In this document: positions 1 to 64,000 of the stretch, one piece after another
Position numbering within the stretch: position 1 is the stretch's first letter
Layout: every line of letters starts with the position of its first letter
Source of the DNA: Brevibacillus humidisoli
GTDB lineage: Bacteria > Bacillota > Bacilli > Brevibacillales > Brevibacillaceae
DNA length: 64,000 nt
Assembly (NCBI RefSeq): GCF_020923435.1
Contig: NZ_CP087263.1
Coordinates: 3,429,970 to 3,493,969, forward strand
Reading direction: 5' to 3'
The notes under the pieces: model-generated
What the model saw: only the letters and a program-made list of their open reading frames with translations
Told to the model about the DNA's origin: nothing
Database searches by the model: none
Translations under genes and position numbers: made by a program

Positions 1-152
1 AAATGTTTTGTCCATCTCATGTTCATCTCTTTACTCCCCCTGACATGCAAATGTGTTTTTTCTGCATTCATCAAGGGTACGCACGAACGAGAGGTTTGGA
101 TTTACTCCTTCCCGGAAATTTTTGATGAGGCTTTCAAACGGTTAAAAAATTT

Positions 153-170
153 GTTACTAGTAGTAGTAAC
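153..170. promoter_or_regulatory. Inverted repeat upstream of the ECF sigma gene
   Basis: Arms GTTACTA and TAGTAAC are separated by four bases and sit about 27 bases before the TTG start of the sigma gene. The symmetry is seen directly. A role as an operator or a 5' leader hairpin is inference, and no clear -35/-10 pair could be assigned around it. Confidence 0.35.
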
Positions 171-196
171 GAACCATCCATCGGAGGTGACAAGCG

Positions 197-790
197 TTGA
201 CCAACCAGGATGATGACGCAAAACGACTGGTGCGCGAGATAGCGAACGGGTCAGTCACAGCCTTTGAACAGTTCTATGAGCGGTACGCTTCACTGGTTCT
301 GCACATCGCCCAACGGGTCATCAGGGATCAGATGGAGGCGGAAGATGTCTGCCACGACATCTTTTTGGAAGTATGGAAAAAGGCAGATCAGTACGATCCC
401 GAACGAGGCAGTGTCCAAGCCTGGCTGGCAGTCAAGGCACGTACCCGTTCACTGGATCGGCTGCGGCAAACTTCACGCTTGCAGGTTGACACAGTCGATC
501 AGTCCCAGATGGACGCAGCGACTGCTGCCGATCCTACCGAGGAACGCGTCCTGCTGAGACTGGATCGGGAAGCTCTGCAGAGCGCGCTGAACAAAATTCC
601 TCCGTCGCAGGCCCGCGCTGTGCACGGTATGTATTATGAGTCACAGACGCATCGTGAACTGTCAGAAAAAATGAAACGCCCGCTTGGCACCGTCAAGTCA
701 TTGGTGCGTTACGGGCTTGGCAACATCCGCAAGCAATTGAGCCAATTAGGCTGGCTGGAACCGTCAGGAGGTGCAAAGAAGCATGACTAA
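197..790 (+). CDS. ECF-type RNA polymerase sigma factor (SigK-like)
   Basis: Sigma-70 family factor of the extracytoplasmic-function class, expected to direct RNA polymerase to a small regulon. Region 2 covers about residues 20-90 and contains the typical acidic segment EAEDVCHDIFLEVW. Region 4, the helix-turn-helix that reads the -35 element, covers about residues 128-182 (RPLGTVKSLVRYGL). The length of 197 aa is normal for the family. The start is TTG at 197 because a strong GGAGGTGA site lies six bases upstream and no ATG fits. The next gene begins within its last codons and encodes a zinc-finger anti-sigma factor, so the two form a switch; the release signal is unknown. The Asp-rich insert before region 4 and the RskA-type partner suggest the SigK branch. 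Confidence 0.9.
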   Translation: MTNQDDDAKRLVREIANGSVTAFEQFYERYASLVLHIAQRVIRDQMEAEDVCHDIFLEVWKKADQYDPERGSVQAWLAVKARTRSLDRLRQTSRLQVDTVDQSQMDAATAADPTEERVLLRLDREALQSALNKIPPSQARAVHGMYYESQTHRELSEKMKRPLGTVKSLVRYGLGNIRKQLSQLGWLEPSGGAKKHD

Positions 791-1505
791 CGCATTCTGC
801 AACTGGCGGGAGGAAGATGTAGTCGATCTGGTCTACGGCAATCTTTCCGATGAAAAGCAGATCCAACTCCACCTTCACCTAAACGATTGTGAGCACTGTG
901 CTGCTGTATATCGTGAATGGTCGGCCATACTCAACCCGACTGAACCGCTGCCGCTGCCCTCTCCAACCGTAAAGCGTCGATTACTGCGGCGGATCGCGCT
1001 TGAGAACTGGCTATCGTCGATGCGTACCCACCTGACCGCGATCTATCCGGCAATGCGGACAGCAGCCTTGCTCCTCTGTATCGTCGGCTTGTTCTCCCTA
1101 CACGAAGGAGCGGTATCGCCGTCCGAACTATCACCGGCTGACCTGCCAAGAACGGCGGTAACCCGTGATGTCTCCATGGTGATGGACCCGCATACCGTGC
1201 TGCATGTCGTACCTGTCGATTCCAGTGATACGAAGAGTTATGTCTGGGTCAACGATGCCTCCAACGAGATCCTGATCCTCACGGAAGGATTGTCACCACT
1301 CACTGAAAAAGACTATCAGGTATGGTTTATCTCACAAAACAGGCGCTCACACGTCGGACTGCTCCGCTGGAAAGATGGGATGGCTCACCTTTACTTTCGG
1401 GGTGGAGAACTGCGCCAGGTGGAAAACATTGCCGTCAGCATCGAACCAAAAGGGGGTAGTTTCATCCCCACCGGGCCCGATACGATTTTCGTCAATCTGA
1501 GATAG
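783..1505 (+). CDS. Anti-sigma factor, zinc-finger plus RskA-type domain, one membrane segment
   Basis: Membrane-bound anti-sigma factor expected to hold the upstream ECF factor inactive. The N-terminus carries the ZAS motif H-x3-C-x2-C at residues 32-39. A single hydrophobic segment lies near residues 91-107. The extracytoplasmic C-terminal part (about 130-240) has the RskA-like pattern DYQVWFISQN followed by a short beta-rich region. ATG at 783 is chosen over the in-frame GTG at 771 because AGGAGGTG at 766-773 is correctly spaced for 783; the gene overlaps the end of the sigma gene, so translation is probably coupled. What the outer domain senses cannot be told from sequence. Confidence 0.88.
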   Translation: MTNAFCNWREEDVVDLVYGNLSDEKQIQLHLHLNDCEHCAAVYREWSAILNPTEPLPLPSPTVKRRLLRRIALENWLSSMRTHLTAIYPAMRTAALLLCIVGLFSLHEGAVSPSELSPADLPRTAVTRDVSMVMDPHTVLHVVPVDSSDTKSYVWVNDASNEILILTEGLSPLTEKDYQVWFISQNRRSHVGLLRWKDGMAHLYFRGGELRQVENIAVSIEPKGGSFIPTGPDTIFVNLR

Positions 1506-1520
1506 CTTCCTGCACACCAA

Positions 1521-1557
1521 AAGCCCCGCCTAACCTCATCAGGGTCAGGCGGGGCTT
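1521..1557. terminator. Hairpin terminator after the anti-sigma gene
   Basis: AAGCCCCGCCT pairs with AGGCGGGGCTT at 1547-1557. It lies between convergent genes and could end transcription from both sides. The T-tract is poor on both strands, so efficiency is uncertain. Confidence 0.65.
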
Positions 1558-1627
1558 GTTGTTGGTATGCGCAATCCCTATAATCAGACACGGCTTGTAT
1601 CCGCAGTATGGAAAAAGGGCGGCATAA

Positions 1628-2170
1628 TCAAGCTTTTGCTTTGGTCAGTCGTTCCGTCATCTGGACCAGTTCGCCGACGAGCCCTTTCACCCGTGACAGA
1701 GCCTCTTCATCAACCAGCTCGCTTCGCTCGTTGAAATGGACAGGGTCAGCCACAAACTGTCCGGGCAAAGCCAAACCATACACGGCGCGTACGATCAGGC
1801 GCAGATTGTTCAGTGCGTTGATCCCGCCTTTGCCTCCGCCTGCCACCGCCGATATAGCGACCGGCTTGTTAGAAAAATGATTCCATCCCAGAAAATCAAG
1901 GGCGTTTTTCAAAGAACCGCTGATCGCGCTGTGGTATTCCGGCGTGCAGATATAAAAACCGTCCGCTTGCTCGGCCAGTCGGCGCAGCCTCTGCACTTCC
2001 GGTTGTTGGTTCAATTCGTCACGACCTGTGTACAGGGGAAGAATGTGCTCGCCCACATCAAAATAAGAGACATCCACGCCCACCCCCTGCAGCTCAGCCA
2101 TAACCGCTTTGGCCAGGCCTCTTGTGCGTGATTGCTGTGTTGCGCTTCCGCAGATCACTAAAATGTTCAT
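1628..2170 (-). CDS. NADPH-dependent FMN reductase family protein
   Basis: Flavodoxin-fold flavin reductase (SsuE/azoreductase-like), 180 aa, cytoplasmic. The FMN phosphate loop is near the N-terminus (CGSATQQSRTRGLA), and the family segment TPEYHSAISGSLKNALDFLG is at about residues 75-94, followed by a glycine-rich turn AGGGKGG. These enzymes use NAD(P)H to reduce FMN, quinones or azo compounds; the physiological substrate cannot be inferred. ATG at 2170 is selected because AAAGGAGG lies just upstream; a longer open frame to 2257 lacks a site. It is transcribed alone. Confidence 0.88.
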   Translation of the reverse strand: MNILVICGSATQQSRTRGLAKAVMAELQGVGVDVSYFDVGEHILPLYTGRDELNQQPEVQRLRRLAEQADGFYICTPEYHSAISGSLKNALDFLGWNHFSNKPVAISAVAGGGKGGINALNNLRLIVRAVYGLALPGQFVADPVHFNERSELVDEEALSRVKGLVGELVQMTERLTKAKA

Positions 2171-2407
2171 CCTGTATTCCTCCTTTATTTCGTTCACTGT
2201 TCCATGATTGTTAGGCTGCAGTGTTCCATGATGCGATCCCCTATTATTATCCAACAATCTCTCTAGATTGTAAACATTTTTATTTATTATTTATACAAAA
2301 ATAGGCGCTCTTGGCCCAAAACCAGTTTTTCCTGCCAAGTCGTCCCCAGCCACTATCCGGTATGGTACGATAGAGTGAAGTCAGTTTTTTCAGGAGGAGG
2401 ATGTAAA

Positions 2408-2641
2408 ATGGGTGAATGCAAGATCGACCACAGCCAAGATGATGTACTTTGCAAGTTGGAGACGCAACATGAGCACTTGCCTAACGATCTATACCAGGCT
2501 TTAAAAGACTGGCTCGGCAAGCCGCAGCCACAGTCTGCACTTAACGAAGTGTTTCATCTGCTAAAAAAATACGACCTGGCCGCCAAAGCGGAACAAGCCG
2601 AACGGGATCGGGAACTGCGCAACTTGCTGTCGCAGGCATGA
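2408..2641 (+). CDS. Small uncharacterised soluble protein
   Basis: A 77-residue acidic, helix-rich protein that I do not recognise. It starts MGECKIDHSQDD, has two cysteines (positions 4 and 15), and ends in a charged helix rich in Lys, Glu and Arg. No signal peptide or membrane segment is present. ATG at 2408 has an excellent AGGAGGAGG site seven bases upstream, which is the main reason for calling it; an in-frame upstream start at 2375 would span that site. It converges on the HD-GYP gene with only 37 bases between stops. Confidence 0.7.
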   Translation: MGECKIDHSQDDVLCKLETQHEHLPNDLYQALKDWLGKPQPQSALNEVFHLLKKYDLAAKAEQAERDRELRNLLSQA

Positions 2642-2678
2642 ACAGTACGAACAGCCTGCTGCAAGCATCGTTCATCGA

Positions 2679-3773
2679 TTAGACAAGCAAATCGCACGAA
2701 GCGATCATCACATCCAGGCGCTTGGACAAGTCGATTTCGTAAGGCGCGGCCACTGCTTCCCCTTTCGGATTTTTCAAGATCCGGATGATCGGACGGCTGG
2801 GCGCGCCGCGGTTGTAATCGACGACGACCCCTTCTTCCCCATTCGTCAATCGCACCGTCAATCCAATCGGATAAAGTGCAATCGTGTCGTAAAATGCCTC
2901 GACGATCTCTTTCACAAACAGCTTGTCCACTCCTGCAAACAGCACCTCCATCGCTACATGAGGCAGTACTGCGGACCGGTAGGAACGAGAAGTGGTCAGC
3001 GCGTCAAACACATCGCAAACAGCGATCATCTTCGCGTACGGATGAATCTCTTTCTCTGTCAGCTGACGAGGATACCCAGAACCGTCGCACCGCTCGTGGT
3101 GCTGATAGGCACAGTGCGCCGTCAACAGGGAAAGCTCCTCTTGCTTACGCAGGAGTTCGAACCCGAATTCCGTATGTTTTTTAACCAACTCATACTCTTC
3201 CTCGGTTAGTTTCCCCGGTTTCATCAGCAATTCCGCCGGAATCGCCATCTTGCCGACATCGTGCAGCATCGCTCCCATGCCAACCTCGATCAGTTCCCGA
3301 TCACTCAGCCCCAACTTCATCCCGAGCGAGGTGGTGTAGAGCGCAACATGAAAGGAATGGGAAAAGATATAGTGATCCATGCCGCACACACTACCAAGCA
3401 GGTTGAGAGCAGAGCGATTCTGTTTCAGCTCATCTATGACGGAGCCCATCACCTGACGAAACTTTCTTCCGACGTCGTGATGGACGAACAGCTGCCTCCA
3501 TCGACCCGGTTCACTGCGAAAGGATTGGAACACAGTGGTAATCGTGGCCATTGCTTCTCTACGTGTTTCCTCCGAGACAGCATCGCTGACCACAACATCA
3601 CTGATCAGCTTATCTTCTATGTAGATGGACGTAATGTTCAGCTCTTTTAATCGATCCAGCATTTTCTGACTTAATGCGACACCTGCTCCGATGAGCACGG
3701 TCCCATTGCTGGTATAGATGGTTTTGGCAAGCTTTTCTCCAGGTTGGCACCGGTTGACAGAAATCAGTCTCAT
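2679..3773 (-). CDS. HD-GYP domain protein, probable cyclic-di-GMP phosphodiesterase
   Basis: A 364-aa protein. The first about 110 residues are a non-catalytic N-terminal region with a short beta-rich segment (GEKLAKTIYTSNGTVLIGAG). The HD-GYP domain follows (about 130-300) with the metal-binding HD in MLHDVGKMAIP and the GYP signature in HHERCDGSGYP, both intact. The family linearises cyclic di-GMP to pGpG or GMP. No membrane or receiver domain is present, so the input signal is not visible. ATG at 3773 follows GGGGGAGGAC; the in-frame ATG at 3791 has no ribosome site. Confidence 0.88.
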   Translation of the reverse strand: MRLISVNRCQPGEKLAKTIYTSNGTVLIGAGVALSQKMLDRLKELNITSIYIEDKLISDVVVSDAVSEETRREAMATITTVFQSFRSEPGRWRQLFVHHDVGRKFRQVMGSVIDELKQNRSALNLLGSVCGMDHYIFSHSFHVALYTTSLGMKLGLSDRELIEVGMGAMLHDVGKMAIPAELLMKPGKLTEEEYELVKKHTEFGFELLRKQEELSLLTAHCAYQHHERCDGSGYPRQLTEKEIHPYAKMIAVCDVFDALTTSRSYRSAVLPHVAMEVLFAGVDKLFVKEIVEAFYDTIALYPIGLTVRLTNGEEGVVVDYNRGAPSRPIIRILKNPKGEAVAAPYEIDLSKRLDVMIASCDLLV

Positions 3774-3913
3774 ATGTCCTCCCCCGGTCAAGCAAATTTG
3801 TTCTCTTCGACATTATACTCCATTCTGCAGACTGGAGGCACTCCCCTCTCGCGGCAAAGAGCCTCCTCACCTATCGGGCTTGGCAATACAAGAAAAAAAG
3901 AAGAGAGGGATGT

Positions 3914-4216
3914 CTACAGCAGTTTGAAAATCGCCTCTCTCCCGGTCATTCCAACTGTGATACCGATGTTTTCCGCAGCAGTAGTGACGGACTCCAGCGG
4001 TGCATCGAGTAGTTCCTGGATCGTTTTTACCCCCACAGCCCGCCCCGCCAAAATTTGTCTGTCGGTCAGCCGTTGATTTAGCAAAGAAACGTCTAAGGCT
4101 CCACACATGATGTACCCTTTATCTGTGGTGACGACGAGCAAGTTGGTCTTCGGCAGTTGAACGCTGATCGCCAAGGCGGTGCCTTCCGGAAAAGAAAGCG
4201 GCTGTACCTCGATCAT
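3914..4216 (-). CDS. yunC: YunC family protein (DUF1805)
   Basis: A 100-aa protein of the DUF1805/YunC family, recognised by the run TTDKGYIMCGALDV followed by a conserved ILAGRAVGVKTIQELL segment. It is cytoplasmic and of unknown biochemical function. Its neighbours yunD, yunE and yunF keep the B. subtilis yun order, supporting the identity. It is separated from the next minus-strand gene upstream by about 70 bases and could be the last gene of that transcript. Confidence 0.85.
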   Translation of the reverse strand: MIEVQPLSFPEGTALAISVQLPKTNLLVVTTDKGYIMCGALDVSLLNQRLTDRQILAGRAVGVKTIQELLDAPLESVTTAAENIGITVGMTGREAIFKLL

Positions 4217-4286
4217 ACGATCCCTCCGTTCTTGTTATTACCATACCCTATGTAGCGGTCAGGGCAAACGTGAGGCCGACTGACCA

Positions 4287-4523
4287 TCAATGGATCGTCG
4301 ACTGAGGCCGTTCCTCATCCATGGCAACCTTCCGCTTCATCACCTCGATCATGTACATGGCGATCATGTGAAACAACTCTTCATCGTCCATCTCATCAAT
4401 CAATCGATACAAATCCTTGCGAGACTGTTCTTCGAGTATACCAACCACAATAGCTACGATATCTTCTTCATCACCGTTGAAATGGCCTTTATACATCTCA
4501 TACAGTTGATCGACAAAACGCAC
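4287..4523 (-). CDS. Small acidic protein, DUF6154-like
   Basis: A 78-aa highly acidic helical protein (FVDQLYEMYKGHFNGDEEDI at the start, then EMDDEELFHMIAMYMIEVM). The pattern resembles small Bacillales proteins I know as DUF6154, but that name is from memory. GTG at 4523 is the start. It lies between yunC and yunD on the same strand and is probably cotranscribed with them. Function unknown. Confidence 0.7.
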   Translation of the reverse strand: MRFVDQLYEMYKGHFNGDEEDIVAIVVGILEEQSRKDLYRLIDEMDDEELFHMIAMYMIEVMKRKVAMDEERPQSTIH

Positions 4524-4574
4524 AGTCTGTTCACCCCACTCCTCAAATTCTTCTATAGGGTACCCACTTGCCAG

Positions 4575-6005
4575 CTAGCTACGAATCCAACGCGGCGTCA
4601 AACTGGCTGTTATCAGATCTTCATCCGCGATCATCTCGGCCATTACTTCCCGCAGTACCTCCGGCAGGAAAAATTGCTGTTCTTTCCCTCTGTGGAACTC
4701 GGGAAAGAGGTGGTTGAACATGAACATGTCAACCGTTCCCACACGGTATTGTTGAAGCGGTGCCAGCGGCTGACCTGCTACCTCCACATGAGTGATGGTC
4801 CGTTCTGCACCATCTGTATAGTAAACGGTCATTCCGTCGACCGCCATCCAGCCCAACATCTTGCCACGAAAGCCAAATCCTTTTAAAGGCGTGCAGATCG
4901 TCGCTGTTTGCACCGCCCGCTGCAGGATGGCCAGCAGTTGCTCTCCAGTGAGCGTGATCGCGCATGGCTTCACGGGGTGCGGTACGCATTGCAGCAAATC
5001 TTTGCGGGTAACTTCTCCCTGTTTCAGCGGCGTAAGCAGCAGACCGCTGTTCGCCATTCCGATCTCGGCCCCGGTCCAGCGCCGCAGACTGGCCGCCATC
5101 AAGGATGCAAACGGCGTCTCCCGCATCCAATCGACCGTCATTTCTCTGGACAGGGTGGCAATCGGTTGGGACAGCACCTGTTCGGCCGCCTGTTTTTCCC
5201 GTTCAATCAACTGTTCCATAGCAGGATCAGCAGCTGCGTCCCCAACGTTCAGCACGCTCGCTTCTTTGGTCAAAACACGGTGTTCTTCTTGGTCCAACAG
5301 GAGCTGGACGTGGCCGACGTAATCGCCAAACTTGCCTGCCTGCGCGATCAGAACGGAGCCTACCTGCTCACCATGTTCCAACAGATGATGGGTGTGGCCG
5401 CCCAGGATCACGTCAATCCCCTCTAACTCGGCAGCCATCTGCTTATCCGCCCCGTAACCTAGGTGGGATAATACGATGATCGCGTCCACCTGTGGCCGAA
5501 GCTCCCGCACCTGACGTTTGATCAGGGGAAGCGGATCCATTACTTCCCAGCCGAGCAACCGGTAAAAGGTCCCAAATGCCGCCGTCACTCCCAAGAGGGC
5601 AACGCGAAATCCGTCCCATTCGTGAATGACATAGGGCGATGCCCACGCAGGCAATTGTTCACTTGTACCATCGATCAGATTGCTCACCACCACGGTAAAT
5701 GCCGCATGCTGGTACAGTCCATCAAGCTGTTCTTTGGGAAATGTAAGCCCTTCGTTATTTCCGATCGTCACATACTGATACCCGCTATGATTCAGGACTT
5801 CCACATTAGCGTGCCCCCAGGTTGCCTCTGTTTTCATCCGAGAGCGGTCAGCATGATCACCAATATCTACCGTCAGCACGTGTCCGCCCTGCTGCTCCCA
5901 TTGGGCCCTCTTTTCTTTCAGACAGGAGCAAATCTGTGCCATATGCTCAAAATGACTGTGGATATCGTTGGTATGTAAGATGTGCAAGGTACAGGTGCGA
6001 GACAC
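4575..6005 (-). CDS. yunD: YunD, 5'-nucleotidase/UDP-sugar hydrolase family metallophosphatase
   Basis: A 476-aa protein with an N-terminal calcineurin-like metallophosphatase domain (about 1-270) and a C-terminal 5'-nucleotidase domain. Dinuclear metal motifs are visible: HTNDIHSHF near residue 10, GDHADRS, GNNEGL (normally GNHE, so His is replaced by Asn) and GGHTHH. The Asn in place of the GNHE His is seen in some family members. It lacks a signal peptide, so unlike most 5'-nucleotidases it should act in the cytoplasm, as for B. subtilis YunD. GTG at 6005 follows GGGAGGGGG. It is 26 bases downstream of yunE on the same strand. Confidence 0.87.
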   Translation of the reverse strand: MSRTCTLHILHTNDIHSHFEHMAQICSCLKEKRAQWEQQGGHVLTVDIGDHADRSRMKTEATWGHANVEVLNHSGYQYVTIGNNEGLTFPKEQLDGLYQHAAFTVVVSNLIDGTSEQLPAWASPYVIHEWDGFRVALLGVTAAFGTFYRLLGWEVMDPLPLIKRQVRELRPQVDAIIVLSHLGYGADKQMAAELEGIDVILGGHTHHLLEHGEQVGSVLIAQAGKFGDYVGHVQLLLDQEEHRVLTKEASVLNVGDAAADPAMEQLIEREKQAAEQVLSQPIATLSREMTVDWMRETPFASLMAASLRRWTGAEIGMANSGLLLTPLKQGEVTRKDLLQCVPHPVKPCAITLTGEQLLAILQRAVQTATICTPLKGFGFRGKMLGWMAVDGMTVYYTDGAERTITHVEVAGQPLAPLQQYRVGTVDMFMFNHLFPEFHRGKEQQFFLPEVLREVMAEMIADEDLITASLTPRWIRS

Positions 6006-6031
6006 AAAGCCCCCTCCCTTTCTCTTTCAGG

Positions 6032-6853
6032 CTATGCCAGGAACGATTTTGCGACCATATGCAAGGCAACTCCCAAAATCAGCAGCCGCAGGATCAGAAC
6101 CAGTGTCTTCCCTTTGAGCCGCTTGGCGACCAACGCCCCCAGGTGACCGCCAGCCCACGCACCCGGTGCCAGCAACAGTACGTAGAGCCAATCGATATGC
6201 CCGTATACCAGATTGGTCATACTGCCGACTACCGCAGATAGGAAAATCACAAACATCGATGTAGCTGTGGCCACGTGGGGCGGAAAGCGAAACAGCACGA
6301 TCATAACCGGTACCATCAAGAGACCGCCACCCACTCCGAATAAGCTGGAGATGATTCCGACAAAAAACGAGACAAGCAGGGCGACCCAGCGCTTGTACCC
6401 GTACTCGTATTCTACCCCGTCGGCGTCGACAAACGTACGCTTCACATTCCAGCCAATAGAGCGTGGCTTCAGCTTGTCTTTTACATTGATCAGGACAAAC
6501 ATCGACAGTTGAAACAAGCCAAACAAGAGATAAAAGGAATCTGCCTGCAGCAGCTTGTTCACATAGACGCCGGCCACTGCTCCCGGGGCACTCGCAGCAA
6601 AAAACAGCAAGGCGCTTGCCTTGTCAACCTTTTTCTGCTTGAGATAAGCAAGCGTGGAGGACAGAGCCGTTATCACGATGACGAACAGCGAAGTGGCGGA
6701 AGCGGCCTGCGGTGTCATGCTGCCGGGTTCGTACAGATTGACGAAATAGAGCAGGGCGGGTACAAAAAAGAGTCCTCCGCCAATGCCGACCAAGCTGCCG
6801 ATCGCCCCGGCGAGCAATCCGACCAGGATAAACAAGATCACAAGAACAAGCAT
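6032..6853 (-). CDS. yunE: TauE/SafE family sulfite/anion exporter (YunE)
   Basis: A 273-aa polytopic membrane protein with about eight hydrophobic helices in two halves. Each half carries the family repeat GIGGG(LF) with a downstream proline: GSLVGIGGGLFFVPALLYF near residue 20 and SSLFGVGGGLLMVPVMIVL near 170. TauE/SafE proteins move sulfite, sulfoacetate or related anions; the substrate here is unknown. A hydrophilic loop of about 25 residues joins the halves. ATG at 6853 follows GAGGAG. It lies between yunF and yunD in the conserved yun block. Confidence 0.87.
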   Translation of the reverse strand: MLVLVILFILVGLLAGAIGSLVGIGGGLFFVPALLYFVNLYEPGSMTPQAASATSLFVIVITALSSTLAYLKQKKVDKASALLFFAASAPGAVAGVYVNKLLQADSFYLLFGLFQLSMFVLINVKDKLKPRSIGWNVKRTFVDADGVEYEYGYKRWVALLVSFFVGIISSLFGVGGGLLMVPVMIVLFRFPPHVATATSMFVIFLSAVVGSMTNLVYGHIDWLYVLLLAPGAWAGGHLGALVAKRLKGKTLVLILRLLILGVALHMVAKSFLA

Positions 6854-6873
6854 ACGTTCCTCTCCTCTTTTCG

Positions 6874-7734
6874 CTAGAACAATTCCATTTGGCGCGGGTT
6901 CAGTCCCTCTGGATGAGCGTCCAGAAGATCCATCATCCGCTTGGCATTGCCCACCGCGTCACCGCCGGAATTGTTATTAAACAAGACACATACTTCTTTT
7001 GTCTTCTCGGCCAACTGCTCAATCCGCGGGCACCACTCCGCCAACTCTGCCTCACTGTATTTGTACAGGTATCGCACCTCGCGCCAATTCTGGTTGGGTC
7101 CGGGATCTCGCCAGCCAGCGACATTGCGGCCGTGGAAGCGAACCAGTGCCAACTGCTGATGGGTGACCTCCGGCACGATCGGAACACAACCACTGCCTAC
7201 CTGAGGCTCGTCGCAGACGACGTGGATCGCCCCGATCGTCCGCAAGAGGGAGAGTGTTTTCTCCCGGTACGATTCGGCAAACCAACTGCGGTGGCGGAAT
7301 TCGACCGCAACTGGGTAGTCTGCAAAGGACCGGACGCACCACTGCACATAGTTGACATGCTCCCTTTGCAGATCAAACCAGGGTGGGAACTGGAACAACA
7401 ACGCCTTTAGCTTGCCCGCTGAAACCAGTGGTTGAATACTCTCTTCGAACCGGTGAAACAATTCCTCTCTGTTCGTCGTCTGTACCTCTGCTCCCCGCTG
7501 ATGACCGGTCATCGCCTGATAAGGTTTGACGATAAAGCCAAATCGGTCTGGCGTGTCCTGTACCCAGGTTTCATAATTCTTTTGTGGTAAAATGGCGTAA
7601 AAGGAGCTGTCCAGCTCCACAATCGGAAAGTGACTAGCGTAAACGGAAAGTTTTTCTTTCGGCTTCACACCCTGTGTGTATAGATCGTCGTGATCGCCCC
7701 ATCCGCATACGCCAATGGAAATCTTGCCTGTCAT
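6874..7734 (-). CDS. yunF: DUF72 family protein (YunF)
   Basis: A 286-aa TIM-barrel-like protein of the DUF72/YecE family. Typical features are SIGVCGWGDHDDLYT at the N-terminus, VELDSSFYAILPQKNYETW, the VEFRHRSWF segment in the middle, and the late LFNNNSGGDAVGNAK motif. Biochemical role unknown. ATG at 7734 is chosen for a GAGGT site; the open frame reaches 7839 without a site. The start lies only about 30 bases from the divergent JAMM peptidase gene, so the two promoters must overlap or lie inside the opposite gene. Confidence 0.86.
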   Translation of the reverse strand: MTGKISIGVCGWGDHDDLYTQGVKPKEKLSVYASHFPIVELDSSFYAILPQKNYETWVQDTPDRFGFIVKPYQAMTGHQRGAEVQTTNREELFHRFEESIQPLVSAGKLKALLFQFPPWFDLQREHVNYVQWCVRSFADYPVAVEFRHRSWFAESYREKTLSLLRTIGAIHVVCDEPQVGSGCVPIVPEVTHQQLALVRFHGRNVAGWRDPGPNQNWREVRYLYKYSEAELAEWCPRIEQLAEKTKEVCVLFNNNSGGDAVGNAKRMMDLLDAHPEGLNPRQMELF

Positions 7735-7763
7735 CTTCACAACCTCGCGTACAAGGGGGAAGG

Positions 7764-8207
7764 ATGATGTTCCCCGATATTTTGGGTGAACCCTTTGCGA
7801 ATAAGCATACCAAACTACAGATGGAGGGAAAAGTAGCAAAACAACTCATCGCCCAAGGGCGTGAGTCGCTGCCGTATGAGTATTCGGCACTATTGGGGGG
7901 AAACGGGAGCCGGATTACCTGTCATTATCCGGCCCTCCAAGCCGAGCGGAGGAGAGATTCGTTTCATTGGAATGGCCCCGAATTGATCCGTGCACTTCGT
8001 CACATGCAAAAAGGAGGAAACCGCTGGCTAGGGGTGCTCCATACGCATCCCTCCGGCTCAGCCGTTCCCTCCTCAGTCGACGTGCACAATTGGCACTATG
8101 CGCAGCTCAGCTACTGGATTCTTTCCTTCTCTGGCGATCATCCGATGCTGCAAGCCTATCAATGGGTAAATGGTTCCTTTCGTCTTCGTCCGTTCGAGCT
8201 TTCCTGA
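7764..8207 (+). CDS. JAMM/MPN-type metallopeptidase-like protein
   Basis: A 147-aa single-domain protein with a complete JAMM zinc signature: a Glu in the helix LPYEYSALLGG, then HTHPSGSAVPSSVD containing the H-x-H-P and P-S-x-x-D elements. Such proteins are isopeptidases, and in bacteria many act on ubiquitin-like or sulfur-carrier proteins; no such partner is encoded nearby. The start is ATG at 7764 (or 7767) directly after a GGGGGAAGG run; an internal ATG at 7821 has no site. It is divergent from yunF and ends convergent with floT. Confidence 0.82.
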   Translation: MMFPDILGEPFANKHTKLQMEGKVAKQLIAQGRESLPYEYSALLGGNGSRITCHYPALQAERRRDSFHWNGPELIRALRHMQKGGNRWLGVLHTHPSGSAVPSSVDVHNWHYAQLSYWILSFSGDHPMLQAYQWVNGSFRLRPFELS

Positions 8208-8251
8208 TCACAGCAGGCATTCCTCGCATTTCGCTTGGTATGAGGAAAATC

Positions 8252-9832
8252 TTACGCCTGTTCCCTGCCTATCTCCGGTTTCTGATCGGAGGACGTGGAC
8301 GCTTGCTGCGGCGCTTCTGGCGAACTGCCGGCAGAACCTGCTGCGACGAGTGGTGCCTGAGTCCCGGCGGTGCTGTCGCTACTCATGAACTTCTTGATCA
8401 TTTCGTTCATGTCGATACCAGAGACGTCTTTCAGCATTTCCGGCATTTGTGACATCAGCTTGGTTACGTTGGTGCTAAACCGGCTTACACCGTCGCCTTG
8501 ACCACCACTGGTATCGATCACGGTTACTTTATCGATCGACTGGATTGGCGCCGCCACTTTCTCTGCCAGTTCAGGCAGCATCTTGGCGATGATGTCCAAC
8601 ACAGCCGCCTCGCCGTACTTCTCGAACGCTTCGGCCAGTTTTTCCTTCCCTTCTGCTTCCGCTTCCAGCTTGAGTCGGATGACTTCTGCTTCGGAAGCCC
8701 CTTTTGCTTTTTCCGCCTCGGCGATGGCCAGACCATCGAGTCGTTTCTGTTCGGCCTGCGCCTTTGCTTCTGCTTCGATCCGGTACTTTACAGCATCCGC
8801 TTCGCGCATCTTCTTCGCCTTTTCCGCCTCAGCCGCCTGCTCCACTGAGTAGCGGTCGGCATCCGCTTTTTTCTTCACTTCCGCATCGTACTGGCGTTCG
8901 CGGCGCAGAATCTCTTTTTCCTCCAGCTCGATTTCTTTCTGCTTGCGAACGATGTCGATTTTCATCTCTTCTTCTGTCACCTGCTGCTTGGTGACCGCTT
9001 CCTGCAGCTTGTAGGCTTGATCCGCAGCAGCTTTGGCCCGATCCTGCTCCTGTTTAAAGGCGGCTACTTTCAATTCTTTTTCCTTTTCTGCCTCGGCGAT
9101 ATTCGTCTCCTTCAGCAGCTCCGCTTTTCGCGCTTCTTGCTCTGCTACGGCCTGTTTGATCCGAGCCTCTTTATCCGCTTCTGCCTGAGAGATGGTGGCG
9201 TCCCGCTTCACTGCTGCGATTTGCGGAATCCCCAGCGCAGCCAGGTAACCGTTTTTGTCCCTGACGTCTTTAATCGTGAAGCTGACCACGGAAAGACCCA
9301 TTTTCTTCAAGTCTTTTGCCGCCACCGCCTGCACCTCTTGGGCGAAGCGCTCGCGGTTCTTATAGATTTCTTCGACTGTCATGCTGCCAAGGATCGCGCG
9401 CAAGTAGCCTTCCAGTACTTCCTGTGCTTCCGATTTGAGCGCGTCATCCGTCTTGCCCATAAATTGTTCAGCAGCCGTCGCGATATCCTCAATCGTACCG
9501 CCTACCTTGATGATCGCCACCCCGTCGGCCATGACCGGCACGCCTTGTTCGGTGTAGACTTCCGGTGTGGATACATCCAGTTTATGCGACAGCAAGCTGA
9601 GGAAATTGGCTTGTTGAAAAATTGGCAAAATAAATGCGCCGCCGCCGCGGACAATCTTCATCTTGCGGCCTGATTCGTCAGTTAGGACGTTTTTGGTCCC
9701 CAAATAACTCCCGGTTACAATCATCGCTTCGTCTGCTCCCACTGTCTTGTAGCGGGCCCAGAAGGCGATCCCCAGTATGACGATGATCGCCGCAACCGCA
9801 ACAACGGTAATGAAAATCGATGGTTCCGTCAA
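8252..9832 (-). CDS. floT: Flotillin FloT (YuaG)
   Basis: A 526-aa membrane scaffold protein of functional membrane microdomains. One N-terminal hydrophobic hairpin (about 5-25) precedes an SPFH/Band 7 domain (about 28-230). A long Ala/Glu/Lys-rich coiled coil with EA repeats follows (about 240-420), then a C-terminal oligomerisation tail rich in Gln and Ser. The start is TTG at 9832, overlapping the yuaF stop as TTGA and preceded by AAAGGAG inside yuaF. The yuaF-floT order matches B. subtilis. A yuaI-like third gene is not present downstream. Confidence 0.93.
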   Translation of the reverse strand: MTEPSIFITVVAVAAIIVILGIAFWARYKTVGADEAMIVTGSYLGTKNVLTDESGRKMKIVRGGGAFILPIFQQANFLSLLSHKLDVSTPEVYTEQGVPVMADGVAIIKVGGTIEDIATAAEQFMGKTDDALKSEAQEVLEGYLRAILGSMTVEEIYKNRERFAQEVQAVAAKDLKKMGLSVVSFTIKDVRDKNGYLAALGIPQIAAVKRDATISQAEADKEARIKQAVAEQEARKAELLKETNIAEAEKEKELKVAAFKQEQDRAKAAADQAYKLQEAVTKQQVTEEEMKIDIVRKQKEIELEEKEILRRERQYDAEVKKKADADRYSVEQAAEAEKAKKMREADAVKYRIEAEAKAQAEQKRLDGLAIAEAEKAKGASEAEVIRLKLEAEAEGKEKLAEAFEKYGEAAVLDIIAKMLPELAEKVAAPIQSIDKVTVIDTSGGQGDGVSRFSTNVTKLMSQMPEMLKDVSGIDMNEMIKKFMSSDSTAGTQAPLVAAGSAGSSPEAPQQASTSSDQKPEIGREQA

Positions 9833-10362
9833 TTGAATCTCTCCTTTTCCTGTTTATGTGGTACGACATACAAGACATGATCCTGAACCTCTGCCACCCT
9901 GATCTGCGTACCCTCCGCAATCGCCTCTCCCTGCAAGGAAGCTGCTACATGGTTCGTAGTCCCGTTTACCATCGTGATCAGCACCTCGCCTACTCCCTCG
10001 GCTGGGATCGTGGTCAGGACTTCACCGGAACGTCCGATCAGATCAGCCATGGAAAAGCCGGTAGACGTCTCCGCATCCTTCATCGGCTCAATCCAGATGA
10101 AATAAGCAGCCAGAGAAATCACTGCCCCGCCGATCACAGCCAGTGCGATGATCAGCAAGTCAGAGAAATCTGTCAATCGCTTCAGCAGAAAACCCGTACC
10201 GCCAAATGCTGCGATACCGCTGATCAAGGTCAAGGGCTGCAACATCGGAATGTCCAGGCTATCCAGAAAATCGCCGGCGACATCTCCTAAAAACAATGTA
10301 ATAAAAGCGTATAGGAGAGCAAAGCCGATGCAGGCGACAAACAGCGTATCCAGCCACTCCAA
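9829..10362 (-). CDS. yuaF: NfeD-like membrane protein YuaF
   Basis: A 177-aa flotillin partner of the NfeD1b type, without the serine protease domain of long NfeD proteins. Hydrophobic helices fall at about residues 5-27, 40-62 and 72-95, and a C-terminal OB-fold region (about 110-172) contains GRSGEVLTTIPAEGVGEVLI. The start is TTG at 10362 with AAGGAGGAAAGAGA before it. It overlaps floT by four bases, consistent with coupled translation and membrane colocalisation. Confidence 0.9.
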   Translation of the reverse strand: MEWLDTLFVACIGFALLYAFITLFLGDVAGDFLDSLDIPMLQPLTLISGIAAFGGTGFLLKRLTDFSDLLIIALAVIGGAVISLAAYFIWIEPMKDAETSTGFSMADLIGRSGEVLTTIPAEGVGEVLITMVNGTTNHVAASLQGEAIAEGTQIRVAEVQDHVLYVVPHKQEKERFN

Positions 10363-10815
10363 TCTCTTTCCTCCTTCCCTTTTTGTTACCAGTAAGTAGT
10401 ACGCCTAGATCGACAAAAAGTTTCATTTTTCACCGCTGTTTCCTAACTTTGGGTAAGCTTGCTTTGAGAATAACGGTCAGGGAGAAGACCGCGTGGAGAT
10501 CGGTTTGCTTTGAGAATAACGGTCAGGGAGAAGACAGCGTGGAGATCGGTTTGCTTTGGACGAACAAAGTGGGGGGCGCAACATTTCCTTGCGTGCGTCT
10601 GAAATCTCGTCCTTCTATACATGCAATCCCTTGTAACAGATCGATTGTACTTCCTATGCTTGGGTACTGCTTGGGTACGAAAGCAGTCCGATGCTGCTGT
10701 CTTCCAACATCATCTCCGCATCATGTTCGGCTCGCTCACTCGACCATAAAAGAAAGCGGAACAAAGGTGGGAACTCTTCGGTCTCCAAGACTGATCGTAT
10801 CCTTACTATAGAAAA
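10363..10815. other. Intergenic region without a credible gene
   Basis: A 450-base gap between yuaF and the SleB gene. It contains the 46-bp tandem repeat described separately. Open frames on either strand here lack ribosome sites, and one is crossed by a repeat whose period is not a multiple of three. The yuaF promoter must lie near 10370-10440 but no clear -35/-10 pair is visible. Confidence 0.5.
10461..10552. repeat. Direct tandem repeat, 2 x 46 bp
   Basis: Two adjacent 46-base copies (10461-10506 and 10507-10552) differ at one base (ACCGCG versus ACAGCG). Each begins GCTTTGAGAATAACGG; a third copy starts (GCTTTGG) and breaks off after six bases. The unit has no evident hairpin and no coding frame. 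Confidence 0.9.
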
Positions 10816-10848
10816 ACCCCCTGTGATCTCTTTCACGACTTAGGGGGT
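10816..10848 (-). terminator. Rho-independent terminator of the SleB gene
   Basis: Read on the minus strand, ACCCCCT and AGGGGGT with an inner GTGA/TCAC pairing form a hairpin followed by TTTTTC. Confidence 0.8.
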
Positions 10849-10912
10849 GTAGGTTCAGTGTTTAGATGTCAAAGGCATAGGGAGCAAGCAGATGCCGAGG
10901 ATCTGTCTGGTT

Positions 10913-11557
10913 TTACACGGCAAAGATGTGTTTGCCCACACGCATCGTTTGTGTTCGTGACCAAATCCAATCGGACGTTGCTGTCCGTGGGTTGAAGTAA
11001 TAGAGGGCGCCCCCGGTCGGGTCCCAACCGCGAACGGCTTCCATCGCAGCCCTGTAAGCTGTTCCATTGGGAGTAAGCCAGTACTGTCCGTCATCTACGG
11101 CAGTAAACGCTCTCGGTTGAAAGACGACGCCTGCAACGGTATTGGGAAACTGTGAAGATTGGACGCGGTTCATCACAACGGCGGCCACGGCAACCTGTCC
11201 GGTATACGGTTCCCCTCGTGCTTCCCCGTATACGACATGGGCTAGGATATCCAGTTCACGCTGGTTGACAGATACTTTCTTGAGCATGCTCCAGGTGCGA
11301 GCTCCTACGATTCCGTCGACAGGAAGCCCATACTGATATTGAAACCGCCTTACCGCGGTGGCTGTCTGTTGGCCAAATACTCCATCCAGTTTCTGGTTGT
11401 AGAACCCAAGCAGGTCGAGACGGAACTGCAAATCCCATACGTCGCCGCTCTGACTGCCTGTTCGCAGTACCGGAGCAGCTTCGGCCTGTTCGGTCGGCAG
11501 CAGCATGCCGACGGCTAGGAAGAAAAAGAAGAAAGGGATTAGCAAGACTTTTTTCAC
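10913..11557 (-). CDS. sleB: Spore cortex-lytic enzyme SleB-like cell wall hydrolase
   Basis: A 214-aa secreted protein: signal peptide (about 1-27, ending AEA), a PG_binding_1 peptidoglycan-binding domain (about 36-93, RTGSQSGDVWDLQFRLDLLG), and a Hydrolase_2 catalytic domain (about 105-214) containing the GEARGEP motif whose first Glu is the family's catalytic residue. SleB is a lytic transglycosylase acting on cortex muramic-delta-lactam during germination. No ypeB lies next to it, unlike the usual sleB-ypeB pair, so this may be a paralogue (a CwlJ/SleB-like spore hydrolase). GTG at 11557 follows AGGAGGAGG. Confidence 0.83.
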   Translation of the reverse strand: MKKVLLIPFFFFFLAVGMLLPTEQAEAAPVLRTGSQSGDVWDLQFRLDLLGFYNQKLDGVFGQQTATAVRRFQYQYGLPVDGIVGARTWSMLKKVSVNQRELDILAHVVYGEARGEPYTGQVAVAAVVMNRVQSSQFPNTVAGVVFQPRAFTAVDDGQYWLTPNGTAYRAAMEAVRGWDPTGGALYYFNPRTATSDWIWSRTQTMRVGKHIFAV

Positions 11558-11735
11558 ATGACCTCCTCCTTTCCTTCCCCATTATAGATAGGTCAAAAGG
11601 CCGCCTCAAGCGATGAATACTGGCAAGCGAGTGGATCATTCCCACTCCAGGGGAAGAAATGAAGTATCTTTTGATCACTTGTCGGACATTTGCGGAATAG
11701 GCTGGTAACAAGAACAGATCCAGGAGGGGAGTAAA

Positions 11736-13100
11736 ATGCCCTATACGATTCAAGCGGGTGAAACCCTGTACAGCATCGCAGCACGGTTTGGCCTGACGAT
11801 CCGCGATCTGCTGGCGGCCAATCCGCAAATCTTGCAGCCGGATCTGATCTATCCCGGTCAAGTCATTGATATTCCGGTATCTTCCGCTCAACCTCCGCAA
11901 ACTTTTCGCTATGTCGTTCGCGTCGGTGACACCATGTTCCGGATCGCGCAGCGGTTTCGAGTCAGCATGACCTCCCTGCTGGCCGCCAACCCGCAGATTG
12001 AAAATCCTGCATCGATCGTCCCCGGAGAAATTGTATTTATTCCGCGGCGAGCCATGCGACAGTATGTCGTACAGCCGGGCGATACATTGTATAAGATTGC
12101 ACGTTCCTTTGGTGTTCCTGTCAGCCAACTACAGCAAGCTAACCCTGGTGTGATCGCCACCCAACTGCGGATCGGCCAGATATTAGAGATACCCGAACCG
12201 CCTCAGCGAGAGATCGTCATTCCACGCGAAGATTATGGATACGATGAAATGATGGCTGACCTAGACGCGCTGACGCGCCGCTATCCTTTTATCGAGATGA
12301 CCACAATCGGCCAGTCCGTGCTAGGCCGCAGCATCCCGGCAGTCCGATTGGGAATCGGTCCAAAGGAAGTACACTACAATGCTTCGTTTCATGCCAACGA
12401 GTATATTACCACGCCTATTGTGATGAAGTTTATAGAGGAATACGCGCAAGCGTTCGAAGAAAATCGCTCCATCGGGACCTTCTCTATTCCCGACCTCTAC
12501 AATCAGACTTCGCTCTGGATCGTGCCCATGGTGAATCCCGACGGCGTCGAATTGGTTCTGGAAGGGATTACACCAGACAATCCATACTTTGAAGAGGTGC
12601 TGGTGATCAATGGAGGGTCGCGCAACTTCAGCGGTTGGAAAGCAAATATACGCGGGGTCGATCTAAATGACCAATTCCCTGCTCGCTGGGCCGAGGAAGT
12701 GGCACGCCGGTCGCCAGACAGCCCGGCACCGCGTGACTACCCAGGTCCCGCTCCTCTCTCCGAACCGGAATCGCAGGCGATGGCAGCCTTCACAGAAGCG
12801 CACGACTTCCGCCTGGTGATCGCCTTTCATACACAGGGGGAAGTGATTTATTGGGGGTACCGGGGATTGGAGCCCGCAGAGTCAGAAGCGATCGTCTCCC
12901 GCTTTGCCGACGTGAGCGGCTATCTGCCGATCCGGTATGTAGAGAGCGACGCAGGATACAGAGACTGGTTTATCCAGGAGTATCGCCGACCGGGCTTTAC
13001 GGTTGAATTGGGCAGAGGAGTCAATCCGCTGCCATTTAGCCAATTCTGGGATATTTGGGGCAATACTATCGGGATTTTGTTGACTGGACTTGTCGTTTAA
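11736..13100 (+). CDS. LysM x3 - M14 carboxypeptidase, gamma-D-Glu-diamino acid endopeptidase-like
   Basis: A 454-aa protein with three LysM peptidoglycan-binding repeats (about residues 2-47, 56-101 and 109-153) followed by an M14 zinc carboxypeptidase domain (about 165-450). Zinc motif HANEY (H-x2-E) is near residue 225, the second His is in AFHTQGE, and the catalytic Glu is in FTVELGRG. NPDG is also present. The architecture matches endopeptidase I of sporulating bacilli, which cleaves gamma-D-Glu-meso-DAP bonds. There is no signal peptide, as for that enzyme, so action in the mother cell or forespore is likely. AGGAGGGG precedes ATG 11736. Confidence 0.88.
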   Translation: MPYTIQAGETLYSIAARFGLTIRDLLAANPQILQPDLIYPGQVIDIPVSSAQPPQTFRYVVRVGDTMFRIAQRFRVSMTSLLAANPQIENPASIVPGEIVFIPRRAMRQYVVQPGDTLYKIARSFGVPVSQLQQANPGVIATQLRIGQILEIPEPPQREIVIPREDYGYDEMMADLDALTRRYPFIEMTTIGQSVLGRSIPAVRLGIGPKEVHYNASFHANEYITTPIVMKFIEEYAQAFEENRSIGTFSIPDLYNQTSLWIVPMVNPDGVELVLEGITPDNPYFEEVLVINGGSRNFSGWKANIRGVDLNDQFPARWAEEVARRSPDSPAPRDYPGPAPLSEPESQAMAAFTEAHDFRLVIAFHTQGEVIYWGYRGLEPAESEAIVSRFADVSGYLPIRYVESDAGYRDWFIQEYRRPGFTVELGRGVNPLPFSQFWDIWGNTIGILLTGLVV

Positions 13101-13108
13101 ACCAAGCG

Positions 13109-13139
13109 AAAAGATCGTGCTCGGAAGGCACGATCTTTT
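13109..13139 (+). terminator. Rho-independent terminator of the M14 peptidase gene
   Basis: AAAAGATCGTGC pairs with GCACGATCTTTT (13128-13139). The stem itself supplies the T-run. Confidence 0.85.
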
Positions 13140-13194
13140 GCAGCCTACGAAAGCCTACTCGAACGCAAGAGCGGCATCCCCATATCCTTGCGGG

Positions 13195-14604
13195 TCAATC
13201 ATGAAAATCGATCACCGCTTCAGGATCGATCAACTGACCATCCTTCACGATTTCAAATGATAGATGCGGACCTGTACTTCTTCCCGTTGACCCGATGGTT
13301 CCAATATGCTGACCTTTGCTTACCTGCTCTCCTTCTGTAACCATAATTTCTTCCAAGTGACTGTACACAGATTCATAAGAATCAGAATGGACAATCACAA
13401 TATGGTTCCCGTCACCTGATTCATATCCAGCTTTCTGAATGATGCCGTCCACAGTTGCATACACTGGCGTGCCTTTTTGATTCGCAATCGATACGGCATA
13501 GACGTTGTGCTTGGTCTTTTCTCCATAACGTGACGTAACCGTTCCATCAGCCGGAACCATGAATGAACCTTCTTGATCGGATCGCTCTGCAAGGGCCTGC
13601 ATATTGGGATTGGTAAAAATCAAAGCGGAGACAATCGCAATGCAGGTCACGATCAACAGGCTGAATAGGGTTCTTTTCTTTGAAAATAACATTTCAACTC
13701 TCCTTTTTGTCATGTTCGTTTTTCTTGAGATAAATGAAATGGCGGAATAACTCCCTGTGCCTGATCGGATCTCCACCATTTTTGTCAATGTATGTCCGTA
13801 CTGAATAGGGGTGAAGTGCTTTTGCAGGGCAAAATCACAAGACAATTCCTGATCTTCCCTCATCTTGAAATAGGCCTTCCATACAAATGGGTTAAACCAG
13901 TGCATGACGACCAGCACGATCATAAGTCCATTCCAGAAGATATCCTTCCTGCGGATATGGATCAACTCATGCATGAAGATGCATGTCCATTCCTGATCGT
14001 TCAGTTTCCCTTCCAGATCGCATGGAATCAGTATCTTGGGCTTATACAAACCAAATGTGGCAGGAGAGGATACGAGAGTAGTCATGCTCAATGCGATTGA
14101 AGAGTGAATGCCCAGTTTTTCCTTGCATCGATCTAGACAGGCTGCCAAATCCTGATTCGCTCGGTCGATCGGTATGGATTGTTTTTTTAATGATGTATGT
14201 AATGTGACGTGTGAAATCAGGAAAAAAACGGCGACGCCAAGCGCACCAATCAGCCAAACCCAATAAGCTGCTATCCACCAATCAAATCGTGATTCATCCT
14301 TAAATAGCGCTGGTTCCGGTTGCTGCGGATTCGATTGAAGCAGCGCCGGATCCTGCTCTGCAAGATAGGGTCCATAGTCTGCAAAGTAAGGAACATCGCT
14401 CCATAAGTTGAATTCACCTGATGGGAACCATGGGATTAACAGACGGATCGTCAGAGCAATCCATAAAAAGTAGAAGAGCCTCGGATCCTGTCTATTCCCT
14501 AAGATTCTCCGAGCCAATAAAACCAGGACGATCACAATCGTAGCAGCAGGCGACATCATAACCACCAAATGAAATACAGACTCGGGAATCATAAATAAAC
14601 TCAT
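13195..14604 (-). CDS. BlaR1/MecR1-like M56 membrane protease with C-terminal degenerate M23 domain
   Basis: A 469-aa protein. Helices lie at about 12-32, 43-60, 112-132 and 313-331. A cytosolic M56 gluzincin domain carries HELIH at 212-216 and the Glu ligand in EDQELSCD (252-255). After the last helix, instead of the penicillin-sensing transpeptidase-like domain of BlaR1, there is a LytM/M23 domain (about 350-465: GTPVYATVDG, YSHLEEI, GSTGRSTGPHLSFEI). In that domain the usual Asp ligand is Ser372 and the HxH pair is H447-L-S449, while His416 remains, so the domain is probably not catalytic and could bind peptidoglycan as a sensor. It overlaps the BlaI-type repressor gene by four bases and should cleave it on activation. 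Confidence 0.87.
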   Translation of the reverse strand: MSLFMIPESVFHLVVMMSPAATIVIVLVLLARRILGNRQDPRLFYFLWIALTIRLLIPWFPSGEFNLWSDVPYFADYGPYLAEQDPALLQSNPQQPEPALFKDESRFDWWIAAYWVWLIGALGVAVFFLISHVTLHTSLKKQSIPIDRANQDLAACLDRCKEKLGIHSSIALSMTTLVSSPATFGLYKPKILIPCDLEGKLNDQEWTCIFMHELIHIRRKDIFWNGLMIVLVVMHWFNPFVWKAYFKMREDQELSCDFALQKHFTPIQYGHTLTKMVEIRSGTGSYSAISFISRKTNMTKRRVEMLFSKKRTLFSLLIVTCIAIVSALIFTNPNMQALAERSDQEGSFMVPADGTVTSRYGEKTKHNVYAVSIANQKGTPVYATVDGIIQKAGYESGDGNHIVIVHSDSYESVYSHLEEIMVTEGEQVSKGQHIGTIGSTGRSTGPHLSFEIVKDGQLIDPEAVIDFHD

Positions 14605-14990
14605 GGTGCATCCTGTGCCTTGTTATCCAGGATTTGCTTCAATTCTTCAATCTCATCCTTCGTGAGCTTCTCTTCTTTCAAAAAATGAATGATCATTGGG
14701 GCCAGAGATCCGTTATAGATTCGTTGTAAAAAACTGCGCCTTTCCATTCTGCAACATTCTTCTTCAGTCACAACTGGTGAATAGTAGTACATTTTCCCTT
14801 CTTTCGTAAACGTTATGGCATTCTTTTTCAGCAGGCGATTTAATAACGTCTTGACCGTCCGTGGACTCCAGTTGTTCGGAGAGGCAAGTTGATCGATCAC
14901 TTCCTGCGCTGTTGCAGGCGACGATTTCGACCACAACACGCGCATCACTTCCCATTCTGATTCTGATATTTGTGGGATTTTCACATTCAT
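14601..14990 (-). CDS. BlaI/MecI/CopY family transcriptional repressor
   Basis: A 129-aa winged-helix repressor (Penicillinase_R family). The N-terminal DNA-binding part includes ISESEWEVMRVLWSKSSPATAQEV and the recognition helix WSPRTVKTLLNRLLKKNAI. The C-terminal dimerisation helices include the EEKLTKDEIEELKQIL run. In BlaI the site cut after induction lies in the dimerisation part; Asn/Phe-type cleavage residues cannot be assigned here. ATG at 14990 follows AAGGAGAG. A canonical operator lies just upstream, so the operon is probably autoregulated. Confidence 0.92.
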   Translation of the reverse strand: MNVKIPQISESEWEVMRVLWSKSSPATAQEVIDQLASPNNWSPRTVKTLLNRLLKKNAITFTKEGKMYYYSPVVTEEECCRMERRSFLQRIYNGSLAPMIIHFLKEEKLTKDEIEELKQILDNKAQDAP

Positions 14991-15010
14991 CCAACTCTCC
15001 TTGCCTATTA

Positions 15011-15046
15011 ATTACATATGTAATCAAATAAAGATTACACTAGCAA
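15011..15046 (-). promoter_or_regulatory. Promoter and BlaI-type operator of the repressor/sensor operon
   Basis: The 14-base palindrome ATTACATATGTAAT (15011-15024) has the TACA-N2-TGTA core of BlaI/MecI operators. On the minus strand it covers a -10-like TTACAT (15018-15023) placed 17 bases after a -35-like TTGCTA (15041-15046). A second half-site GTGTAATC lies within the spacer. Binding is inferred from known operators of the family. Confidence 0.72.
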
Positions 15047-15150
15047 TCGGATGTGTGCCGATGATGTAAACAACTTGCAATCTGAGATATATTGTAGGCC
15101 GTTTCTTGGGTAGGCAGACAGGGCAGATGTTTGTTTCTATGGAGAATTAG

Positions 15151-15176
15151 AAGAGGAACCCCGAGAGGTTCCTCTT
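15151..15176 (-). terminator. Hairpin terminator after the DinB gene
   Basis: AAGAGGAACC pairs with GGTTCCTCTT. The following T-tract on the minus strand is short (CTAATTC). Confidence 0.6.
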
Positions 15177-15240
15177 AAAATAAATCATTCGCAGCGTGTC
15201 GCGCAGGTGGATCGGTTGAACGTTGCCGCTTCCTAACAAA

Positions 15241-15744
15241 TCAACTACCAATTAACTCTTCGTCCGCACTTGAACCATATACTGCCGGAACAGGGATGTC
15301 CAAAAGCCGCAGATAAACGACCAACTGTCCGCGATGATGATACCAGTGGTTCAGCATGGTTGAGCGCACCATCATGTATCTTGGTGCGGAGATCACTGTT
15401 TCCTCCCCGTGGACCATCTTCCATTCGGCCAACATGTCGTCCTCTTTCCAGGCAGAAAGTTTTGTCTTTGCGATGGATTCGCTTTTGTCAAATGCCGTAA
15501 GGATCTCGTTGAGAGAGGAGGCTTCCGGCAGTGGCACGGTTGGAACCTTCCGCTCTGATTCGCTGAAAAATTCCGCCAGTTCCCCTGGCAGCACGGCCAC
15601 GTGCAAAGCAAGCTCTCCTAAAGACATTGACTTGGGATGCGGCTTCCAAGAAAGTTTGTCTTCGGGTATGCGCTTGAGTACGCGACGTGTCGATCTGGCT
15701 TCTTCTGTAAACTCATCCAATAGCCATTCTGTCATTGAGATCAT
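15241..15744 (-). CDS. DinB family protein
   Basis: A 167-aa four-helix-bundle protein of the DinB/YfiT superfamily. The metal triad is seen as His in ELALHVAVLP (near residue 46) and the pair in LNHWYHHRGQL (near 135-139). Members are often thiol-dependent S-transferases (bacillithiol users in Bacillales) or of unknown role. ATG at 15744 has AGGAGGAGGG six bases upstream; the longer frame from 15792 crosses that site. It is monocistronic. Confidence 0.84.
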   Translation of the reverse strand: MISMTEWLLDEFTEEARSTRRVLKRIPEDKLSWKPHPKSMSLGELALHVAVLPGELAEFFSESERKVPTVPLPEASSLNEILTAFDKSESIAKTKLSAWKEDDMLAEWKMVHGEETVISAPRYMMVRSTMLNHWYHHRGQLVVYLRLLDIPVPAVYGSSADEELIGS

Positions 15745-16142
15745 GTCACCCTCCTCCTGCACAATCGCATCAAAGCGGCTGCTCCTAACCATTTTCCTTT
15801 AGCTTTAGTGTAACAAATGATGGAAGTTAGGATTTCTCTTCGATTGCGGCTTTGAACGAAAGCAACCCGCTTCTATGCTAGCCAGTGGGTTGAAAAACAG
15901 GGATTTCTGAACTAATGGTTCCAGTTATTTTGTTGTGATACTCGATTACAAGGGTTGAGGGTTTGTAGTCCGTTTGACGAAGATTCCGTCGACCTAATGG
16001 CAATATATGGTTATGTTTTCCCTAGTTTTTAGAGATAATAAAAGTATCTTTACCAAAAAACGGAATCGCAAGAGACTCGTTTAGAGAAGCTCATGGTACG
16101 CGAACAACGAATGCAGTCTCTTTGAGTAAAGGAAGAAGGACT
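15745..16142. other. Intergenic region, nothing recognised
   Basis: A gap of nearly 400 bases between the divergently transcribed DinB and CBO0543 genes. No hairpin with a T-run, no RNA motif and no short frame with a ribosome site was found. It presumably holds both promoters. Confidence 0.4.
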
Positions 16143-16649
16143 ATGCACTTTCTGATTGCCGGTTGGATTGTTTTCGCGGCGTGGAAGTGGGGGGATTGGG
16201 CCGATTGGAGACGCTACCACGCAACCATGCTCTACATTGCATTGGGAAATCTGATGTACCACATGCTGACCAAGGATCACTGGCTGTGGAAGCTGCAGCC
16301 CGATCTGCTTCCTACCCATGTGATTACGGAGGTTATTTATACCCTCATTATCTTCCCCCTGTCCGCGTTTTTGTTTCTCTCCAACGATCCACCAGACCGC
16401 AAAGGGAAGATCCTGCACACCGTAAAGTGGATTATCATCTATGTTGGACTGGAGTTCATCGGGATGCTAACGGGACGGGTTCTCTATCAGTTGGGCTGGA
16501 ACCTGTTCTGGTCTGCCGTGTTTAACTGCATCATGTTTCCGATGCTGCGATTGCACTACCACAATCCGGTGCTCGCCTATCCACTCTCCTTTGTGATTGC
16601 GGTGGCCCTTTTGATCCTGTTTGATATTCCTCTACAGACAGCATCGTGA
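16143..16649 (+). CDS. CBO0543 family membrane protein
   Basis: A 168-aa integral membrane protein with about five hydrophobic helices. The family look is clear from the N-terminal HFLIAGWIVFAAWKWGDW, followed by YHATMLYIALGNLMYHML, WKLQPD, and a central ITEVIYTLIIFPLSA. Function is unknown. ATG at 16143 follows AAGGAAGAAGG; the in-frame TTG at 16122 would place the site inside the gene. It converges with the TIMP-like gene, 21 bases between stops. Confidence 0.8.
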   Translation: MHFLIAGWIVFAAWKWGDWADWRRYHATMLYIALGNLMYHMLTKDHWLWKLQPDLLPTHVITEVIYTLIIFPLSAFLFLSNDPPDRKGKILHTVKWIIIYVGLEFIGMLTGRVLYQLGWNLFWSAVFNCIMFPMLRLHYHNPVLAYPLSFVIAVALLILFDIPLQTAS

Positions 16650-16670
16650 GCCGGTTGGGATGCAGAGCTG

Positions 16671-17231
16671 TCAGGGAACGTTCCTGTTTCGCCTCAGCAG
16701 TATGATGATGAGAGCAACAAGCACTCCCGCGATGAGAATACCCGACGCAGCGTACAACCGGGCAGGGGTGCTGCTTTCATTCTTGTTGCTCACGTGATCA
16801 GGCTCATCTTCCTGACCGGCATCTGCAGGATCTTTTTCCGTCTGACCATCCTTCATCTCCGTTCCTGTCCCCAAGAAAGAGAGATCTTCCTCTGCGTTGG
16901 TTATCTCACTCGTTCTTGAACAGAGACTGGTTTCCCACTGCTGTCCCTTTTCGTTTGTTGCATATACCAGATATTCTTTACCCTCTTCAAACCCAAATCC
17001 ACAGGAGGCCTCATGAAGGGCTGTATGCACAATCACTTGTGAGGGAATCTCTCCTTTCCAGCTCCGATCCGCTTTCAACGTTACCACGAGGTTTTCGGCA
17101 CGTTGCTCGATGTCGACAACTTTCGCCCGAAACACACCATCTGCCTGCTCATACGCCTCTTCAGGTGTCTGCGGTACGCAGGAGCAGGCTATGCATGGGG
17201 AGGGCACGATGGCAAACAAGCCGAAACTCAA
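16671..17231 (-). CDS. TIMP-like (NTR domain) protein with C-terminal membrane anchor; start disrupted
   Basis: The frame encodes a hydrophobic leader remnant, then C-S-C-V-P-Q-T-P-E-E-A-Y...A-D-G-V-F-R-A-K-V-V, close to the N-terminus of animal tissue inhibitors of metalloproteinases. Cys at positions 16, 18, 77 and 104 of the frame match the spacing of TIMP Cys1, Cys3, Cys70-72 and Cys99-101. An acidic linker and one membrane helix (about 160-179) follow, then RRNRN. In this frame only TTG at 17231 is available and it cuts the signal peptide in half. The well-placed ATG at 17287 (after AAGGGAG) reads MELELIRRYVC and stops at 17252; a single missing base between them would rejoin a full signal peptide. 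It is therefore a recent frameshift or a sequence error. Confidence 0.72.
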   Translation of the reverse strand: MSFGLFAIVPSPCIACSCVPQTPEEAYEQADGVFRAKVVDIEQRAENLVVTLKADRSWKGEIPSQVIVHTALHEASCGFGFEEGKEYLVYATNEKGQQWETSLCSRTSEITNAEEDLSFLGTGTEMKDGQTEKDPADAGQEDEPDHVSNKNESSTPARLYAASGILIAGVLVALIIILLRRNRNVP

Positions 17232-17482
17232 GCTAATAACCGAGACGATAACTAGCAGACATAACGACGGATAAGCTCCAATTCCATCTGCTCCCTTCTT
17301 GGCTTCTTACCTGGTCAGACGATGCTTGGTGCTGGTTTGTTGCCGATTTCTGTTCATGTGGCATAGAGAAAAAACAATAGAACAACATAAATTTTCTTTA
17401 TTTACAAATAATATATACTATGGTAATTTTTATGATGTAAGGTTGGCCACCTTTAACAATAGTTTCAGAGGAGGAAAATCGT

Positions 17483-17821
17483 GTGAAGAAAAAGATGTTG
17501 ATGCATTTGTTTTCGATTGCTTCCGTGTTGACCTTAGTGTCCCCAACAGTTGGATTAGCTGCCGAGGCGGCACCTCAACAAAGTAATGTAAAACTCTCCA
17601 CTGACGACATCCGTATTTATGCTAGCAAGTACATCAAAGATTATGATGTCATTTATCCAAAGTGGAAGTATCCAACAGAAGATGATATACCAAGGGAATT
17701 CTTTTATGAGAAAGATGGCTTTGTTGGTTGGCTCGACTGTAGTTCAGATGATATTTTCTCTGAAGACCGATATAATTGGAGAGTAGAATATTCAGGTTGG
17801 GTTTATTCGTACGGTGATTGA
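17483..17821 (+). CDS. Small secreted protein of unknown function
   Basis: A 112-aa protein with a signal peptide (KKKMLMHLFSIASVLTLV, cleavage likely after LAAEA) and a mature part of about 85 residues rich in Tyr, Trp, Asp and Ser (YDVIYPKWKYP, VGWLDCSSDD, VEYSGWVYSYGD). It has one Cys and no recognised domain. GTG at 17483 has GAGGAGG nine bases upstream. The coding and upstream DNA is clearly AT-richer than the flanking core genes. Before the IS256 insertion it was convergent with the second anti-sigma gene, sharing the hairpin at 17842-17863. Confidence 0.72.
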   Translation: MKKKMLMHLFSIASVLTLVSPTVGLAAEAAPQQSNVKLSTDDIRIYASKYIKDYDVIYPKWKYPTEDDIPREFFYEKDGFVGWLDCSSDDIFSEDRYNWRVEYSGWVYSYGD

Positions 17822-17841
17822 GTGAATATCGGTAGTGTGTG

Positions 17842-17863
17842 CCCCTCTCTTGCTTGAGAGGGG
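17842..17863. terminator. Hairpin terminator, originally shared by convergent genes
   Basis: CCCCTCTC pairs with GAGAGGGG, loop TTGCTT, followed by TTATTGG on the plus strand. It lies eight bases from the IS256 target site. Confidence 0.72.
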
Positions 17864-17870
17864 TTATTGG

Positions 17871-17878
17871 TGCAATAA
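17871..17878. repeat. Target-site duplication, left copy (TGCAATAA)
   Basis: TGCAATAA directly borders the left IS end and is repeated exactly at the right end. Confidence 0.92.
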
Positions 17879-17928
17879 GGGTCTGTCAACAATTTTGTGT
17901 AAACGCCAATTACCACCGAACAATGTAA

Positions 17929-18023
17929 GCCTGTCAAGGTAATCCTTTTCGCCTTGACAGGCGGTTCATACCTCCCACACTCGATGTTCCCCAGCTGTTG
18001 CTGGGGCTGCCTCACGGCGAGTG
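17929..18023 (-). other. Hairpin-rich non-coding tail of the IS256 element
   Basis: GCCTGTCAAGG (17929-17939) pairs with CCTTGACAGGC (17952-17962). CCCCAGC (17989-17995) pairs with GCTGGGG (18000-18006), and CACTCG (17978-17983) encloses it with CGAGTG (18018-18023). The region follows the transposase stop and could act as a terminator or as a structured 3' end. Confidence 0.55.
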
Positions 18024-18049
18024 CGGGGGAAGGGGGGCTGGCCCCCTGA

Positions 18050-19270
18050 TTAGCGCAAGTACGGTTGAACCCGTTCCGGGAAATAGACCGACAACTGAAG
18101 GAGAATCTGTCCCCAGTGCTGAACGCGTCCTGTCCACTTCCGAAGGACGTCCATTGTAGACAGATACAGCATTTTCAGCAGAGCTTCGTCGGAGGGGAAG
18201 ATCGCTTTGCCTTTCGTGACCTTACGCAGCTGCCGGTGGTAGCTTTCGATCACGTTGGTTGTGTAGATCAGCTTCCGAATCTCCGGCGAGTACTTAAAGA
18301 ACGTGGCAATCTCGTCCCAGTTGTTGCGCCAGGAGCGAATGATCAACGGGTACTTCTCGCCCCACGTCTTCTCGAACTGATCCAACTCCTCCAAGGCCGC
18401 ATGTTCGGTCGGCGCTTTGTAGATGGGCTGCAGCGCGCTGGTGATTTTCTTGATGTCCTTGTAGGAGACGTATTTGACGGAGTTACGGATCTGATGGATC
18501 ACGCACTTCTGTATCTCGGTCTTCGGATAGCAGGCCGAAATGGCGTCGCTAAAACCGGTTAAGTTGTCCACGCAGGTGATGAGAATATCCTGCACGCCTC
18601 GATTCCGCATTTCGTTCAGCACATGCAGCCAAAATTTCGCCGACTCGTTCTCGCCTATCCAGATGCCCAGCACGTCCTTATGCCCTTCGAGGTCGATGCC
18701 GATGGCCATGTAGGCGGCCTTGTTGACGATTGCGCCGTCCTGCTTGACCTTAAAGTGGATCGCATCGAGGAAGATGACTGCGTAGACGGTTTGCAGCGGG
18801 CGGTTCTGCCATTCCTTGATGAGCGGGATGATCTTGTTGGTGACGTTGGAAATGAGCGTCGGGGAAACCTCGATGCCGTAGAGCTGCTGCAAATGGTCTT
18901 GGATGTCGCGGGTCGAGACGCCCTTGGCGTACATAGCGATAATCTGATCCTCAATACCGGTAACATTGCTTTGATTCTTCTTCACGATAGTTGGCTCAAA
19001 TTCACCGTTACGATCGCGCGGAACTTGGATGTCGACATCGCCGTACTCCGAACGGACCGTCTTCTTGCTATAGCCATTGCGGCTGTTGGTCGTCTGTTTG
19101 TTCTTCACATCGTGCTTGGTGTAACCAAGGGACGTATCCAGCTCCGCGTTCAGCATCTCCTGGATCGTCTCGGCGAAAAGTTCCTTCAGCGCCGCTTGGA
19201 CATCGTCAACAGACTGCATGTTCTTTTCCTTGATCCACTGCTTCAATTGCTCTTTGGACATGAGGCTCAT
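18050..19270 (-). CDS. IS256-family transposase
   Basis: A 406-aa transposase. The DDE triad is seen as Asp in VIFLDAIHFKVK, Asp in ITCVDNLTGFSDAI, and Glu in TTNVIESYHRQLRK. The C(2)H-like QKCVIHQIRNS and N-terminal helical DNA-binding region (about 1-110) are also typical, and the length is usual for the family. ATG at 19270 is preceded by GGGAG; TTG at 19282 in the same frame lacks a spaced site. No stop or frameshift interrupts it. Confidence 0.95.
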   Translation of the reverse strand: MSLMSKEQLKQWIKEKNMQSVDDVQAALKELFAETIQEMLNAELDTSLGYTKHDVKNKQTTNSRNGYSKKTVRSEYGDVDIQVPRDRNGEFEPTIVKKNQSNVTGIEDQIIAMYAKGVSTRDIQDHLQQLYGIEVSPTLISNVTNKIIPLIKEWQNRPLQTVYAVIFLDAIHFKVKQDGAIVNKAAYMAIGIDLEGHKDVLGIWIGENESAKFWLHVLNEMRNRGVQDILITCVDNLTGFSDAISACYPKTEIQKCVIHQIRNSVKYVSYKDIKKITSALQPIYKAPTEHAALEELDQFEKTWGEKYPLIIRSWRNNWDEIATFFKYSPEIRKLIYTTNVIESYHRQLRKVTKGKAIFPSDEALLKMLYLSTMDVLRKWTGRVQHWGQILLQLSVYFPERVQPYLR

Positions 19271-19336
19271 GTGTTCTCCCAACCTTTCATATGTCTATTG
19301 TAATAGATATGAGGTTTGGAGTTTACACAAAATATC

Positions 19337-20260
19337 TTACAGACTCTGCAATAATTGAACGACAGAAACCAGATCTTTTTTGCATATGGTCTTCACATCC
19401 GAATAAACAGTATACTTTACATTTCTGTTCGTACCAGGAATCTTAATCATGTACTGTATCCTTTTTTGTTCATTCCCCTCATTATCGCGCAAGACTAAGT
19501 AATAAGCTTCAAAATCATTTACTCGAATCGACTCAACCACGGCATCTGCCGGAATCGTTTCTTTCAAATCGTAACTTCCTGCATGAGAAGCTGAAATATG
19601 GATCTTCCCTTGGTTGCTTTGATATTCGGCATCCACTTTCACTATTTCATCGGTAAGGGCCAATATTTTTACCACCATTTGCTTATTTGCTGTCTTCGCT
19701 TGTTCTTTTAACTCTTGTCTGTATCTTTCTCCACTTTCCGGTCGAAATAGGATGGAGCCATTTGTAAAATCGAAATCCTCTAATAAGGTTGGTGGTAACT
19801 GAAAGTATAGGTTCACTACTTGATGGAAAGATGAATAATCACTTGTTTCAAGGGGTTTCCTGAGTATCGTGATGTCATCTTTGTAAGAATCATACACAAC
19901 CATAGCAGTACCATTCGCCATTGACTTTTTTATTTGTTCCAATCGTTGACCGTAAGAAGAGTTCATATCGACAATATTCTGTATTTCGTCCCAACGATAT
20001 TCTGCTTTCTCTAACTGATATGCCGCATTTTGATTCACTATTTCATGATACTGAACAGCCGCAATTCCTGTTGCAGATAAAAGAAAAACCGCCCCAGCTA
20101 TTCCGATCACGATCTTCCGAGATTGTTGGCTGGTATTTATTGTGCTTCGGATATGTGGCTGCTTCTCTGCCAGTCTGTTACTTAGTTTTTCCTTAAAGAG
20201 TTCAAGATCAGTCGAAACTAACTCATATTGTTGTCTTGCTTTGTTCAAATCCCAATCCAC
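19337..20260 (-). CDS. Probable anti-sigma factor (membrane), C-terminus altered by IS256
   Basis: A 307-aa protein with a cytoplasmic N-terminus (about 1-45), one membrane helix (about 48-70, KIVIGIAGAVFLLSATGIA) and a large extracellular domain of unknown family. It follows and overlaps an ECF sigma gene by 38 bases, so it is probably its anti-sigma factor; no zinc motif is present. GTG at 20260 is preferred because GGAGGAG lies six bases upstream; TTG at 20275 would overlap it. The IS256 element inserted in its last codons: the present end is QLLQSL and the stop lies inside the IS, while the reconstructed empty site reads QLLHQ then TAA. The protein is therefore nearly intact. Confidence 0.75.
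   Translation of the reverse strand: MDWDLNKARQQYELVSTDLELFKEKLSNRLAEKQPHIRSTINTSQQSRKIVIGIAGAVFLLSATGIAAVQYHEIVNQNAAYQLEKAEYRWDEIQNIVDMNSSYGQRLEQIKKSMANGTAMVVYDSYKDDITILRKPLETSDYSSFHQVVNLYFQLPPTLLEDFDFTNGSILFRPESGERYRQELKEQAKTANKQMVVKILALTDEIVKVDAEYQSNQGKIHISASHAGSYDLKETIPADAVVESIRVNDFEAYYLVLRDNEGNEQKRIQYMIKIPGTNRNVKYTVYSDVKTICKKDLVSVVQLLQSL
19347..19354. repeat. Target-site duplication, right copy (TGCAATAA)
   Basis: Exact repeat of 17871-17878, directly after the right terminal inverted repeat of the IS256 element. Confidence 0.92.
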
Positions 20261-20747
20261 TCCGATCTCCTCCAATCCGTTTCTTCATCGCTTCTCGTCC
20301 GCGTGCTAGACGAGATTTAATCGTTCCTGTTTTGACACCAACAATCTTGGCTATCTCCGAAATCGTTAACTCTTCAAAATAATACAAAATGATAGGTGTC
20401 CGATATTTTTCCGGTAGAGAGGAAACTACATCATCGATCTTTTCGTGTGTCAACTTTTCAACATATTTTTGTTCGGTGCTCCTTGTCATTCCATCAGGGA
20501 TGGAGTGCATTAAAACCTCTCTCCATCTTTTTCTCTTTGCCATTCTGCACTCGTTTATTACAATTTTTGCAAGCCAAGGAAATGGATCACTCTCGTTGTT
20601 AAGCTGATCTCGATGTCTGTAACCTTTAATCATGGCTTCTTGCACAAGATCTTCGGCATCTATTCGATTACTCACATAAGAATAAGCAAGACGAATAAGG
20701 CGTTGTGCGTATAAATCGACCCAGGCTTCCAGTTGTTTATCAAGCAA
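20223..20747 (-). CDS. ECF-type RNA polymerase sigma factor
   Basis: A 174-aa ECF factor. Region 2 (about 12-75) includes the segment RIDAEDLVQEAMIKGY, and region 4 (about 105-160) includes ELTISEIAKIVGVKTGTIKSRLARGREAM, the helix-turn-helix. A short tail follows. TTG at 20747 has AGGGAGGGAG upstream. Its 3' end overlaps the membrane protein gene that is probably its anti-sigma factor. The pair is different in sequence and partner type from the ECF pair at the left edge, so the window carries two independent ECF switches. Confidence 0.9.
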   Translation of the reverse strand: MLDKQLEAWVDLYAQRLIRLAYSYVSNRIDAEDLVQEAMIKGYRHRDQLNNESDPFPWLAKIVINECRMAKRKRWREVLMHSIPDGMTRSTEQKYVEKLTHEKIDDVVSSLPEKYRTPIILYYFEELTISEIAKIVGVKTGTIKSRLARGREAMKKRIGGDRSGLGFEQSKTTI

Positions 20748-20834
20748 ACTGATCTCCCTCCCTTCATCCCTTCACCCTTATGATGCGAAACACACGCTTG
20801 CGGTTCCCACTCTTTGACGGAAAGGAACATAAAA

Positions 20835-20890
20835 ATACGTGCCCGAGCGACTTAGGCACGCAAGCCTGAAAAGTCACTGCGGACACGTAT
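20835..20890 (-). terminator. Terminator of the suf operon
   Basis: Long hairpin on the minus strand: ATACGTGTCC pairs with GGGCACGTAT, with an inner AGTGACTT/AAGTCGCT and AGGC/GCCT stem, followed by TTTTATG. Confidence 0.85.
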
Positions 20891-20916
20891 CTGCATGTTA
20901 CCTCATGTTACCTCGT

Positions 20917-22314
20917 TTAACCGATCGAACCTTCCATCTCGAACTTAATCAGGCGGTTCATCTCAACGGCATACTCCATCGGCAGCTCTTTCGTAAATGG
21001 CTCAATAAAGCCCATCACGATCATTTGGGTCGCTTCGGCTTCACTCAATCCGCGGCTCATCAGGTAGAAGAGCTGGTCTTCCGATACTTTGGAGACCGTT
21101 GCTTCATGCTCCAACGTGACGTTGTCGTTGAGGATCTCGTTGTACGGAATCGTATCCGATGTGGACAGCTTGTCGAGGATCAGCGTGTCGCACTTGATGT
21201 TGGACTTTGAGCCCTCCGATTTGCGCCCGAACGAAGAGAGACCGCGGTACGTCACTTTTCCGCCCTCGCGCGACAGGGACTTGGAGACAATCGTCGAGGT
21301 GCATTCCGGTGCGAGGTGAACCATCTTGGCACCCGCATCCTGGTGCTGCCCTTTGCCTGCGACGGCGATGGAGAGAACCGTACCTTTGGCACGAGGACCC
21401 TTCATGATGACAGCCGGGTATTTCATCGTCAGTTTGGAACCGATGTTCCCGTCGACCCACTCCATGTTGGCGTCTGCGTACGCAACCGCCCGCTTGGTCA
21501 CCAGGTTGTAAACGTTGTTGGACCAGTTTTGGATCGTCGTATAGCGGCAGCGTGCCCGGTCCTTAACGATGATCTCAACCACAGCCGAGTGGAGCGAATC
21601 CGTACTGTAAATCGGTGCGGTACAGCCTTCCACATAATGGACGAAGCTGTCTTCGTCCGCGATGATCAGCGTACGCTCAAACTGCCCCATGTTTTCCGAG
21701 TTGATCCGGAAGTAGGCCTGCAGCGGCGTCTCCACTTTTACCCCTTTTGGTACGTAGATAAACGAACCACCAGACCAAACTGCCGAGTTAAGTGCGGCAA
21801 ACTTGTTGTCGGCTGCCGGAATCACCGTGGCGAAGTATTCTTTCACCAGGTCAGGGTATTCGCGGACAGCCGTGTCCATATCACAAAAGATGACGCCCAG
21901 CTTCTCCAGGTCTTCTTTCATGTTGTGGTATACCACTTCTGACTCGTACTGGGCAGAGACACCGGCGAGGAACTTCTGCTCCGCCTCCGGGATACCCAGT
22001 TTGTCAAACGTTGCCTTGATTTCTTCCGGCACTTCATCCCAACTGCGTCCCTGTTTCTCAGACGGTTTGACGTAATAGGTGATGTTGTCAAAGTTGAGAT
22101 CGTCCAGCTTGCCGCCCCACGTGGGCATCGGCATTCTCTGAAAGATTTCGAGGGCTTTCAGGCGGAACTCCAGCATCCATTCCGGTTCACCTTTGATGCG
22201 GGAGATCTCTTCGACGATTTCTCGCGTCAGGCCCTTCTTGGTCCGAAATACGGATACGTCCGGATCGTGAAAGCCGTACTGGTATTCCTGCAGTTCAGGG
22301 GCTTTTTTTGCCAT
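20917..22314 (-). CDS. sufB: Fe-S cluster assembly protein SufB
   Basis: A 465-aa scaffold subunit of the SUF Fe-S assembly complex (SufBCD). Right-handed beta-helix family with the typical [22 protein letters not shown] (quoted here in part: [17 protein letters not shown]), whose Cys is the conserved one, and the late [21 protein letters not shown] segment. Normal family length. It is the last gene of sufCDSUB; SufU lies 28 bases upstream. No defect seen. Confidence 0.96.
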
Positions 22315-22342
22315 AACTGCTTCACTCCTTTATCGAGCGGGA

Positions 22343-25291
<2,949 letters not shown>

Positions 25292-25312
25292 TCGATTACA
25301 CCTCCCTTTCGC

Positions 25313-26101
25313 TTACACACCGGCGTTAACCGTTTCGTCTTCGATGCCGAGCTCTTCTTTGATCCAATCGTACCCTTCTGCTTCCAGACGCTCTGCCAGT
25401 TCAGGCCCGCCCGATTTGACGATCCGTCCCTGCATCATCACGTGAACAAAGTCAGGCGTAATGTAATTCAGCAGTCGCTGATAGTGGGTAATAATCAAAA
25501 AAGCACGCTCTGCCGAACGCATCTCGTTGACACCCTTGGCGACCACCTTCAAGGCGTCAATGTCAAGACCGGAATCGATCTCGTCAAGAATACAGAAGTT
25601 GGGTTGCAGCAGCAACATTTGCAGGATCTCATTGCGTTTCTTTTCACCACCGGAAAAACCTTCATTGAGATAGCGGTGGGCAAACGCCTCATCCATTTCC
25701 AACAAGCCCATCTGCTTATCCATTTCGCGGATAAACTTCATCAGCGAGATCTCGTTTCCTTCTCCACGGCGTGCGTTGATCGCAGAGCGGATAAAGTCTG
25801 CGTTGGTCACACCGGTTATCTCGGATGGATACTGCATCGCCAGGAACAAACCGGCACGAGCCCGCTCATCCACTTCCATCTCCAACAGGTCCTCGCCGTT
25901 AAACGTCACCTCTCCGTCCGTCACCTCATACTTCGGGTGACCCATCAGCGCAGAAGCAAGCGTGGATTTCCCTGTTCCGTTCGGGCCCATGATCGCGTGC
26001 ACTTCTCCGCCCTTGATTTCCAGAGAAAGACCTTTCAGGATCTCCTTATCTTCCACCTTCGCACGAAGATTTTTTATCTGCAGGTGCGGTACGCCAGACA
26101 T
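25313..26101 (-). CDS. sufC: Fe-S cluster assembly ATPase SufC
   Basis: A 262-aa ABC-type ATPase. Walker A GPNGTGKST is near residue 38; the signature is FSGGEKKR, and the Walker B region is FCILDEIDSGLD. It energises the SufB/SufD scaffold. First gene of the operon; its promoter is about 115 bases upstream with an operator-like palindrome. Confidence 0.96.
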   Translation of the reverse strand: MSGVPHLQIKNLRAKVEDKEILKGLSLEIKGGEVHAIMGPNGTGKSTLASALMGHPKYEVTDGEVTFNGEDLLEMEVDERARAGLFLAMQYPSEITGVTNADFIRSAINARRGEGNEISLMKFIREMDKQMGLLEMDEAFAHRYLNEGFSGGEKKRNEILQMLLLQPNFCILDEIDSGLDIDALKVVAKGVNEMRSAERAFLIITHYQRLLNYITPDFVHVMMQGRIVKSGGPELAERLEAEGYDWIKEELGIEDETVNAGV

Positions 26102-26214
26102 CCATCATTCCTCCATTTGTCAGTAATCTGGATTGCAGGAAAACAAACTGCTTATGTATCTACCAGTCATTTCCACACAAGCAGTTATTCATTCTCAATC
26201 CGTTCTCAATTACC

Positions 26215-26243
26215 ATTGTATAATAAGAATTATTATAAAGCAA
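26215..26243 (-). promoter_or_regulatory. suf promoter with Fur/PerR-like palindrome in the spacer
   Basis: On the minus strand a -35 TTGCTT (26238-26243) and -10 TACAAT (26215-26220) are 17 bases apart. The interval 26219-26237 is TATAATAAGAATTATTATA, with perfect 8-base arms around GAA, filling the spacer. It resembles the 19-base Fur box and the PerR box of bacilli. Which regulator binds is inference. Confidence 0.62.
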
Positions 26244-26313
26244 CGTTACAACTATTCCTGTATTTTTTAAATATAAATGTTTAGTATGTGTGGGGTGTGG
26301 CAAAAACTTTGCC

Positions 26314-26904
26314 TTATCGCAGCACATCCATGATTTCTGCCCGTTTCGCCTGATATTCCTCATCCGTGAGGACGGGCGTGAAATCGGTCTGCGGAATCTC
26401 CTGCAGCAGATGGTGCCATGATTTGCAGCCCTTGTACTCCTCCGCGATGGGCAGCTCGATGGCCTGGTGCAGCCGATAGACGCGGGCAAACAGGATATGC
26501 AGCGGCTTTTTCTTCTTCCAGTGCAGTCGGACGTCCGCAAAGTTGTCCGTCCAGATGTGATACGGGTTGAGTGCTCTCAGTTTTGCTTCATCAAGCAGCT
26601 CCACATCATCGGTGATATGAGCGAAGTATCGGATCGGCACTGTTGGCTGATCAGGGCTCCATCCTTCCAGTGTCGCTTCCAGGTCAGCATGGTACGCTGG
26701 TTTTACCATCTCCGGTTTTTGATGTTCATAGGTCGGATAGAGGTAAAAGGTATCATGCTCGAGAACGAATTCTCGTGTCTCCTCATAGAGTCCTCCCTTG
26801 CGAACGGTGATGATCTGCTTCCCTTCTCCTAGAGCTTTTACTGCGACGGCCCATTCTTTTAGGGAAAGGGTCGACGCAGGCTGTATGGCGGTGATCATGA
26901 TCAC
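26314..26904 (-). CDS. DUF1802 family protein
   Basis: A 196-aa cytoplasmic protein recognised by LSLKEWAVAVKALGEGKQII and the following VRKGGLYEE, typical of DUF1802, and by a late HILFARVYRL segment. Function unknown. GTG at 26904 is chosen (GGAG six bases upstream); TTG at 26910 would touch the site. It lies between the suf and pckA units on the same strand. Confidence 0.8.
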   Translation of the reverse strand: MIMITAIQPASTLSLKEWAVAVKALGEGKQIITVRKGGLYEETREFVLEHDTFYLYPTYEHQKPEMVKPAYHADLEATLEGWSPDQPTVPIRYFAHITDDVELLDEAKLRALNPYHIWTDNFADVRLHWKKKKPLHILFARVYRLHQAIELPIAEEYKGCKSWHHLLQEIPQTDFTPVLTDEEYQAKRAEIMDVLR

Positions 26905-27050
26905 GAACAACTCCTTTCAATACCCTTCTCTACAGGTGTCGACTGTATCACCGACACCGCTTCGTTATGTAAGGATCATGCGGCAGGGATTTTCCACCAT
27001 CCTTATGCTTTCCTCAGTTTAGCAAAATCTCCGCCAACTGCAAAGAAAAA

Positions 27051-27078
27051 GCCCTCATCCATGAGAGAGGATGAGAGC
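27051..27078 (-). terminator. Terminator of pckA
   Basis: GCCCTCATCC pairs with GGATGAGAGC (one internal mismatch), followed on the minus strand by TTTTTCTTT. Confidence 0.82.
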
Positions 27079-27093
27079 GGAGAAAAGGGTGGG

Positions 27094-28674
27094 CTATCGG
27101 ATTCGTGGTCCTTGCTGTGCGATCTCGACCGCATTTGGAAACTTTTTGCTGAAGTTTTCCGCGAAGCGGCTGGCCAATTCTCTTGCCTGACGGTCGTAAG
27201 CTTCCTTGTCCGTCCAGGTGTTGCGCGGCTGAAGCACCTCTGAGGGCACCCCCGGGCAGTTGGTCGGCACCTCTACACCGAAGACCGGATCGATGACAAA
27301 CTGTGCGTTTTCCAGCTCTCCCTGAATGGCTGCGGTGACCATCGCCCTCGTATAGGCCAGCTCCATCCGCTTTCCGACACCTACAGGGCCGCCAGTCCAG
27401 CCGGTGTTGACCAGGTAGACACGCACATTGTTTTGGACGATCTTTTTGCCGAGCATTTCCGCGTACACCACCGGATCAAGCGGCAGGAAGGGGGCTCCGA
27501 AGCAGGTGGAGAACTCGGTTTGAGGTGTCGTGACTCCCCGCTCTGTTCCTGCCATCTTACTGGTATAGCCGGAGAGGAAGTGGTACATCGCCTGTTCTTT
27601 TGTCAGCTTGGAGATCGGCGGGATCACCCCAAACGAGTCAGCGGTAAGAAAAATGATCACGTCCGGATGACCGCCAACACCAGGGATCACCGCGCCAGGG
27701 ATCTTCTCCACCGGATAGGCGGCACGAGTGTTCTCCGTATACGTATCACTATCGTAATCAGCTTTTCTGGTCAGCGGATCGACATCGACATTCTCCAGCA
27801 CCGTACCGAAGCTGATTGCCTGCCAGATCTGCGGTTCTCCCTTTTCCGACAGCCGAATGCATTTGGCGTAGCAGCCTCCTTCAATATTGAAGACGCCGTT
27901 GTCTGACCAGCCGTGTTCGTCATCCCCGATCAGGAAGCGGTCGGGGTCGGCTGACAACGTGGTTTTCCCCGTTCCCGACAGGCCGAAGAAGAGAGCCACT
28001 TTCTCGTCTTTGCCCACATTGGCCGAACAATGCATGGAAAGGACGTTGGCCTCCGGCAGCAGGTAATTCATCACAGTAAAGATTGATTTCTTCATCTCGC
28101 CAGCGTATTCGGTTCCGCCGATGAGCACCGTCTTGCGTTCAAAGCTGATGATGATAAACGTCTCCGAATGAGTGCCATGTACGGCCGGATCTGCTTTAAA
28201 GCCCGGTGCAGAGATAATCGTGAACTCCGGCGAATGCGCAGCCAGTTCTACTGCCGTAGGGCGAATGAACAGCTGCCGCGCAAACAGGTTGTGCCAAGCA
28301 TACTCGTTGACGACGCGAAGCGACAGTCGATAATCCTGATCGGCACCGGCAAACCCGTCGAATACAAACAGTTCTTTCTCATGTAAATAGTCAAGCACGT
28401 CCGTGTAGAGCCGTTCGAATTGATCGACAGCAATCGGCTGATTGCCGGGACCCCAGTTTATCTTTTCCCGAACCGACTCCTCATCCACGAAAAATTTATC
28501 TTTGGGAGAACGCCCGGTATACTTGCCCGTTAGGGTGTTGAGCGCTCCCTGATCAGTCAGCACACCCTCGCCCCGCTTTACTGCGGCCTCAACGAGCTGT
28601 GGTACGGACAGATTGTATTTTACGTCGGAGTTCGCGAGCACCTCATTCAGTGTTTTGACTGTCTTGATTTTCAT
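27094..28674 (-). CDS. pckA: Phosphoenolpyruvate carboxykinase (ATP)
   Basis: A 526-aa ATP-dependent enzyme converting oxaloacetate and ATP to phosphoenolpyruvate, the entry step of gluconeogenesis. The kinase P-loop [14 protein letters not shown] is near residue 240, with the Mg/Mn and oxaloacetate motifs GRSPKDKF near 58 and IGDDEHGW after the P-loop. ATG at 28674 has AAGGAG nine bases upstream; an in-frame start at 28698 does not. Its promoter carries a CcpN-like box, matching known glycolytic repression of pckA in B. subtilis. Confidence 0.96.
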
Positions 28675-28730
28675 GTGAACGATCTCCTTCCCACACATTC
28701 CACATTGTGATTATCTGTTTACGCTGTTCG

Positions 28731-28758
28731 TTGATAAATAGTATATCACATTTATCAA
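28731..28758 (-). promoter_or_regulatory. pckA promoter region: inverted repeat and CcpN-like box
   Basis: On the minus strand TTGATAAAT and ATTTATCAA (perfect 9-base arms) enclose a -10-like TATACT (28740-28745). The box TGTGATATACT (28740-28750) matches in every position the CcpN consensus TRTGHYATAYW as I remember it. No good -35 is seen at 17 bases. Confidence 0.6.
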
Positions 28759-28813
28759 ATTAAGCCACATGATTTTGCGGAGTTGTGTGAAAAAAATGTG
28801 AAGGCTCGTCTGA

Positions 28814-30019
28814 TTAGGATGACAGATGGCGCATGGAGACGATAATCCCCAGCGCTGCAACCAGTAAAAGTCCTGCCAAGACGAAGTAGCCACCTTCTAC
28901 ACCAGTGGTGTCAATCATGACAGTGAACAAAGAGAGCAGCAGCATCCGCAGCAGCGTACCGATCGATTGGAAGAAACTCATCACCCTGCCCATGAAACGG
29001 TTGGGCAGCACCTCCATGTAAACGTTCTGTCGAATCAGCCGTGTTGAAACGTTGCACCAACCTATAAATGCTGACATGAGGACAAACATCCATGCTTTTG
29101 GAACAGCGACTGTCAACACGAAAGCAAGCACCATCAACAGGTAATAAAACACCATGGAAGAAAACGCACCGCCTATTCGACTGATCCAGGCAAAAAGGAT
29201 ACCTGCCGCCATTGCACCGACGGAGTACGCAACCTCGCCAAATGAGAAGATGCTCACATCTTCTGACAACGTTTGACTCACAAAGACTGGGTTAAGCAAG
29301 TTCACCAACGTGACCGTAAGGAAGGGGACTAGAGCAGAAACTCCGAATATCATAAAGCCTCGTCTTTCCCTCAGATAGAGCCAACCCTGGCGGAGCGACT
29401 CTCCCCAGGGTGTTCGGACATCCTTCTCGGCTTGCTTTTCCACTGTAAAAACGTAGTCGATGCCTAACAGCATGACAAAGGCAATCAGATACGTCAATGC
29501 GTTAAGCAGCAGTAGCACATGAAGGCCGACCGGTTCCAAAAGCAGGCCAGAGCAAGCACCGGCCAGAACCAGAGCAGTTTGGTTCTCCACTTCCAGCAAC
29601 GAGTTGATCTGGTTGTACTGCTTGCGGTCAAATGTTTCCTGGACAAAGGCAGACAGTGCTGGATAGTGGAGCTGCAAGATGAAGGTAGTCGCCAAAAAAA
29701 TGAGCATCAGCATCCACCCCTGGTACGCACCCCCAAACCCCCACATCGCCATGAGCGCCAGTACGGTGAACCCTCCTGCCTGTTCCAGCTGCAAGATGGC
29801 CTTGCGGGAAAAGCGGTCGATCCATGTCCCGATAAAAGGTCCGATCAGAAACACGAAAATAGAAGAGACAAGCATCGTAGAGCCAAGAAGTTTGGCGGAG
29901 CCCGTGGTTTCCACCAAATGCCAGGAGACGCCAATCATGGTCATCCCCTGGCCAAAACCGGAAAACAGGTTCGAAAAAAATAGTTTGCGAAACGTACGAT
30001 CCTCAAAAACCTCTCGCAC
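28814..30019 (-). CDS. MFS transporter (12 TM, exporter-like)
   Basis: A 401-aa major facilitator protein with about 12 hydrophobic helices. The loop 2-3 motif is GTWIDRFSRKAIL near residue 68. It resembles the EntS/MefA-like branch of exporters (KLFFSNLFSGFGQGM at the N-terminus), but the substrate cannot be named. GTG at 30019 follows AAAGGAG. It is separated from pckA by about 140 bases and from the aldo/keto reductase by a terminator. Confidence 0.83.
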   Translation of the reverse strand: MREVFEDRTFRKLFFSNLFSGFGQGMTMIGVSWHLVETTGSAKLLGSTMLVSSIFVFLIGPFIGTWIDRFSRKAILQLEQAGGFTVLALMAMWGFGGAYQGWMLMLIFLATTFILQLHYPALSAFVQETFDRKQYNQINSLLEVENQTALVLAGACSGLLLEPVGLHVLLLLNALTYLIAFVMLLGIDYVFTVEKQAEKDVRTPWGESLRQGWLYLRERRGFMIFGVSALVPFLTVTLVNLLNPVFVSQTLSEDVSIFSFGEVAYSVGAMAAGILFAWISRIGGAFSSMVFYYLLMVLAFVLTVAVPKAWMFVLMSAFIGWCNVSTRLIRQNVYMEVLPNRFMGRVMSFFQSIGTLLRMLLLSLFTVMIDTTGVEGGYFVLAGLLLVAALGIIVSMRHLSS

Positions 30020-30103
30020 TTTGTCGTCACTCCTTTTGATCCTATGTAGCTGACAAAGGTTCCATAGACCACTCCCCTTTTCCAGCCCCTAAAAAAACAA
30101 TAA

Positions 30104-30151
30104 GGGCCTGGTTATGACGAAGGGCTTTCCTTCATTCATAACCAGACCCTA
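30104..30151 (-). terminator. Terminator of the aldo/keto reductase gene
   Basis: A long imperfect stem: AGGGTCTGGTTATGA pairs with TCATAACCAGGCCCT on the minus strand, followed by TTATTGTTTTTTT. Confidence 0.85.
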
Positions 30152-30239
30152 GGATCTGTGGGACGACTATATTACATATCAAAAGTATACCACTATTTGG
30201 CTCTGCAACGGAACCGCTTTTTATGGCAACACTTTTTGA

Positions 30240-31271
30240 TCAGCTTGAACGGGCGGGTGTGCTGTTCATTGTCAATCGGCGAATCTCATCCTGAATCGGC
30301 AAGTGGTAGGGGCATGCGCGCTCACACAAAGGACGGTCGCGGCACGGCTCGTAAGTGAGACATTGAGAGAACTTCTCTTCTGACTTGTTCCACAATTCTT
30401 CGCCGGCTGGAAGCAGTCCGTATCGGTTCCGATAGCGGGACGGGATCAGTGTATCGGGGATGCGGATGCCGAGAGGACAGGAACAGTAGTTGCAGCGGCG
30501 GCAGCCGTGCTCGTCCAACCCTTCCGCCATTTGCACCAACTGGCTTCTTTCCTCTGCGGTCACTTCATGCTCTAGTGCCGCCAGATTACTGTCCACTTCA
30601 GCGATGCTTTTCATCCCGGATAGCACGACGTGTGCTGCAGATCCGCCCGTGTAGCGAATCGCCTCTTCGGTTCGCGATAAAAACGGTCCGGACAGCGGCT
30701 TCATCGCGATCATCCCAACATCAAGATCGATCGCTGTCGGCATCAGATCCCGCTCGGCAAACGGCTGTACCATACTCAGGTGAAACAGCACCGTATCGAA
30801 CGGATAATCCTTTAGCCAACGAGCCAGCAGTTCCGGACGATGACCGGTGATGCCGATGTGGCCGATATAGCCTTTTTCTTTCATCTCTACAGCGGCGCGC
30901 AGCGCGCCATCGGGTGATTTGACCTCCCGGTATTCGCTGACATAGTTGACATAGTGTATCTGCAATATATCGATGTAGTCCGTATGAAGCAGCTTGAGGC
31001 TGTTCTCGATCTCCTCTTTGGCCTCCGTGTATGAGCGCTTCTGGGTCTTCGTCGCCAATACGTACTCGTGGCGGCGGGAAGCAATTGCCTTGCCCAGTTT
31101 CTCTTGACTGTCGCCGTACGCTGCGGCCGTATCGATATAGGTGATTCCCCGATCTAATGCGTGGTTCATCACGCGATCAGCCTCTGTCTGATCCAGCTTT
31201 GGCAAATGCATCGCGCCAAAGCCAAGCTGCGAAACCGTGAGATTGGTTCTGCCAAGCCGTATGTTCTTCAT
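30240..31271 (-). CDS. Aldo/keto reductase with C-terminal Fe-S cysteine motifs
   Basis: A 343-aa protein: AKR TIM barrel (about 1-260; catalytic Asp, Tyr, Lys in YIDTAAAYG and VLATKTQ, and the His in DILQIHYVNY) plus a cysteine-rich tail. The tail has C-x2-C-x2-C-x-C-P (GCRRCNYCSCP, about 256-266) and C-x6-C-x5-C-x3-C-P (about 310-327), suggesting one or two 4Fe-4S clusters. Such fused reductases occur widely in anaerobes and bacilli; substrate unknown. It is monocistronic. Confidence 0.86.
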   Translation of the reverse strand: MKNIRLGRTNLTVSQLGFGAMHLPKLDQTEADRVMNHALDRGITYIDTAAAYGDSQEKLGKAIASRRHEYVLATKTQKRSYTEAKEEIENSLKLLHTDYIDILQIHYVNYVSEYREVKSPDGALRAAVEMKEKGYIGHIGITGHRPELLARWLKDYPFDTVLFHLSMVQPFAERDLMPTAIDLDVGMIAMKPLSGPFLSRTEEAIRYTGGSAAHVVLSGMKSIAEVDSNLAALEHEVTAEERSQLVQMAEGLDEHGCRRCNYCSCPLGIRIPDTLIPSRYRNRYGLLPAGEELWNKSEEKFSQCLTYEPCRDRPLCERACPYHLPIQDEIRRLTMNSTPARSS

Positions 31272-31359
31272 TTCTCACCAACTCCTGCCTGCCATTATAC
31301 CACAGGCTGGAGCGGACAGGATTGCCTGTCTGCACATCGACATCGCCGGTACGGACCTT

Positions 31360-31710
31360 TTACCTGGACTCCTGCAAAGTGAGTCGAAGCAATGCATCTA
31401 ACTTCAGTTGATCTCGCAGCGCTCCTGTCTGCCGAATGAACTGGCGGGCATGCAGGTAAGACAGCTCGTCACCTGAAAACAGGCGAAGCAGATCTCGCTC
31501 ACGCCCACAGAGAGTGAAATCGGCTTTCATTCCCTGTGGCCAATCACCAAACTGGCACTCCTGTCCCGAAAAGGAGAGCATCATCCTCAACGCTCTATCC
31601 TCTACAACCAGTCCAATCCGCCGCTCCCATCCTCTGATCAGCGGTCGAAGAAATGTTTTTTCCGCCAGTCGTTTCTGAAATACGGTCAAGCTGTTTGACA
31701 ACCCTGCCAC
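31360..31710 (-). CDS. SCP2-like small protein
   Basis: A 116-aa protein resembling the sterol carrier protein 2 fold: MLSFSGQECQFGDWPQ, then ADFTLCGRERDLLRLFSGDE and a final LKLDALLRLTL matching the usual TLRGSEEDLLALLSG...GDLALALRL pattern. The ligand is unknown. GTG at 31710 (AAAGGGTGGG before it) is preferred to the ATG at 31743, which has no site. Confidence 0.55.
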   Translation of the reverse strand: MAGLSNSLTVFQKRLAEKTFLRPLIRGWERRIGLVVEDRALRMMLSFSGQECQFGDWPQGMKADFTLCGRERDLLRLFSGDELSYLHARQFIRQTGALRDQLKLDALLRLTLQESR

Positions 31711-31847
31711 AATCCCACCCTTTCCGCAACCTGCCATCTGCAAAAACAGCTTCTGGATGGGCTGCGTCGAATCCTTTGGCGAGGGGAGAGAAGCCTTGTC
31801 GTCTCCTGTCGCGCTGTCGTAAAACCTCTCGACAAAAACAAAAAAAC

Positions 31848-31880
31848 TGATGGCCTGCCCTGTACGGGGCGACCATCAGC
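31848..31880 (-). terminator. Terminator of the VOC-family gene
   Basis: CTGATGG...GCCC pairs with GGGC...CCATCAG on the minus strand, followed by TTTTTTTGTTTTTG. Confidence 0.85.
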
Positions 31881-31912
31881 TGTACCTCCGGGACTTATCC
31901 GGTACATAATGA

Positions 31913-32305
31913 TCAGATTTCGTCCTGCTCATCTTTTTCTACCCTTACTTCCAAGTGGTGTCCGTCTGGAGATTCGAAATAAAGATTATAACTCTTCGGG
32001 CGCTCGATTGGTCCGCGATAGGGGATATTTTGCACTTCCAGCTTGTCAACCAGGTAGTCCAGTTCCGCTCGAGTGGCTACGGAAAAAGCAATATGGTCCA
32101 CCTGACCAACACCATTCTGCCCATCCATGTCATGTTGATGAAGGCCAATCCTCACGTGGGAACCCAGTGTAAAGTAGATGGGCTGACTCTCATCGACATC
32201 ATCCAACGGTAACGGAACCTCAAGAATTTCTTTAAAGAATTCGGCTGTTTTCAGCGGGTTCCGACAGTTGAGTCCAATGTGATGAACACCTTGCAAGTAT
32301 AGCAT
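31913..32305 (-). CDS. VOC family protein (glyoxalase/bleomycin resistance fold)
   Basis: A 130-aa single-domain protein of two beta-alpha-beta3 repeats. Potential metal ligands are His in GVHHIGLN, His in VDHIAFSV, and Glu in LYFESPDGHHLEVR, so a dioxygenase-, epimerase- or glyoxalase-like metal site is complete. Substrate unknown. ATG at 32305 has GGGAGG ten bases upstream; the upstream extension to 32356 has no site. Confidence 0.82.
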   Translation of the reverse strand: MLYLQGVHHIGLNCRNPLKTAEFFKEILEVPLPLDDVDESQPIYFTLGSHVRIGLHQHDMDGQNGVGQVDHIAFSVATRAELDYLVDKLEVQNIPYRGPIERPKSYNLYFESPDGHHLEVRVEKDEQDEI

Positions 32306-32370
32306 TTGTGCAATCCTCCCAAAACGGCAAGCGATCTCTTCCATAATGATGCACACATGACGAAAAAATA

Positions 32371-32802
32371 TTACGCGGTATACCGTGACATCTCTTTTCG
32401 CTTGTTGTAGTTCCTGAGACGCTCACTCAAATGCTGCAGTCGCACTTTCAACGCATCTCGCCATTCGTCATCCTCAAGCCCTTTGGCAATGCCCAACAGA
32501 TCAAGGGCGATGTCAATCTGCTGCTTTAGTACTTCGGCATAATTGCCATCATCAGTCATCGTACAATTCTCGAACAAATCCGGCAGATTGTCAACCGTTA
32601 CAAAATCGCTGAAATCGACTTCCCGAGCATTATCGCCTTGTGCATATTCTACAAGTATTTCGAATTCCCCTTCAATGGCGGGATGAACATCCATTCGGTT
32701 GCAAACAGGGCAGAACATGATCGGAACGTTGTGAACCAGCGTCTTTTGGTGACGAACCGTACCAAATGAGCCAATCATACCCGCTCCACAACAAAAACTC
32801 AT
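32371..32802 (-). CDS. Uncharacterised cysteine-containing protein
   Basis: A 143-aa protein that I recall as a conserved type in Bacillales but cannot name. Features: N-terminal SFCCGAGMIG with two adjacent Cys, then MFCPVCNRMDVHPAI with a C-x2-C that could bind zinc together with the first pair, an acidic middle (VDFSDFVTVDNLPDLF) and a helical C-terminus (QIDIALDLLGIAKGL...RDALKVRLQHLSERL). No signal peptide. The VOC gene follows 65 bases downstream on the same strand. Confidence 0.7.
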   Translation of the reverse strand: MSFCCGAGMIGSFGTVRHQKTLVHNVPIMFCPVCNRMDVHPAIEGEFEILVEYAQGDNAREVDFSDFVTVDNLPDLFENCTMTDDGNYAEVLKQQIDIALDLLGIAKGLEDDEWRDALKVRLQHLSERLRNYNKRKEMSRYTA

Positions 32803-33083
32803 ACTCTATCCCCTCCTGACGCACGCGTATAGGCGCGTCTTGTCATAGTCTATCTTTATTCGATTGTAACTCACCTCACTCCTCTCTACCAAGCCTAAAA
32901 TCATACCAGTTTATCCAGTTGATATCGGCAGGCGGCGAGTGCAGCAATCGAGTTGAATCGATCCTTTCATCTATCATATTCAGACTAATCTGGAAACTTG
33001 CAAGAAACTTTTCTTCTGACAGCCACATCTGAAAACCATGGCCGGAGTAAGCAATCGCACCCACAAGCGGCGATCAGAAAAAA
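32803..33083. other. Intergenic region, no clear gene
   Basis: About 280 bases between an uncharacterised gene and the gcvH terminator. A 62-codon GTG frame on the minus strand (32876-33064) lacks a ribosome site and recognised features. The promoter of the 32371-32802 gene should be here. Confidence 0.4.
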
Positions 33084-33124
33084 GGCTCCCCCTTTGCTTT
33101 CGCCTGCAAAGCAAAGAGGAAGCC
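33084..33124 (-). terminator. Terminator of gcvH
   Basis: GGCTTCC...CTTTGCTTT pairs with AAAGCAAAG...GGAGCC on the minus strand, followed by TTTTTT. Confidence 0.87.
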
Positions 33125-33152
33125 CGCACAAGGTTGTGAAAGCAGTCTTGGA

Positions 33153-33533
33153 CTACTCCTTCACCATCGCTTCGTACTTCTCTGCGTCCATCAGTTTATC
33201 CAACTCGCTGGGATCGGAGATTTCTACTACGATCATCCACGCTTGATCATACGGTGAGGAGTTGACCAATTCAGGCGAGTCTTCCAGCTCCCCATTCACT
33301 TCCAGCACCTTACCGCTGATCGGTGCGTACAGCTCGGATACGGTTTTAACCGACTCGACACTGCCGAATGGCTCATCTTGCTTGATCGCTGCTCCCACCT
33401 CGGGAAGCTCCACAAATACGATATCGCCCAATTCCGATTGTGCAAACGACGTAATGCCGATATACGCTTTGTTCCCCTCTACGCGTACCCACTCGTGCTC
33501 TTCGCTGTACTTAAGCTCTTTTGGATAATCCAT
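33153..33533 (-). CDS. gcvH: Glycine cleavage system H protein
   Basis: A 126-aa lipoyl-carrier protein. The lipoylated Lys lies in [16 protein letters not shown] (about residue 63). It shuttles aminomethyl groups between the P and T proteins and in bacilli also serves as the lipoyl relay for other complexes. The gcvP and gcvT genes are not in the window, so gcvH is an isolated unit, as in B. subtilis. A typical strong site precedes ATG 33533. Confidence 0.96.
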
Positions 33534-33595
33534 CTGCGTTACTCCTCCTATTGATCTTAATCATTGTCTATCGCTACTACTATTGGACAAAGATC

Positions 33596-34048
33596 TTACG
33601 ATTCCTCTTCGATGCCGAGAATTCGGAACAACCGTTTTTTGACCAGGTTCAACCCTTTTTCCCCTGCCTGGAAGTGACGAAGCTGGAGGGACTCATCAAA
33701 CAGATAGTAGGCTGGAACGTACTCGTTCTGGAACGCATCGGTCGTGGTCATCCGATTATCGATCGCGATGGGGTGGGTCAAGTTGTGCTCGGCAATGGTC
33801 TCTTTAATCACCGCAATATCCGTATCTGCTTCCGATCGCGGCATGTGGATGCCTACCATCTGCAGGCCTTGTTGGGCATACTTATCCCGCCATTCGTTGA
33901 TTTGCGGCATCGATTCTTTGCACATGTGGCAGCTGACCGACCAGAAATGAATCAACACCGGCTTGCCCGCCAGATCATCCTTGCTCACCTGACCATTCAC
34001 CCATTCGGTAATCCCGGGAAAATCGGGCAACTCTTCACGTAACCTCAC
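33596..34048 (-). CDS. Thioredoxin-fold redoxin (TlpA/ResA-like), cytoplasmic
   Basis: A 150-aa redoxin-domain protein. The active site is C-H-M-C in FWSVSCHMCKESMP, an unusual dipeptide between the Cys pair. A cis-Pro region is in NEYVPAYYLFD. There is no signal peptide or membrane anchor, so it should be cytoplasmic, unlike ResA. GTG at 34048 is chosen because AAAGGGG is nine bases upstream; TTG at 34057 sits directly on the site. It is next to gcvH and downstream of the peroxiredoxin, which suggests redox maintenance. Confidence 0.78.
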   Translation of the reverse strand: MRLREELPDFPGITEWVNGQVSKDDLAGKPVLIHFWSVSCHMCKESMPQINEWRDKYAQQGLQMVGIHMPRSEADTDIAVIKETIAEHNLTHPIAIDNRMTTTDAFQNEYVPAYYLFDESLQLRHFQAGEKGLNLVKKRLFRILGIEEES

Positions 34049-34168
34049 TGTTTCCAACCCCTTTCCATATGTAGACCTACGTTGCGTGTGTAACAGCAGT
34101 TTTTCCTCATACCCTATTCTGCCATAGCACGAAAAACCTATGCTCCACTTGTCGTTTCGTTAAAAAAA

Positions 34169-34192
34169 GGTCTAACAGAAATCAGTTAGACC
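34169..34192 (-). terminator. Terminator of the peroxiredoxin gene
   Basis: GGTCTAAC pairs with GTTAGACC; with flanking A/T pairs it continues into TTTTTTTAA on the minus strand. Confidence 0.87.
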
Positions 34193-34305
34193 TTTCTGAC
34201 CGAAGACAAAAGGGAGCGGCGCGGGGGAGATAGCTCTCCGCCTGTACCGAGGCTTTGTCTGCACGCTACCTTTTTGGAACAGTCGTTTCATACACCCCGT
34301 TGTGC

Positions 34306-34854
34306 TTAACTTTTGACAAGGTGCTCCTCACCCGGACGCCAATTAGCCGGGCAGAGACCACCCGATTGCAGTGCTTGCAGCACTCGCAGAGTCTCATCCA
34401 CGGAGCGGCCGATGTTCAGATCGGTGACGACTTGATAGCGCAGCACGCCTTCCGGATCAATGATGAACAGACCGCGGAATGCAACGCCATCTTCTTCATC
34501 CAGCACGCCGTAGTCGCGTGCGACTGTTTTCAAGAAGTCGGAAGCTAGTGGGTAATTGAGACCGCCCAAACCGTTTTTGTCGCGAGGCGTGTTGATCCAT
34601 GCACGGTGGGAGTGGATGGAGTCAACCGAAACCCCAAGTACCTCTGCATCGAGATCTTTGAAGTCTTCCATCGAATCACTAAGCGCAATGATCTCGGTTG
34701 GGCAGACAAATGTGAAGTCAAGCGGGTAGAAGAACATCACCAGCCATTTGCCTTTGTAGTCAGACAGCGAAACCTTGCCAAAGTCCTTCCCATTACCCAG
34801 CGCTGTTTCCATCGTGAAATCAGGTGCCGGCAAACCTACCAAACGTTGTGCCAT
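34306..34854 (-). CDS. 2-Cys peroxiredoxin (AhpC/Prx1 type)
   Basis: A 182-aa peroxidase reducing H2O2 and organic hydroperoxides. The peroxidatic Cys is in FTFVCPTEI (about residue 50) and the resolving Cys in SGGLCPANW (about 170), as in typical 2-Cys enzymes. No ahpF is adjacent, so thioredoxin is the likely reductant. ATG at 34854 has AAAGGAGG ten bases upstream; the frame upstream to 34887 ([11 protein letters not shown]) covers that site. Confidence 0.92.
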
Positions 34855-35010
34855 TTTATCGTGGCCTCCTTTGAACAGTTGGTTCATTTTTTAGTAAGCC
34901 AAGTTCTGCCAGCCTTGGACAACACCGTTAAAAAGGATGCCCACATACACCTGATTTATACCGCTCGTAAGGAAAACTTGTGTCAATGTTTTGCGCGCTC
35001 CAAGAAGCGA

Positions 35011-36204
35011 CTATTGCTGCGGCACCTGATGGAGAATGCCGGATTGCTCAATGCGTCCAACGGCCTCCAACAGCTCGTCTGGCTTCTTCACCAATGCGAT
35101 GCGCACGTATCCTTCTCCCTCTGCGCCAAATGCACTGCCTGGTATGACTACTACACCCGCCTGTTCCAGCAACCGAAAGGCAAACTGACGAGACGACCAT
35201 CCTCGTGGTATCGATGCCCAGACGAACATCGTCGCTTTCGGAGCCGGGATCGTCCAGCCAATCTGATTGAGTCCCGTCAACAGCACATCGCGCCGTTCCT
35301 GATAGAGAGGGCCTATCGTATTGGGAAAGTGGCCGGACATGTCTCCTCGCAGTGCGGCAATCGCCATCTCCTGTACAGGGTAGAACACACCATAGTCAAT
35401 GTTGGATTTGATCATGGCGAGTGGTTGTATCAGCTCCGCATTGCCGACCACATAAGCGATCCGGCAGCCCGCCATGTTAAAACTTTTCGAAAACGAATTG
35501 AATTCGATCGCCACATCTTTTGCTCCTGCCACCTGCAGGAAGCTGGGCGGCCGATACCCGTCAAAGGCCATCTCCGAATAAGCCAGATCGTGAACCACCA
35601 TGATCCCGTACTGCCTGGCAAACCGAACAACCTGCTCGAAAAAAGAAAGCGGTGCGACGGCTGAAACCGGATTGTTGGGATAGTTCAGGATCATCAGTTT
35701 GGCACGCTTCCGCACCTCCTCCGGTATCGCCTCCAGATCGGGCAGATAGCCGTTTTCCTCTCGGAGCGGCATCGGATACATCTCGGCACCGGCCAGATGG
35801 ACACTTCCGGCGTAGATCGGGTAGCCGGGGTCAGGAACCAGAACGATTTCACCCGGATCGACCCAAGCCATCGCCACGTGGGCCAATCCGTCCTGGGAGC
35901 CCATCAGGGCATGTACCTCCTGGTCGGGATCAAGCTCTACGCCAAACCGATATGTATACCACTCGGCCACTGCCTGCCGAAAGTGGGGGGATCCTTCTGA
36001 CATCGGATAACCATATACATCGGGCCGCTGTACAGCCGCTGTCAATGCTTCCACCAGATGAGGGGCAGGCGGTTGATCGGGACTGCCGATGCCCAGATCG
36101 ATCACCCTGACGGTACGTGCCGCCTCTTTTTTTCGCTGGGCCATCTCAGTAAAAATCGCAGAAGTCAGCTTCTGCACTCTGCGCGATGGCTGAGGGCGGT
36201 TCAT
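35011..36204 (-). CDS. Class I/II PLP aminotransferase (LL-DAP aminotransferase-like)
   Basis: A 397-aa fold-type I aminotransferase. PLP contacts: NYPNNPVSAVAP (Asn), HDLAYSEMAF (Asp, Tyr), and the Schiff-base Lys in EFNSFSKSFNMAGCRIAY (about 237). The sequence resembles LL-diaminopimelate/aspartate-type aminotransferases found in many bacilli, but the substrate is unproven; it is not the mtnE of the methionine salvage genes by position. ATG at 36204 follows TGGAGG and overlaps the ArsC-like gene by four bases, so the two form an operon. Confidence 0.84.
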   Translation of the reverse strand: MNRPQPSRRVQKLTSAIFTEMAQRKKEAARTVRVIDLGIGSPDQPPAPHLVEALTAAVQRPDVYGYPMSEGSPHFRQAVAEWYTYRFGVELDPDQEVHALMGSQDGLAHVAMAWVDPGEIVLVPDPGYPIYAGSVHLAGAEMYPMPLREENGYLPDLEAIPEEVRKRAKLMILNYPNNPVSAVAPLSFFEQVVRFARQYGIMVVHDLAYSEMAFDGYRPPSFLQVAGAKDVAIEFNSFSKSFNMAGCRIAYVVGNAELIQPLAMIKSNIDYGVFYPVQEMAIAALRGDMSGHFPNTIGPLYQERRDVLLTGLNQIGWTIPAPKATMFVWASIPRGWSSRQFAFRLLEQAGVVVIPGSAFGAEGEGYVRIALVKKPDELLEAVGRIEQSGILHQVPQQ

Positions 36205-36563
36205 CGAACTGGCCTCCACTGCTCCATCTCATCTTCTCTGAAACCGACGGTCACCCGGCTGCCGTCCGTGATTAGCGGACGTTTGATCAGCTTGCCGTTT
36301 TGCGAGAGGAGATCGAGCATCTCGTCTTCACTCATCGCTGGGAGCCGCTCCTTCAGATTCAGTTCACGGTAGAGCTGGCCGCTCGTGTTGAAAAATTTCT
36401 TCAAGTCAAGACCGCTTTGCTGCCACATGCGGCGCAGTTCCTCTTTGCTGGGCGGCTGCTCGACGATCGGAATCGCTTCATAGGAGATCTCCTCTTTGCT
36501 CAACCACTGTTTCGCTTTGCGGCACGTACCGCACTTATCGTACACATACGCCTTCAAGGTCAT
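36201..36563 (-). CDS. ArsC/Spx-family reductase-like protein (YusI-like)
   Basis: A 120-aa thioredoxin-fold protein of the ArsC/Spx superfamily. N-terminal YDKCGTCRKAKQWL gives a C-x2-C redox pair, and RPLITDG is the conserved Arg-Pro segment. It is more like YusI than Spx; in B. subtilis yusI is next to gcvH, which is nearby here. The exact role is unknown. It is first in a two-gene operon with an aminotransferase. Confidence 0.84.
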   Translation of the reverse strand: MTLKAYVYDKCGTCRKAKQWLSKEEISYEAIPIVEQPPSKEELRRMWQQSGLDLKKFFNTSGQLYRELNLKERLPAMSEDEMLDLLSQNGKLIKRPLITDGSRVTVGFREDEMEQWRPVR

Positions 36564-36627
36564 TTGCCATCATTCCCACCTTTTTTCTTTCTGTCAGCAT
36601 ACCATGTCAGGACAAGGGTGCTCAAAC

Positions 36628-37434
36628 CTACCCAACCGAAACCTTTACCTGGTAACCAGCATGTTTTTTGGTATGAAACACGCCCCCCTCCAGTACCAGG
36701 TACTGTGCTTTGATGCCAAGCAGCCTGCCGTGTACCTCTTCCTGCTTGTCCAGGGAGAGAGAGGTGATCTTGTCCAGCGTCTCCAGCATGGGATAGGTGA
36801 TCTCCACCCACTCGTCTTCCTTGATTTGAAATGGTTTGAACGTTTCCGGGAAGTAGCCGTACACTTCGTCACGAATCTCAAGCAGATCGCGTTCCGCCAC
36901 TTCTCCCTTCAGCATCTTGCGCCAGTTGGTCTTGTCCGGCAGATATTGACTCAGGTGAAACTCCAGTTCGCCAGCCATCCGCCGCGTCGGCAGTTCAGCG
37001 ATCGGAATAGCCCGAATCGCCCCCTGGTCTACCCAGCGTTTCAACTGATTGTGTTTGCGGGTGAGTCCAACTTTTACGTCACTGGATAAGGCCAGGTAGA
37101 CGTAATGGGGAATCATGCAGTATGTTTCTCCAAAGCTCTCATCTCGACAGGTCCCTTGATCAAAGTGGCACTCGTGTGGTTTGACGATACACAGATCATT
37201 CTCCGGCAGTCTGGTAAAACAGGGGTAGCAGTATCCACTGTTAAACGTTTTGTTTGTCCGCCGCCCACAAGCGATACAGTTCTTCTGCCCGAGAAACGAA
37301 AGGGTAACATGATTGCCCATCCACTCGTTTAACGGCAGCTTTTCCCCATCTAGCTGCAGATAATAATCGACTGGTTGATCCTTCCCATGATAACTGTGGA
37401 CCAACCCACGCAGCGTGCCCTGAAGTTCTACCAC
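36628..37434 (-). CDS. DUF2797 family protein
   Basis: A 268-aa protein with a cysteine-rich centre (NCIACGRRTNKTFNSGYCYPCF, given in part: CIACGRRTNKTFNSGYC) and a downstream VYLALSSDVKVGLTRKHN that resembles a GIY-YIG-like core of DUF2797 proteins. It probably binds zinc and possibly nucleic acid; no function is proven. GTG at 37434 follows AAAGGGGAG at eight bases; the track of open frame to 37602 lacks a site. Confidence 0.78.
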   Translation of the reverse strand: MVELQGTLRGLVHSYHGKDQPVDYYLQLDGEKLPLNEWMGNHVTLSFLGQKNCIACGRRTNKTFNSGYCYPCFTRLPENDLCIVKPHECHFDQGTCRDESFGETYCMIPHYVYLALSSDVKVGLTRKHNQLKRWVDQGAIRAIPIAELPTRRMAGELEFHLSQYLPDKTNWRKMLKGEVAERDLLEIRDEVYGYFPETFKPFQIKEDEWVEITYPMLETLDKITSLSLDKQEEVHGRLLGIKAQYLVLEGGVFHTKKHAGYQVKVSVG

Positions 37435-37621
37435 GCTGGTTTCTCCCCTTTCATTGCTTTTTTGTTTCCATTTTACCACAGAGTCAATCTGCTTCCGCCC
37501 AACCGGACTGGCAGATATTGCGGCTTGTCCTACGCAGATTGACAGCATGTTTTTGCGGATAGCGGTGAACCTATAAGCAGCGGCGTCAGACAGACGTTCC
37601 AACAGAAAGGAGCTGGTTGGC

Positions 37622-38317
37622 TTGCACCGCTGGTGGGTATGCTGTGTTCTTGTCGCCGCCGTTTGGCTTATGCCTTTATCCAGTCTTGGTAAAACCGCGT
37701 TTGACGAGCCGATTCATCGGATCGACACACAAAAAAAGATCGTGGCGCTCACGTTTGATGATGGCCCCGACCCTACCTATACCCCGCTGATTCTGGAAAC
37801 GCTGCACAAAAACGGTGTTCCGGCAACGTTTTTTGTCCTGGGTTCTCAAGTAGACAAATATCCCTCGATCCTCCAATGGATGCGAAAAGCGGGACATGAG
37901 ATCGGAAATCACGGATATGAGCACCATGACCTCAATAAACTGACCGAACAACAAGTGTATGATGAAATCAAACGTACCGAACGGGCGGTACTGCAGAAGG
38001 CAGGCGTGTTTACCCAATACTACCGTCCACCCGGCGGAGTGATTACCCATGATGTGCGAAATGCCGTTCAGTCGTCCGGTTACGACATGATTTACTGGTC
38101 GGTTGATCCACGCGACTGGTCACTCAAACGGACGGCGTCCGTCATCATCAATAGTGTCAAGCAAAACGTCACGCCCGGCGACATCGTCCTGTTCCACGAT
38201 GGAGGCTTAAATCAAAAGCAGACACTGGCAGCTTTGCAGCAGTTGATCACGGATCTGCGTTCTCAAGGGTACAAGTTTGTCACCATCAGCCAGCTGCTGA
38301 GTGAAGCGTCCAATTGA
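37622..38317 (+). CDS. Secreted polysaccharide deacetylase (NodB domain)
   Basis: A 231-aa protein with a signal peptide (about 1-24) and a NodB deacetylase domain (about 35-225). Metal and catalytic motifs are complete: TFDDGPDP, H-x3-H in GNHGYEHHD, RPPGG, and late FHDGG. It is likely a peptidoglycan or chitooligosaccharide N-deacetylase outside the membrane, PdaA/PdaB-like. TTG at 37622 follows AAAGGAG. It is divergent from DUF2797 and ends five bases from the converging ABC ATPase. Confidence 0.88.
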   Translation: MHRWWVCCVLVAAVWLMPLSSLGKTAFDEPIHRIDTQKKIVALTFDDGPDPTYTPLILETLHKNGVPATFFVLGSQVDKYPSILQWMRKAGHEIGNHGYEHHDLNKLTEQQVYDEIKRTERAVLQKAGVFTQYYRPPGGVITHDVRNAVQSSGYDMIYWSVDPRDWSLKRTASVIINSVKQNVTPGDIVLFHDGGLNQKQTLAALQQLITDLRSQGYKFVTISQLLSEASN

Positions 38318-38322
38318 ACAGT

Positions 38323-39051
38323 CTAGCCAACGGTATTGCGAAGAAACGTGCGTAAGCGTTCGTTTTGTGGGTTGACCAGCAGATCTTGCGGTGTCCCATC
38401 TTCGGCGATGACACCCTGATCCATAAAGATGACCCGATCACTGACCTCCCGGGCAAATCCCATCTCGTGGGTGACGACGACCATGGTCATCCCTTCACCA
38501 GCCAAGTCTTTCATCACGGCCAGCACCTCGCCGACAAGTTCCGGATCGAGTGCGGAGGTCGGCTCATCAAACAGCATGATTTTGGGATTCATCGCCAGTG
38601 CACGGGCGATTGCGACGCGCTGCATCTGCCCGCCGGAGAGACGTTCCGGGTAGACGTCGGCTTTGTCAGCCAGTCCCACTTTTTGCAGCAGTTCCATCCC
38701 CCGTTGGCGCGCCTCTTCCACCGATACCTTTTTGACCTTGACTGGTGCCAACGTGACATTGTCCAGCACCGTCTTGTGCGGGAACAGATTGAACCGCTGA
38801 AACACCATGCCTACTTCTTCGCGAACTTTGTTAATATCAGTGCGGGGGTCGGTGACATCGTAACCATCGATAATGATTTGGCCACTGGTAACCGGCTCCA
38901 ATTGATTGAGACAGCGTAGAAAGGTACTTTTGCCCGAGCCGGATGGACCGATCACACAGACGACTTCCTTTTCGGCGACCTGGGTAGTGATACCCTTGAG
39001 TACCTCTAGTTTGCCATAGCTTTTATGCAGATCGTTCACTTGTATAATCAC
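38323..39051 (-). CDS. Polar amino acid ABC transporter ATPase (GlnQ-like), orphan
   Basis: A 242-aa ABC ATPase of the polar amino acid uptake family. Walker [10 protein letters not shown] (about 35-43), signature [15 protein letters not shown], Walker [16 protein letters not shown] (as IMLFDEPTS), and His switch VTHEMGFA. The permease and binding protein that normally accompany it are absent on both sides, so it either serves a distant permease or is a leftover. GTG at 39051 follows GAGGGGG. Confidence 0.9.
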
Positions 39052-39184
39052 GACTGAAGAACCCCCTCTTCATGACGAGTGATAGATATCTGCATTCTAT
39101 TGTAACGAAACCATGGGTAAAAAGCATTCGTTTTCGCGAAATCTGTCTGAAGAGGCGCTTATCTCCGTCCACTCTTCCCGATAC

Positions 39185-39964
39185 TTATTTAGATTGTTTT
39201 TCCCATTCCACCAGATCGCCCTGCTGATAGCGGAACAAGCGGGAGTCATCAGCACTGCCGGTATCGATTAGGGGCTGAGGTTCCCCATCGATCAACCGGG
39301 CGTATTCGCCGTCCACAGCTGTCGCTACGTCGGCCTGGGAGAATTGGCCATTCTCCCAGCGGAAGATCCAGAGATAGCTGGGAATCGTCCCTTGTGAGAC
39401 CGCTAGCAGTTCAGCCCTGCCGTCGCCATCGAGATCTTTTTTCAGCGGCGAGCCTGTCTGCAGATACCGCAACCACTTCCCCTGTTCCGAGTCAAAGCCA
39501 AACACTCTGATTTCCTCATAATGGGAACCGAGGTGACCGCTTAACTCGATTTCGGATCGGCCGTCACCATTTAGATCGGCAGCTTGTACACTGGCTTGGG
39601 CAATCCCGTAATCGGTCACTATCCCCAGATTGTACAGATCAGCTCCGTCCTGCAGATAGGCAATTACTTCTCCTTGTTCCGGTTTGTTCTGGAACTGCGG
39701 ATCGACATAGAGGTGAACAAACACATTCTTTTTGCCCGAAATACGCTGCAGCCCGAAGCTTTTTACTTTTACCAGTTCGACTGGTGCGTCTGTAACAGAT
39801 ATGTCCTCGGGCGGCACAGGCACGAAGGAGAGCGGGACTCGATTGGGTTCATTCTGGTCAGGTGCTGGACTGGGGGATGTGGAGACGTCAGACGGTGCAG
39901 CAGTTTCACTGCAGCCTGCGGCCAAAAAAAGGAGCAGGGCAAGGGACAGCATCCTTTTGCGCAT
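39185..39964 (-). CDS. Lipoprotein with integrin-like/FG-GAP-type repeats
   Basis: A 259-aa lipoprotein: signal peptide with lipobox LFLAAGC (Cys about 18), a Ser/Pro/Asp linker (about 20-45), then beta-rich repeats containing D-x-D-G-D/N-G-x-x-E/A (ADLNGDGRSEIEL, DLDGDGRAELLA) typical of FG-GAP/VCBS calcium-binding propeller blades. Role unknown. It is separate from its neighbours by more than 100 bases on both sides. Confidence 0.77.
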   Translation of the reverse strand: MRKRMLSLALLLFLAAGCSETAAPSDVSTSPSPAPDQNEPNRVPLSFVPVPPEDISVTDAPVELVKVKSFGLQRISGKKNVFVHLYVDPQFQNKPEQGEVIAYLQDGADLYNLGIVTDYGIAQASVQAADLNGDGRSEIELSGHLGSHYEEIRVFGFDSEQGKWLRYLQTGSPLKKDLDGDGRAELLAVSQGTIPSYLWIFRWENGQFSQADVATAVDGEYARLIDGEPQPLIDTGSADDSRLFRYQQGDLVEWEKQSK

Positions 39965-40083
39965 GATTATCCTCTCCGCTGGAAGAATGGTGAAAAGGCT
40001 ATAAGCAGTCGTTTACAACATGTTTCTACATGGTTAGACGGACTGCTTGTTTCGGCGTTTCAGGAAAAGCAACATATAAAAAA

Positions 40084-40104
40084 GGATGAGCAGCTCGCTC
40101 ACCC
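40084..40104 (-). terminator. Terminator of the exporter operon
   Basis: GGGTGAGC pairs with GCTCATCC, loop GAGCT, then TTTTTTATATG on the minus strand. It overlaps the stop codon of the small membrane ORF. Confidence 0.82.
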
Positions 40105-40287
40105 TCTCTTCTGCTCTTTTTGCACGACCTGTGTTGGATCGGGTGTTGCTTCTTCCCCGTCCCACAGTTGTACGGTAAAGAAGCTGATGACGAAAAACAG
40201 GATCCAGATGACTGCCCGCCGATTGATGCACGGTGTCAGCACGAGTGCCACCTGCCTTTCGAGCATCGAGCATGCTGTCCTTAGCAT
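40099..40287 (-). CDS. Small single-pass membrane protein
   Basis: A 62-aa frame with one hydrophobic helix (AVIWILFFVISFFTVQLW, about 25-42) flanked by Arg-rich and acidic ends. ATG at 40287 overlaps the MFS stop by seven bases, suggesting translational coupling, and its stop sits in the operon terminator. An internal Met at position 8 is an alternative start. No family recognised. Confidence 0.5.
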   Translation of the reverse strand: MLRTACSMLERQVALVLTPCINRRAVIWILFFVISFFTVQLWDGEEATPDPTQVVQKEQKRG

Positions 40288-41498
40288 TTCCCGTCTGCGG
40301 TGATGCTATGCCCATCCTCTTCAGCGGCCGCCATGCCGTCGACCTGCTGCGCCGCCCGAGGTGATCGGAACAACAGACAGGAAGCTGCGAAGGCGGCCAG
40401 CATCGCCGCCATCACCCAGAACATCAGCCCCGGCGAGAGATACTCGATCAGGTACCCATTTACGTTGGGGCCGATGATACTGGCGACGCTGAAGTTGATC
40501 CCTGCGATGATCCCGGCTGTCGGCACCATCCCTAGCGGCAGCAGGTCAGCGGCATAAGCCATGCCCAATGAGTAAAAGGAGCCGACGGCAGCGCCTGCCG
40601 CTGCGAGCAAGACCATCATCAGCCAGGTGGAATCGCCCACCAGCGGAAACAGGCTGAACGAGATCGCCCCCACAATGCCGCAACCCATCATCACCTGTCT
40701 CCTGCCCACCCGGTCGCTCAGAGTACCGAGCGGCAGCTGCAGGAACAGACTGCCGACGACAAAAGAAGGCAAGATGATCGAGACCCATTCTGCCGAGACA
40801 CCGGTCCGCAGTGCGTATACGGGGAAGTTGCCGTTGAGCGAGGCTTCCATGTATCCGTACAGAAAGGGCGGGAGCAGAGCCAGCCAGGCCAGGCGAGTGA
40901 CCACAACGTACCTGTTCTGCCGTTTCTCTCCTGTCATCGCGATCGGCTGCGGATGGGCGTTGGGGAGGCGGGCAATCATCACGAACGCTACCAGATAGAG
41001 CAAACTGACGGCGAAAAACGGTGCCCATCTTCCGATCCCCAGCAGGTTAATGCCAAGCGGACCGATGCTAAACCCCACGCCATAGGCCAATCCGTACAAC
41101 GAGATGTCCCGTCCCCGCCGCTCCGGGGGCGATACTTCTGTAATCCACAACTGGCTGGCATAATGAAGGCCTGAATCCCCGATCCCCATCACCAGCCGCA
41201 GCAGAAACCAGATGATCAGTCCATCAAAAAACGGGAGCAGCAGCGTGCTGACCGTCACCAGCACCAAACCAAACACGATAAGCGACCGGTACCCCCACCG
41301 GCGCAATGGCGCCTCCCACCACGGAGCGACCAATAAAATCCCGATGTACATGGCGGCTGCATTCAACCCGTTGGCTACTGATGAAACCCCTTGTTCCTCC
41401 AGCAGGATGGCCAACAGAGGCAGCGTTAGCCCCTGATTGGCCCCGGCAACCGCAACCACCACAATCAATGTCCATATCGTAAACCGTGAAGAAGGCAT
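40281..41498 (-). CDS. MFS transporter (12 TM)
   Basis: A 405-aa major facilitator protein with about 12 helices and the loop motif LGTLSDRVGRRQVMM in the second half (near residue 250). N-terminal WTLIVVVAVAGANQGLTLPL is typical of drug/sugar-type exporters. Substrate unknown. ATG at 41498 has AAAGGAG 11 bases upstream; an in-frame start at 41555 would overlap the ABC gene and lacks a site. It follows a heterodimeric ABC exporter by 53 bases, so the three are probably cotranscribed. Confidence 0.83.
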   Translation of the reverse strand: MPSSRFTIWTLIVVVAVAGANQGLTLPLLAILLEEQGVSSVANGLNAAAMYIGILLVAPWWEAPLRRWGYRSLIVFGLVLVTVSTLLLPFFDGLIIWFLLRLVMGIGDSGLHYASQLWITEVSPPERRGRDISLYGLAYGVGFSIGPLGINLLGIGRWAPFFAVSLLYLVAFVMIARLPNAHPQPIAMTGEKRQNRYVVVTRLAWLALLPPFLYGYMEASLNGNFPVYALRTGVSAEWVSIILPSFVVGSLFLQLPLGTLSDRVGRRQVMMGCGIVGAISFSLFPLVGDSTWLMMVLLAAAGAAVGSFYSLGMAYAADLLPLGMVPTAGIIAGINFSVASIIGPNVNGYLIEYLSPGLMFWVMAAMLAAFAASCLLFRSPRAAQQVDGMAAAEEDGHSITADGKC

Positions 41499-41551
41499 TG
41501 CTCTGTATACTCCTTTCCACTCCCATCGTACAGCCTTCCCCCGGGCGGATG

Positions 41552-43660
41552 TCAAATGGTTGTTCCTGTCTCCGCCTCGGCGGAAACGACGGGGGTTCTC
41601 CCCTGCTGCAGCAGGTACATTTTATGGTAGAGTCCCTCCAACTCCATCAACTGCTCATGTGTGCCGCGTTCCACGATCTCTCCGCGTGACAAGACGAGAA
41701 TCAGGTCGGCATGCTGGATGGTTGACAATCGGTGGGCAATCATAAAAGTAGTCCTGCCGCTTGACAGCACATGCAGCGCTTTTTGGATGGTCGACTCCGT
41801 CTCGCTGTCAATCGATGCGGTCGCTTCATCCAGAATCAGTATCGCAGGATCGGCAGCCAAGGCCCTGGCAAATGAGAGCAGTTGCCGCTGTCCGGCTGAG
41901 AGAGTGGCCCCCCGCTCTACTACCTGTTCCGCATACTGTGCCGGCAGGCGCGTGATAAAGTCATGTGCCCGCACCGCTTTTGCTGCCTCTACGACACGCT
42001 GTTCGCTGATCGTCTGGTCATACAAACGGATGTTGAATCGGATATCACCAGCGAACAGAAACGGATCCTGCAAGACCAACCCTACGTGACGACGCAAGGC
42101 TTTCGGATCGATCTCGTCAACGTTCACGCCGTCTATGGTGATCGTCCCTTTTGTCAATGGATAGAAGCCGAGCAGCAGGTTCATCAGCGAACTTTTTCCC
42201 GAGCCGGTGTGGCCGACTAAGGCAACCGTCTGACCAGGCTCAACCGTAAACGATACGTCTTTTAAGACGTACTCCTCTCCCTGATAGGCGAACCAGAGAT
42301 TCTCTACCTCTACTCTGCCTGCGGGGCGCCTGATTTCCTGTTTTCCCCCAGCCTCCATCTCTGGAGTGTCCTGCAGTTCAAACACTCTACCGGCCGCTGT
42401 CACCGCCTGCTGCAGTTGAGAGAGCCGATCCATGATCATGTTGACCGGTTCGAAAAACCGGCTGAGATAGTCGACGAAGGCGTACAAAATCCCGAACGAG
42501 ATCAGCCCCCCCTGCAGGGCATGGGAACCAAAGTACCAAATAACCAAGGTGAGGGCCAGTTTTTCCAGCAGATCGACAGCAGGCCGCAGCAGCAGGGCTC
42601 GCAGATGGGTTTCCCGCATCCGTCCTTTGTAGTACTCCTCATTCAGACCGGCAAACTCCTCTTGTACACGCCTTTCTTGACGAAATGCCTGTACAACGGT
42701 CATGTTTTGCACCATTTCGTTAATCGTCGCATTCATCTCACTCAGGCGCTGGCGAACCGTCGCATAAACCCGGGAACTGTAGCGCCGGTATACGATCACC
42801 AACAGCAGCAGAAACGGGATCAAAATGCAATAGAGCAGAGCCAGTTCAGGCTGTAGGATAAACAAGGCAACCAGAATGCCCAGCAGATAGACGCCGTTCT
42901 GCACGAACGTAGCCAGCACGCTCACATACAACTCCCGCACCGCTTCCGTATCGTTGCTGACGCGAGAAACCAGTGAGCCGATCGGCGTCCGGTCAAAGAA
43001 CGATACAGGCAGCTTCTGCAGATGACGAAACAGATCGATCCGCATCTGCTGGATGATTCGCTGTGCCGTGGTCTGCAGGGACAGCAGCTGAACATAGTTC
43101 AAACCGGCAGATACAATAATCAAAACGGCGTATGCGCCGACTAACCATAGCAGTGGTGATACGTCATGTTGATAAAGCGACTTTACCTCATCGGCGGTCA
43201 GCTGGAGCACCTCTACTGACTGCGTCTGGTCTCCCCGGCTGATCGTCAGCTGGTAGCGGCCACGTCCTTGGTCAGTCGCATCCAATGGAGTAAACGTCCG
43301 TGCACCTTCCATTTCGATCGGGCTGAAAGCGAGGTAATAGTCCGTTCCCTCGCTGATAATCTGGCTCTCCTCTCCCCGGGAGATACCACCTCCTGGAGGA
43401 AGCCAATCCTCGCGCACCAGATAGGAATCAGCAATCCTGCTGTAACGGAGCTGCTCTCCTGATGCAGTGGGAACCGCGTCGTAACGGTACCATTCTTTCT
43501 GAACACTTAAGATATGATCATCAATCGCCACCTTGGCGATAAAGGGACCGGAGAGTTCCGCAGCCGTTGCCAGAATCAGCAGCAGCAGAGCCAGCCAGAT
43601 CCGCTTCTGAAACGGTTTGGCATAGTTGACCAGCCGCTTGATCACGCTCGGTTGCTTCAT
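41552..43660 (-). CDS. ABC exporter half-transporter, BmrD/YheH-like
   Basis: A 702-aa fused permease-ATPase. The membrane domain has six helices; a long extra loop of about 150 residues sits between helix 1 and helix 2 (around 60-200), as in the larger subunit of BmrC/BmrD-type exporters. ATPase: Walker A GHTGSGKSS, signature LSAGQRQLLSFARAL, Walker B ILILDEATAS with the catalytic Glu intact. The overlap of four bases with its partner shows tight coupling. Multidrug export is the usual role. Confidence 0.88.
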   Translation of the reverse strand: MKQPSVIKRLVNYAKPFQKRIWLALLLLILATAAELSGPFIAKVAIDDHILSVQKEWYRYDAVPTASGEQLRYSRIADSYLVREDWLPPGGGISRGEESQIISEGTDYYLAFSPIEMEGARTFTPLDATDQGRGRYQLTISRGDQTQSVEVLQLTADEVKSLYQHDVSPLLWLVGAYAVLIIVSAGLNYVQLLSLQTTAQRIIQQMRIDLFRHLQKLPVSFFDRTPIGSLVSRVSNDTEAVRELYVSVLATFVQNGVYLLGILVALFILQPELALLYCILIPFLLLLVIVYRRYSSRVYATVRQRLSEMNATINEMVQNMTVVQAFRQERRVQEEFAGLNEEYYKGRMRETHLRALLLRPAVDLLEKLALTLVIWYFGSHALQGGLISFGILYAFVDYLSRFFEPVNMIMDRLSQLQQAVTAAGRVFELQDTPEMEAGGKQEIRRPAGRVEVENLWFAYQGEEYVLKDVSFTVEPGQTVALVGHTGSGKSSLMNLLLGFYPLTKGTITIDGVNVDEIDPKALRRHVGLVLQDPFLFAGDIRFNIRLYDQTISEQRVVEAAKAVRAHDFITRLPAQYAEQVVERGATLSAGQRQLLSFARALAADPAILILDEATASIDSETESTIQKALHVLSSGRTTFMIAHRLSTIQHADLILVLSRGEIVERGTHEQLMELEGLYHKMYLLQQGRTPVVSAEAETGTTI

Positions 43661-45420
43661 CGCTTGCCTCCTCCCTGTGCGCCTTCAATCAGCTGCTCCA
43701 ACTGCTGACGCCGGTATTGTTCGGCATACCAGCCGTTTCGTGCCATCAACTGATCATGCGTCCCCCGTTCGACGATTTTCCCTTCATCAAGGACGAGGAT
43801 CTGGTCGGCATGCTGTACCGCCGACAGGCGATGAGCGGCGATCAACGTCGTTTTCCCCGCTCTCTGCTGACGCAGATGGCGGAGGATGTTTTCTTCTGTA
43901 CGTGCATCCACCGCTGACAGTGAGTCGTCGAGGATCAACACGGGTGCATCCGCAAGCAGCGCTCGGGCAATCGAGATACGCTGCTTCTGACCACCTGAGA
44001 GCATCACGCCCTTCTCTCCCACCAGTGTCTCAAGTCCGTTCGGCAGGTGAGCGATATCGTCCATCATCTCGGCCAGGCGAAGGGCGTTTACGATCTCCTG
44101 TTCGTCAGCCTGCGGATTGCCAAAGGCAACGTTTTCCTGGATCGTCCGCGAGAACAACAGATGCTCCTGCGGGACATAGGCGATCATCTGCCGCAGAGCA
44201 GACAAACGGTATCTCTCAATCGGCACCCCGGACAGATAGAACGTGTCCTCCGGTACCGGATACTGATGCAGCAGCAAGCGGCAGAGGGTCGTTTTGCCGC
44301 TTCCGGTACGCCCGACAACACCAAGAGTCTCACCCTGCTTCAGCCGAAAGGAGATATCAGTCAGGGCAGGCTGTTCACTGCCCGGATAACGAAAGCTCAG
44401 ATTGACTGCTTCCACATCGCCCGGCTCCACCGTATCCCGCGCATTCGGGGTCTCTGTCACATCTGCTTCTTCTGCGAAGACTTCCTGCAATCGTTTAAGG
44501 GAGGCGCTCCCCCGCTGGATGATGTTCATCAAGAAGCCAAATGCGAACATCGGCCAGATCAACAAGCCGAGGTACAGGTTAAAGGCAACCAGATCGCCCA
44601 GTGAGATCTCTCCGTTGAAGACAAGCAGAGAGCCGTACCCCAGGCCGATCAGAAAGCTGAAGTTGATAATGACCGAGATGGTCGGGTCAAACAAAGCATC
44701 CACCCGGGCCACGGCTACGTTGCGGCGCAGAGTATGCTCACTCACCTGACGGAACGCTTCCACATCTTTCTCTTCCTGTACGAAGGCACGCAGCACACGC
44801 AAGCCGGAAAAAGACTCCTGCACGTGATCGTTCATCCGCCCGAACGCTTCCTGAGCGAGATAAAAGCGTTCATGCAGCAGTCTCCCATAGTAAGCGGTAG
44901 CCCAAGCGAGAAACGGCATTGGCAAAAGCGCGGCCAAGGTGAGCTTCCAATCAATCGTCACCAGCATCGTCGTCAGGGCCAGCAGTGTCATAAACAGCGA
45001 ATCGACCAGCGTCAGCACCCCTTCTCCCGCAGTCAGCTCAATCGCCGGAATGTCATTGGTCGCAATCGCCATCACATCGCCGGTGCGCCGTCGCTGATAA
45101 AAGGACGGGGTCATCCGCGTGAGGTGGGCAAAATACCGCTGACGAAGCAGTTTTTCAAGCGTCAACGAGCCGCCAAACAACAGATGGCGCCAGAGAAAAC
45201 GGAGCACGTAAAACAGCAGTCCCAGACCAATCAGGATCGCCAATATCTCCATCAGTTTCGCCTGGGTCATGGTGCCCATCCGCATATGATCGACAGCACC
45301 GCCGATCAGACGAGGCGGGACCAGCATCAATACGTTGATGATCAACAGCATCAGAATGCCAAGTGTGTATCTCTTCCAATACCTGCGGAAAAACCAGGTT
45401 AGTTGGCGAAAGGTGTACAT
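43657..45420 (-). CDS. ABC exporter half-transporter, BmrC/YheI-like
   Basis: A 587-aa fused permease-ATPase. Six membrane helices (about 15-320), then Walker A GRTGSGKTT, signature LSGGQKQRISIARAL, and Walker B LILDDSLSA, in which Asp replaces the catalytic Glu. That degenerate site is the hallmark of one subunit of heterodimeric exporters; the partner has the Glu. ATG at 45420 has GAGGAGG 11 bases upstream; the open frame to 45471 lacks a site. Confidence 0.88.
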   Translation of the reverse strand: MYTFRQLTWFFRRYWKRYTLGILMLLIINVLMLVPPRLIGGAVDHMRMGTMTQAKLMEILAILIGLGLLFYVLRFLWRHLLFGGSLTLEKLLRQRYFAHLTRMTPSFYQRRRTGDVMAIATNDIPAIELTAGEGVLTLVDSLFMTLLALTTMLVTIDWKLTLAALLPMPFLAWATAYYGRLLHERFYLAQEAFGRMNDHVQESFSGLRVLRAFVQEEKDVEAFRQVSEHTLRRNVAVARVDALFDPTISVIINFSFLIGLGYGSLLVFNGEISLGDLVAFNLYLGLLIWPMFAFGFLMNIIQRGSASLKRLQEVFAEEADVTETPNARDTVEPGDVEAVNLSFRYPGSEQPALTDISFRLKQGETLGVVGRTGSGKTTLCRLLLHQYPVPEDTFYLSGVPIERYRLSALRQMIAYVPQEHLLFSRTIQENVAFGNPQADEQEIVNALRLAEMMDDIAHLPNGLETLVGEKGVMLSGGQKQRISIARALLADAPVLILDDSLSAVDARTEENILRHLRQQRAGKTTLIAAHRLSAVQHADQILVLDEGKIVERGTHDQLMARNGWYAEQYRRQQLEQLIEGAQGGGKR

Positions 45421-45515
45421 GTTTAACCGTTCCTCCTCTACCATACAAAAAACGCAACACGGGTTGTTCAACTGTTCATGCGCTCTATAACATTACTTAT
45501 TTATGAAGGAAAAAG

Positions 45516-45533
45516 GGGATGCTGACGCATCCC
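45516..45533 (-). terminator. Terminator of the GNAT gene
   Basis: GGGATGC pairs with GCATCCC around a 4-base loop, followed by CCTTTTTCCTT on the minus strand. Confidence 0.82.
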
Positions 45534-45577
45534 ATCGCTCGAAGCTTACTCCATCGTAGTGGAGGGAAAATTTTTTG

Positions 45578-46144
45578 TCAATTGAGATTTTTCCCCCGTA
45601 TTTCCAACCATTCCTCGGCAAGGATGGCGTACATCGAATGATCTACATATCGGTTATAAAGCAGCTGGTTTTGGCGAAAAATTCCTTCCAGGCGAAATCC
45701 CAATCGTTCCGGGATTGCCCTGCTTTTCTGGTTCTCTACCGCTGCAGCAATCTGCACCCTGTTTAACTGCCATTCGCCGAACACCAGATGATCCAGGTAA
45801 GCTCTCACAGAAGCGGTCATCAACCCCATACCCTGAGCATCGGCAGCCAGCCAGTAGCCGAGCGTAGTTTTGCGATCGGCCCAGTTAATCCCATGGACGG
45901 AGATGGTTCCGACGAGCTTGTCGGCAAGCCTGATCCCGAAGGTCAATCCCTGGTTTTGCTCACGCCCAGAGATGGTTGTCTTGATAAAGGCTGCGGAATC
46001 ATCCACTGATGCCGTGTCGTCAACCCATGGCAACCACTGTCGCAGATGGGTGCGATTGGCGTCGATGACCGCAAAAACCTCAGCGGCATCAGTCAGTTCC
46101 AGCCGCCGCAGGGAAGCATTCGCAGATAGAGCGATCTCCTCCAT
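45578..46144 (-). CDS. GNAT family N-acetyltransferase (RimJ/RimL type)
   Basis: A 188-aa acetyltransferase. Typical RimL features: LRRLELTDAAEVFAVID at the start, QWLPWVD, the acetyl-CoA-binding loop YWLAADAQGMGLMTASVRA (given in part: AQGMGLMTASVRA) and NRVQIAAAVENQKSRAIPERLGF. It modifies a protein N-terminus or an amine of unknown identity. ATG at 46144 follows GGGAGG at ten bases; the longer frame from 46204 lacks a site. Confidence 0.87.
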   Translation of the reverse strand: MEEIALSANASLRRLELTDAAEVFAVIDANRTHLRQWLPWVDDTASVDDSAAFIKTTISGREQNQGLTFGIRLADKLVGTISVHGINWADRKTTLGYWLAADAQGMGLMTASVRAYLDHLVFGEWQLNRVQIAAAVENQKSRAIPERLGFRLEGIFRQNQLLYNRYVDHSMYAILAEEWLEIRGKNLN

Positions 46145-46252
46145 ACATATTTTTCCTCCCATACAGTGTTGATTAAATCTAGCATATTCCCCTTCTTGCA
46201 GCAAGATAAAAAATGCGTAAAATGGAAAAGGTTATGACACCGTGATGAAACT

Positions 46253-46450
46253 ATGCAGTTCAGGGTATTTTTTGCCCTTGTTTTATCCTTCGTCCATGCA
46301 CCAGTTATCGCTATCCCTTTCATCTGTATGCTTCCGTTCAGCTATTATTTGTTGTTCAGTTCCGGACTGCTCTGGTACGCGGGAAGTTGTTTGCTTTATG
46401 CGTTGTCTGCCTATCTGAAGCACAAAGGAACCAAACATCTCATCCTGTAG
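46253..46450 (+). CDS. Possible small membrane protein
   Basis: A 65-aa frame with two hydrophobic stretches (about 3-30 and 34-55) and a basic end. A promoter-like TTGCAG - 16 bases - TAAAAT lies about 30-60 bases upstream. The ribosome site is weak, so the call is tentative; no family recognised. Confidence 0.38.
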   Translation: MQFRVFFALVLSFVHAPVIAIPFICMLPFSYYLLFSSGLLWYAGSCLLYALSAYLKHKGTKHLIL

Positions 46451-46504
46451 TGACTCCCCGCAACAACAAAGTGGAAAGACTCACACCTAAACACCAAAAG
46501 AAAA

Positions 46505-46547
46505 GCATCCCGTCCTCTTTTTCTCTTTAAAAGAGGAGCCGGGATGC
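46505..46547 (-). terminator. Terminator of mtnKA
   Basis: GCATCCCG pairs with CGGGATGC with an inner CCTCTTTT/AAAAGAGG stem, followed by TTTTCTTTTGG on the minus strand. Confidence 0.85.
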
Positions 46548-46640
46548 GTTATGTTTGTTCATCTAATGCGGCATCACGTTGAGCGAGCCTTGTTGATAGC
46601 CCGCCAGACGCAACGGCGCTGTGGGCAAAGCGACACCGAG

Positions 46641-47681
46641 CTACTTGTTCAGCAACTGAATCTCTTCAGGCTTGTAAACCCCTGTTTCGGTTACGATAGC
46701 CGTAATCAGATCAGCCGGTGTGATGTCAAATGCCGGGTTGTATACCTTGATCCCATCTGGCGCCACTTGCTTGCCGAGGCCATGCGTGATCTCCTCCGCT
46801 GGCCGTTCTTCAATCGGTATCTCTGCCCCTGTCGGGGTGTTAAAGTCGATCGAAGAGAAGGGCGCGGCCACATAAAACGGAATATTGTGTGCCTTGGCCA
46901 GGACGGCAACGCCATACGTGCCGATCTTGTTGGCAACATCGCCATTACGGGCTACCCGGTCCGTTCCCACGATGACGGCCTGTACTTTCTTTTGGGCCAT
47001 CACCATCGCCGCCATATTGTCGCAGATCAACGTGACGTCAATGCCCGCTTTTTGCAGTTCGTAGGCGGTTAGACGGGATCCCTGCAAGACAGGCCGTGTC
47101 TCGTCGGCGTACACTTTCAGGTTCCAGCCCATCTCTTTTGCCAAGTAGAGTGGCGCTGTTGCCGTACCGTAGGCGGCCGTAGCGAGAGCGCCTGGATTGC
47201 AGTGTGTGAGAATCCCCATCCCATCGTGCAGTTGTGTCAGCAAGAACTCACCGATTCGGCGGCAGACTTGTTCGTCCTCCTGCTGAATCTTGATCGCTTC
47301 ATCAAGAACAGCCGCTTTGATTGCTTCGATTGGTTGGGCCGCTTCTGCCTGTACTCGTGCTTTGACCCGGTCCAGTGCCCAAAACAGGTTGATGGCCGTG
47401 GGGCGTGAGGTGGCCAGGTAATCAGCCTGGTTGGTCAAATCCGTCCAAAGGGCATCGTACGAAGTGGCAGAACTGCTGCGTACCCCGAGGTAGAGACCGT
47501 AGGCGGCTGCCATTCCGATCGCCGGAGCGCCTCGGACCTGCAAACTGCGGATCGCCTCCCATACCTGTTCGATCGTCGTTACTTCCAGATAGACGGTTTC
47601 CACTGGCAGGCGTGTCTGATCCAGCAACCGCAGGTGCTCCTCTGCCCACGCTACGGGAGCGAGGTGAGTTGATGTTGTCAT
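46641..47681 (-). CDS. mtnA: S-methyl-5-thioribose-1-phosphate isomerase
   Basis: A 346-aa aldose-ketose isomerase converting MTR-1-P to methylthioribulose-1-P in the methionine salvage pathway. Family signature RGAPAIGMAAAYGLYLG is near residue 50; the catalytic Cys is in ILTHCNPGALATA and the Asp in VIVGTDRVARNGDVANKIGT. ATG at 47681 overlaps mtnK by four bases with CAGGAGG before it. Normal length. Confidence 0.95.
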   Translation of the reverse strand: MTTSTHLAPVAWAEEHLRLLDQTRLPVETVYLEVTTIEQVWEAIRSLQVRGAPAIGMAAAYGLYLGVRSSSATSYDALWTDLTNQADYLATSRPTAINLFWALDRVKARVQAEAAQPIEAIKAAVLDEAIKIQQEDEQVCRRIGEFLLTQLHDGMGILTHCNPGALATAAYGTATAPLYLAKEMGWNLKVYADETRPVLQGSRLTAYELQKAGIDVTLICDNMAAMVMAQKKVQAVIVGTDRVARNGDVANKIGTYGVAVLAKAHNIPFYVAAPFSSIDFNTPTGAEIPIEERPAEEITHGLGKQVAPDGIKVYNPAFDITPADLITAIVTETGVYKPEEIQLLNK

Positions 47682-48907
47682 ACTGCTGCCTCCTGGTAAA
47701 ACGTATTCGCAACTTCCTCAACCAGTGCGGTAAGATCGGCTCCTTCCTTGACCGTTCTGCGCTTCAGGATGAGCGCCTGACCGATCTGAAGCGCCAGGCG
47801 TTCTGCTTCGGCGCGGATCTGGGCATCCTCAATCGTGTTCAAATCAGCAACACCCGCCAACCCGATCACCCGGCGCAGCATTTTGCAGCCGGCGTACCCC
47901 GCAGCATCCTGCAGCAGGTTTTCCACGTAGTCCTGCCAGAACCCTTCTACGTTGGCACTACGCTCTTTCACCTTTTGATGCCACAGTTTCACGAATTCAG
48001 AGACAAACTGCGTCCAGACGTTCTCCACCGTCTCCAGCAGATAACTGCGGTAATCTGCCCGCTTGGCGGGGTCCTGCTGCAGTCCGTGCTGGCCGGCGTA
48101 ATTGAGCAGCAAGTTGGCAATCACCGCGCCGATATCAAATCCCATCGGGCCATAGTAAGCAAACTCAGGGTCGATCACTTTGGTACTTTGTTCGGTAACA
48201 AAAATACTGCCCGTGTGCAGGTCGCCATGCAACAATGCCTCTGCACGAGTCAGAAAGCCAAACTTGAGATGGGCGATTTCCCGCTTGAGCAATACATTGC
48301 CCCAGATTGCTTCCACATCGCTGCGAATCAACGGATTGAAGTCATTCGTATCCGCATCTTCATACGGATCAGTGAACACCAAATCCTCCGTTATTTTGCA
48401 CAATTCGGGATTGATAAAGTTGCCAAGCAGCGCCTTTTTCTCATATGGATGGGCCCCCAAATCAGAGGTAAAAAACAAGGTGTGAGCCAAAAAACGGCCA
48501 ATATGCTTGGCAAACAACGGGTAGCGGTTCCCCTCAATCAGCCCTTTCCGCATTATGATGTGATCGCTTAGATCCTCCATCACCGTCAAAGCCAGTTCCT
48601 CGTCATAATGATAAACTTCCGGCACCAGATCCGGAGCGTATTTGTACTGGATCCTCAACGCTTCACTCTCGATGCGGGCACGATCCAGGGTAAGCGGCCA
48701 TGATTCACCGACTACTCTCGCATAAGGAAGTGCTTGTTTAACAATAACACTTTTGCCGCCCTTGTTGTCACAAATATGGAACACCAAATTCAGGTTACCG
48801 TCTCCGATCTCTCTGCTGACAAGCTCTGCGCCTTGTGCAAACAATCCAGGAAGCGCACGAACGTACTCGACAGCTTCCTGCTCCGATAATGCCCGATAAG
48901 CCATCAT
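47678..48907 (-). CDS. mtnK: S-methyl-5-thioribose kinase
   Basis: A 409-aa kinase phosphorylating methylthioribose with ATP. The choline-kinase-like catalytic loop HGDLHTGSIF (about residue 230) and the following Asp in VIDPEFAYYG are present. It works in order with mtnA. The mRNA leader carries a SAM-I riboswitch and terminator. Confidence 0.95.
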   Translation of the reverse strand: MMAYRALSEQEAVEYVRALPGLFAQGAELVSREIGDGNLNLVFHICDNKGGKSVIVKQALPYARVVGESWPLTLDRARIESEALRIQYKYAPDLVPEVYHYDEELALTVMEDLSDHIIMRKGLIEGNRYPLFAKHIGRFLAHTLFFTSDLGAHPYEKKALLGNFINPELCKITEDLVFTDPYEDADTNDFNPLIRSDVEAIWGNVLLKREIAHLKFGFLTRAEALLHGDLHTGSIFVTEQSTKVIDPEFAYYGPMGFDIGAVIANLLLNYAGQHGLQQDPAKRADYRSYLLETVENVWTQFVSEFVKLWHQKVKERSANVEGFWQDYVENLLQDAAGYAGCKMLRRVIGLAGVADLNTIEDAQIRAEAERLALQIGQALILKRRTVKEGADLTALVEEVANTFYQEAAV

Positions 48908-48952
48908 GCATACCCCTTTCAGATCGATTTGGTCACGTTATGACAATAAAAA

Positions 48953-49123
48953 AACCTCTTTTCCGGAGAAAAGAGGTTGTGTACGCATCGATTACAATAC
49001 GTGTCGTCTCCCCCTTATCTTCCAGAATTCTTCGCTTCTGCAGGAATTAGCACCGTGCACGCCACTAGGGCATGTCGGTTGCTGGGTTTCATCGGGCCAG
49101 TCCCTCCACCGTCTCTGGATAAG
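48953..49123 (-). promoter_or_regulatory. SAM-I (S-box) riboswitch with terminator, upstream of mtnK
   Basis: Read on the minus strand, the aptamer (49123 down to 49014) begins CTTATCCAGAGACGGTGGAG, continues with GGGACTGGCCCGATGAAACC and CAGCAACC, and closes with GATAAG. A terminator follows: AACCTCTTTTC pairs with GAAAAGAGGTT (48953-48978) with T6-7 after it. High SAM should end transcription before mtnK. Confidence 0.95.
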
Positions 49124-49184
49124 GAATCCATTGTTTCTTCAGTTGTTCTTCCAGAATACCATAGATAATAAATGTATGGCATCT

Positions 49185-49213
49185 ATCTTACACACTCTTG
49201 TAAAAGGTGTCAA
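49185..49213 (-). promoter_or_regulatory. SigA-type promoter of mtnKA
   Basis: Minus strand -35 TTGACA (49208-49213) and -10 TAAGAT (49185-49190), 17 bases apart, about 60 bases upstream of the riboswitch aptamer. Confidence 0.75.
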
Positions 49214-49363
49214 TTGGTTTGATTGCTTCCTGTTTCCTCCTGTCAGTAGCGCCCTTACCCGCAGTGCCCATCTTTTCCTTCTTCTGCACGATGCCCCATG
49301 CACATATCCCCTCGGTTACATACCCTGCTCGTAAGGGTGATACCCAAAAAGGAGGGATGTGCA

Positions 49364-49450
49364 GTGAGCGGAATCTTTAACGGCAATGGCTTCGCATTGG
49401 CTCTGGTGCTGTTCATTTTGCTGGTCATTGTCGGGGAAGCCGACGATTAA
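49364..49450 (+). CDS. YjcZ family mini-protein (28 aa)
   Basis: A 28-residue protein: Gly/Asn-rich start (MSGIFNGNGFA), a hydrophobic helix ALVLFILLVIVG and an acidic end EADD. This is the layout of YjcZ/SscA-type proteins of spore-formers, often spore-coat associated; the acidic end is unusual. GTG at 49364 has AAAGGAGGGATGTGCA before it. A strong terminator follows the stop. Confidence 0.78.
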   Translation: MSGIFNGNGFALALVLFILLVIVGEADD

Positions 49451-49471
49451 TCTGCTGTCGCATGTTCAGCC

Positions 49472-49489
49472 CCCCTCTTGTATGAGGGG
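49472..49489 (+). terminator. Terminator of the YjcZ-type gene
   Basis: CCCCTC pairs with GAGGGG, loop TTGTAT, followed by T6 at 49490-49496. Confidence 0.88.
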
Positions 49490-49642
49490 TTTTTTCGTTT
49501 CATCACGTCCGATTGCAGCACGGAAGTTGCAGAGTTACCGATCGGTATCCTGTGCTATGATGGGGAAGAACAGGGGCAGGGGGAAGATCACACAACTTCA
49601 GATGAACATGCAGCAGCCCCACGAACGAGAGGAGATTGGAAG

Positions 49643-50194
49643 ATGCCAGGACACGCATTGGTTGTTGGGGGTACCGGCATGTTGGCCGATGTCTGCTTGT
49701 GGCTAGAGAGGGAGGACTATCATGTGTCGGTCATTGCCAGAAACCGGGAGAGGTTGGCCGCGCTTGTGGAGCGGGCGGAAAGACCAAACAGCATCACCTC
49801 GCTTGTCCTCGATTATACTGATGAGCAAGCTCTGCGCCGTCAACTGCGTACAACAATGGAGAAAAACGGTCCGATCGAACTGGCTGTCGCCTGGATACAT
49901 TCTAACGCTCCCCGCGCCTTGCCCATATGTATAGAAGAACTGGCAGGGGCAGCGACCAGTTCCTGGAGGCTGTTTCACATCTGCGGCAGCAGAGCATACC
50001 GATCCCCGCAGCGTCCCGACCTACCGGAGCATTGTTGCTACCATCAGGTAATCCTGGGGTTTGTGCTGGAAGATAGGGGAAGCCGCTGGCTGACCAACAG
50101 TGAGATCGCAGAAGGCGTGATACGGGCGATCTCCTCCGGGAAGCAGGATAGCGTGGTCGGCCAGTTGGAGCCATGGGAAAAAAGACCATCTTGA
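49643..50194 (+). CDS. Short-chain dehydrogenase-like Rossmann protein
   Basis: A 183-aa protein with an N-terminal dinucleotide-binding fold (LVVGGTGMLADVCLWL, residues 5-20; VIARNRERL). The length is short for an SDR and the usual Y-x3-K catalytic pair is missing (CYHQVILGF at the matching place), so it may bind NAD(P) without classical catalysis or act as a regulator. ATG at 49643 follows GAGAGGAG. It sits between the two mtn transcription units on the mtnW strand but has its own spacing and no proven link to salvage. Confidence 0.7.
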   Translation: MPGHALVVGGTGMLADVCLWLEREDYHVSVIARNRERLAALVERAERPNSITSLVLDYTDEQALRRQLRTTMEKNGPIELAVAWIHSNAPRALPICIEELAGAATSSWRLFHICGSRAYRSPQRPDLPEHCCYHQVILGFVLEDRGSRWLTNSEIAEGVIRAISSGKQDSVVGQLEPWEKRPS

Positions 50195-50223
50195 CCGCAA
50201 GCCGTCTTGCGGTACCCTACGGG

Positions 50224-50252
50224 TTGACTACGGAGCGAAAAGCGCTTATGAT
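50224..50252 (+). promoter_or_regulatory. SigA-type promoter of mtnWXBD
   Basis: -35 TTGACT (50224-50229) and -10 TATGAT (50247-50252), 17 bases apart, about 60 bases before the riboswitch. Confidence 0.75.
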
Positions 50253-50313
50253 GTGTGTATCAAACCAGCAGGGGCGCTGCTGGAACCAATCAAATCAAAC
50301 GGATATGAGAATG

Positions 50314-50483
50314 CTCTTATCGAGAGAAGGCAGAGGGACTGGCCCGATGAAGCCCGGCAACCGACGCGCTGAAAGTCCAGGCGCGAGACGGTGCTAAATC
50401 CTGCAGGTGCTGCAAGGCAGTCCTGAAAGATGAGAGGAGTAAACCAGCATGACTGCCTCCTCCTTCGCGAAGGAGGTTTTTTT
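50314..50483 (+). promoter_or_regulatory. SAM-I (S-box) riboswitch with terminator, upstream of mtnW
   Basis: The aptamer (50314-50436) begins CTCTTATCGAGAGAAGGCAG, then GGGACTGGCCCGATGAAGCC and CGGCAACCGACG, and ends GATGAGAG. The terminator CCTCCTTCG/CGAAGGAGG (50459-50476) is followed by T7. Both mtn operons are thus under SAM control. Confidence 0.95.
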
Positions 50484-50505
50484 GTTAAAAGGAGGACAAT
50501 CGTTC

Positions 50506-51720
50506 GTGAGTGGAGATCGAATCCGCGTCACCTATCTGACGCAAGCAAAAGATCTGGATAAAAAAGCGGAAGCTATCGCCGTTGGCATGACCGTTGGTTC
50601 CTGGACCGACCTGCCTGCCGCCAAACAAGCTGAGCTGCATCCGTATCTAGGGGAAGCTGTATCTTCCGAGACCTTGGAAGAACTGCCGGATGGACATAAG
50701 CGTGGACTCATCCGCATCGACTATCCCGCAGGCAACTTCACGCCTGACATAGCCTCGCTATTGACCGGCGTGTTCGGCAAGCTGTCCATGGACGGCAAGA
50801 TTAAACTGATCGATATCAAACTGCCCGAATCATTCGTCCAAGCTTTTCCCGGACCGCAGTTTGGCATCGATGGCATTTGCCAAAAACTGGGGGTTCACGA
50901 CCGGCCGCTGCTGATGAGCATCTTCAAGTCATGTCTGGGACTTCCCTTTGACGACTTGAAAACTCAGTTTCGAGCGCAAGCTCTCGGTGGTGTCGACCTG
51001 GTAAAAGACGATGAAATCTTCTTTGTCGACGACAAAGCCCCGTTCCTGGACCGGATCCGGGAATTCGGGAAAATCGCCGATGAAGTGGCACAGCAAACAG
51101 GCAAGCCGATCCTCTATGCCGCCAACCTGACCGGCCCCGTCCATGAGCTGAACGAGCGGGCCAAGCGGGCTGTAGAGGCAGGGGCGCAATGCCTGCTGTT
51201 TAACGTGTTGGCATATGGGTATGACGCCCTGCATCGTCTCGCCGCCGATCCCGATATCACCATCCCTTTGATGGCGCATCCCGCCCTCGCCGGCGCGTAT
51301 TACCCGTCGCCTGACTACGGCATTGCGACACCACTGCTGCTGGGCAAACTGATGCGCCTGGCCGGGGCAGACCTTGTTCTCTTCCCGTCCCCATACGGCA
51401 GTGTGGCCCTAGACAAGCAGGAAGCCCTACAGGTGGCAGCCAACCTGACAGATAGCGCTGTGCCGGTCAAGCAGGCTTTTCCTGTTCCTTCGGCTGGAAT
51501 TCACCCTGGACTGGTGCCACAGTTGTACGAAGATTTTGGCCTGCAGCAGGTCGTCAATGCAGGCGGCGGCATCCACGGTCATCCCGGCGGCGCTGCAGAT
51601 GGCGGACGTGCCTTCCGGGCGGCAATAGATGCTGTCGTAGCTGGTCAGACACTGGACGAAGCGGCCCAATCGTCCCAACCGTTGGCTGCGGCCCTGGCCA
51701 AGTGGGGAGGCCCAAGATGA
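50506..51720 (+). CDS. mtnW: 2,3-diketo-5-methylthiopentyl-1-phosphate enolase (RuBisCO-like)
   Basis: A 404-aa RuBisCO-like protein of methionine salvage. The equivalent of the carbamylated Lys is K167 in GGVDLVKDDE, with the metal-binding Asp and Glu intact. Loop 6 lacks the RuBisCO carboxylase Lys region, as usual for MtnW. The start is GTG at 50506 with AAAAGGAGG ten bases upstream; an in-frame ATG at 50449 lies within the riboswitch terminator and is not a real start. Confidence 0.94.
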   Translation: MSGDRIRVTYLTQAKDLDKKAEAIAVGMTVGSWTDLPAAKQAELHPYLGEAVSSETLEELPDGHKRGLIRIDYPAGNFTPDIASLLTGVFGKLSMDGKIKLIDIKLPESFVQAFPGPQFGIDGICQKLGVHDRPLLMSIFKSCLGLPFDDLKTQFRAQALGGVDLVKDDEIFFVDDKAPFLDRIREFGKIADEVAQQTGKPILYAANLTGPVHELNERAKRAVEAGAQCLLFNVLAYGYDALHRLAADPDITIPLMAHPALAGAYYPSPDYGIATPLLLGKLMRLAGADLVLFPSPYGSVALDKQEALQVAANLTDSAVPVKQAFPVPSAGIHPGLVPQLYEDFGLQQVVNAGGGIHGHPGGAADGGRAFRAAIDAVVAGQTLDEAAQSSQPLAAALAKWGGPR

Positions 51721-52394
51721 GCAAACAACTGGTACTTTTCTGTGACTTCGACGGCACCATTACCGAAAAGGATAATATCGTCGCCATCATGCGCAAGTTC
51801 GCCCCGCCAGAGTGGGAAGGGTTGACCAAGCAGATCCTCAGCCAACAGATTAGCGTCCGTGAAGGGGTGGGTAAGCTGTTCGCGATGCTGCCCTCCTCGC
51901 GCAAACAGGAGATCGTCGACTACATCGTTGAGGAAGCCGCGATCCGTCCCGGTTTTGCCGAGTTTGTCCGATTCTGTGAGGAGAAACAGATCGAACTGCT
52001 GATCACCAGTGGCGGTATCGACTTTTTTGTCGAACCGATCCTGGCACCGTTTCGACTCAAAAACCAGGTCTATTGCAATGGCAGCGACTTTTCCGGCGAA
52101 ACGATCACGATTACCTGGCCGCACCATTGTGACGAAAACTGCGACAACGACTGCGGCATGTGCAAGACATCGATTATCCGCCGCTACGATCCGGAGCGCT
52201 ACTTCCGCGTCGTGATTGGCGACAGCATAACGGATCTGGCCGGAGCCAAAATCGCCGACTTCGTGATTGCCCGCTCGCTGCTGGAGCAGAAATGCGAAGA
52301 ACTGGGACTGCGGTACCGCCCGTTTGCCACCTTCTACGATGTAATCGAATCATTAAATACGCTTTTAACGGAACAGGAAGTGATCACACCGTGA
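51717..52394 (+). CDS. mtnX: 2-hydroxy-3-keto-5-methylthiopentenyl-1-phosphate phosphatase
   Basis: A 225-aa HAD-family phosphatase. Motif I is FCDFDGTIT (near residue 8), motif II TSGGIDFF, and motif IV GDSITDLAGAK. It follows MtnW in the pathway. ATG at 51717 overlaps the mtnW stop by four bases. Confidence 0.94.
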   Translation: MSKQLVLFCDFDGTITEKDNIVAIMRKFAPPEWEGLTKQILSQQISVREGVGKLFAMLPSSRKQEIVDYIVEEAAIRPGFAEFVRFCEEKQIELLITSGGIDFFVEPILAPFRLKNQVYCNGSDFSGETITITWPHHCDENCDNDCGMCKTSIIRRYDPERYFRVVIGDSITDLAGAKIADFVIARSLLEQKCEELGLRYRPFATFYDVIESLNTLLTEQEVITP

Positions 52395-53035
52395 CCATCA
52401 CACTGGAGCAGCGCATGGATGCGTTTCGCAGGCTTGATGAGGCAAAACTCACCTTTGCCAAACGAGACTGGTTCCCTGGTACCAGCGGCAACTTGTCGAT
52501 CAAGCTAAGCGGTGAACCGCTGCAGTTTGCGGTAACCGCCAGCGGCAAGGACAAGACAAAACTTTCCCCGGAAGACTATCTGATCGTCGATGGGGACTCG
52601 CGCCCGGTCGAGGCGACGTCGTTGAAGCCTTCGGCTGAGACGATGATTCACGCCGTGGTGTATAAAAAAATCCCGACAGCGGGCGCCTGCTTCCACGTTC
52701 ACACCATAGCCAACAACCTGGTTTCTGAGCTCTACTTTCAAGAGACCGCTTTCTCCATTCAGGGGCAAGAACTGATCAAGGGACTCGGTATCTGGGAGGA
52801 AAACGCCCGGATTTCCGTTCCGATTGTTGAGAACTTTGCTGATATTCCTCAACTGGCGGCCGCTATTGAAGAGGTAATCACACCTGAGATACCTGGTGTG
52901 CTGATTCGCAACCATGGCATTTACGCCTGGGGAGCCAACGACTTTGAGGCAAAGCGACACCTGGAATCATTTGAGTTTTTGTTTGAATACCATCTGCGCT
53001 GGCTGCAGCTGCGCCAGGCAGCAGTGTCAAGATAA
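52391..53035 (+). CDS. mtnB: Methylthioribulose-1-phosphate dehydratase
   Basis: A 214-aa class II aldolase-fold zinc enzyme. Zinc ligands: H-x-H in CFHVHTIANN and His in IRNHGIYAWG. GTG at 52391 overlaps the mtnX stop by four bases (GTGA), with GGAAG before it. It dehydrates the MtnA product to the diketo compound used by MtnW. Confidence 0.93.
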   Translation: MTITLEQRMDAFRRLDEAKLTFAKRDWFPGTSGNLSIKLSGEPLQFAVTASGKDKTKLSPEDYLIVDGDSRPVEATSLKPSAETMIHAVVYKKIPTAGACFHVHTIANNLVSELYFQETAFSIQGQELIKGLGIWEENARISVPIVENFADIPQLAAAIEEVITPEIPGVLIRNHGIYAWGANDFEAKRHLESFEFLFEYHLRWLQLRQAAVSR

Positions 53036-53060
53036 CTACCACTAATAAGGAGGAAGGAAA

Positions 53061-53585
53061 ATGGCAAAAGTACGTTTTCATGACAACAACGAGTACATCA
53101 CCGGACAAGAAGTACAAACATTCCTCGATAGCCAGGAAATCATCTACGAACACTGGGGTGTCGACCGGTTGAGCGATCGTCTTCGCGATGACTATGATCT
53201 GTCGGACGAAGAGAAAAACCAAATCGTTGAAGCTTTCCGTAAAGAGATTGACGATATCAGTGAACGTCGCGGCTACACCACCGCTGACTTGGTGATGCTT
53301 TCCGACAAAACACCCAATCTTGACGAACTATTGGAAAAGTTTAAAGATGAACATCATCATACCGACGATGAAGTTCGTTTCTGCGTCGACGGGCATGGAA
53401 TCTTTGCGATCAAAGGAAAGGACGGCCGCTACTTTGATGTGGAGCTGGAGCCCGGCGATCTGATCTCCGTTCCGTCCTACTACCGGCACTACTTTACCTT
53501 GATGGACGACCGTAAGATCAAAGCGATCCGTCTCTTTATCACCCCGGCCGGCTGGCAGGCGATTTACGAAGAGCCTACAGCGTAA
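53061..53585 (+). CDS. mtnD: Acireductone dioxygenase
   Basis: A 174-aa cupin. Metal ligands H-x-H-x3-4-E are in EHHHTDDEVRF (about 93-101) and the late His in YRHYFTL. With Fe2+ it yields the keto acid precursor of methionine; with Ni2+ it makes CO, formate and methylthiopropionate. AAGGAGGAAGG precedes ATG 53061. Last gene of the operon. The transaminase mtnE is not in the window. Confidence 0.95.
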   Translation: MAKVRFHDNNEYITGQEVQTFLDSQEIIYEHWGVDRLSDRLRDDYDLSDEEKNQIVEAFRKEIDDISERRGYTTADLVMLSDKTPNLDELLEKFKDEHHHTDDEVRFCVDGHGIFAIKGKDGRYFDVELEPGDLISVPSYYRHYFTLMDDRKIKAIRLFITPAGWQAIYEEPTA

Positions 53586-53634
53586 ACGGGTCTGGCCACT
53601 TGCTGGGATGCGTTAACTGACATGTAACACAAAA

Positions 53635-53669
53635 AGCGGAGGACCATATGGCGGTCGCTCCGCTTTTTT
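53635..53669. terminator. Terminator of mtnWXBD, bidirectional
   Basis: AAAAGCGGAG...ACC pairs with GGT...GCTCCGCTTTT; T6 follows on the plus strand and A5 precedes it, giving T5 on the minus strand. Confidence 0.87.
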
Positions 53670-53679
53670 GTTCTATTTC

Positions 53680-54522
53680 TTACATCCTTTTGTTCAATTC
53701 TTGCATTACTTCATCCCATGGATTTGTATCTTTTGCGATGATGCTGCCTTTTCTTGTAGCTAACGTTACGCCACCACCATCTTCATCTTTTAGGAATACT
53801 AGATACTCTTTTCCGGTCTCTACATCTGAGGGCAGGTTAAAGAATGTCCTTTCTTTCGCGCTTCCTTTCAAACTGTTGACAACCTGCACTTCCACCGTTT
53901 TGACGTATTTGTTTTCATCAATAACGTGTGTGGGAGTTAAAACAAGAATATGATCGGCAGATTCGATTAAATCTTTATGATTGTTCGGCTTTTCCTTGAT
54001 ATGAAACGTCTTCTCTTTCGCCGCCTTTAACCCTGGCGACCGGGAGATATCTGCTAGCAGGTTGTTTAATTTCTTTCCTGCTGTATACTTCTCATTCCCC
54101 TTTAAACCACCCTCGGCAACTTCGATGATGGATTCATCTCCGACGGAGGTGTAAACCGGCCGCGGATATAATTCATTCTCCCAGTATTCAAGAAACAAGA
54201 GATACTGACTTCCTATCTGTAAACTCCCTTTCTGCTCGTAAACGTCGATCGATTGTTCGCTAACCCCTTTTAAGCGGTTGTCTACTTTTATCGTATAGAC
54301 GTAGGTAGCGTCACCCTTAAAGGCATCCGCCTGGGTTACCGTACCAATCACAATATTGTCGGCGTGTTGAACCAAGTCATTTACGTCTTTATATTCGATC
54401 AATGTTTCTCCTTCCCTTACAGGATGTTTCGAAACAGGAATTGAACTATCACTGTTCGTGCAACCGCTAGCAACAAAAGCCGCTACAAGAAGCAACAGAG
54501 AAATAGTATTTAGCCATTTCAT
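53680..54522 (-). CDS. Lipoprotein with two similar NTR/TIMP-like modules
   Basis: A 280-aa lipoprotein: signal peptide and lipobox FVASGC (Cys21). Two internal repeats follow (about 46-113 and 182-246). Each shows D-L-x4-A-D-x-I near its start, a mid L-K-G, and G-x-x-Y-L-x-F-L near the end. This is also the outline of the TIMP-like protein at 16671-17231 (AD...V, W-K-G, G-K-E-Y-L-V-Y), though the TIMP cysteines are absent. Function unknown. It lies directly downstream of a matrixin-type metalloprotease gene on the same strand; the DNA is AT-rich compared with flanking genes. Confidence 0.72.
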   Translation of the reverse strand: MKWLNTISLLLLVAAFVASGCTNSDSSIPVSKHPVREGETLIEYKDVNDLVQHADNIVIGTVTQADAFKGDATYVYTIKVDNRLKGVSEQSIDVYEQKGSLQIGSQYLLFLEYWENELYPRPVYTSVGDESIIEVAEGGLKGNEKYTAGKKLNNLLADISRSPGLKAAKEKTFHIKEKPNNHKDLIESADHILVLTPTHVIDENKYVKTVEVQVVNSLKGSAKERTFFNLPSDVETGKEYLVFLKDEDGGGVTLATRKGSIIAKDTNPWDEVMQELNKRM

Positions 54523-54572
54523 GCAGCATTCCTCCCCATAATCGTTTGAATAAACACACTATTTAAAGTTAA

Positions 54573-55199
54573 TCAATACACTTGCAGTAAATGATTTTTG
54601 TCTCTACTGGTTAATTGAGTCACTTCTGATGCACTTCCATACATAACGTCGGACGACCTGCTGGAATGACCTCTCCAACCAAGTGCATGACCCAATTCAT
54701 GAGTTGAGGTCTTTTTAAAACCACTATCACTTCTGCCGCTTTTATAAACGATATACACATTGACTGGAGAACTTATCTTGTAACTACTCTTTTCTGAGCC
54801 GCTATAGATCCATTCGCCCTCATACTTTGTCCCTCCATCATAGGATGTCAGACCCGTATTTGATGTTTTTAAACTCGGCTCCATTTCTTTCAATGTATTG
54901 TATGTTCCTCCATAGATCCTGATAACAGAATCAGTTTCGTCATCCTCTCCAGATAGACTAAATCCTGCACTATTCCATTGACTTATGGCATGGCTTACAT
55001 AACTGGCAAACTTGGAAGTCGAAAACCCGTCTATCGACCCTGACCAAATAGACATGGATTTATATCCCCATCTGTTAATAATATCCTTATCTGAGTACCA
55101 ATAGTTCAGGGTGCCAAGATCTGCCGCAAACGCAACCGAAGAGAACAAGAATGTAGTTAGCAAACTAACCACCATTACTTTTCCTGTTTTCTTTATCAA
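54573..55199 (-). CDS. Secreted matrixin-like zinc metalloprotease
   Basis: A 208-aa protein with signal peptide (about 1-25, cleaved after FAA) and a metzincin core. The zinc motif is HELGHALGWRGH (167-178): the third His falls one residue later than in the canonical H-E-x2-H-x2-G-x2-H. A Met-turn follows in SSDVMYGSA. The segment before it is Ser-rich with KSSYKISSPVNVYIV. It has no propeptide Cys switch. TTG at 55199 follows GGAGGGA at seven bases. It could digest cell-wall protein or external substrates; the adjacent lipoprotein is a possible partner. Confidence 0.8.
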   Translation of the reverse strand: MIKKTGKVMVVSLLTTFLFSSVAFAADLGTLNYWYSDKDIINRWGYKSMSIWSGSIDGFSTSKFASYVSHAISQWNSAGFSLSGEDDETDSVIRIYGGTYNTLKEMEPSLKTSNTGLTSYDGGTKYEGEWIYSGSEKSSYKISSPVNVYIVYKSGRSDSGFKKTSTHELGHALGWRGHSSRSSDVMYGSASEVTQLTSRDKNHLLQVY

Positions 55200-55531
55200 T
55201 TCAATCCCTCCAAAAAATTTTTGTAATCCAATGACGTTACATTTGATTTCATCTGGATGGGGGCAACCCTCCTTTTAGAATTGATTAGCTGCATCAAGCT
55301 GACCACAACATTTCATACATTTATTGCGTAAATTTGAATTATTTTCTATATGATTCTGCAAACGCATGTAAAATCCCTTTTTATGTTAGGAATTTTCAAA
55401 AAGATGAGCTATCGGTTTCGTCTGTTATCACTTTTTAATCTCATCATCATTTCTTACCTAAATATCGAGACATGGAGGCGCTTATTTTTTGAAGAAAAAC
55501 AGAGTCTCCACGATACTTGCCCTCAAAAAAA
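55200..55531. other. Intergenic region, AT-rich
   Basis: About 330 bases between the matrixin gene and the exporter terminator. A GGGTTGCCCCC segment is near 55262 and a 16-codon frame ends next to the matrixin ribosome site (rejected as a gene). Promoter elements were not clear. Confidence 0.4.
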
Positions 55532-55558
55532 CAGCGCCACCGAAAAACGGTGGCGCTG
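55532..55558 (-). terminator. Terminator of the MarR-exporter operon
   Basis: CAGCGCCACCG pairs with CGGTGGCGCTG, loop AAAAA, then TTTTTTTG on the minus strand. Confidence 0.9.
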
Positions 55559-55562
55559 CTTG

Positions 55563-57221
55563 CTATCGGCTATTGGGCTGCGGTTGTCTGGCCGTGTTCA
55601 CGATCTCCTGCTGATCCGCTTCCACCGTATCCGCTGGCTGTTGGCGATTAGATGTCCGCAGTGGAATCTCCCGCAAAAACAGCGTCATAACAAAAGCGGA
55701 AAAAACCACAAGCGCACCGACAAGAAAGACGGTAGACAAGGAAGCACTCAATGCTTCTCGCATGATCAGCACGATTTGAGCAAACAGCTCCTGAGCAGCC
55801 TCTGGCAGCGAACGCCGGATCTGTTCCAACTGCTGCGGGTCCATCAACATCTGTGGATCCTGCAGTTGAGTCAGCCGTTCGGCAACTGCGGGATCGATGG
55901 CGCCGCCCTGTTGATCCAGGCCAGCCTCTGTGATGCGATTCTGCATCTCCGTATTCATCCGCTGTCCCATCACGGTCCCCATCAAAGCGACTCCAATCGT
56001 CCCGCCAAGCTGTCGGAACAACTGGGAGGAAGCGGTCGCTACGCCCAGCAGTTTGTGCTCTACTGCATTCTGGACCGTAAGCGTAAAGATCGGAAAGGCG
56101 ATGCCGAGACCCGTACCCACGATAATCATGTTGATCACGGCAATAAGATTGGTTGTCTCCGTACTCATGAAGACCATAGAAGCCATCCCGGCTGTCATGA
56201 TCAGCAGACCAGCCAGCGCCAATCCTTTATACTTGCCCGTTTTTGTGATGAACTGACCGCTGATCGCGCTGGCAGCCACCATGCTGAGTGTCATCGGCAT
56301 CATCACAAATCCGGAAGCGGTAGCTGAGGTGCCGATTACTCCCTGAACGAAAAACGGCATATACATGATCGTTCCGAACATGCCTGCCCCCATGGTGAAA
56401 CCAACCAGGTTTGACAAGGTAAACACACTGTTGCCAAACATCGACAAGGGCAGCACGGGGCTTTTTGCCCGTCTTTCGGCAGCAATAAACAGCACAAGGG
56501 CGATCACGGTTGCCAGCAGCAACCCGATGATCTCTGTCGAACCCCAGGCGTACTGACTGCCGCCCATAGAAAAGGCAAGCAGCATCGGCACCATTGTCAG
56601 TGTCAACAGCACAGCTCCAAGGTAGTCAACTGCTTCACCCTCATTTCGTGTGACAGAAGGGAACAACGTCCAGATCAGCGCAAAAGCGATCACTCCAAAA
56701 GGAAGGAATACCCAGAAAATCCAATGCCAATCCGCATTATCGACAATATAACCTCCCAAGGTGGGGCCAAATACACTGGCCAGACCAAAAACAGCTCCCA
56801 TCAGCCCCTGCCAGCGCCCGCGCTCACGCGGAGAAAACAGGTCACCGACGGCAGCAAATGCTGTGGACATGATCATCCCTCCACCGAACCCTTGAATCCC
56901 GCGATAGATGATCAACTGGATAATCGTCTGTGACAATCCACAGAGAAACGTCCCGATGATAAAGATCCCGATACCAATCAAGATAAACGGTTTCCGACCG
57001 TAGATATCGGATAATTTCCCAACCAAAATCGCGGTAATACTGGATGTCAGCATAAAGCTAGTAAACACCCAGCTAAAATACTCCATGCCGCCCAAGTCTG
57101 CGATAATCCGCGGCAGAGCAGTTCCCACGATCGTCTGGTTTAAAGCCGCAAACAACATTGCCGCCATAATGGCGACAATAATGGTAATCTTGCGTCGCTG
57201 ATCCAAATGCTCCATTATCAT
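55563..57221 (-). CDS. DHA2-family multidrug exporter (14 TM, EmrB/QacA type)
   Basis: A 552-aa MFS drug/proton antiporter with about 14 helices. Motifs: LVGKLSDIYGRKPFILIG (loop 2-3), FIIGTFLCGLSQT, and IQGFGGGMIMSTAFAAVGDLF (quoted in part: GFGGGMIMSTAFAAV). The C-terminal about 45 residues are Gln/Pro-rich. It overlaps the MarR gene by four bases (ATGA), so it is controlled together with it. Confidence 0.92.
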   Translation of the reverse strand: MIMEHLDQRRKITIIVAIMAAMLFAALNQTIVGTALPRIIADLGGMEYFSWVFTSFMLTSSITAILVGKLSDIYGRKPFILIGIGIFIIGTFLCGLSQTIIQLIIYRGIQGFGGGMIMSTAFAAVGDLFSPRERGRWQGLMGAVFGLASVFGPTLGGYIVDNADWHWIFWVFLPFGVIAFALIWTLFPSVTRNEGEAVDYLGAVLLTLTMVPMLLAFSMGGSQYAWGSTEIIGLLLATVIALVLFIAAERRAKSPVLPLSMFGNSVFTLSNLVGFTMGAGMFGTIMYMPFFVQGVIGTSATASGFVMMPMTLSMVAASAISGQFITKTGKYKGLALAGLLIMTAGMASMVFMSTETTNLIAVINMIIVGTGLGIAFPIFTLTVQNAVEHKLLGVATASSQLFRQLGGTIGVALMGTVMGQRMNTEMQNRITEAGLDQQGGAIDPAVAERLTQLQDPQMLMDPQQLEQIRRSLPEAAQELFAQIVLIMREALSASLSTVFLVGALVVFSAFVMTLFLREIPLRTSNRQQPADTVEADQQEIVNTARQPQPNSR

Positions 57222-57649
57222 TTCCCCTTGTCTGTTTGCATATTTTTTAACACCTGCCGATAAATACGGATTAAATGCTGAAGATCCTCATCCGACAGAC
57301 CGCGGTAAAAGCGTTCCAGCACGATTCGCCGCTGCTCCCTAAGCACCTTCAACAGCTCGCTCCCTTTGTCCGTGATGTTGACGTACACCACTCGCCGATC
57401 TTCATCGGAGCGTTTCCGAACGGCGTAGCCACAGACAAGCAGTTTGTCTACCAATGCCGTGACTGCACTCAGCGTAGTGCCGAGCGCTTCAGCCAGATCA
57501 GAGACCTTTTGCGGCCCGCGGCACTCCAGCCACTCCAGGATATAAGCCTGAGAAGCGGAAAACTCACGAGTATGCATCTTGTTCCGCTCTACCGTCATCC
57601 TTTGAAAGACCTGGCGGAATACCTCATCAAGTTGATCCAAGTAATCCAA
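57218..57649 (-). CDS. MarR family transcriptional regulator
   Basis: A 143-aa winged-helix repressor. The HTH spans about 48-105 (QKVSDLAEALGTTLSAVTALVDKLLVCG, with RRVVYVNITDKG in the wing). It probably represses itself and the exporter and is released by a drug. TTG at 57649 has AGAGGGG upstream. A palindrome lies between its promoter and start. Confidence 0.9.
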   Translation of the reverse strand: MDYLDQLDEVFRQVFQRMTVERNKMHTREFSASQAYILEWLECRGPQKVSDLAEALGTTLSAVTALVDKLLVCGYAVRKRSDEDRRVVYVNITDKGSELLKVLREQRRIVLERFYRGLSDEDLQHLIRIYRQVLKNMQTDKGK

Positions 57650-57701
57650 CGGGGATTCCCCTCTCTAATACGGACAAAAATAAAGGTTCAAAATATGAAT
57701 A

Positions 57702-57753
57702 GTTAAGATGCTTAACATTTATAGAGTATAAGTACTTTGCCTATGGATGTCAA
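57702..57753 (-). promoter_or_regulatory. SigA promoter and MarR-type operator
   Basis: Minus strand -35 TTGACA (57748-57753) and -10 TATACT (57725-57730), 17 bases apart. Just downstream, at 57702-57716, GTTAAGCATCTTAAC has perfect 6-base arms around CAT (three bases), placed to block transcription start. Operator role is inference. Confidence 0.72.
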
Positions 57754-57776
57754 CAATCTTCTAATTGAAAAAAAGA

Positions 57777-57799
57777 ACCATACATAGTGTATGTATGGT
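57777..57799 (-). terminator. Terminator of the chemoreceptor gene
   Basis: ACCATACATA pairs with TATGTATGGT, loop of three bases, then TCTTTTTTTC on the minus strand. Confidence 0.85.
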
Positions 57800-57816
57800 C
57801 TACCGTACAACATTCT

Positions 57817-59334
57817 TTATGTAGACTGTATCTTTTTGTCAAACAACTGTTCCAGCCTGTTGGCCCGTTCACGCAGTCGCCGAACCACAACGGCGAATTC
57901 ATCCATAATCGCTGCCGTTTCTTCTGTTGCAGCAGCGGTCTCGTCCAACTGGCGCAGCGAAAGTTCTGTTTGCCCGTAAAGTGTCTCCATCCCGGTCGTC
58001 AAGGTTGCGGATGATTGCAGCTGACGGGCTGCAATGTTTGCCACTTCGCTCAGCAGCAGGTGGATGTCGTCCACTGCCGATCCGATCATACGCAGTTTTT
58101 CCCTCGCTTCTTGTGCAACACTTACTCCTTGTCGGACGACGTTTCTGCTCTCCTGCATATTGGTACGTATCTGATCCAGATCAGCCCGCACCCGTTCGGC
58201 TAGTTCTCCGATCGCACTGGCAGCTTGTTCCGCCTGTCGAGCGAGCATCTGAACCTGCTCGGCGACCACCTGAAAGGTGCGTCCTGCCGCACCTGCTCTC
58301 GCTGCCTCAATCGAAGCGTTGATCGCGACGACACCCACATTTTTCGCGATCGACGTAATCGCTTGACTGCAGTCAGTGATTTCATCGGTGCGCCCAAACA
58401 ACCGTTCTGTAAGCGTTGCGGTTTCGGACGACTGATGATCAATCCGGTCAATCACAACCGCGATCCGTTCCACTACTTCCTCTCCGCTCACCGCCTGCTT
58501 CTGTACAGTCCCCGCAAAGTCAACGCTGCTGCGAACCGCTTCTCCCACCTTCTCTGCTTCCTCCTGCTGTGCTTGGGAAAGTTGCCGATTTTGCCTCATC
58601 ACCTGCTGCGATTGCTGACTGCTCGACACAATCTGTTCGCTGCCGGAAGCGATTTGATTGATGGAGACGCGCATCCCTTCTGACATTTCGGTTAACTGTC
58701 TGACCACCGTTCCCATCTCCGATACAGTTGCCGACACTTCATGCAAGAGCCGCTCGTTCTGCATTTTCAGCTCAGCGTTGTGGTTCATCTCCTCCTCCGT
58801 CTGTTCGATCATCGCGCGCGAGCGGTTGACGAGAGAGATGATCCGCATCATCACAATCAGCATGATCACACTGGCCGTCAGCACATCACCCAGATTTTGC
58901 TGCCAGCCTCCCGGTCGCACCAACAACGCTTCAACAGCCGAAGTAACCAGCACCAGTGCAGAGAGAAACAAGATCGGCCCCCGGATGGCATACAGCCCGG
59001 CATAGATAACAGGAATAAGCCAGATAAAGTGCACAGAAGCCGGGGAACCGAACAAATAGACGCCAATCCCCACCGTCAGGTAGATTTCCACTGGGAAGAT
59101 GTAATGAAATAGTCGTCGTAGCCGGGAGATGCGGTACAGCAGCAGGGTGAGACCGAATATCGCATAGGTGACTCCTACAGCCAGCCAATAGCGAGGCCAC
59201 TCCATCTCCAACAAGCCGTATTGAATGAGGCCAAAACAAAGTCCGTACAGCAAGGTGATCCCGACTGCGCTTACTCTAAGCAGCAGCCGGTTTACATCGT
59301 TCATGTTTGACTGCAATACACGTGACCCGTTCAT
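57817..59334 (-). CDS. Methyl-accepting chemotaxis-type protein, six-helix N-terminus, no HAMP
   Basis: A 505-aa protein. About six hydrophobic helices (residues about 20-175) with short loops replace the usual periplasmic sensor and HAMP domain, so sensing is likely within the membrane. A short coiled coil (about 185-215) leads to an MCP signalling domain (about 230-490). The hairpin tip reads NVGVVAINASIEAARAGAAGRTFQVVAEQV (quoted in part: INASIEAARAGAAGRTF); the usual Glu after ARAG is Ala and several tip residues (QTNLLALN) are changed. ATG at 59334 is preceded by GGGAGGG; the frame to 59376 lacks a site. Confidence 0.87.
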   Translation of the reverse strand: MNGSRVLQSNMNDVNRLLLRVSAVGITLLYGLCFGLIQYGLLEMEWPRYWLAVGVTYAIFGLTLLLYRISRLRRLFHYIFPVEIYLTVGIGVYLFGSPASVHFIWLIPVIYAGLYAIRGPILFLSALVLVTSAVEALLVRPGGWQQNLGDVLTASVIMLIVMMRIISLVNRSRAMIEQTEEEMNHNAELKMQNERLLHEVSATVSEMGTVVRQLTEMSEGMRVSINQIASGSEQIVSSSQQSQQVMRQNRQLSQAQQEEAEKVGEAVRSSVDFAGTVQKQAVSGEEVVERIAVVIDRIDHQSSETATLTERLFGRTDEITDCSQAITSIAKNVGVVAINASIEAARAGAAGRTFQVVAEQVQMLARQAEQAASAIGELAERVRADLDQIRTNMQESRNVVRQGVSVAQEAREKLRMIGSAVDDIHLLLSEVANIAARQLQSSATLTTGMETLYGQTELSLRQLDETAAATEETAAIMDEFAVVVRRLRERANRLEQLFDKKIQST

Positions 59335-59395
59335 CCTCCATCCCTCCCTAGTCCATCGCATTGGGTAAAAAAGCAAATAGACACAAGTACAGAAA

Positions 59396-59426
59396 AGAAG
59401 CTGGAAATACTCCGTCCCCAGCTTCT
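59396..59426 (-). terminator. Terminator of the fadNAE operon
   Basis: AGAAGCTGG pairs with CCAGCTTCT on the minus strand, followed by TTTCTG. The T-run is short. Confidence 0.7.
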
Positions 59427-59509
59427 CTTCTGATGGTCATGTTGCAAAGCTAACAGCTTGCTGCAGCCAGCGATCAAACCCATCAGAGCATGCAGCGCTC
59501 TTTTATTTG

Positions 59510-61288
59510 TCAGACCACATAACCGTCCGCCTCAATCACCCGATCGGCAATGGTGCGCTTCAGATGGATCGTATTGAGCGGGTTGCGCCGGGTCAGCTTC
59601 TTGAGGATGGACAAACGGAGTCGCAAATCGTCCCCATCTTCCATCGCCGCCAACGCTTCCTTGGCCCAAGACTCGATCCGGTCAAATGCATCGTGCACAT
59701 AGACCGCAGTCAAATCAAGCTTCTGCTGTTCCTTTTCCAGACCGTTTTGCGCCAGTGCTTTCTCCGTACGCTTGACGACGCTGTCCATCGCATACAGTTC
59801 GATCAGCATATCAGCGGCAATCGCCAGCAGTTCCTGTTCTTTGGAGATCGCCTGCTGATATTTCATCAGTGCCGACCCGGCCACCATTAGGATTATCTTG
59901 CGCGTCATGTCCAACAGATGCTTCTCCACCGCCAATGGCGCCTCTTCGATTTCCTCCGGATAGTAGCTCATCAGCTCTTCCTGCAGACCGGCTGCTGCCT
60001 GCATCAGAGGCAGTTCGCCCTTCATCGCTTTTTTCACCAGCATGTCAGGAATCAACAGACGGTTGATTTCATTGGTTCCTTCAAAGATCCGGTTGATGCG
60101 GGAGTCACGGTACATGTTCTCAATCTCGTATTCGGACATGAAGCCGTATCCGCCGTGGATTTGTACCCCTTCATCGACACAGTAATCGAGCACTTCCGAA
60201 CTGAATACTTTGTTGATCGAGCACTCAATGGCGTAATCGGCAATCGCTTTGGCTACCTCCCGTCCGTCGTCCGCCTTTTCTCCCAGCAGCGAAAGAGACG
60301 TATCGAACAATCCGACGGTTCTGTAGACAGAGCTTTCTGCCGCGTATATCTTTGCCGCCATGTTGGCCAGCTTGTTTTTGATCAGCGTGAAGTTGGCAAT
60401 CGGTGTCTTAAACTGTTTCCGCTCCTTGGCATAGGTAGTTGCCAGATGAAGCGCCTGTTTCGCCGAGCCCACCGTGCCAACGGCCAGTTTGTACCGACCC
60501 ACGTTAAGAATGTTAAAGGCAATGACATGTCCCCTGCCCGGTTCACCCAACAGGTTTTCTACCGGTACCGGCACATCCTCCAGGATGACGGTACGTGTCG
60601 AGGAGCCTTTGATCCCCATCTTCTTCTCTTCCGGTCCGAACGAGACACCCGGGAAATCACGCTCAACGATGAAGGCTGTAAACTGTTCGCCATCAATCTT
60701 GGCATAGACGACAAACACATCAGCAAAACCGGCGTTCGTGATCCACTGCTTTTCTCCATTGAGAAGGTAGTGCTTGCCGTCCTCCGACAAGCGGGCAGTC
60801 GTCTTGGCGCCAAGCGCATCCGAACCGGAGCCCGGTTCTGTCAGACAGTAAGCGGCCAGCCGCTTGCCGGATGCGAGATCAGGGAGATAGCGCCGCTTCT
60901 GGTCTTCATTGCCGAAGTAGACGATTGGCAGCGACCCGATCCCCACATGCGCTCCATAGCTGAGGGCAAACCCGCGTGCCAGCGCAAACTTCTCTCCGAT
61001 CAGCGCCGAGCTGATCTTGTCAAGACCAAGCCCTTCGTATTTTTCCGGTACATCCGCGCCAAGCAGGCCCAGTTGTCCCGCTTCTTTCAGGAGACGTACC
61101 GAAATGTCAAACTGGTGCTGCTCGATTTCTTCCAAATGAGGGCGTACCTCTCCGACGACAAAATCTTCTGTCGTCTTGGCAATCATCTTGTGCTCTTCAG
61201 TAAACTCTTCAGGCGTAAAAACATCTTCGGGTGATCCGGCATCAATCAGAAAACTGCCGCCTCGTACCAGTTTTTTTGTTTCAGCCAT
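59510..61288 (-). CDS. fadE: Acyl-CoA dehydrogenase FadE
   Basis: A 592-aa acyl-CoA dehydrogenase with the usual ACAD core (about 35-420: CLTEPGSGSD, the FAD/CoA loops, and GGYGFMSEYEIENMYRDSRI, quoted in part as GGYGFMSEYEIE) and an additional C-terminal helical domain of about 150 residues. The length and layout match the B. subtilis FadE (YusJ) type. It does the first step of beta-oxidation. ATG at 61288 has AAGGAG eight bases upstream; ATG 61294 is too close. Third gene of fadN-fadA-fadE. Confidence 0.92.
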   Translation of the reverse strand: MAETKKLVRGGSFLIDAGSPEDVFTPEEFTEEHKMIAKTTEDFVVGEVRPHLEEIEQHQFDISVRLLKEAGQLGLLGADVPEKYEGLGLDKISSALIGEKFALARGFALSYGAHVGIGSLPIVYFGNEDQKRRYLPDLASGKRLAAYCLTEPGSGSDALGAKTTARLSEDGKHYLLNGEKQWITNAGFADVFVVYAKIDGEQFTAFIVERDFPGVSFGPEEKKMGIKGSSTRTVILEDVPVPVENLLGEPGRGHVIAFNILNVGRYKLAVGTVGSAKQALHLATTYAKERKQFKTPIANFTLIKNKLANMAAKIYAAESSVYRTVGLFDTSLSLLGEKADDGREVAKAIADYAIECSINKVFSSEVLDYCVDEGVQIHGGYGFMSEYEIENMYRDSRINRIFEGTNEINRLLIPDMLVKKAMKGELPLMQAAAGLQEELMSYYPEEIEEAPLAVEKHLLDMTRKIILMVAGSALMKYQQAISKEQELLAIAADMLIELYAMDSVVKRTEKALAQNGLEKEQQKLDLTAVYVHDAFDRIESWAKEALAAMEDGDDLRLRLSILKKLTRRNPLNTIHLKRTIADRVIEADGYVV

Positions 61289-61325
61289 GTTCATCGCTCC
61301 TTTTTCATGGTCAGGTCAATCCGCC

Positions 61326-62504
61326 TTACAGCATTTCAAACACGCCAGCTGCTCCCATGCCACCGCCAATACACATCGTAACCACACCATAGCGTCCACC
61401 GCGACGCTTCATCTCGTGAAGCAAGGTGACCGTCAGCTTTGCACCTGTGCATCCGAGAGGGTGACCAAGGGCGATTGCCCCGCCGTTTACATTTACCTTC
61501 TCATGATCCAACCCCAACTCGCGGATGACGGCCAGCGACTGTGAAGCGAACGCTTCGTTCAACTCGATCAAATCGATGTCGCCCAATGAGACGCCAGCCA
61601 TTTTTAGTGCTTTCGGAATCGCCACCACCGGTCCGATACCCATCACATCAGGGTCAACCCCGCCGACCGCAAAAGAACGGAACGCTGCAATGGGCTTCAG
61701 GTTGAGGGCTGCTGCTTTTTCTGCAGACATTACGACGACGGCGGCTGCGCCGTCACTTGTCTGCGAGGCGTTGCCTGCTGTGACCGTCCCTTTGACGTGA
61801 AACACCGGCTTCAGTTTGGCCAAGCCTTCAAGCGAGGTGTCGTAGCGGACGCCTTCGTCCGTATCGAAGATCGATTCGGTTACGTGAAGCTTTCCAGCTT
61901 CGTCCACGTGATGCCGTTTTACTGTGATCGGTACGATTTCTTCACGGAACTTGCCTTCTTTAATCGCTGTCCCTGCCCGCCGGTGACTCTCCAGCGAAAA
62001 GGCATCCTGCTCTTCTCGGGTGATATGGTAGCGACTGGCCACCTGTTCGGCTGTGTGTCCCATGCTCATGTAGGCATCGGGCATGGTATCCACCAGTGTC
62101 GGGTTCAACGCTACTTTATTGCCGAGCATCGGCACGAGACTCATACTCTCAACTCCGCCGGCGACAATCACATCGGCCCCTCCGACCATGATCTGCTGTG
62201 CCGCATAAGCGATCGTCTGCAGTCCTGACGAACAAAAACGATTAATGGTAATGCCCGACACATTGGTCGGCAGTCCGGCTCTTAGCCCGATCAGTCGGGC
62301 CATGTTCATCCCCTGTTCCGCTTCCGGAACAGCGTTGCCGATCACCACATCCTCAATCTCTGCCGGATCGAGAGCGGGTAATCGTCGCAGCAGATCTTCG
62401 ACCACGGCAGCCCCCATATCCACTGGATGGACATCTTTCAAGCTGCCCCGCTTGGCTTTACCGACCGCTGTACGAGAGCCGGCCACAATCACTGCTTCCC
62501 TCAT
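61326..62504 (-). CDS. fadA: Acetyl-CoA acyltransferase (thiolase) FadA
   Basis: A 392-aa thiolase, the last step of beta-oxidation. Active-site Cys in NRFCSSGLQ (about 90), His in [15 protein letters not shown] (about 350), and Cys in [10 protein letters not shown] (about 380). ATG at 62504 has GGGAGGAGA upstream. It lies 37 bases before fadE. Confidence 0.94.
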
Positions 62505-62574
62505 CGTCTCTCCTCCCTCTATATGGCGAAATCCTACGTCGAATTCACTTCCTTGCTTTGAGCCAACACTCACA

Positions 62575-64000
62575 CTAATTGCGCAGCGGTTTGTTCTTGG
62601 TAACCATATGCTGCATCCGCTGCTGTGTCTTCGGAGTCTTGATCAACTCCATGAAGGCCTGGCGTTCCAGTTCCAAAATATACTGTTCGTTTACTTCCGT
62701 TCCCGCCGGAACACTGCCACCTGACATCACGTATGCGATCTTGCTGGCGATCAGCTCATCGTGTTCGCTGATCATGCCGCTGATCTGCATCGCGTGAACA
62801 TTCTGGCGAAGCGTCGCGTAGCCGGCTTCGCCGATGACCCGGATCTTGCGCGGTTTACGCGGCGCATAGCCTTTTTGGTCCATCTCCAGGACCAACTGTT
62901 TGGCATCGTAGAGCAGGTGGTCGCCATTGATGCTGATCCGGTCAGTGGGGCGGAGATACCCTAGTTTGATCGCTTCTTTGCCACTGGTGGAGACTTTGGC
63001 CATCGCGATGGTCTCAAACGCACGGGCCACATACGGGAGTGGATCGACCGGCATGCTGCCGCCTTCCGGTACGTTTTCCATCGCACGGAACAGCATTTCC
63101 TTGGTACCGCCGCCCCCCGGCAGCAGACCGACGCCTACTTCCACCAGACCGAGATAGGTCTCCGGAGCCGCCTGCACTTGGTCAGCGAGATAACATACTT
63201 CCACGCCACCACCCAGCGTCATCCCGAACGGCGCTGCTACCACCGGACGGTTGATGGCTCGAAAGGTATCGCCTATCTTGTGGAAGTTCTTGATCAGCAT
63301 CTCCAACTCAAACCAGTTTTCATCCTGTGCTTCCATCAGCGCCATCGCCAGGTTCATGCCGACACAGAAGTTTTTCCCCTGATTGCCGATCACCAGGCCG
63401 ATGAAGTTCTTCTTCACCTCTTCTGCGGCATAGCCAGCCATCTGCAGCACGTCCATCCCAAGCGCGTTGTGCGGTGAAGTAAACTCCAGGCAGGCTACTC
63501 CGTCTCCCAGATCAATCAGCGCTGCTCCAGCGTTTTTCTTGATCAGGCGGCCCTGCTCTTTTAACTGGGCCAGGTTGATGATCTCTTTTTTCTCTTCTAC
63601 GTCTCGATACGCTCCACCGATAGCGAAGGCGGCTGTACGACCTTCCTTTCGCTCATAAAATGAGGTTTTGCCGGTGGCGAGGAGTTCCTCAACAAGTGGC
63701 GGCATCGTTTCTCCCTCTTCACGCATCCGGGCGACTGATTTCTCTACACCGATTGCATCCCAGGTCTCGAACGGCCCTAGTTCCCAGCCAAAGCCCCACT
63801 TCATGGCCTGATCAACCGAGACGATATCATCGGCAATCTCCGGCACTTTGGCGGCGGAGTAGAGCAGCACTTTCTTCAGTACGTTCCAGACAAACTGGCT
63901 TCCTTTGTCTTTGCCGTATGCCAGCGCCTGCAGCTTTTGCGGCAGTGTTTTGGCTGCTTTGGCTGCGTCCAGGGAAGGAAAGGAGGCTTTTACACGCGGC
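62575..64000 (-). CDS. fadN: 3-hydroxyacyl-CoA dehydrogenase/enoyl-CoA hydratase FadN, C-terminal part
   Basis: The reading frame is open from the stop at 62575 to the right edge of the window, giving about 474 residues, with no stop; the N-terminal part (NAD-binding dehydrogenase, about 320 residues by comparison with the family) lies beyond. Seen: the end of the dehydrogenase domain ([18 protein letters not shown]) and a hydratase/crotonase domain (about [15 protein letters not shown], and [30 protein letters not shown]). This fused two-domain architecture is FadN (YusL) of bacilli. Operon order fadN-fadA-fadE is conserved. Confidence 0.93.

Follow-up and report, generated by a model that had tools for sequence, protein, structure and literature searches.

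A predicted zinc-less LytM domain takes the place of the penicillin sensor in a BlaR1-like protein of Brevibacillus humidisoli

A BlaI-type repressor gene, an M56 protease gene and their operators

The window analysed here, a 64,000-nucleotide stretch of the Brevibacillus humidisoli genome, carries two reverse-strand genes whose open reading frames overlap by 4 bases: a blaI-type repressor gene (14601..14990, 129 amino acids) and a blaR1-like gene that encodes a fusion of an M56 protease and an M23 domain (13195..14604, 469 amino acids), each identified from its reading frame and Pfam domains. The repressor frame is complete and its product matches Penicillinase_R (E 1.3e-37). PADLOC returned two weak matches, both of them to this protein. 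His102-Phe103 of the repressor aligns with Asn101-Phe102, the cleavage site of S. aureus BlaI, which passages of PMC9834060 give together with the BlaR1 autocleavage site Ser283-Phe284.

The M56 domain of the fusion protein (13687..14565, reverse strand, residues 14-306; Peptidase_M56, PF05569, E 3.8e-51) has the HExxH motif and downstream glutamate of BlaR1/MecR1 proteases. Its HELIH zinc motif is intact (13957..13971, reverse strand, residues 212-216), and H212, E213, H216, E253 and D257 are invariant across 14 aligned fusions, including that of the window. Hydropathy places membrane segments near residues 13-31, 43-61, 111-129 and 312-330, as in BlaR1, with the fourth (13615..13671, reverse strand) leading into the extracytoplasmic domain. 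In the PDB the fusion protein matches BlaR1 (8exp, E 9e-07). Alignment to this structure sets Ser290-Phe291 against the autocleavage site described in part of PMC9834060, although its distance from the conserved KRR is one residue greater than that of the phenylalanine of BlaR1 and of the relatives considered below. A model of the full-length protein has a pLDDT of 67 and is low in the M56 part, and the position of the outer loop is not readable from it.

The C-terminal penicillin-binding transpeptidase sensor of BlaR1 and MecR1 is absent, and a Peptidase_M23 domain stands in its place. None of the penicillin-binding motifs SxxK, SxN, YxN or K[TS]G occurs in residues 336-469; as a control, PF00905 was found in three M56 proteins of 596-605 amino acids from other genomes. 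The NCBIfam model blaR1_generic scores the fusion protein at 154.8 bits, below its cut-off of 400. A direct penicillin sensor is ruled out by the missing SxxK, SxN and KTG motifs.

Two BlaI-type operators precede blaI. The first (15010..15025) adjoins the blaI start, has one mismatch to GATTACANNTGTAATC and contains the perfect palindrome ATTACATATGTAAT; the second, weaker site (15033..15048) has two mismatches to the same pattern and lies 23 bp upstream. These two matches in the window compare with 0.14 expected, and two were reached in 1 of 100 shuffles. The perfect TACA-TGTA operator noticed in a preliminary description of this DNA is thus real and one of a pair, and the signalling operon with intact repressor and protease proposed there is borne out by the adjacent overlapping frames, their domains and these operators. 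A pair spaced 29-33 bp apart precedes blaI in all 10 fusion-carrying relatives read (of 14). In all ten, as judged by eye, a TTGACA box lies just upstream of the operators and the first site covers the place of the -10 element; no such box was seen by eye before the window operon.

Whole-genome scans covered ten genomes of the family, eight of them the same as those read, and the pair was found in each within one mismatch. At up to one mismatch, GAYTACANNTGTARTC has 50 sites in these ten relatives. Twenty of them make up the promoter pairs and the remaining 30 compare with 33 in the control, and all 16 exact matches belong to the promoter of the fusion operon. In the window genome, TACATNTGTA occurs 12 times on the forward strand, below the reversed-pattern control (18 forward), whereas GATTACANNTGTAATC at up to two mismatches has 22 sites against 2 for its reversed control. 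Two of these 22 are the operon's own, 18 lie inside called reading frames (some of which may be spurious) and two are intergenic (L154 and L158). The motif scan yielded no convincing operator elsewhere in the window genome; the excess of weak sites is unexplained and leaves room for unrecognised targets.

No beta-lactamase or penicillin-binding protein (PBP) gene was recognised beside the window operon, or among the representative reading frames scanned in ten neighbourhoods of the fusion operons. In six of the ten (L068, L071, L072, L073, L076 and L077) the operators lie between blaI and a divergently transcribed methyltransferase gene, and a gene of the AAT family (penicillin acyltransferase-like) precedes blaI in three (L069, L070 and L074), where a sodium:solute symporter gene precedes it too. 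Neither the methyltransferase nor the AAT gene lies beside blaI in L075 or in the window, and the ten neighbourhoods point to no fixed target gene.

A second BlaI/M56 locus was inspected in three fusion-carrying genomes and is, by its sequence motifs, a PBP-type bla locus in all three. Its M56 protein (589-593 amino acids) has SxxK and KTG and is encoded beside BlaI, together with a protein of 305-316 amino acids that shows, on motifs only, the SxxK/KTG spacing of class A beta-lactamases; in its operators one or both of the outer bases depart from the fusion-type consensus. The fusion system is therefore additional to the penicillin system in these genomes. This argues, along with the absence of SxxK, SxN and KTG from the sensor and of recognisable beta-lactamase or PBP genes beside the fusion operons, against an indirect response to beta-lactams, in which for example the cytoplasmic coactivator gamma-D-Glu-mDAP would act on BlaI. 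Such a coactivator model exists for BlaI (part of PMC3305447), the M. tuberculosis BlaR1 homologue is described in a passage of PMC9834060 as having no equivalent sensor domain, and the AAT-family gene stands before blaI in three neighbourhoods; even so, we consider a beta-lactam response very unlikely.

The extracytoplasmic LytM/M23 domain

From the Pfam match, a structural model and alignment, the domain that replaces the penicillin sensor spans residues 345-469 (13198..13572, reverse strand), with Peptidase_M23 matched at residues 369-461 (E 8.5e-29). An AlphaFold2 model, built on an alignment of the window protein with 41 M23 segments from viral contigs, predicts a LytM fold with confidence (pLDDT 91, pTM 0.86). 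The best Foldseek matches of the model are the LytM domain of DipM (TM-score 0.86-0.87), StM23 and ShyA, and the list also includes EnvC, LytM and SpoIIQ. These results support the LytM/M23-like fold suggested earlier for the C-terminal sensor.

In M23 enzymes the zinc ligands come from the H(x)nD motif and from the second histidine of HxH, and the first HxH histidine and a histidine about 30 residues before HxH are thought to act on water (active-site passages of the review PMC9662197). All three ligand positions are substituted in the window protein: the Hx3D motif is replaced (13489..13503, reverse strand, codons 368-372), with V368 and S372 at the ligand positions, and the HxH motif reads His-Leu-Ser (13258..13266, reverse strand, codons 447-449), ending in S449. 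Both non-ligand histidines of the active site are kept, namely H447 and the YxH-motif histidine H416 (13357..13359, reverse strand, codon 416), the equivalent of LytM His260, whose role is taken from the same part of the review. The preliminary description had named Ser372, His-Leu-Ser449, His416 and His447, all correctly by alignment. Its account of zinc loss was right for two ligands and incomplete for the third, which is replaced by Val368, and the alignment and structure prediction that it had suggested as checks give a LytM fold with none of the three ligands.

The closest histidine that might stand in for the one lost at position 368 is H366, two residues away, but we see no three-ligand site, because the aspartate and the second HxH histidine are absent. 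Sequence and model together support the view that a LytM fold predicted to be unable to hold zinc in the usual way has replaced the penicillin sensor.

M56–M23 fusions were found in 14 of the 38 other genomes of the window's family (99 genomes were searched, including the window's own). Thirteen are full-length and one is cut by a run of N, and all lie in one other genus of the family (14 of its 26 genomes); none was found in the two further genomes searched from the genus of the window. The 13 full-length relatives are 30-34% identical to the window protein. An assembly or frame artefact is ruled out by this recurrence of the architecture in 13 full-length relatives and one N-cut copy.

The aspartate and the second HxH histidine are absent from all 15 family-type domains, the window's included, while both non-ligand histidines and a GPHL motif are kept in every one. 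The residues at the replaced ligand positions vary among the 15, and a histidine aligned at the first ligand position was noted only in L026. Among free-standing M23 rows, 24 of 25 (two rows being identical) have all five active-site residues. The loss of three of three ligands in the window protein rules out an ordinary active peptidase. That the domain still cuts, with an unusual metal site or none, might be argued from its two non-ligand histidines, from the nearness of H366 to a lost ligand position and from the variable spacing of H(x)nD noted in a passage of PMC9662197; with the aspartate and second HxH histidine gone from 15 of 15 domains and the residues in their place varying, we find this barely credible.

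Selection, genomic setting and fusions elsewhere

Across 31 of 55 pairs among 11 relatives (dS 0.1-1.5; L015, L027, L028 and the window copy left out), the M23 part has a median dN/dS of 0.233 and the M56 part one of 0.250. These similar values indicate that the zinc-less domain is maintained in the relatives. Purifying selection holds for those relatives; the window copy is single, fast-evolving and island-borne. In many pairs of the fusion genes L018-L026, the M23 part has diverged at synonymous sites two to three times as far as the M56 part, as though recombination had swapped the sensor.

The window operon has a GC content of 44.2% against 51.8% for the window and lies in a low-GC accessory island (13100-20917) that also encodes an ECF sigma factor and a transposase of the Mutator type. 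The operon is absent at this place in two genomes of the same genus. In the window, 7.8 kb separate a gene for a LysM-M14 peptidase from the gene at 20917-22314, which we take to be sufB; in one same-genus genome the counterparts of these two genes are directly adjacent, and in the other the gap is taken up by unrelated-looking content, namely genes other than those of the window, including one for a metal-transport ATPase (identified by eye). The operon was probably acquired, given its low GC, the transposase and its absence from this place in the same-genus genomes.

The LysM-M14 gene (11736-13100, forward strand) encodes three LysM domains and an M14 zinc carboxypeptidase, is convergent with the operon and is also present in the two same-genus genomes. 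A protein with PG_binding_1 and Hydrolase_2 domains (10913-11557, reverse strand) is presumably a hydrolase of the spore-cortex type, and a reverse-strand gene at 16671-17231, which shares the island with the M56 protease gene, gives a match to TIMP (tissue inhibitor of metalloproteinase)-like proteins (E 2.6e-07).

The setting gives some weight to a reading in which the M23 domain is a functionless, decaying remnant and the operon a degenerate BlaR1 system: the window copy is the sole one in the three searched genomes of its genus, sits in a low-GC island with a transposase and has a long branch in the M56 tree. However, its frame is full-length, its protease and repressor are intact and its operators are paired, and in the relatives the M23 part evolves under constraint like that on the M56 part (medians 0.23 and 0.25). 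We regard decay as improbable.

The trees do not establish one origin for the window and family copies. In the M23 tree the 15 zinc-less domains were grouped at 95/91; in a reduced tree without the columns around the active site (and without L310, a duplicate of L039, and one L159 domain of two), bootstrap support for the grouping was only 8% (200 replicates; AU p 0.389). In an M56 tree of 34 chosen rows, 8 of them from the 15 of family type, the window row was joined to other family-type rows in 0 of 200 bootstraps (AU p 0.336). The first tree, of 94 rows, came from a quick search only and omits L028/L106 for its run of N and L159 for its truncated M56 part.

A local profile scan of 398 genomes of the phylum, in which the best three candidates per genome were scored, found M56–M23 fusions in at least six genomes of another class than the window's (L151, L190, L192, L191, L167 and L168); a seventh fusion is L159, on MT837794.1. 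Pfam confirms five of the seven. A name of the type "M23/M56 family metallopeptidase" is in use at NCBI. The eight M23 domains of the seven fusions keep all three zinc ligands; the YxH histidine is missing in L151, L190 and L192, and one of the L159 domains lacks the first HxH histidine. Four of the six genome loci have a BlaI-type gene immediately upstream; at L168 none is in view, and the N-terminal part of L191 is encoded in a different frame. The M56 domains of the other-class fusions are set apart from the family-type ones in the tree. MT837794.1, a fecal contig labelled as phage that is probably bacterial DNA, encodes an M56-M23-M23 fusion and two more reading frames with M23 motifs.

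A separate search of 398 genomes of the window's class gave no match outside the family that covered the M23 part at E 1e-45; searches of genomes with the alignment as query scored the best four candidates per genome and so under-count fusions outside the family. In viral contigs, nothing was confirmed with either the M23 domain alone or the fusion alignment as query; an M23 alignment gave 574 matches there, of which the best 80 were kept. No plasmid or phage record had a match that covered 80% of the fusion protein. A scan of genome contigs with the single protein gave 11 distant M56 loci. At one locus, L126 (G403), the M56 protease carries a NAGPA phosphodiester glycosidase domain, a further case of an exchanged C-terminal part. 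The window genome has a second BlaI/M56 locus (G000:C1:2626466-2633005; L001, L065-L067), with a BlaI match split over two frames and an M56 protein of 733 amino acids that has no Pfam domain after the protease.

A candidate cell-wall receptor and its place among known systems

From these sequence features, the gene pair is best read as a BlaR1-type switch whose receptor would be a pseudo-LytM domain that binds cell-wall peptides or a cell-wall protein. BlaI dimers would bind the two conserved operators and shut the operon. The M56–M23 protein is predicted to cross the membrane four times and, if oriented like BlaR1, would have its protease inside and its LytM domain outside. Lacking the zinc ligands, the folded LytM domain would bind without cutting, and its retained groove histidines suggest a stem peptide or cross-bridge of the cell wall as the ligand. 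By homology with BlaR1, in which the drug is believed to push the outer loop out of the active site of the sensor (passage of PMC9834060), a ligand in the LytM groove, or its loss, may shift the sensor on the membrane and free the protease. The freed protease would then cleave BlaI at the conserved phenylalanine, as in BlaR1, and the operon would induce itself. In some relatives the divergent methyltransferase gene, absent beside the window operon, is a candidate further target.

The nature of the ligand is where two lines of evidence diverge: retention of the groove histidines speaks for a peptide of the cell wall, and the behaviour of other LytM domains that have lost activity favours, by analogy, a protein partner. 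The pseudo-LytM domain might accordingly be a docking module in the manner of EnvC and NlpD that senses a cell-wall hydrolase or a divisome protein; degenerate LytM proteins of the EnvC/NlpD type switch on a peptidoglycan amidase through direct contact. The LytM domains of DipM and EnvC are among its structural matches, and inactive or degenerate M23 folds with known roles mostly bind proteins, according to part of PMC9662197; however, all 15 domains keep both non-ligand histidines and GPHL, which are not obviously needed for docking, a point that is suggestive only. We think docking possible and on the whole unlikely, and lean towards a two-gene switch of the BlaI/BlaR1 kind with a LytM receptor for a cell-wall stem peptide or cross-bridge. 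With either type of ligand, the fusion protein is likely to monitor the cell wall through binding and not through cutting.

More tentatively, the BlaR1 frame may on more than one occasion have become a general cell-wall receptor through LytM domains that hold without cutting, one lineage having lost the zinc but not the groove histidines, and three proteins of another having lost a groove histidine but not the zinc ligands; we offer this as a doubtful but possible generalisation. Should the window and family copies have separate origins, as the trees allow, two losses of zinc would have taken place in one and the same context, and this would argue strongly for selection for non-cutting receptors. 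How Gram-positive bacteria sense damage to the wall, as opposed to the drug itself, is only partly understood, and the union of a structurally known protease switch with a zinc-stripped domain of a cell-wall-peptide family would be a simple, testable receptor. If this is true, BlaR1 sensors would be exchangeable modules and a possible part for wall-stress biosensors.

The M23+M56 architecture has already been mentioned in one review, in a passage that gives it no function (PMC9662197). The same part of the review puts M23 proteins with other catalytic domains, M56 among them, at less than 1% of hits and regards a role of M56 in peptidoglycan cleavage as not shown. We found no report of a zinc-less M56–M23 version or of a sensing role in searches of open-access papers.

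The window operon shares with BlaR1/MecR1 and BlaI/MecI the M56 HExxH protease, the four hydrophobic segments, the adjacent BlaI-type repressor with TACA-TGTA operators, and aligned sites for autocleavage and BlaI cleavage; it differs in having a zinc-less LytM sensor in place of the penicillin-binding transpeptidase domain and in carrying no beta-lactamase or PBP gene. With the other-class fusions it shares the order of M56 and M23 domains and, for four of their six genome loci, the upstream BlaI-type gene, but those fusions keep their zinc ligands and three of them are without the YxH histidine. DipM has a LytM fold without a complete zinc site. The same is described for EnvC and NlpD in part of PMC9662197 and for B. 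subtilis SpoIIQ in part of PMC4982068. Unlike the window protein, these four act in cell division or sporulation and are not fused to a signalling protease. SpoIIQ, which is not a signalling receptor, has the same LytM domain in C. difficile and B. subtilis, with zinc motifs that, according to the relevant passage of PMC4982068, are intact in one of these lineages and not in the other.
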